Source: a virus. Taken from it: a DNA stretch of 20,489 bases. The notes beneath the pieces were generated by a model. That model was not told where the DNA came from and did not search any database. It saw only the letters and a list, made by a program, of their open reading frames with translations. This document shows, piece after piece, positions 1 through 20,489 of this stretch; positions within the stretch are counted from its first letter, which is position 1; each line of letters starts with the position of its first letter. The stretch covers positions 1 to 20,489 of the IMG/VR virus record IMGVR_UViG_3300020466_000079; one strand, 5' to 3'. The translations under genes were made by a program, and so were the position numbers.

Positions 1-636
1 CCTTCTAGTCTTGGGCAGGGTGGCCCTACGATGACTGATTTGGAGTCGTATGCTGTTGACAGCGCTCGCGGCAGCGGAAGCGGAAGTCAGACTGATGGTG
101 ATAGGGCTTTAGATGCGATAGAAGCTGACTTGATGTCTGGTGGCCGTGAGTTTGGTGATTTGCGGACTTTGCAAGGCGCTTTGGTTAAGCTTCGTGGTTC
201 TTTGAACGCTAATGAATTGCAGCGTTCTCGTAGGTTGGAAGATTTTGCTTTGGCGCTCGATCAGTATCGACGCCAAGCAGATCTTATGCGTCGTCAACTT
301 CCTGGTGGTTTTAATCGTCGTGGGATGTTGAATAGCGGTCAGTTTGATCGTGGTATGGGTGAGTTTGAGGCGCAGGTTATTCGTGACGAATTGTCGCAGC
401 GTCATAAGTTGCAGCGTGTGTTGCAGGATCTTGGTTTTGCTGATCGTTCTGCTGGTTATGAGTTTGATGAAACTATTCGCGAGAATGCAATTGGGGAAGC
501 GTTGGCTTCTGCTAGAGCGGCAGCCAATTTCTCTGTTGCTGGTTTAGATGGTGGTTATTCGCCTGTGGGTGAGAACAAATGGAATCAGTATGGGGATAGT
601 TACATGGATGCTTTGAAGAAAAGCATTTACGGTTAG
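1..636 (+). CDS. Putative internal virion / ejection-type protein, probably 5'-truncated by the window edge
   Basis: This helical, Arg/Gln-rich protein has at least 201 residues from the ATG at 31. The frame is open to base 1 with no stop, and the codons before the ATG (CCT TCT AGT CTT GGG CAG GGT) use the same T-ending codons as the rest of the gene. I therefore think the gene starts outside the window and the ATG at 31 may be internal. The alternative is a true start at 31, preceded by AGGGTGG and overlapping an upstream stop as ATGA. An N-terminal Gly/Ser stretch precedes a long helical region with no membrane segment. Size and position ahead of a 413-aa and an 1863-aa protein resemble the T7 gp14-gp15-gp16 internal core series. 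That is an analogy of layout; I see no recognisable motif. Confidence 0.7.
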   Translation, partial: PSSLGQGGPTMTDLESYAVDSARGSGSGSQTDGDRALDAIEADLMSGGREFGDLRTLQGALVKLRGSLNANELQRSRRLEDFALALDQYRRQADLMRRQLPGGFNRRGMLNSGQFDRGMGEFEAQVIRDELSQRHKLQRVLQDLGFADRSAGYEFDETIRENAIGEALASARAAANFSVAGLDGGYSPVGENKWNQYGDSYMDALKKSIYG

Positions 637-644
637 GAATTGAT

Positions 645-1886
645 ATGGGTACGAATCCTAAAGGTGGACTGGGAGATATCGGCGGTTTTCTCGGCGGTCT
701 TGGGAATGCCGCATTAGGTTTATTCTCTGGGGATATAGGCAAAAAATCTACTTGGGGTGGGAATCCTGGACCTAGCAGTGCATCACCTGAGGTTGAGGAA
801 TTTCTTGACCCTCAAATTGCTGCTCAACGAGATAGGGCTGCTGCTGAACGGATAGCAGGTTACAAAGAAGGTGCTGATGGCCCGTTTATGGGTCCTTGGG
901 GCTCGGGGCAATTTGGTCCTGGCCCTGGGTCGAGTACTGCGGTTAATCCTGAGTGGCAGCAAGAAGGTTTCTTCTTGCCTGAAGATAATGTTCCACGTGG
1001 CCGTTTCGATGATTTGCTAGATCTTTACGATCAGATGCATGCTTCTGATACTGCGGCTGCTCAAGATTATTACAACACCATTCAACAATACATAAGTGGT
1101 GCTGGGTCTGGTCGCGCAGGTCAAATACGGTCAGACACAAATGCTATTAATCGTCAATTGGATAATGTGTTTTCTGCTACTGAGGATCGAGATAAGAACA
1201 ATGATCTTCGATTTGAAGCAGAGTTTCAGACTGCTATTGACGGGATGGAAGATACGCAGGAAGCTGCGGATCTTCGTTTAGGGACTTGGGGTATTGACCC
1301 TCAACGGTGGACTGCTGGTGCTGGTGCTGAGACTGCTGCGTTGTTGACTTCGCAGGCTCAGAATGGTGCTCGTTTCGCTAACGAAATGGGTGCCATTATG
1401 AAGATGGCTCATGGTATGGCTACTGCTCGTGTGAATCAAGGTATGGCCGCTGAGGCTCGTAATCTTGCTAATACGGTTTCTCAGTTGGGGTTGCAAGCAC
1501 AGCTTCAATTGAAGTCGAACATGCAAGCAATTGACCGAGAGCTTCTTATGAATAAGATTGGTGTTGAGCAAGCGTCACTTGCTATGGATGCTGCTAATAG
1601 TCAAGCTGAGGCTGACGCTGCTGCTGCTTTGAATGCTTATCAGGTTATGGCTGCGGCTACGGACACTAGTTCGCAGTTATGGCAAGCTGCTGATCAGCTT
1701 CAGTTATCTGATGATTTGTTTGAGCGTACACCAATGATCCCTCAGATTCCTGACAATACTCGTCCTTGGGGCGGCACGATGATTACGCCAGAAGGTTTCG
1801 AGCAAGGTTTTGAAGCCTTTTATAATAGCCCCGCAGAGTTGAGAGAACTTTTAGAAACATATTTGGCAATGGACAAAAACGCCTGA
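645..1886 (+). CDS. Putative virion-associated protein (413 aa), Gly-rich N terminus and helical body
   Basis: The ATG follows the previous stop by 8 bases and has an AGGAATTGAT ribosome binding site. Residues 1-35 are rich in Gly, Leu and Phe (GGFLGGLGNAALGLF), which could form an amphipathic, membrane-active segment. Residues 70-110 are Gly/Pro-rich and probably disordered. Residues about 120-350 are Ala/Gln/Asn-rich and look helical or coiled-coil. There is no catalytic motif and no signal peptide. It lies between the 201-aa and 1863-aa genes on one transcript, which supports a structural or DNA-ejection role. Function is inferred from position and composition only; a tail-assembly protein is an alternative. 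Confidence 0.7.
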   Translation: MGTNPKGGLGDIGGFLGGLGNAALGLFSGDIGKKSTWGGNPGPSSASPEVEEFLDPQIAAQRDRAAAERIAGYKEGADGPFMGPWGSGQFGPGPGSSTAVNPEWQQEGFFLPEDNVPRGRFDDLLDLYDQMHASDTAAAQDYYNTIQQYISGAGSGRAGQIRSDTNAINRQLDNVFSATEDRDKNNDLRFEAEFQTAIDGMEDTQEAADLRLGTWGIDPQRWTAGAGAETAALLTSQAQNGARFANEMGAIMKMAHGMATARVNQGMAAEARNLANTVSQLGLQAQLQLKSNMQAIDRELLMNKIGVEQASLAMDAANSQAEADAAAALNAYQVMAAATDTSSQLWQAADQLQLSDDLFERTPMIPQIPDNTRPWGGTMITPEGFEQGFEAFYNSPAELRELLETYLAMDKNA

Positions 1887-1895
1887 TAGGAAGCT

Positions 1896-4800
1896 ATGGT
1901 TGACCGAAGAGACATGTTGGCGGCGATAAAGCCGCCTCCTTCCATAGATCTTTCTCCTGATTCTGGGCATATAGATTTAAGTCCAGATGTTCCAATTGAA
2001 AGCAAAGCTTCTTCAAATATTTGGGGTATAGATCTAAGTGTGCCAACACCTCGCCCTAAAGGGGGCGGAGGTTTTCTTGGTCCTTTAGGTAAAATAATTG
2101 ACATTGTTGATACGCCTCGTGCGGCGATTGTGTCAACGGCTAAAGAAATAACTGACTTGTTGCAGGGCGAAGGTTTTTCGCCTACTGATTGGTGGAATCA
2201 AACTTCTGACAATTATATGGTCGGTCAGTTTATGCAGGACGAGGGGTGGGGTACGGGCACTGGCTGGGACATAGCTATTGGGTTGCCTTTAGATATTGCT
2301 CTTGATCCGTTAACGTATTTGACTGGTGGTGCTGGAGCCGCTGCTCGTATTGGTACGTGGCGAAAAGCTTCTGATGCTTTACGCAAAGCTGCTGATGCGG
2401 CTGATGCTGCTGGAGATGCCGTTAAAGCTAAAAGGTTAAATGAGTCCGCTGTCAGGGTAGCTAAGAATCGTTCTATTCTTTCTGGCGGCGATGATTTAGC
2501 TGAAATTGGTTTGAATCCTGCTGGTATGGGCTTTACTGCGTTTGGCACAGGTCGTGTTGGTCGTAAACTTGTTGAGCCTCTTGCTAACCGTGCGTCAGGG
2601 GGCAGGTTTAGTCAATGGGCTGACGCTAGAAGGATTAAACAAGTACCTAAGTATTTGTTAGATGATGCTGCGTTTGATCTTTCTAGCGCTACTCAGCAAG
2701 GTCTGAAAAACCAAGAAGCGGTTTTGACGACTATGAAGAATATACGGTCTGGTCAAGCAGTAGGGAATGTTTCGCCGCAAGTTAAGCAAGCAGCGAAGCT
2801 TGCGGCAAGCATGGCTGTTGATGTTGGTCCTCGCTTAGGTAAGGGAAGTGCTTTGTTTGGGCGCACCATTGCTATGGGCCCTGGAAGACTTTTTAATACA
2901 GCAATTGCTAAGACCCCGTATTTGAGACAGATGTCTCTTGCTTTGAGCGGTGATTCTGGAGCTTTTAAAATGGCTTCTAGAGGTTACGGTCTGGAAGGCG
3001 AGAAATTAACTGATGGCGATATTTTGTTTCAGATGCAGGCTTGGGACAATCTTGATATAGCGAAAGACGCTGAAAGAGGTTTCAATGTTGCTTTCGGAGA
3101 TTTAGCTGCAAAGACAAGAAAAAGTTTAGATGATATTAATGAAGGGCTTAGAACAAAAGGTCAGCCTGAATTAAGTACTGAAGATTTTATGGTTCTTAGT
3201 GGGCAAGAAGCTGCTGAGAATTTGAGTGAAGCTCAACAAGTGGCTAGTGGTTTGCTCGTAGGTAGCGACAGAGCTAATGCTCAAAGAATTGTTCAAGCTT
3301 TTTGGAGAGATGCTCGTGAGCAATTTAATGCTCACGTTAGGGGAACTGATCAGTTAAGCGACGTTGGGCAGTTTGAAGAAATGGTTAGCGAGGCTTATGC
3401 TGCTCGTTATCTTGATTTAGATGATCCTGTGGCTCAGGTTGTGGGTAACACTAGAGATTCTTGGACTGCTCCGTTGCCTGAGTCTGGGCGAATGAAAGGC
3501 AGTCCTTTTCAGCCTCGGACTTATGTTGCTGTTCCTGATGGCCCTAATCAAACAAATATTTTTATGGGAGAAGAACTTGTTCCTCCAGCGCAACATCCTA
3601 AAGGTTTAGGTGTTAGGGAACAAATGGTTGAAATTGGGAAACGTGTTTACGGTTCTGAGTTTCAAGACATATTTAAGAAAGATTTTTTTGAAGTTATTCC
3701 TAGGTACGGCCAAGACTTAGCTCGTCGTGTCCGTCATCAACGATGGTTTAACGAAAATTTAAGTTCTGGTTTGATTAACAGAGCAACTGTTGATCAAGGA
3801 TCTGTTCGTTTTAATAGAGATTTAGCTGTAAATTTAGAAAAGTTTCTTGCTAAAGCTCGCAAAGCAGAAATGCAGAAAGCGAAACAGTTAGGCCGCAGTC
3901 GTTCGTTGGTTGAGAAAGCTCGACAAACTGCGGTAAAAGCTAGGCCTGGGCAAGAAGAAGAACTTGTTGGGGTTCAGAATTTGTTGGTTCGTTTAGACAA
4001 CGAAGCTCGTGAGATAAGCAAGATTGCTAATGGGTTAGAAGAAGCTCTTGGGCTTACCGATCTTTCGGATGAAGCTCGGGATGTTCTTGTCAGGATTGCT
4101 AACGGAACGTTTGATTCTGCTGACACTGCTACGCCTATAGGTTCTAAAGTATTTCAAGAGATTGTTTCTGTTGTTGAACCAGCGCAACAGCGTTTGTCGA
4201 TGTTGCGTAATTATCAGCGTCAGTTGCAAGAAGTTTCTGGTGGTGTGCAGGCTATGTCTGCGCCTGGAGTTGCGTCTAGTTTAGGTGATGCTCAGATCCA
4301 ACGTTTCTTGACAAGGTTGGATCGAGAGATCAGCGATTTAGAAGAAGTGTTTATTGGTCTTAATCGTGGGCTGATGCGGGGTGCGGAGAAGGGCGAAGAA
4401 GTTGTTGCTATGAAGTCGATTGTTAAATTGACTGACGATATCAACAATCCTAAATATCCTATTTCGTACACTACGACTCGTGTTGAGGGTCCTGCTCAGG
4501 TGCAGCGACGGGTACGAACGATGTCTCCTGAGCGTGCTGAGAGTTTGCGTGATGTTCGCACAACGAAGCAGCCTGATCAGGCGATGAAGCAACGACGTGA
4601 AGCTGGCAGGTTTGCTTCTGGTCAAGAACCTGATTTGCGTCCAGAGTTTGTTTCTGGCGCTGTTGAAACTCCGCCATTGACGAGACACACAATTCAGACT
4701 CCTAATGAAACGTTTCATGTTGATCGTTACATTTCTCCAAGTGCGGGTGATTTAGGTTGGCAGATTTCTGGGGAAAGTCTGGAAGCTGGGCATCCTCTTG

Positions 4801-7487
4801 CTGGGGGCAGCAAGGTGTATGCCAGTTTGGGTGAGGCTTTGGATGAGGTGTACTCTCAGCTTGGCTACGTCAAGGTGCAAGATAGATTGCCGAATGGCAA
4901 ATTTAGTGGCAAATATTTTGTGCGAGAGGTAACTGTTCCTAAGGATTCTCCGTTGTGGAGAACTCAGTCTGGTAAGTCTTGGGCAGAGCGTATGGAGAAG
5001 ATGGGTCAGCTTTCCAATCAGCTTGATGCTGAAGCGCTGATTGCTGGTAAGTCTGTTGAAGATGCTGAAGATTACATTCGAGGGCTGGTTCGAGAGTTAG
5101 ACGGTTCCGATACTGTTATTGGTTTGCAAGACGAGATTGCTCGTTTGCGTGCTTACAACGAAGCGCAGCAGGGTTCACGTCATTGGTTTTATGAACTTGT
5201 ACAACAAGCTCCTGCTAGGGAAGCTGGCGAGGCGAGTCTTTGGCCTCCTCGCTCTAGGGCTATTTGGCGTAATGCTGATGGTACAGATAAAACGATTTAT
5301 GAGGTTGGGCAGGAGTTGGGCCTTGATGATGCGACGATAGCTAAACGCTATGTCGATCAGCACAGTCGAGTTGTTAAGACTCGTGGTCCTAAGAAAGCTC
5401 AGTCGAAGAAAACGATTAGGGCTCAGAAGAAGGGGCGGCAAGAAGCGTTTGAGGGCGCTGGTGCTCCGCAGACTCGTTTGGCTCCTCGTGAGTTTAGCGA
5501 TGACTTGACACGGATTACGAAGAATTTGGAAGATGATATGCCGTGGCGTCAGTTTGACGTTGAACGGAATGGTTTCTTTCAGGCTCAGGGAAGGCCTGTG
5601 CCTCGGGCTGTTACTGATGTTGAAGAGAAGATGGCTTATCTTCAAAATACTTATAACAGGGTTCAACAAAAGATCGATGAGGCTGCTAACAGGGCTGCGA
5701 AACTTAAAGATGATATTGCGGCTGCGGAAGCGAGAGTTGCTGCTAGGGAAGGCGACTACGAGTTTTTGGCTAATGAAATTCACATTGCAAGACAAGCTCA
5801 GCATGCTGAACATATGAATCTTGTTGCTGAGATGAATCGAATGAAGAATTCGGGCAGTGTAGATGATTGGTTGCGTACGGCAGACAATGATGATGAAGCG
5901 ATGATGTATGTGATGCAGAATCGCGGAATGTACACAGCGTTTTTAGATGCGTATGGTGAAGCTCAGTCTAACTTTATTCAGTCGTTTAGGAATTTAGATA
6001 AGAAGTTGACTCCTTCTGGCGACAATTATGCTGTTGGCGGATTGAGTGATGCGGGTTATAACACTTTGGAAGCAGGGATTGTTGCTGGCGCAAAGCTTGG
6101 CGATTACCAAGAAGTCAAAAAGTTTGTTGAGCAATACCGCAAGATAGCTAACTGGTGGAAAGCGCAGGCTGTAAGTACTCCAGGGTTTATTCTTCGCAAC
6201 CTTATGGGTGGCTTGTGGATGAACTCTGCTCTTGCTGGTGTCGAAATGGGCACGCACAGCAAGGTTATTGCTATGGCTAAGGCTGCTGCTTTAGAAGGTA
6301 ACGGCAACGTTATCGATGGGGCTCGCGCTTTGTCTCAGGCGAATGGTGCGAAGCTTTCTGGTGTTGCTGGTCTTGGCGGTTTCCGTCGTGCTAGCGCTTA
6401 CGACTTTGAAGTCTTTGCTGAGCTTTTGGAAAGCGGTGCTGTTGGTAGCGGTCAGGCTTGGTCTGAAGTTGCAACTGCTGTTTCGCCTACTGCTACTGCG
6501 CCATTTGCTCGGGAAATTAACAGGTTTGGTCGTGTAAGATCTGGCGCAAAAATGGCTATGAGTGATGAAGCTACGACTTGGAATCCCTTTAGCGCAGATT
6601 TCAAAGGTTACGTTGGAGTTAGGGGCCAGAACGAACGTGCTGAGTTTATGCTTCGCGCTGCGTTAGGGTTTGACACAATGATGAAAGGCGGCAACAGCGT
6701 TGACGCTGTGCGCCAAATAAATAAGTATCATTTCGATTACTCTGATCTGACTGATGTTGAGAAAAAAATTAAGGATGTTATTCCTTTCTACACTTGGCAG
6801 AAGAATGTTATTCCTGTGTTGTTGGAGTCAATGGGGAAGCGTCCTCAGGCGTGGAGCAATTTGCTTCGTTGGAAGAAAGAACTTGAATTACATTCTCCGC
6901 AGCAAGGTTTAGTTCCTGATTACTTTGGTGAGAACATGGGTATTAGGTTGCCGTTTAAGATTCCTGGGATGGCTGGTGGGCGTTTGTACGCTATGCCTGA
7001 TCTTCCGTTTAGGAACTTGGCGATCTTTGCGAAGGAACCTACTTCTCCTATTCGTGTTCCGTTAGAGTCTGCGTTCCCTTGGGTCAAGATGCCTGTTGAG
7101 ATTTGGGCTAAGAAGCAGTCGTTTGCTGATATTCCGTTTAGCGGAAGGTTCCAACAGGTTCCAAGTTGGGGCAAGATTCCTGGGTTGATGCCGATACTAA
7201 GCGCTATGGGTAAGGCTCAGAAGAATTCTAAGGGTGAGTGGGTGATGCGTGACAATGATATTTATGCTGTGGATCAGTTCTCTCCTGTGTTGGGTCGTAT
7301 GCGGAGGCTTATCCCTAATGAAAGCGCTAAGCAAAGACGTTTGATGCAGACTTGGGTATCCACCATGTTTGGTGGCGGGTTCCGTGTTAATGATCCTTGG
7401 GAAAAGAAGTCGCAACTCATTAGAGACAACACCAGTTTCGCTAATGAGTGGCGTGATATCATAGATATCGAAACAAGGAAAGTGTAG
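1896..7487 (+). CDS. Giant virion protein (1863 aa), likely DNA-ejection / internal core protein
   Basis: The ATG is preceded by AGGAAGCT, and the gene stops 1 base before the endolysin start. Near residues 115-150 there is a Gly/Ala-rich hydrophobic stretch with DIALDPLTYLTGGAG. Long charged coiled-coil segments occur around 650-760 and 1240-1310. A Lys/Arg-rich patch near 1160-1175 (RGPKKAQSKKTIRAQKKGRQ) could contact DNA. Around 1415-1435 there is STPGFILRNLMGG, and around 1610-1650 HFDYSDLTDVEKKIKDVIPF followed by YTWQKN. I recognise both motifs from very large phage virion proteins that are packaged and ejected with DNA. The length is well above T7 gp16 (1318 aa), and I see no clear lytic transglycosylase domain. 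The role is inferred; its membership in a large phage structural family is fairly secure. Confidence 0.8.
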   Translation: MVDRRDMLAAIKPPPSIDLSPDSGHIDLSPDVPIESKASSNIWGIDLSVPTPRPKGGGGFLGPLGKIIDIVDTPRAAIVSTAKEITDLLQGEGFSPTDWWNQTSDNYMVGQFMQDEGWGTGTGWDIAIGLPLDIALDPLTYLTGGAGAAARIGTWRKASDALRKAADAADAAGDAVKAKRLNESAVRVAKNRSILSGGDDLAEIGLNPAGMGFTAFGTGRVGRKLVEPLANRASGGRFSQWADARRIKQVPKYLLDDAAFDLSSATQQGLKNQEAVLTTMKNIRSGQAVGNVSPQVKQAAKLAASMAVDVGPRLGKGSALFGRTIAMGPGRLFNTAIAKTPYLRQMSLALSGDSGAFKMASRGYGLEGEKLTDGDILFQMQAWDNLDIAKDAERGFNVAFGDLAAKTRKSLDDINEGLRTKGQPELSTEDFMVLSGQEAAENLSEAQQVASGLLVGSDRANAQRIVQAFWRDAREQFNAHVRGTDQLSDVGQFEEMVSEAYAARYLDLDDPVAQVVGNTRDSWTAPLPESGRMKGSPFQPRTYVAVPDGPNQTNIFMGEELVPPAQHPKGLGVREQMVEIGKRVYGSEFQDIFKKDFFEVIPRYGQDLARRVRHQRWFNENLSSGLINRATVDQGSVRFNRDLAVNLEKFLAKARKAEMQKAKQLGRSRSLVEKARQTAVKARPGQEEELVGVQNLLVRLDNEAREISKIANGLEEALGLTDLSDEARDVLVRIANGTFDSADTATPIGSKVFQEIVSVVEPAQQRLSMLRNYQRQLQEVSGGVQAMSAPGVASSLGDAQIQRFLTRLDREISDLEEVFIGLNRGLMRGAEKGEEVVAMKSIVKLTDDINNPKYPISYTTTRVEGPAQVQRRVRTMSPERAESLRDVRTTKQPDQAMKQRREAGRFASGQEPDLRPEFVSGAVETPPLTRHTIQTPNETFHVDRYISPSAGDLGWQISGESLEAGHPLAGGSKVYASLGEALDEVYSQLGYVKVQDRLPNGKFSGKYFVREVTVPKDSPLWRTQSGKSWAERMEKMGQLSNQLDAEALIAGKSVEDAEDYIRGLVRELDGSDTVIGLQDEIARLRAYNEAQQGSRHWFYELVQQAPAREAGEASLWPPRSRAIWRNADGTDKTIYEVGQELGLDDATIAKRYVDQHSRVVKTRGPKKAQSKKTIRAQKKGRQEAFEGAGAPQTRLAPREFSDDLTRITKNLEDDMPWRQFDVERNGFFQAQGRPVPRAVTDVEEKMAYLQNTYNRVQQKIDEAANRAAKLKDDIAAAEARVAAREGDYEFLANEIHIARQAQHAEHMNLVAEMNRMKNSGSVDDWLRTADNDDEAMMYVMQNRGMYTAFLDAYGEAQSNFIQSFRNLDKKLTPSGDNYAVGGLSDAGYNTLEAGIVAGAKLGDYQEVKKFVEQYRKIANWWKAQAVSTPGFILRNLMGGLWMNSALAGVEMGTHSKVIAMAKAAALEGNGNVIDGARALSQANGAKLSGVAGLGGFRRASAYDFEVFAELLESGAVGSGQAWSEVATAVSPTATAPFAREINRFGRVRSGAKMAMSDEATTWNPFSADFKGYVGVRGQNERAEFMLRAALGFDTMMKGGNSVDAVRQINKYHFDYSDLTDVEKKIKDVIPFYTWQKNVIPVLLESMGKRPQAWSNLLRWKKELELHSPQQGLVPDYFGENMGIRLPFKIPGMAGGRLYAMPDLPFRNLAIFAKEPTSPIRVPLESAFPWVKMPVEIWAKKQSFADIPFSGRFQQVPSWGKIPGLMPILSAMGKAQKNSKGEWVMRDNDIYAVDQFSPVLGRMRRLIPNESAKQRRLMQTWVSTMFGGGFRVNDPWEKKSQLIRDNTSFANEWRDIIDIETRKV

Positions 7488-7488
7488 C

Positions 7489-8256
7489 GTGGCCCTTACC
7501 ATTATTTCTCGGTCGGGTTGGGAAGCCCGACCTCCTAAGAAACCTTTTACGAAACTGAAGCGGTGGCGGATTAAGGGAATTGTTTTGCATCATAGCGGTG
7601 TGAAGAATGGCCCTACGGGTGTGACTGCCGTTAAGCAATATGAGCGTTTCCATATGGATTCTCGTGGCTGGAAAGCTATTGCTTATAACTGGCTTGTAGA
7701 CGAGAAGGGTGTTGTTTATGAGGGCAGAGGTCCTGGTATTCAGTCTGGTGCTACTAAGGGTTGGAATAGTCGTACTGAGTCGATTTGTTATACAGGTTGG
7801 GGTGCGGCGAAAGTTAGCAACCAAGCTTTAGTTTCTATTAAGGCTTTGATTAACGACATTCAGGAGCGTTACGATCATGGACTTTGGGTCAAAGGACACA
7901 GAGACTTGGGTAATTCAACTTGCCCTGGTAATTGGCTTTATGACTGGCTTCGCGCAGGGATGCCCGTCGATGAAGGAGATTGGGCTCAGATCGACTGGGC
8001 GTCCATCACAGCGCATTTAGACAGGTTAAAGGGGGTAGTATCACACTCCCCCCTCTCCGCTCGCCGTAGGAGCCGTGGAGCGGCTGTCAGGGCAGTTCAG
8101 GAACGCCTAACTGATCTAGGTTACGAACCTGGGGGTATTGACGGTATATTTGGTCGAAACACAACTAAAGCAGTTAAAGATTTCCAAAGAAAATTTGGAT
8201 TCTTAAAAGTTGACGGTGTTGTAGGTATGCAAACTTGGGATGTCTTGTTTGCATAA
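7489..8256 (+). CDS. Endolysin: N-acetylmuramoyl-L-alanine amidase with C-terminal peptidoglycan-binding domain
   Basis: This enzyme should cut the bond between N-acetylmuramic acid and L-alanine in peptidoglycan at lysis. Residues about 1-155 form an Amidase_2/PGRP (T7 lysozyme-like) domain. Likely zinc ligands are H34 in IVLHHSG, H137 in KGHRDLG and C145 in STCPG; AYNWLV at 65-70 matches the family's substrate-groove strand. A linker with SPLSARRRSRG leads to a PG_binding_1 domain at about 195-255 (VRAVQERLTDLGY, GGIDGIFGRNTTKAVKDFQ, DGVVGMQTW). The start is GTG, set by the preceding AAGGAAAG and by the upstream stop 1 base away. There is no signal peptide, so export through the downstream holin is expected. 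The family call is confident. Confidence 0.95.
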   Translation: MALTIISRSGWEARPPKKPFTKLKRWRIKGIVLHHSGVKNGPTGVTAVKQYERFHMDSRGWKAIAYNWLVDEKGVVYEGRGPGIQSGATKGWNSRTESICYTGWGAAKVSNQALVSIKALINDIQERYDHGLWVKGHRDLGNSTCPGNWLYDWLRAGMPVDEGDWAQIDWASITAHLDRLKGVVSHSPLSARRRSRGAAVRAVQERLTDLGYEPGGIDGIFGRNTTKAVKDFQRKFGFLKVDGVVGMQTWDVLFA

Positions 8257-8295
8257 GTGGGCCAAAGTTACCTTATTATAGGAAGCGAGATACAA

Positions 8296-8442
8296 ATGTC
8301 CGAAGAAACAAAACAGCATAAAGATTCTTCTTCTGTTGACAACATGCAAGCAATGGGAATGAAAGCTAAAGAAGCAGCTTCGTTCTTACGTTCAACAGCA
8401 TTAGGAAATCAGAACTCGGGCGGACGCCCGTTTGGGAAGTGA
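8296..8442 (+). CDS. Small hypothetical protein in the lysis cassette (48 aa)
   Basis: The ATG at 8296 is preceded by AGGAAGCGAG, so I prefer it to an in-frame upstream start at 8257. The product is hydrophilic, begins MSEETKQHKDSSS, ends GGRPFGK, and has no membrane segment, so it is not itself a holin. It lies between the endolysin and the holin and stops just before the holin start. A lysis-related role is possible from position only. I do not recognise the family. Confidence 0.6.
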   Translation: MSEETKQHKDSSSVDNMQAMGMKAKEAASFLRSTALGNQNSGGRPFGK

Positions 8443-8443
8443 A

Positions 8444-8638
8444 ATGACTGAAGGTTCAGCCAAGAAACCATTTGACTGGGGCGATTGGATCGAGCGTTCT
8501 GTTTGGACTGCGGTCGAAGCAGGGCTCGCCATTCTTGTTGTTACAGACGTATCCAGCATGAAAGCTGCTGCATCAGCAGCGGCAGCGGCTGGCATAGCGG
8601 CCTTGAAGTCGCTAGCCAAGCAACGTTTGGCTCGGTGA
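8444..8638 (+). CDS. Holin, r1t-like (64 aa)
   Basis: Holins form the membrane lesions that time lysis and release endolysins lacking a signal peptide. The sequence has the r1t-holin pattern: a short polar N terminus with W16 and W19, then the segment ERSVWTAVEAGLAILVVTD, a short turn, an Ala-rich second hydrophobic segment (AAASAAAAAGIAALKSLA), and a basic tail ending AKQRLAR. Two membrane passes are plausible. The ATG at 8444 has GGGAAG upstream; a TTG 12 bases earlier would extend the frame but is a poorer start. It lies just downstream of the endolysin, as expected in a lysis cassette, and its stop overlaps the next GTG as GTGA. Confidence 0.8.
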   Translation: MTEGSAKKPFDWGDWIERSVWTAVEAGLAILVVTDVSSMKAAASAAAAAGIAALKSLAKQRLAR

Positions 8639-8967
8639 CACTCGTGGGTGACGACGAGGCTCTCGATGACATCTGGGCAGATTGGATGGCAGAAGAGGGT
8701 TTAGAGATCGAAGAAGAAATCGAAATCACTCTTTTAGAATCTCGTGGCACCCTCGACATGCAAGACGGCACTCATGCTCAATGGTTAAATGGTGACCTTG
8801 GGGTGCTATTTACTTTTAGTCCCGAAGAAGTTTCTGATATAATTGACGCTTGGGATGACGCTGTTGGAGGCAACCTGTTGGCCTTGACCAGTTTGATGAA
8901 CTGGCTTCAAGGCTTTACAGCTTTTCTTAATACTTGTGTCAACGCAAAGTCAAACTTGGAAGATTAG
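8635..8967 (+). CDS. Hypothetical acidic protein (110 aa), last gene of the rightward block
   Basis: The chosen GTG overlaps the holin stop (GTGA), typical of translational coupling; a second in-frame GTG at 8644 is possible, and longer extensions would run through the holin gene. Residues 5-35 are highly acidic (DDEALDDIWADWMAEE). The middle region SPEEVSDIIDAWDD and a Leu-rich C-terminal helix suggest a small globular protein. No membrane segment is clear and I recognise no family. Its stop TAG overlaps the stop of the converging - strand gene by 4 bases. It could be a lysis accessory protein, but nothing in the sequence shows this. Confidence 0.65.
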   Translation: MTLVGDDEALDDIWADWMAEEGLEIEEEIEITLLESRGTLDMQDGTHAQWLNGDLGVLFTFSPEEVSDIIDAWDDAVGGNLLALTSLMNWLQGFTAFLNTCVNAKSNLED

Positions 8968-9404
8968 TCTTTGAGTTTTTTCCACACAGCTTCATGCTGA
9001 AGGAGATTATGACGGACTTTAGCTGCAAGCTCATCTCTTCTGCGTGCCAACGTAGTCTTAGGGATGTCTAATACCTTTGCGACGAAACGCAGAGATAAGC
9101 CAACATCTACAAGCATGTGGTATAGCCATTGTTCATCGTCGCTTAAAGAGTCAAAGACTTCTTCAACGGCATCTATTAAATCCCCTTCATCTCTATAGAC
9201 GCTTTCCCAAGAAGCAGAAGGTTCCTCGAAAGGGGCGGCGCTCATAAGAGCTTCCGCCTCTGTTTCTGGAATGTGGTAGAGCCTTACGGCTCGATACCAT
9301 TCTGTGTCAGTTACCGCTACTCGCGACCTTTGCGGTCGCAGTGACGGAAACTTGTAATCTTTTAACGCTTGAAAGAATGCTTCAGGATCAAATTTGTCAT
9401 CCAT
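8964..9404 (-). CDS. HTH protein resembling sigma-70 region 4 (146 aa), putative transcription regulator
   Basis: Residues about 80-130 (AVEEVFDSLSDDEQWLYHM, then GLSLRFVAKVLDIPKTTLAR) have the layout of a sigma region 4 helix-turn-helix: a run of hydrophobic positions, GLSLRFVAKVLDI as the first helix and turn, and PKTTLARRRDEL as the recognition helix. The N-terminal 70 residues are unassigned and I see no region 2 promoter-melting domain, so it is more likely a regulator or DNA-binding protein than a full sigma factor. It is the last gene of the leftward replication operon and overlaps its upstream neighbour by 8 bases (ATGGATGA). Phages often use such proteins to activate late genes; that role here is inference. 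A small terminase-like protein is an alternative. Confidence 0.7.
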   Translation of the reverse strand: MDDKFDPEAFFQALKDYKFPSLRPQRSRVAVTDTEWYRAVRLYHIPETEAEALMSAAPFEEPSASWESVYRDEGDLIDAVEEVFDSLSDDEQWLYHMLVDVGLSLRFVAKVLDIPKTTLARRRDELAAKVRHNLLQHEAVWKKLKD

Positions 9405-9846
9405 CGTCCCAGGGCAATAGTTTTGAGCTTATAGAGAAATAAGCTTTGCCCTCAGGAAACTTCCCCAACGGTACATCTTCTTTATTAATGATGTTTACCA
9501 TTTCGCTGTATGTCAACGCAGCAAAATTCTGTCGGGTTGATGACCAAATCCAAAAGTACAAGTCCATTCCCGAGTGATCCCACCAAGACAACGCAGATAT
9601 CTTTTCTAATTTCAATTTCAGCGGCGTTTTGCCCATTCCCATCACTTCTACTAGCCGCTGAGGGTTTCCTTGTAAGTAATCAGGAGTATACCTTACTCCC
9701 AACGGCATTTTATGGATGTGAAAAGGTGGGCGGTTCAAACCATACCTAACCCAAGAGTCGTTTCTTTCTTCATAGGCTGTTTCAGCTTCGTCGCCCATCT
9801 TTAAGTAACGTTCTACATAAGGCGCTTGGTGAAATGGTTTGTTCAT
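9397..9846 (-). CDS. Hypothetical protein (149 aa), possible PD-(D/E)XK nuclease fold
   Basis: The central part has VRYTPDYLQ, then RLVEVMGMG, then LKLKLEKISALSWW. That order resembles the PD...ExK core of T7 endonuclease I-like and related nucleases, with D56 and E67 as candidate acidic residues. The expected lysine is replaced by Met69, though K73 or K77 lie nearby, so activity is uncertain. Acidic residues at 20-27 could supply the third metal ligand. The gene follows RusA with an ATGA overlap, and its stop overlaps the next gene, inside a DNA-metabolism operon. The nuclease call rests on motif order only; it may instead be an unrelated conserved phage protein. Confidence 0.45.
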   Translation of the reverse strand: MNKPFHQAPYVERYLKMGDEAETAYEERNDSWVRYGLNRPPFHIHKMPLGVRYTPDYLQGNPQRLVEVMGMGKTPLKLKLEKISALSWWDHSGMDLYFWIWSSTRQNFAALTYSEMVNIINKEDVPLGKFPEGKAYFSISSKLLPWDDG

Positions 9847-10181
9847 TTTTTCTTCCCGACAATCCTTTGTATTTGGATATCGTCTTTATAGGCGATGCCA
9901 TTTAAGGCATCTTCTATCGCTTTAAGGTAGTTGGTAGTATCTCCTCGGAGTTTGCTTTCCTCTACCTCTAGCGGAGTGATGGTTATCTGAGCTTTCTCTT
10001 TGCTCAGAACCACGCTCATACTTATCGGCCCTTCAAACATAGGGCCTTTGTAATGTTCTTTGACTGCGTTCTCGTAGTCCCGAGTATTTTTAGGAGTGTA
10101 CGCATAACCTTTCTTAGAGAACCTTGGTCTACCTTTAACTTTTGGGCGGACAGGGACCGTGAACTTGTAAGACTTAGGCAC
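9843..10181 (-). CDS. rusA: RusA-like Holliday junction resolvase (112 aa)
   Basis: RusA dimers cut four-way DNA junctions symmetrically. The N terminus has KGRPRFSKKGYAYTP, matching the family's GRPR-aromatic segment. The catalytic segment reads RGDTTNYLKAIEDALNG, then YKDDIQI. D81, D91 and D100/D101 are candidate metal ligands and K87 the conserved lysine. Where E. coli RusA has DxDN, this protein has D81-T-T-N, so the second Asp is Thr83. The start is GTG at 10181, overlapping the primase stop by 8 bases. Position in the replication operon fits a role in resolving recombination or replication intermediates before packaging. Length is usual for the family. Confidence 0.85.
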   Translation of the reverse strand: MPKSYKFTVPVRPKVKGRPRFSKKGYAYTPKNTRDYENAVKEHYKGPMFEGPISMSVVLSKEKAQITITPLEVEESKLRGDTTNYLKAIEDALNGIAYKDDIQIQRIVGKKK

Positions 10182-11076
10182 GCCTGTCGCCTATTGCTAC
10201 GACTGCTCGTTCAACAAGATTGCGAAGTTGACGTTCTCGGTCTGGTCTGTCTGTAAACTTTTCCAGACGATCATCGAATCGTCGAACCCAATCTAATGTC
10301 GCCTCGAATGTAAATTCTTGCCAGATCAAACTGGTGGCAAACCCGAAGAGAGCTTTACTGCGATCTTCGTATTCGCTTTTCTCCCATAGTTCTTTAGCCA
10401 AACCAAGAAACTCTCCGTCTAGGCGGAATCCTCGGTCAACGTACTTAAGTTTCTTGGGCTCAGTTGCAGCGTGAAGAGGCAGCAGCTTCCGCAGTGTCGC
10501 TGGCAATGTTCTGTTCTCTAAAGCTTCCTTCGCAAATTTTTGCCACGAGTAGCCTTCAACTTCTTGCTTGCCAGGTGTGCGACCTCCAGGGTAAGGAAGC
10601 CTCAAACAGTTGCCTATAGAGTCTTTCTCTAAGGATTCTTGTTTGGGGTATACCTCTCGAACGGGCACGTCCACAATCCTACAAGCTCCTATGAGAGCTT
10701 TCCTTACTAGACTTGCAGCCATAGGTGCCTGCAAGTAAACCCAAACGTGATATCCCTTAGATCTTGAAGGTTCTTTCCAAGAAACGATACCCATTTTAGT
10801 AAGCAATTTTTGTAGATTGTTTGCGTGAACGTCTGAGATGTCGCCGTCGTCTAAATCGACTGCTCCCCAATTGACCATCCAAACACCGTTCTTTTGCCAC
10901 AAAGGGTACACACCAATGTTGGCGTCGCCTTCTAGATGTTTCTTGATCAGGTCTTGGTATTCTTCTCCATAGGCTTCTACATAGTTACCCTGTCGGGTGA
11001 GAGGCTTTACTCCTTTCGCTACGTTAGCGATGAAGCCGCCCTTGTGAAGCTCAGCGAAGTCTTCTACTCCACCCAT
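10174..11076 (-). CDS. Archaeo-eukaryotic-type (prim-pol-like) DNA primase (300 aa)
   Basis: The three AEP motifs are visible in order. Motif I is WGAVDLDDGD, with D74 and D76 as metal ligands. Motif II is SRSKGYHVWVYL, with the S/K-G-x-H of residues 106-110. Motif III lies near NCLRLPYPGGR at 156-166. This resembles the primase of TOTE conflict systems and phage prim-pol proteins, which synthesise primers and sometimes extend DNA. Residues beyond about 200 are helical (RGFRLDGEFLGLAKELWEKS and onward) and may be a primase-helicase docking or PriCT-like domain. The ATG overlaps the end of the helicase gene by 13 bases, suggesting coupled production of helicase and primase. Whether it also polymerises long stretches cannot be told from sequence. 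Confidence 0.82.
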   Translation of the reverse strand: MGGVEDFAELHKGGFIANVAKGVKPLTRQGNYVEAYGEEYQDLIKKHLEGDANIGVYPLWQKNGVWMVNWGAVDLDDGDISDVHANNLQKLLTKMGIVSWKEPSRSKGYHVWVYLQAPMAASLVRKALIGACRIVDVPVREVYPKQESLEKDSIGNCLRLPYPGGRTPGKQEVEGYSWQKFAKEALENRTLPATLRKLLPLHAATEPKKLKYVDRGFRLDGEFLGLAKELWEKSEYEDRSKALFGFATSLIWQEFTFEATLDWVRRFDDRLEKFTDRPDRERQLRNLVERAVVAIGDRRA

Positions 11077-12047
11077 CGGTCATCCATTGGGATATCAGAC
11101 TCGTAGTAGTCCCTGACGAGTCCGCAGTTCGGGTCCATGTAGTAATCAATGGGATCGTGTGTGACATGGCATGGCGGTCGCTTGTTTTTGCAAAGGTCAA
11201 GAGAGACTGAGACTGAGTGCATAACTCGTTCTGCGTCCGAAAGCTTTGGGTCATCACGTTTCCTAAATACGTTTAATTGAAGAATAGCATATTCGTCGGC
11301 ATTAAACTTTCCATCGTCCATGCCCCTTGACGAACCTCGTGTGGAGGCTTTGCCAGATTGATGGATAAGAGCGGTTGGCATTTTCTCTGCCTCTGACCAT
11401 TCCTTAAGTCCTTTAAGAACTTTGGATACGCCTTCGTAGCCGCTGGCCTGTGGTAGCTGTTCTAGAAAGTCAACCATTACGAACCCTGGCTTTGCTTGCC
11501 AGTAGTCCTCGCATTCCCTCATGGCTTCCGACATGTGCTCGAAAGACATAGCGTTAGGGAAAATTTTAATCCTGTCTAAGAATGATACTTTAGCTTCTTC
11601 TATTTCTTGAACGACTGAAGGATCTTGCGCCCGCAAACCATCTTCCACTTCCGCAAGATTGCGTTGGTAAAGTAGAGCGTAAAGTTTTGAGACAACCAAG
11701 ATTTCTGGTTCGTCGGGGGTGTAGATGATGCCATGAAAATCAGGATTCTGTAATAAGTTTGTTGCCATTGACGAAAGGATTACAGCAGACTTGCCGCTGT
11801 GTGCTCTGCCTGTGACGACAAGAACGTCGCTAGGCCAGATGCCTCTCATCTTTTGATCTATGTCTGTTAAGCCCATGTAGTAACAATCGTCACCACGTTG
11901 GGCATAGTCCACCCATTCGTCCACTGCCGCTGAAGTGGGGCGGAACCATTTGTATTGTTGCTCTCCCAGTAGGTCGAGGTCAACGCCCGCAAGGCGAGCG
12001 TCAACCTCTTCCTCGGAAAGCTCTACGGCTTCTCCCTGGGTCTCCAT
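11064..12047 (-). CDS. Replicative DNA helicase, RecA-fold / DnaB-like ATPase (327 aa)
   Basis: Residues 60-310 form a RecA-fold NTPase. The Walker A is VVTGRAHSGKSAV at 77-89, the Walker B is GFVMVDFLEQLP at 188-199 with D193, and ALIHQSGK at 226-233 and DLCKNKRP at 284-291 match the H4 and arginine/lysine-finger regions of DnaB C-terminal domains. It is short for DnaB (about 450 aa) and lacks a full DnaB N-terminal domain, so it is likely a helicase-only unit working with the separate downstream AEP primase. A RecA/RadA-like ATPase is the alternative. The ATG directly follows the upstream stop (TAAATG). Confidence 0.8.
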   Translation of the reverse strand: METQGEAVELSEEEVDARLAGVDLDLLGEQQYKWFRPTSAAVDEWVDYAQRGDDCYYMGLTDIDQKMRGIWPSDVLVVTGRAHSGKSAVILSSMATNLLQNPDFHGIIYTPDEPEILVVSKLYALLYQRNLAEVEDGLRAQDPSVVQEIEEAKVSFLDRIKIFPNAMSFEHMSEAMRECEDYWQAKPGFVMVDFLEQLPQASGYEGVSKVLKGLKEWSEAEKMPTALIHQSGKASTRGSSRGMDDGKFNADEYAILQLNVFRKRDDPKLSDAERVMHSVSVSLDLCKNKRPPCHVTHDPIDYYMDPNCGLVRDYYESDIPMDDRWVE

Positions 12048-12770
12048 TTAAGAATGAAGCTCCTCGCGACGGGCCAACCAGTCCCATTCAACTGCGTCAT
12101 CCTTCGTCTGGCCTGCGGCCTGATCGAATACAGTCAATGGAACGTTGCTGTCCCCTTCGTTGACCCAAACGCCAAAGTCTTGATTGACGTTGATTCCTAT
12201 GCGAGAAAGCGCATCCTTACCAATGGAGAAATTAGGGTAGTTAGTCCCACGGTTGGTTTGATCAGTTGTGCCGTCAGCTTTTTCTTTGACTTTGTACACT
12301 TCGATCAAACTGCCGTCATCATCTCGCCATTCGCTAGGCTGGAACGCTATAAGGTTCCATGCCGCTTGGCGGATGTCAGCTTGTTTCCCAACGCAGAGAG
12401 GGACTCGCTTGTAAACACGACCAGTCACTTTTCCTCCTGCTGGAGCGGAAGCTTTCGGTCGTGTTGGAGCGCTACTCTCAGCAGCTTCCGCTGCGGGAGC
12501 GGAGGGCTTACTACCATCAGGCCTGGAAACGCCGCTTTTCAAGCGACGCATCACGACCCCATCAGGAGTAAGATCTATTTCTTGTCCTGATTGTTTGAGC
12601 ACTTCGCTCTTTACTTGTTCAAACATGGAAGTTGCTTCAGCAATGATGCCTTCATCTCCCATTGATTCGGGAACACTGCGCTCTATGGAGAGCGAGTAGT
12701 CCGCTGTTTCGTACGGGGCTTCGCTCACTTTTTGAGTGAAGCTCACCGTAACTCTTGCATTTTCTGTCAT
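12048..12770 (-). CDS. Conserved-looking hypothetical protein of the replication operon (240 aa)
   Basis: The start is well set by GGGAGG 7 bases before the ATG. Residues 1-75 look like a compact alpha/beta domain (RVTVSFTQKVSE, YSLSIERS, then an amphipathic helix MFEQVKSEVLKQSG). Residues 80-112 are an Ala/Pro/Ser-rich linker. Residues 113-240 form a second domain with GKQADIRQAAWNLIAFQPSEW and a Trp-rich acidic end (DDAVEWDWLARREE). Acidic, aromatic C-terminal tails occur in single-stranded DNA-binding proteins, and the place between a recombination nuclease and the helicase would fit a DNA-binding partner. I do not see an OB-fold signature, so I leave the function unassigned. Confidence 0.7.
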   Translation of the reverse strand: MTENARVTVSFTQKVSEAPYETADYSLSIERSVPESMGDEGIIAEATSMFEQVKSEVLKQSGQEIDLTPDGVVMRRLKSGVSRPDGSKPSAPAAEAAESSAPTRPKASAPAGGKVTGRVYKRVPLCVGKQADIRQAAWNLIAFQPSEWRDDDGSLIEVYKVKEKADGTTDQTNRGTNYPNFSIGKDALSRIGINVNQDFGVWVNEGDSNVPLTVFDQAAGQTKDDAVEWDWLARREELHS

Positions 12771-12864
12771 ATGTCATCCTCCCTTTGGATGTTATTTCCA
12801 ACAGATCATTTTACATCGTACCAGAAACGGCCCACGGCACAAACTAGCAGATAGTGAACGTTTC

Positions 12865-13629
12865 TCACCACGGCTTCTGCCCGAGGTGCTTGCCACGGCA
12901 TTCGCCTGCTTGCCACACGGGGCACCATTTGGGCGAGCAGTGCCAGCCTTGCCAGTTCATGGGCCAAGGCTTTATGTCGGCTGTCATTAGAGGAACGATG
13001 GACCAACACATTTCTATGAATGCGTCGATGTGTTCTTGTGTTCGTTCGATTGGAATGTGCTGGTACTGGCCGTTAGCGAATACAGCGAGGTTGAACTTCT
13101 CTGCGTCTAGAGCCCAGCAGTAAGCATGGGATTGGATGTCCCAGCGTTTCTTCTCCCACGGTTCGTAGAATCGTGAGGGGTTCTTCCAGTCCCACAGTTC
13201 ACCAGACTCATCTTCCCAGTCCGCAGTTCCTGTGAGGATTAAGGTTACGCCGTCGCGTGTGCCTATCTCTTTGGTGAAGGTGCGCTCCACGGCATGGGGC
13301 ATCAGTTGAGGCCATACCTCATCGTGCCAGACTTGAATGTTTGCCCTGCAAACATCGACGACTGTTTCGTAGGGTTGACGCCACACTTCAACAAGAACAG
13401 AGTGAGCGGAGAGATAATCGTCCACCATGTCCCACAGCACATCTAAGCTGACAGTGGCATGAGAGTGAAGTTGTTCTAGTCCTGCTTGCTCGATAGCGTA
13501 GTGGACTGCGTTGCCTCTGAGCAGATCAGATGTTTCTTTCTGCTTGACTAGGCCAAGCCGCTCTTGGCGTGCTTGCTCAGGGCAGCGGAGGAAGGTGTTA
13601 ATCCAGCTTTGCCGTAATTTTATTTCCAC
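12865..13629 (-). CDS. Cas4/RecB-like PD-(D/E)XK nuclease with probable Fe-S cluster (254 aa)
   Basis: The RecB/Cas4 nuclease motifs occur in order: GNAVHYAIE with H43, ILTGTADWED with D137, LWDWKNPSR with D147-W-K149, and QSHAYCWAL (Q166, Y170). Four cysteines, C16 near the N terminus and C231, C236 and C244 near the C terminus, match the split cluster of Cas4 and AddB that holds a 4Fe-4S centre. Such phage proteins are usually 5'-3' exonucleases for recombination or end processing. The start is GTG with GGGAGAAG very close upstream; that site may be hidden by the leader RNA described at 13631-13696. It is the first gene of the leftward replication operon. There are no Cas1, Cas2 or repeat-spacer arrays nearby, so a CRISPR role is unlikely. 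Confidence 0.88.
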   Translation of the reverse strand: MEIKLRQSWINTFLRCPEQARQERLGLVKQKETSDLLRGNAVHYAIEQAGLEQLHSHATVSLDVLWDMVDDYLSAHSVLVEVWRQPYETVVDVCRANIQVWHDEVWPQLMPHAVERTFTKEIGTRDGVTLILTGTADWEDESGELWDWKNPSRFYEPWEKKRWDIQSHAYCWALDAEKFNLAVFANGQYQHIPIERTQEHIDAFIEMCWSIVPLMTADIKPWPMNWQGWHCSPKWCPVWQAGECRGKHLGQKPW

Positions 13630-13630
13630 G

Positions 13631-13696
13631 CTTCTCCCTGCGTTATGGGTGATGCCCTAAGCGCGGGGAGAAGTCACGCCTAGGGCATCTCCCTAG
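13631..13696 (-). promoter_or_regulatory. Structured mRNA leader with a possible Shine-Dalgarno-sequestering switch
   Basis: On the - strand the Shine-Dalgarno region CGCAGGGAGAAG (13642-13631) pairs with CTTCTCCCCGCG (13673-13662) at 11 of 12 positions. The pairing partner lies in the loop of a 9-bp stem, GATGCCCTA (13689-13681) with TAGGGCATC (13659-13651), so the two together could form a pseudoknot. A third helix, CTAGGG/CCCTAG (13696-13691 with 13685-13680), competes with the 9-bp stem. Mutually exclusive helices of this sort are typical of translational switches. The regulated gene would be the Cas4-like nuclease and perhaps the whole operon. No ligand or known riboswitch class is recognised. 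Confidence 0.5.
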
Positions 13697-13705
13697 ATCT
13701 AGTTT

Positions 13706-13734
13706 CGGGGGAACCCCCTGAAGGGGTTCCCCCG
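13706..13734. other. Perfect 12-bp-stem hairpin, terminator-like without U-tract
   Basis: CGGGGGAACCCC pairs perfectly with GGGGTTCCCCCG around a 5-base loop. There is no T-run on either strand right after the stem, so intrinsic termination is doubtful. It lies between the terminator of one leftward operon and the leader of the next, and would be near the 5' end of the replication-operon mRNA if the weak promoter at 13736-13764 is used. Confidence 0.6.
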
Positions 13735-13735
13735 A

Positions 13736-13764
13736 ATCCTACAGGTAAGATTACAAAAAAACAA
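13736..13764 (-). promoter_or_regulatory. Weak candidate promoter for the replication operon
   Basis: On the - strand TTGTTT (13764-13759) and TAGGAT (13741-13736) are separated by 17 bases. The match to the sigma-70 consensus is moderate, and the place is right: after the terminator at 13783-13812 and before the operon's first gene. Transcription would begin close to the strong hairpin at 13706-13734. Confidence 0.3.
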
Positions 13765-13782
13765 CCTTCCAGAAAAAAGAAC

Positions 13783-13812
13783 AAAAAAAAGACCCCCACC
13801 CGAAGGTGGGGG
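13783..13812 (-). terminator. Intrinsic terminator of the 18.7-13.8 kb leftward operon
   Basis: On the - strand CCCCCACC, a TTCG tetraloop and GGTGGGGG form an 8-bp GC-rich stem, followed after two bases by eight T residues. It stands 20 bases after the last gene of the operon. This is a textbook Rho-independent terminator. A copy of the 17-bp palindrome abuts its upstream side. Confidence 0.9.
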
Positions 13813-13829
13813 CTGTGGAATTTCCACAA
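13813..13829. repeat. Palindrome copy 1 (CTGTGGAATTTCCACAA)
   Basis: The 15-bp core is perfect; the first outer base is C instead of T. It lies between the last stop of the operon and its terminator, directly against the terminator stem, so in the RNA it precedes the hairpin. Confidence 0.9.
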
Positions 13830-13831
13830 AA

Positions 13832-14164
13832 TCAGAACGGAGTCTGTTTCTGTAATCTTTCTTCTGCTGCTTGTTGTATTAGTTCATGCGCTCTAGTTCG
13901 TTTGAGGTTAATGAACTTTCCAGCTTCGGCTTTAGAGAAGCCTTGCTGATATATGTCAAGCATTGTTTGTCGCCTCAGGTATCTGAGAACTTTAAGTTGA
14001 TTTTCCCACACCCAACACAACCTATCTAGGTAGCGCAAGTGTGCAGGGCTATCAACATTCCATGCTGAATTGTTTTCTGCAATTTCGGAAAACAATTCAA
14101 GCTCCATCTCAGCTACAGCAGTTAAACCTTCGCGCTGCACCCAAGCTGGTTCTTCTTCACTCAT
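13832..14164 (-). CDS. Small HTH-like protein (110 aa), putative DNA-binding regulator
   Basis: Residues about 75-98 (GFSKAEAGKFINLKRTRAHE) read like a helix-turn-helix: a GFS start, a short helix, a turn near INLK, and a basic recognition helix. The preceding region is Trp-rich and helical (LDRLCWVWENQLKVLRYLRR), possibly for dimerisation. The start overlaps the upstream stop as ATGA and has AAGGGG upstream. It is the last gene of the operon that carries the palindromic repeats, with one copy 2 bases after its stop, so it is a candidate for the repeat-binding protein. That link is inference; a small terminase-like or sigma-like helper is also possible. Confidence 0.65.
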   Translation of the reverse strand: MSEEEPAWVQREGLTAVAEMELELFSEIAENNSAWNVDSPAHLRYLDRLCWVWENQLKVLRYLRRQTMLDIYQQGFSKAEAGKFINLKRTRAHELIQQAAEERLQKQTPF

Positions 14165-14403
14165 GCCATTCCCCTTGCTCTTAGTATTTCCCCTCTCGTA
14201 AACGCATCAGCATAGACAACAGGATTGTCTCGCTTCCCTGCGGGTTTCTTCGGAGGTGTCTCACCTGGATTATCAGCTTTATACTTTCTTGCTTTATCTC
14301 TTCGCTCTTGTTCGTAAAGAGATTTAACCGAGCGACATAAGTCACAACGGCACCCTCTACCGTAATTCGTGAGCGAAGGACTGCCTTTGCAATCGAATTT
14401 CAT
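14161..14403 (-). CDS. Small zinc-finger-like protein (80 aa)
   Basis: The N terminus has C5 and then YGRGCRCDLCRS with C18, C20 and C23, a possible four-Cys zinc site. This GCRCxxC pattern is common in small proteins of actinobacterial phages, often of unknown role. A Lys/Arg-rich helix follows (LYEQERRDKARKYKA), then a Pro/Lys linker and a short conserved-looking C terminus. I chose the ATG at 14403, which overlaps the upstream stop (ATGA) and has GGAAGGA before it, over a start 30 bases upstream. DNA or RNA binding is plausible but unproven. Confidence 0.7.
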   Translation of the reverse strand: MKFDCKGSPSLTNYGRGCRCDLCRSVKSLYEQERRDKARKYKADNPGETPPKKPAGKRDNPVVYADAFTRGEILRARGMA

Positions 14404-14747
14404 TTCATCCTTCCGCAAGTCCAGAGCGCCCAACGGCCTCTACCCTTGCTGTAAATGTGGTGAGCCATAGCGGAATTAGTCGATATCTCATACCGTTTAG
14501 CCCAAGTTTCTTTACCAAAAACATCTGCCCAGTAAAATTCATTCACTTGAAAATGGCCGTGATCAACACCGTTGTAGGCCCGAGGATTGCCTAGCGACTC
14601 ACACCAGACAATCCCCAAGGCTCGTACACAGTTGCTGTCCTCCCATTCATATGAGCAAACAGATTCGGCAATCTGAACTTGTTCTTGTGGAATTTCCACA
14701 AACGAAGCAAAGTCCAGAATTCGCCAAATAGCCAACCAGACGTTCAC
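14400..14747 (-). CDS. Lytic-transglycosylase / lysozyme-like protein (115 aa) with N-terminal hydrophobic segment
   Basis: Residues 42-112 read RALGIVWCESLGNPRAYNG, then DHGHFQVNEFYW, then AHHIYSKGRG and WALWTCG. This matches the SLT-type fold used by actinobacterial and phage transglycosylases, with E50 as the likely catalytic acid and the GxFQxN segment after it. The N terminus MNVWLAIWRILDFASF is hydrophobic and could be a short membrane anchor or export signal. Residues 17-21 are VEIPQ, encoded exactly by palindrome copy 2, which sits in the linker between anchor and enzyme. The start is GTG directly after the upstream stop, with AGAGG before it. It is unusual to find such an enzyme in the early operon, on the opposite strand from the lysis genes. 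Confidence 0.72.
   Translation of the reverse strand: MNVWLAIWRILDFASFVEIPQEQVQIAESVCSYEWEDSNCVRALGIVWCESLGNPRAYNGVDHGHFQVNEFYWADVFGKETWAKRYEISTNSAMAHHIYSKGRGRWALWTCGRMK
14685..14701. repeat. Palindrome copy 2 (perfect), inside the transglycosylase-like gene
   Basis: All 17 bases match TTGTGGAATTTCCACAA. On the coding (-) strand it supplies codons for VEIPQ at residues 17-21, between a hydrophobic N terminus and the enzyme domain. Confidence 0.95.
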
Positions 14748-14888
14748 TTAGTTACCTCTGGCCTCATCTATCTTTCGATCCCAATACATTGACTCAGCTA
14801 CTTCACGAGCTTCCATCATCTCGTCGTACTCTTCGTCAGTTAGATCACCATAAGGATCGTCAGGTGGGTCATCACTTAGATACTGCAT
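14748..14888 (-). CDS. Small acidic hypothetical protein (46 aa)
   Basis: The ATG at 14888 has AAGGA upstream and lies 10 bases after the previous stop; an earlier in-frame Met would overlap the neighbour with no better signal. The product is strongly acidic (SDDPPDDPYGDLTDEEYDEM) with a charged C-terminal helix. It has no membrane segment and no recognisable domain. Small acidic phage proteins can mimic DNA or bind host proteins, but nothing here shows that. Confidence 0.6.
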   Translation of the reverse strand: MQYLSDDPPDDPYGDLTDEEYDEMMEAREVAESMYWDRKIDEARGN

Positions 14889-14898
14889 AGAACATCCT

Positions 14899-15132
14899 TT
14901 ACTTGTTGAGCAGATCAACTGCTGCTTCAAAACTTAGGTCATAGGACACGGCATAAGCCCATCCGTCATAGTCGAGTCGGTTAAAGTCTTTGACCGCTAC
15001 GACATACGGAGCTTCAGGGAATGGGCATCGCTCCTTAGGGCGCTGCACCATGATTCTGAACCAGCCATCATCCTTATCTATTGGCACCTTATGGATAATC
15101 GGGTACCCGTTCGACTCTGTAACCTCAGTCAC
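14899..15132 (-). CDS. Hypothetical protein (77 aa)
   Basis: It begins at GTG, overlapping the upstream stop as GTGA, with AAGGATGAGGAA upstream. The sequence is a mixed alpha/beta small protein (GWFRIMVQRPKERCP, YVVAVKDFNRLDYD, WAYAVSYDLSFEAAVDLL). No motif or family is recognised. Tight coupling on both sides supports a real gene. Confidence 0.65.
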   Translation of the reverse strand: MTEVTESNGYPIIHKVPIDKDDGWFRIMVQRPKERCPFPEAPYVVAVKDFNRLDYDGWAYAVSYDLSFEAAVDLLNK

Positions 15133-15548
15133 TTCCTCATCCTTTCTTTTATTCTCTGATCAATAAGTTCCATGAACCATTCATTCTCCTCGCTAATAAC
15201 AATGTCGAATTGATGTTTAACGCAGTCTTCCAGAGCTTGCATTAAACGGCCAGTCACGGTGCTTTCCATTCCCCAATAGTCAGGTTCTTGTGGAATTTCC
15301 ACAGGATCTGGTTCTTCAATGGGAGCAGAACGCAACCTAGGAGCAACTAACTGAAAGATTTTCGAGCCCGCTGAGTACCAACCATCGTGGTGGGTCCAAC
15401 AGCTAAGACAAACTCTTTCGTCTTTCATAGTCACAATGTCACATCCCATAGGGATGGAAAGCCCGCATCGCTGACACCAACAAGCTAAGTCGCCTGCATG
15501 GGCAGGCTGTCCATTGGTGTCATAGACAGGCTTCCAGTCGTCATACAT
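15129..15548 (-). CDS. Zinc-finger-like hypothetical protein (139 aa) carrying a VEIPQ insert
   Basis: Residues 20-52 hold cysteines C23, C25, C28, C36, C47 and C50 (CWCQRCGLSIPMGCD, then VCLSCWTHH). CxxC-x18-CxxC is typical of a treble-clef or zinc-ribbon site. The C-terminal half is helical and charged. Between them, residues 83-87 are VEIPQ, encoded by palindrome copy 3 in a Pro/Glu-rich linker (IEEPDPVEIPQEPDYWG). The start overlaps the upstream stop by 8 bases and has AAAGGG before it. A nucleic-acid or protein-binding role is plausible; I recognise no precise family. Confidence 0.7.
   Translation of the reverse strand: MYDDWKPVYDTNGQPAHAGDLACWCQRCGLSIPMGCDIVTMKDERVCLSCWTHHDGWYSAGSKIFQLVAPRLRSAPIEEPDPVEIPQEPDYWGMESTVTGRLMQALEDCVKHQFDIVISEENEWFMELIDQRIKERMRK
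15288..15304. repeat. Palindrome copy 3 (TTGTGGAATTTCCACAG), inside a coding region
   Basis: The 15-bp core is perfect and the last outer base is G. On the coding strand it encodes VEIPQ (residues 83-87) in an acidic, proline-rich linker of the zinc-finger-like protein. Confidence 0.95.
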
Positions 15549-15771
15549 CGTCTACCCTTTCTGGAAAACTGATTACATTATCGGGAACTGCGGGAGGCTT
15601 AAGGTCACCATCTTTGTTCAGGGACTTCACTGCTTCCAACAAACACTGCTCTAGCTCTGATGCTGCTTCGTACATTGCCTCGCCCATGCTTCTCATCATG
15701 TGCATGACATCGTGTGTCGAATCAAACAATTCAAGCAAGAGATCATTCTGCTCATCTGTGAGGCTGCTCAT
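15541..15771 (-). CDS. Small helical hypothetical protein (76 aa)
   Basis: The start overlaps the DUF932 stop by one base (TAATG), a coupled arrangement, and the Shine-Dalgarno signal is weak (GGTGG). Residues 5-52 are amphipathic helix, Met- and Glu-rich (TDEQNDLLLELFDSTHDVMH, AMYEAASELEQCLLEAV), perhaps forming a helical hairpin or oligomer. The C terminus is an extended Pro/Val segment. No family is recognised. Confidence 0.65.
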   Translation of the reverse strand: MSSLTDEQNDLLLELFDSTHDVMHMMRSMGEAMYEAASELEQCLLEAVKSLNKDGDLKPPAVPDNVISFPERVDDV

Positions 15772-16820
15772 TAGTAAGCCACCGAAGCGAGTCGTGAACC
15801 AATACCTAAAGCCTTAACTGCTTTCTCAGTCAAAGGCAATTTGCCCATGACTAAGTTTCTGTGATGCCGCTCCTGTGTGGACCCGCTAGCTTTACTTACG
15901 CGCAAGTCTTTCTGCTCGTAAGCTTGGACAGCCATTAATGCTCCCCAAGCCGTGCCAGTAATGTTTGTGTTGTTGGGGTCTTCGGTATAGCGATACATGA
16001 TTCGATCTCGCTTGTTGTTCCACTCAGTCCACGCCCTCCGCACGGCTGGACCAGATTCCTTCACAGTAAATTTGTTTGGTTGTTCACCAATTACGGCTCT
16101 AACAATCTTCTGGAATTCTGCGTCTACAAGTTCTTGGTTAAGCAACCGTTCGATGCGGCTACCGTGACCAGAACCCATATCGACTCGTAACCCTAGCTGG
16201 TTCACCGCTTCGTTCATTAACTCCGCAGGCTTACCTATGTGCTTGAAGGTGTGCCATGCGGGCACGTTCAAGACGTTGGTCTGCATGGTGTTAGCACAAA
16301 CAACAATCCCCAAACTATTTGTTAGCGACAACGGCAACTTGTCATACCCATTGGTCAAGTTGATTACGTTGTGGACTTCGGAGTACCCGTCAATCTCAAT
16401 GTCGTTAGGTAAGCGCACTGACACAAAAGCTGCCTCGCCGCTGCCATAAGTACCTATGGACTCGATGGACTTAACTAACCCGTACTGAATGAGCTTAGGC
16501 AACAGTTCTCTGGTCAAGAACGAATGCTGCACCAACTTGTACCTATTTGAGTGGTAGCCATGTGTATAGGGGTAATTGTTTAAGACAACAGTCTTGGTAT
16601 CTGGGTCCTGAACTAAACCTCCTGACTCACCGAGGTCAGGGTGGCGACCTTCTGTTGGGTCATCGAAGTAGAACCAAGGCGAATCGAGATGGGCGTCTGC
16701 CCAATCGAGCGCCGAAAGTGATTCGATGTAGTCGATCTCACCTACAGTCCCTAGCTTGTGCCATGCGGATTCTGCGAACCGCATGTGCTCTGCATCTAAT
16801 TGTTCTATTCTGCTACTCAT
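15771..16820 (-). CDS. DUF932-family phage/plasmid protein (349 aa)
   Basis: The N terminus has AESAWHKLG (W20-H21), the sequence centre has the NRYKLVQHS segment at 92-100 and VCANTM at 174-179. These match the DUF932 (phage/plasmid-like, TIGR03299-type) pattern of an early W-H-x-L-G, a Y-x-x-V-Q segment and a later V-C-x-N-T. The molecular role of the family is not established; it is common on phages and plasmids and often near replication or anti-restriction genes. The ATG at 16820 is set by GAGGAGAAAG. A longer frame exists from a TTG at 16850, but that codon lies in palindrome copy 4 and has no ribosome binding site. The gene overlaps its upstream neighbour by 8 bases. Confidence 0.82.
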   Translation of the reverse strand: MSSRIEQLDAEHMRFAESAWHKLGTVGEIDYIESLSALDWADAHLDSPWFYFDDPTEGRHPDLGESGGLVQDPDTKTVVLNNYPYTHGYHSNRYKLVQHSFLTRELLPKLIQYGLVKSIESIGTYGSGEAAFVSVRLPNDIEIDGYSEVHNVINLTNGYDKLPLSLTNSLGIVVCANTMQTNVLNVPAWHTFKHIGKPAELMNEAVNQLGLRVDMGSGHGSRIERLLNQELVDAEFQKIVRAVIGEQPNKFTVKESGPAVRRAWTEWNNKRDRIMYRYTEDPNNTNITGTAWGALMAVQAYEQKDLRVSKASGSTQERHHRNLVMGKLPLTEKAVKALGIGSRLASVAY

Positions 16821-17085
16821 TTTCTTTCTCCTCTTGTGGAATTTCCACAAACTTAACTTTCCTGTTTGGACCTATATAATCGGATACTGCTTCTCTAGCC
16901 ACCTCTGCGTCACCGCCAAGGGCATGCAGATAGGTGGCACGTTCATAAACTCTGTCAAGGGCTGCGTCTGGCATGACAATCGACTGAAACAGGTCAACAC
17001 AATCTTGTGCTGCCTGCTCCAGCCGAATAGTCGCATACCAGAAGTCCAAGATCTTGGCTTCTAATTGTGGATCATCTAGTGACAT
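16813..17085 (-). CDS. Hypothetical helical protein (90 aa) ending in a palindrome-encoded tail
   Basis: I chose the ATG at 17085, which overlaps the upstream gene by 14 bases and has a GGAG-type signal, over an alternative start at 17136. The protein is mainly helical (LEAKILDFWYATIRLEQAAQ, LDRVYERATYLHALGGDA). Its end is KFVEIPQEEKENE, where VEIPQ (80-84) comes from palindrome copy 4 and the acidic tail comes from the next gene's ribosome binding site read in another frame. The last residues are thus constrained by two non-coding signals. Function is unknown. Confidence 0.65.
   Translation of the reverse strand: MSLDDPQLEAKILDFWYATIRLEQAAQDCVDLFQSIVMPDAALDRVYERATYLHALGGDAEVAREAVSDYIGPNRKVKFVEIPQEEKENE
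16834..16850. repeat. Palindrome copy 4 (perfect), just upstream of the DUF932 ribosome binding site
   Basis: All 17 bases match. Its edge is 13 bases before the DUF932 ATG at 16820, and the gap is filled by GAGGAGAAAGAAA. It also encodes VEIPQ near the C terminus of the preceding gene. Confidence 0.95.
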
Positions 17086-17425
17086 CTGGGTCCGCACCGC
17101 TCCACTCGACAAGTTGCTTGACAATGTGGCGGGCATTGGACCCTCTGCCCCCGTAAGGCATCAGGGAACCTTCTGCCTCCATTTCTGTCTGGTTAGCTAC
17201 CCAGTACAAAAAGGTGAGATTGTACACTCCTTCCATAGATTCTTTGGGCTCGCCATCGTGACCCCAAATGGTTGTTGTTGGGCTACTGAAGTCCGAGTGG
17301 TGGACCTCTGTGATCTCAGTCACATCGAACCCTTCGTAATGCTCTGGGTTAATGATTGAGTGACCGTCTGGATAGATGATGCCATTCTCGATGGCATTCT
17401 TAATTTTTTCTTTACTAAATGTCAT
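17072..17425 (-). CDS. Hypothetical protein (117 aa)
   Basis: The ATG at 17425 follows GAAAGATAACA and starts MTFSKEKIKNAIENG; a longer frame from a TTG at 17452 begins inside palindrome copy 5 and is rejected. Visible segments are YPDGHSIINPEHYEGFDVTE, HHSDFSSPTTTIWGHDGEPK and GRGSNARHIVKQLVEWSG. His and Asp are frequent in the first half, which could suit metal binding, but no family motif is clear. It ends with a 14-base overlap into the next gene. Confidence 0.65.
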   Translation of the reverse strand: MTFSKEKIKNAIENGIIYPDGHSIINPEHYEGFDVTEITEVHHSDFSSPTTTIWGHDGEPKESMEGVYNLTFLYWVANQTEMEAEGSLMPYGGRGSNARHIVKQLVEWSGADPDVTR

Positions 17426-17435
17426 TGTTATCTTT

Positions 17436-17452
17436 CTGTGGAATTTCCACAT
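17436..17452. repeat. Palindrome copy 5 (CTGTGGAATTTCCACAT), in a 32-base intergenic gap
   Basis: The 15-bp core is perfect and both outer bases differ. It fills most of the gap between the GP88-like gene and the 117-aa gene, 10 bases before the latter's ATG, so here it is not coding. Confidence 0.95.
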
Positions 17453-17457
17453 TTGGT

Positions 17458-18195
17458 TTATTTGTTACTTGCAGCGAAACGTACGTTGTTCACCCCCTTG
17501 ATGCATAGCCCGCAGTCAACGCAGGCACCTACGCCGTCGTTGACCAAGGGCACTTTGCCTGTTAGCTCTGGACATCTAGGCCCACGCCTACGGTGGGGAA
17601 ACTTGTCAGAAAGAGTTAGGGTGTCTGTCCATGTGTCTGCACAAAACGCTATGTTTACCCAAGGATTGTGCTTCTCGCACTCAATAGCTTTTGACACGTT
17701 AAAGTTATCCACAGATAAATAAACTTGTAGGTTCGTAGGACCGTACAAGTGTGGCACGACACTGAAGTTGCGAGTGTAAACCCAGAACTTGATGTCAGGG
17801 TATTTGTTTGCCACGTCACGCATAGCCAGAGCGAAACTCTGAGATGGAATGTCGCCATCCCAAAAATGGCGAAACACCCAGTGCTCCTTAGGCACTTGGT
17901 GTCGCTTGAAACCCCAAAGGGCTTCGCCTACTAGATTGTCTAGTTCTTCCGCTAAAGCGAAGTAGTCGTGAAGGTGCGATGAAACAAACTCCCAGTTGCG
18001 TTCTAGAAGATTACGAACGTTAGGGCGGTGCTTCTCGATCTTCTCGGCGTAGCAATGCTTGTCGCAAAACTCTGTCCTGTCGGTGCAGTATTTGGCAGGC
18101 AAACCGTAAGTGTTCTTGACCTTAGGGTCCCAGCGGCCACTCTTGCGTTGAATGGCTACAGGTGTGACTTTGCGGTCAGTGCTAGTCTCGATCAT
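17458..18195 (-). CDS. GP88-like cysteine-rich phage protein (245 aa), possible Fe-S/radical-SAM-like fold
   Basis: Residues 31-50 read GLPAKYCTDRTEFCDKHCYA with C37, C44 and C48. The middle has FRHFWDGDIPSQSFALAMRD and KYPDIKFWVYTRNF (109-143). The C terminus has C208-P, C225, C228 and C231 (GACVDCGLCIKG). The order of a CxxxCYA block, a HxxGD segment, an FWxYTR segment and a terminal Cys cluster resembles the mycobacteriophage 'gene product 88' and Gp37/Gp68-type families. Two Cys clusters could bind metal or Fe-S centres. The biochemical activity is not known to me. The ATG overlaps the upstream stop (TAATG) and has no clear Shine-Dalgarno, so translation is probably coupled. Confidence 0.7.
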   Translation of the reverse strand: MIETSTDRKVTPVAIQRKSGRWDPKVKNTYGLPAKYCTDRTEFCDKHCYAEKIEKHRPNVRNLLERNWEFVSSHLHDYFALAEELDNLVGEALWGFKRHQVPKEHWVFRHFWDGDIPSQSFALAMRDVANKYPDIKFWVYTRNFSVVPHLYGPTNLQVYLSVDNFNVSKAIECEKHNPWVNIAFCADTWTDTLTLSDKFPHRRRGPRCPELTGKVPLVNDGVGACVDCGLCIKGVNNVRFAASNK

Positions 18196-18701
18196 TAGCG
18201 TTGTGGAATTTCCACAAATGAAGCATTAGTGCCAAGAGCACGACCGAAGGCAAGCTTCAACTCTTCTTGCACTACCTTGCGGATCATGGGCTCGAAGTTC
18301 GCAGCGAACGCATCGGGCTGTTCCTCCATGCTGCCGAGCACCTCACCTATTACTCGTTTGGTGGCGTCAGCAAAAGCTTCACCAACACCACAGCGACCTT
18401 GGGCGCTGGTTCTAAGGAAGTCACGAAGCAATGCCTGCACAGCTTCGCCTAGGTCGCCTTCCGCCATAAGGCCAGAGCCGTCAGCTAGTTCATTGACACT
18501 GATGTAGTTGATGTTGCTGCTGATGATCTCGTCCCAGCGATTGAAGTCCCAGATGATTTGGTAAACGTCATCAGTAACGTCAAGGTTGTTAGCTAGATAA
18601 TCTTCGACCGTTGAATCTACTTTGTACTCAATCGCATCGTATAAGCCGTCGTCATCTATGGAGATTGTTGTATCCCCTAGATTGATGTCGAATTCAGCCA
18701 T
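18195..18701 (-). CDS. Hypothetical acidic protein (168 aa), first gene of the leftward operon
   Basis: The ATG at 18701 has GAGGGAGAAAC upstream and lies about 55 bases from the predicted transcription start. The product is acidic in its first half (MAEFDINLGDTTISIDDDG) and helical later, with no membrane segment or cysteine cluster. Its C terminus is NASFVEIPQR, where VEIPQ (163-167) is encoded by palindrome copy 6. I recognise no family. As the first gene behind a strong promoter it is expected to be made early and in quantity, which fits a small host-interaction or DNA-binding protein, but this is inference. Confidence 0.7.
   Translation of the reverse strand: MAEFDINLGDTTISIDDDGLYDAIEYKVDSTVEDYLANNLDVTDDVYQIIWDFNRWDEIISSNINYISVNELADGSGLMAEGDLGEAVQALLRDFLRTSAQGRCGVGEAFADATKRVIGEVLGSMEEQPDAFAANFEPMIRKVVQEELKLAFGRALGTNASFVEIPQR
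18201..18217. repeat. Palindrome copy 6 (perfect), at a gene junction
   Basis: All 17 bases match. It encodes the VEIPQ near the end of the 168-aa protein and lies 5 bases before the ATG of the GP88-like gene, overlapping where its ribosome binding site would be. Confidence 0.95.
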
Positions 18702-18712
18702 TGTTTCTCCCT

Positions 18713-18729
18713 CTGTGGAATTTCCACAA
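18713..18729. repeat. Palindrome copy 7 (CTGTGGAATTTCCACAA), in the 5' leader of the leftward operon
   Basis: The 15-bp core is perfect. It lies between the predicted transcription start near 18755 and the ribosome binding site of the first gene, 11 bases before the ATG, so it could act as an operator or as an RNA hairpin. Confidence 0.95.
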
Positions 18730-18761
18730 GTCTATTGTGAACGTTAGTGCCCACAAATAAA

Positions 18762-18790
18762 AGTATATCATAAATATTTATAGCTGTCAA
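18762..18790 (-). promoter_or_regulatory. Strong sigma-70-type promoter for the 18.7-13.8 kb operon
   Basis: On the - strand TTGACA (18790-18785) and TATACT (18767-18762) are separated by exactly 17 bases of AT-rich DNA. Transcription would start near 18755 and run left. It lies downstream of the terminator at 18993-19030, so it begins a separate unit. Confidence 0.85.
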
Positions 18791-18798
18791 AGGCGGGT

Positions 18799-18834
18799 CA
18801 CGGCACGGGCCACAGCACGGGCCACGGCACCCAT
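18799..18834. repeat. Three imperfect 12-bp tandem repeats (CACRGCACGGGC)
   Basis: The units are CACGGCACGGGC, CACAGCACGGGC and CACGGCACCCAT. They lie 9 bases upstream of the -35 of the leftward promoter, in DNA much richer in GC than its surroundings. An activator site or simple repeat expansion would both fit. Confidence 0.65.
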
Positions 18835-18859
18835 CGAAGCGCCCCCAACGGCACCGACA

Positions 18860-18884
18860 GTGAATTTTGCTTCACAAAATTCAC
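18860..18884. other. Perfect 10-bp-stem inverted repeat
   Basis: GTGAATTTTG and CAAAATTCAC surround the 5-base loop CTTCA. It lies upstream of the leftward promoter in a non-coding stretch from 18702 to 19051. No T-run follows, so it is not an obvious terminator; a protein-binding site is possible. Confidence 0.55.
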
Positions 18885-18972
18885 AGGAACGAATCGAGGT
18901 GCAAGTAGGGTCAGACACGAAACCCCTAGTTCATAGGCTCTGCCATGCAGTGGGACACTAGTAATTGTCGTT

Positions 18973-18989
18973 CTGTGGAATTTCCACAA
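18973..18989. repeat. Palindrome copy 8 (CTGTGGAATTTCCACAA), just past a terminator
   Basis: The 15-bp core is perfect. It begins 4 bases beyond the T-tract of the terminator at 18993-19030 in the - strand direction and more than 180 bases upstream of the next promoter, in non-coding DNA. Confidence 0.95.
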
Positions 18990-18992
18990 ACA

Positions 18993-19030
18993 CAAAAAGA
19001 AACCACCGCCGACCCGAAGGCCGACGGTGG
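18993..19030 (-). terminator. Intrinsic terminator of the right-hand small-gene operon
   Basis: On the - strand CCACCGTCGGCC, a TTCG tetraloop and GGTCGGCGGTGG form a 12-bp stem with two G-U pairs, followed by TTTCTTTTTG. It lies 21 bases after the last gene of the operon. The TTCG loop is the same as in the terminator at 13783-13812. Confidence 0.88.
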
Positions 19031-19051
19031 CACTAACCGACGAGGGGAGGG

Positions 19052-19276
19052 TTATCGGTTAGAAATGTAAGTTACTTTCTCTAGGTTCTTTCCATACCGA
19101 ATAGTTACACCTTCGATATGTCTCCCGATAGAACCTTGAATGTCTTGTTTGTTCAGGTAGTAGTTATGAATACCAGTTCCCCTGAAGTCGTTCGAGGCGT
19201 TCCAGTCTCGCATCACCTCAGCCTTTGTCGTATACACTCGCCCGTAGGCAGGCATAGCCGTTATCACTTCACCCAT
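19052..19276 (-). CDS. Small conserved-looking phage protein (74 aa)
   Basis: The sequence has PAYGRVYTTKAEVMRDWNAS followed by NDFRG, a pattern (YGRxYxxKxxxxxDWNxxxDF) that I have seen in small phage proteins of unknown function. The remainder is basic and probably beta-rich (HIEGVTIRYGKNLEKVTYI). The ATG has GGGAGAC upstream and overlaps the previous gene by 8 bases. The last codons are part of an 8-bp inverted repeat (CTAACCGA/TCGGTTAG at 19033-19062) that stands just ahead of the terminator. No function can be given. Confidence 0.72.
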   Translation of the reverse strand: MGEVITAMPAYGRVYTTKAEVMRDWNASNDFRGTGIHNYYLNKQDIQGSIGRHIEGVTIRYGKNLEKVTYISNR

Positions 19277-19457
19277 TATTGTCTCCCAACTGGTCGGGCT
19301 TAATCATTTCCATAACTTCACCAAGCCTCCACGAAGCCTCTTTAAGCACTTCGTGAACTTCATCTAACTTGGCTTGCTCCTCAGCTAGTTGCAGCCTCCA
19401 TATCGCTGCTTGAAGCTGTGCTTGTGGAATTTCCACAGTATTACCATCGCTACCCAT
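19269..19457 (-). CDS. Small coiled-coil-like protein (62 aa) with VEIPQ near its start
   Basis: After MGSDGNT the residues VEIPQ (8-12) are encoded by palindrome copy 9. The rest is a long amphipathic helix rich in Ala, Glu, Leu and Gln (AQLQAAIWRLQLAEEQAKLD), suggesting a coiled coil. The ATG overlaps the upstream stop by 8 bases and has GAGGAGAGCGCA before it. It starts so near the palindrome that the element covers what would be the early elongation region. Function is unknown. Confidence 0.65.
   Translation of the reverse strand: MGSDGNTVEIPQAQLQAAIWRLQLAEEQAKLDEVHEVLKEASWRLGEVMEMIKPDQLGDNNG
19422..19438. repeat. Palindrome copy 9 (TTGTGGAATTTCCACAG), in the N-terminal codons of a gene
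   Basis: The core is perfect and the last outer base is G. It codes for VEIPQ at residues 8-12 of the 62-aa protein. Confidence 0.95.
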
Positions 19458-19656
19458 TGCGCTCTCCTCTCGCAGGTAGATCTTTATTCAGGTCATCTAA
19501 CATTGCTTGCCAGTACTCAGGGCCGCGAGCACGCTCGCGAGCCCAGTACCACTCACTGATCAACACGCACCCACGCACAAACATGGCAACGCAGATCAAG
19601 TAGTACAGGCCAGGGTACTCAGGGATAGGTAGAACCTTCTCCAACAAATCAAACAT
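19450..19656 (-). CDS. Small membrane protein (68 aa)
   Basis: The ATG at 19656 has AGGAGG upstream; an earlier in-frame start at 19686 has no such signal. Residues 15-34 (PGLYYLICVAMFVRGCVLIS) form one membrane segment, followed by a Trp/Tyr/Arg-rich interface (EWYWARERARG) and a charged cytoplasmic tail. It overlaps both neighbours by 8 bases. Small early phage membrane proteins often act in superinfection exclusion or host takeover, but there is no specific evidence here. Confidence 0.68.
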   Translation of the reverse strand: MFDLLEKVLPIPEYPGLYYLICVAMFVRGCVLISEWYWARERARGPEYWQAMLDDLNKDLPARGERNG

Positions 19657-19825
19657 AATCACGGGCCTCCTGCAACGCTTCAGCAAACATCTCTAAGTTT
19701 GCTTCGTCACCCAACTGTGCCCAAAGTTCTCTCTGCTCAGGATAGACAACCCATCTCGGCCTGTTGTCCATCCACCACTCGGCATACCGATAGGGCGCAT
19801 ATTCATAAACCTTAGGGTCAGACAT
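19649..19825 (-). CDS. Small hypothetical protein (58 aa)
   Basis: Reading the - strand from the ATG at 19825 gives MSDPKVYEYAPYRYAEWWMD, continuing to a stop at 19649-19651. It is short but fits the operon exactly: its start shares one base with the previous stop (TGATG), its end overlaps the next gene by 8 bases, and GAGGATG precedes the start. The product is rich in Tyr, Trp and Glu, with an acidic helical C terminus (EANLEMFAEALQEARDYV). No family is recognised. Confidence 0.65.
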   Translation of the reverse strand: MSDPKVYEYAPYRYAEWWMDNRPRWVVYPEQRELWAQLGDEANLEMFAEALQEARDYV

Positions 19826-20019
19826 CAGAACACATCCTCAGAGTTTGGGTCATAGCTTTCCATAGCGTCTATCATGCGCTCTACATTGCTAAGTTCCCAG
19901 AACAAGCGATCACGTTCCCGCTGCAACTTCAACAGCGTTGTAATCTCCTTCTCCTCAAAGGCCTTGTTTGGATCTGTTGTGGAAATTCCACGAAACGGAT
20001 CTGTAAGGTTATGTACCAT
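19825..20019 (-). CDS. Small hypothetical protein (64 aa), first gene of the right-hand operon
   Basis: The ATG at 20019 has GGGGAGAG upstream and lies about 40 bases from the predicted transcription start. Residues 9-15 (FRGISTT) are encoded by palindrome copy 10, which is read here in a different frame from the VEIPQ cases. The rest is a charged coiled-coil helix (LLKLQRERDRLFWELSNVER) with an acidic tail. A small DNA- or protein-binding role is possible; nothing specific is shown. Confidence 0.65.
   Translation of the reverse strand: MVHNLTDPFRGISTTDPNKAFEEKEITTLLKLQRERDRLFWELSNVERMIDAMESYDPNSEDVF
19977..19993. repeat. Palindrome copy 10 (TTGTGGAAATTCCACGA), inverted and imperfect
   Basis: This is the only copy with A at the centre on the + strand and with an inner change (CACGA for CACAA), so its arms mismatch at one position. 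It is within the first codons of the 64-aa gene. Confidence 0.85.
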
Positions 20020-20065
20020 TGCTCTCCCCTAACTCGGACAGGGCCTCTCCCCATCCGTTACTAAT

Positions 20066-20094
20066 AGTTTAGCATACAAACTTGAGTGCGTCAA
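20066..20094 (-). promoter_or_regulatory. Sigma-70-type promoter for the right-hand small-gene operon
   Basis: On the - strand TTGACG (20094-20089) and TAAACT (20071-20066) are 17 bases apart. Transcription would start near 20059 and reach the first ATG at 20019. Upstream is a CAGCAC-rich stretch (20102-20160). Confidence 0.75.
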
Positions 20095-20168
20095 GTCGGG
20101 CCCCACAGCACACACGCAGCACAGCACGAAGACAGGGCACACACAGATAGTGGCAAGCACAAAAGAGT

Positions 20169-20185
20169 TTGTGGAATTTCCACAA
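20169..20185. repeat. Palindrome copy 11 (perfect), upstream of the right-hand promoter
   Basis: All 17 bases match. It lies about 75 bases upstream of the -35 element in non-coding DNA, beside the paired palindromes at 20206-20247. Confidence 0.95.
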
Positions 20186-20205
20186 ACGGTATAACTAACG
20201 TGACG

Positions 20206-20247
20206 TGTTAGGTGCGCTTAACACTTACGTGTTAGGCAAGCCTAACA
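20206..20247. repeat. Pair of TGTTAG...CTAACA palindromes with 24-bp periodicity
   Basis: TGTTAGGCAAGCCTAACA (20230-20247) is a perfect palindrome with 8-bp arms and AA in the centre. TGTTAGGTGCGCTTAACA (20206-20223) is a degenerate copy starting exactly 24 bases earlier, and both are preceded by ACG. A further half-site, CTAACG, is at 20195. Tandem operators for a dimeric repressor or origin iterons would look like this. Confidence 0.75.
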
Positions 20248-20271
20248 TAGGGGGGCAAACTGACAGTGAAA

Positions 20272-20346
20272 GATGATTCATCTAGAAGCGTAGCGCCGAC
20301 GATGAATCATCACGCCGCAGCCGCTTCGTTGCGGCTTTAAAAGCGG
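20272..20346. other. Non-coding inverted repeats near the window end
   Basis: GATGATTCATC (20272-20282) and GATGAATCATC (20301-20311) form an 11-bp inverted repeat with an 18-base loop. Next, CGCCGC (20313-20318) pairs with GCGGCG (20341-20346) around an inner hairpin AGCCGC-TTCGTT-GCGGCT. The T-run needed for a terminator is weak. The stretch 20261-20489 shows no convincing gene; an A9 run follows a GCGGAGCGAAGCGGAGC block at 20397-20425. Confidence 0.6.
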
Positions 20347-20489
20347 CGTCGTTAATAGGCTGGGATCTCGGGCTGCTTGCAGGGCGAGGGGATTTTGCGG
20401 AGCGAAGCGGAGCAAAAAAAAATTGGGGAGGGAAGAGAAGTGAGAGTGAACGACCGATAGTGATCGACGCAAAAAAAGAAGAAGCCCCC

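Follow-up and report, generated by a model that had tools for sequence, protein, structure and literature searches.

A Pseudoknot Capturing the Shine–Dalgarno Sequence in the Leader of a Phage Nuclease Gene: A Putative Translational Gate at the Head of a Replication Operon

Introduction

The H-type pseudoknot that sequesters a Shine–Dalgarno (SD) sequence is a known structural kind. In the preQ1-I and SAM/SAH riboswitches, the loop of a hairpin pairs with the downstream SD, the two helices being coaxially arranged, and translation initiation is controlled (PMC11625349, PMC7367207). In phages, the leader of gene 32 in T4, T2, and RB69 harbors a pseudoknot 67 nt upstream of the start codon, where the binding of protein across an A+U-rich ribosome binding site is nucleated; according to a 2010 review of T4, gene 32 may be alone among viral genes in using a pseudoknot for translational autoregulation (PMC3014915). 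The ribosome binding sites of the T4 genes e, soc, 49, and I-TevI are closed by a cis structure as well, in which the SD or the AUG lies in an RNA helix, not in a pseudoknot, and which takes part in the switching between early and late transcripts (PMC3014915). Lastly, the STAXI, manA, and wcaG motifs are structured RNAs discovered in metagenomes; STAXI pseudoknots lie near the genes for SSB and other DNA-handling proteins, and manA and wcaG occur in cyanophages (PMC2864571). No phage counterpart of an SD-containing leader pseudoknot was found in the open-licence literature, so an earlier description is possible.

Here, we analyze the leader of a Cas4/RecB-like nuclease gene in a 20.5-kb virus record (20,489 nt; the whole stretch is hereafter referred to as the window), for which a preliminary description had proposed a translational switch.

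Results

Organization of the Locus and Predicted Promoter

The replication operon of the window lies on the − strand and includes, after the leader, the genes coding for the nuclease, a 240-aa protein, a DnaB-like helicase, an AEP-type primase, and RusA (Table 1), which agrees with the placement of the leader at the head of a replication operon in the preliminary description. A terminator-like hairpin ends the upstream operon; the leader is thus set apart as its own transcription unit. The 240-aa protein could be assigned to no family and gave no match to solved structures and no useful fold match; hence, the idea that it might be an RNA-binding protein or an SSB was dropped. Between the nuclease gene and that of the 240-aa protein there are about 95 nt (12771–12864), in which TACGAT may serve as a promoter and the SD, AGGGAGG, is open; many relatives have only about 18 nt there. 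The last gene of the operon (8964–9404, − strand) shows a weak likeness to a sigma-factor/HTH family (PHROG 1740, E 2.6e-4), and its product is possibly a later-stage transcription regulator.

Transcription is predicted to start at about 13729, from the −35-like and −10-like elements listed in Table 1; in sister families, TTGACT or TTGACG occupies the −35 place, 16–17 nt before TAAAAT or TATAAT. The predicted start lies upstream, not downstream, of position 13660, and the resulting 5' UTR of about 100 nt takes in everything previously described. In nearly every leader family, a palindrome starts where the −10 box ends (offset −6 to +5), with arm sequences that are unrelated between families. 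In the window, this palindrome (13704–13736) could act as a 5' mRNA hairpin, a DNA operator, or both.

Two relatives sit in metagenome-assembled genomes (MAGs) named Actinomycetota and Acidimicrobiaceae, and whiB is present in six related phage records, the seventh match being the bacterial MAG. These data suggest that an actinobacterial (aquatic) host is likely for the phage group of the window, albeit not proven for this phage itself.

Table 1. Coordinates of the leader elements and of the neighboring genes in the window, in the order of transcription.
Feature	Position	Strand	Remarks
Terminator-like hairpin of the upstream operon	13792..13813	-	
−35-like element TTGTTT	13759..13764	-	weak match (3/6), 17-nt spacer to −10
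−10-like element TAGGAT	13736..13741	-	TATAAT or TAAAAT in other leader families
Near-perfect G/C-rich inverted repeat TTCGGGGGAACCCC-ttcag-GGGGTTCCCCCGAA	13704..13736	-	spans the expected transcript start
P1 5' arm: outer GGG 13693-13691; inner GATGCCCTAGGCGTG 13689-13675	13675..13693	-	fold; compensatory changes in relatives
Anti-SD CUUCUCCC in the P1 loop (P2 5' strand)	13666..13673	-	sole loop segment kept across 14 families
P1 3' arm: inner CGCGCTTAGGGCATC 13665-13651; outer CCC 13649-13647	13647..13665	-	
Linker crossing P1, ACCCATAACGCA	13639..13650	-	12 nt with the outer P1 pairs open, else 8 nt
SD region GGGAGAAG (P2 3' strand)	13631..13638	-	
Gated gene: PD-(D/E)XK (Cas4/RecB-like) nuclease, 254 aa	12865..13629	-	GTG start (13629); Pfam PDDEXK_1 E 5.3e-10; PHROG exonuclease
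240-aa protein, next gene after the nuclease	12048..12770	-	syntenic in nuclease-bearing loci whose sequence extends there

Structure of the Leader

In the minimum-energy fold, the first helix (P1) consists of 15 continuous pairs, G.U pairs included, between the inner parts of the two arms (13689–13675 with 13665–13651); past one A.A mismatch, three outer G-C pairs bring the hairpin to 18 bp in total (13693–13647). P1 alone amounts to −32.2 kcal/mol, and the fold of the 121-nt leader has a z of −3.35 versus shuffles. The perfect 9-bp stem GATGCCCTA/TAGGGCATC that had been reported is present, although it is only a part of the helix, which runs further inward to 15 pairs.

The loop of P1 is 9 nt long (ACUUCUCCC) and includes CUUCUCCC, which forms eight contiguous Watson–Crick pairs with GGGAGAAG (P2). 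The complementarity between the loop and the downstream sequence thus occurs in an order and a geometry suitable for an H-type pseudoknot made of P1 and P2, with a loop 1 of 1 nt, abutting helices, and the SD inside the pseudoknot helix. The segments previously paired with each other, CGCAGGGAGAAG (13642–13631) and CTTCTCCCCGCG (13673–13662), had been located and read correctly, and they do match at 11 out of 12 positions (mismatch A13639/C13665); however, only 8 bp can coexist with the stem, the three extra pairs past the A.C mismatch taking CGC bases that belong to P1. The lengths of the loop and of the linker in the window fall within a rough reach filter for H-type pseudoknots (pseudoknot penalties left out), which is not independent support, the same filter having been used in the structure search itself.

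When the upstream 100 nt were dinucleotide-shuffled, keeping the SD and the start, 2 of 3,000 shuffles passed the pseudoknot criterion given below, so the sequence of the window by itself is suggestive, not proof. No comparable pseudoknot was found before the other ORFs of the window, the next-best score being 46 versus 74.5 for the nuclease leader. The search of Rfam at the gathering threshold did not retrieve any match from the window, 13 relatives of its own group, or 12 loci of the two other groups described below, and at E ≤ 10 the leader returned sub-threshold noise only; accordingly, the leader belongs to no known Rfam class, in line with the preliminary description, which had recognized none.

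Distribution of the Pseudoknot in Related Phages

At least 80 viral loci encode relatives of the nuclease, and their leaders have a common order, i.e., −10 box, palindrome, hairpin with a UCUCC-bearing loop, SD, and start. A leader was counted as positive if it had a hairpin score of at least 28 and a contiguous Watson–Crick loop–SD helix scoring at least 15 and overlapping an SD located 3–13 nt before the start of an ORF no shorter than 60 aa. Of the 1,833 SD-preceded ORFs in 771 kb of DNA from related phages, 67 passed this criterion, and all 67 code for this nuclease (one of them, L089, being the only one with CPEK instead of CPEQ); none of the other SD-preceded ORFs, about 1,766, did so. 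The loci are redundant and the 67 leaders, which represent about 14–17 families at 80% identity, are not 67 independent events. The families share the same topology with stems of unrelated sequence, the nuclease identity across them being about 60% or more.

Across families, P1 measures 10–19 bp and the linker 5–23 nt, inserted hairpins vary, and the loop and linker lengths fall within the rough reach filter. The calculated energy of P2 is −12 to −22 kcal/mol in every family, without pseudoknot penalties, and exceeds that of the SD:16S pairing (−8 to −11 kcal/mol for an assumed 16S tail). In L035-type leaders, the best partner of the loop is an upstream duplicate of the SD. The pseudoknot was not found in L007/L015 and in most of the deep outgroups.

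In the nuclease tree, the pseudoknot leaders, except for three "weak" ones in outgroups, fall in one fully supported clade of 31, and the tree can be explained by a single gain, on a branch with full support, and a single loss (L007/L015). The outgroups without the pseudoknot that were inspected (L070, L079, L103, L109, L117, and L119–L127) mostly have, by eye, a −10-like box 5–7 nt before the ATG and no SD, and their nuclease mRNAs are probably leaderless. There would thus be little for a knot to hide, and the loss side fits. Several of them have nevertheless retained the palindrome upstream and a hairpin whose loop carries CUCC. No consistent partner in cis could be identified for these loops in the SD-less leaders, and the loop may thus play a different or more ancient role.

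Covariation and Conservation

The loop–SD helix was compared with those obtained by swapping partners among 14 family representatives. The own helix scored 20.1 versus a swapped mean of 17.1 (sd 0.67), and 3 out of 100,000 permutations scored as high as the own partners; a generic anti-SD is thus ruled out as the whole explanation. Since the core of P2 (UCUCC/GGAGA, 5 bp) is invariant, the covariation evidence for this helix comes from its flanks only, that is, C-G/U-A at +4, U-A/C-G/G-U at −2, and C-G/U-A/A-U at −3; in L051, P2 extends to 12 bp, and among the close relatives of the window it is invariant.

As for P1, three pairs changed on both sides in the window's own family (MAFFT alignment), a result matched by 34 of 500 shuffles and weak alone, whereas in family A6, with three P1 pairs and one P2 pair changed on both sides, none of 500 shuffles reached the covariation score. 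Moreover, among the variable pairs of P1, there are 14 occurrences of G.U and one of A.C (p = 0.0005). Substitutions that leave G.U rather than A.C argue for an RNA of mRNA sense under selection. Compensatory changes, on which the preliminary description had made its proposal depend, are thus present in the homologous leaders, both in P1 and in the P2 flanks.

Outside the anti-SD/SD core and the adjoining bases, the information content of the 14 families is near background, and no conserved unpaired nucleotide was found. No alternative helix is conserved either. The third helix previously described, CTAGGG/CCCTAG (13696–13691/13685–13680), exists, but it is weak (−7.7 versus −32.2 kcal/mol for P1) and by eye was not seen in the other leader families; an upstream GGAGA able to pair with the anti-SD occurs in 2 of 14 families only, so that no anti-anti-SD is conserved. 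Switching via an alternative helix was discarded on these grounds. A metabolite riboswitch or a helix-swapping switch is thus unlikely, and of the architectures that had been suggested, neither the alternating helices nor the riboswitch, of whose aptamer there is no sign, held up; with so little conserved outside the core, the candidates are a gate that needs no ligand or a protein that recognises shape. The H-type pseudoknot over the SD of the Cas4-like gene, by contrast, is supported by sequence comparison, with a loop–SD helix kept in relatives, and the case for it is stronger than originally put.

Recurrence in Two Further Phage Groups

IMG/VR was searched with two pattern scans for identical 8-nt arms. 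The first one (TTCTCCCT...AGGGAGAA...ATG) retrieved 84 matches, with a P1 score of at least 36 in 15 of them and of at most 22 in the rest. Five of the high-scoring matches correspond to this nuclease and ten to a second phage group (L278–L357), in which the leader precedes a primase/helicase gene (AAA_25; PHROG primase/helicase). Among the relatives of the second group, the criterion is passed by 52 out of 993 SD-preceded ORFs. According to the listing, they comprise the primase/helicase, other ORFs occupying its position (a PAPS-reductase-like one in four loci and a further ORF in L317), and one ORF after the primase. The partner swap gave 117 out of 20,000 permutations in this group. In L281, L299, L300, and L352, the PAPS-reductase-like gene lies between the leader and the primase gene, so that it is now this gene that follows the leader. 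A candidate pseudoknot leader was also observed before a 196-aa ORF (VAKRQRVPKGKTSR...) located after the primase gene in L278 (4852–4964), and the same candidate occurs in L279, L281–L283, L294, L301, and L355.

Among the matches listed for the second scan, a third group (L478–L557) carries the leader before the gene of a Cas4-family exonuclease, which has no detectable similarity to the nuclease of the window. Here, P1 changed on both sides in five out of nine pairs, with a covariation score of 0.335 versus 0.166 in shuffles (0/500). The loop UUYGGCUAUCUCCUUU is almost invariant, and its part UUYGGCUA is unexplained by SD pairing; the conservation of loop letters beyond the anti-SD makes a protein or another ligand more plausible in the third group.

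The follow-ups were picked for their outstanding P1 score, and these results thus demonstrate recurrence, not frequency. As to cultured phages, a small check by annotation and by eye of 11 hand-picked, named ones whose exonuclease or primase genes are related did not reveal the same leader; in several of them, the upstream gene runs up to or over the start codon.

Discussion

The leader described here is similar to the preQ1-I and SAM/SAH riboswitches in the pairing of a hairpin loop with the downstream SD, in the arrangement of the helices, and, as far as the phage gate can be judged from its structure, in the control of translation initiation (PMC11625349, PMC7367207). It differs from them in that it has neither a covariance-model match in Rfam nor conserved aptamer nucleotides outside the helices; P1 is much longer and free in sequence, and the genes downstream are replication genes, not metabolic ones. 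With the gene 32 leader it shares a phage replication gene, a leader pseudoknot, and putatively translational control; in gene 32, however, the pseudoknot lies well upstream of the ribosome binding site and is followed by an unstructured A+U-rich stretch, whereas here the pseudoknot helix itself holds the SD (PMC3014915). The likeness to T4 e, soc, 49, and I-TevI is limited to the closing of a phage ribosome binding site in cis, the early/late transcript switching belonging to the T4 genes and not to this leader. As for STAXI, manA, and wcaG, the structures are different, and no Rfam model matched at the gathering threshold. The comparison points to an undescribed form, the putative phage nuclease gate, of a known structural kind.

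On the evidence of the sequences, the structure is encoded, conserved, selected as a sense-strand RNA, and tied to the nuclease gene in these phages. We consider it probable (about 0.7) that the leader acts as a cis-acting translational gate on this gene, with a default state that is off or low. The early transcript would start at about 13729, and P1 would fold on being transcribed, displaying CUUCUCCC in its loop; the emerging SD would then be captured by the loop through the 8 bp of P2, and the resulting H-type pseudoknot would bar 30S subunits from the start codon of the nuclease. The default state would be closed because P1 would form before the SD is transcribed. We infer that the pseudoknot represses translation initiation and that the gate is ligand-free or recognised by its shape, rather than a metabolite switch; candidate openers, if any, are competition by ribosomes, an RNA-binding protein of the phage or the host, and cleavage of P1 by an RNase. 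The gate would serve to keep down or postpone, in early infection, a nuclease that is potentially harmful.

A possible alternative, which we hold to be rather doubtful, is an autogenous or phage-protein operator, in which the pseudoknot is a binding site and is locked or opened by the nuclease, the 240-aa protein, or some other protein of replication. The leader heads a replication operon, T4 gp32 offers a phage precedent by binding a leader pseudoknot on its own mRNA (PMC3014915), and a protein that reads shape needs no conserved sequence. Nevertheless, a sequence-reading protein would find no conserved unpaired nucleotides, despite a nuclease identity of about 60% or more, and no RNA-binding fold can be recognised in the 240-aa protein. 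Less probable still is a processing switch, in which RNase III would cut the long P1 and detach the anti-SD, turning translation on. RNase III cuts T7 and lambda early mRNAs, and a long near-perfect duplex of free sequence should be tolerable to it, which would account for the presence of P1 without sequence conservation; in several families, though, P1 has only 10–13 bp, which is short for efficient cleavage.

Two further explanations appear very unlikely. A metabolite riboswitch like preQ1-I or SAM/SAH would share the H-type topology and the placement of the SD on the 3' side of the pseudoknot helix; opposed to this reading are the absence of any Rfam riboswitch at the gathering threshold in the window and 13 relatives, the failure to find conserved aptamer nucleotides, the variable P1 (10–19 bp) and linker (5–23 nt), and the nature of the gated genes, which are DNA-replication genes. 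Similarly disfavored is a DNA-level element, with the inverted repeats acting as a replication origin or a repressor operator and an incidental match to the SD. The region does head a replication operon, and a separate G/C-rich palindrome sits at the predicted promoter in nearly every family, which may itself be a DNA element; yet neither the 14:1 excess of G.U over A.C mismatches of P1 in the mRNA sense nor the preference of the loop for its own SD above permuted partners is to be expected for DNA.

Conclusions

The kind of pseudoknot in which the SD lies inside the knot is backed by many independent leaders in one phage group and recurs in two others. Whether these leaders represent a widespread undescribed class of phage RNA, namely SD-capturing loop pseudoknots defined by topology, gating replication or recombination genes and with at least three independent origins in unrelated phage groups, is in our opinion an evenly balanced matter. 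Since the leader sequence is nearly free, Rfam-type model searches would miss such gates, which may thus be common in phages. The leader families represent a natural set of tuned SD-gating modules, and the leader of the window makes it possible to test directly how a DNA-degrading enzyme is timed or kept in check by phages.
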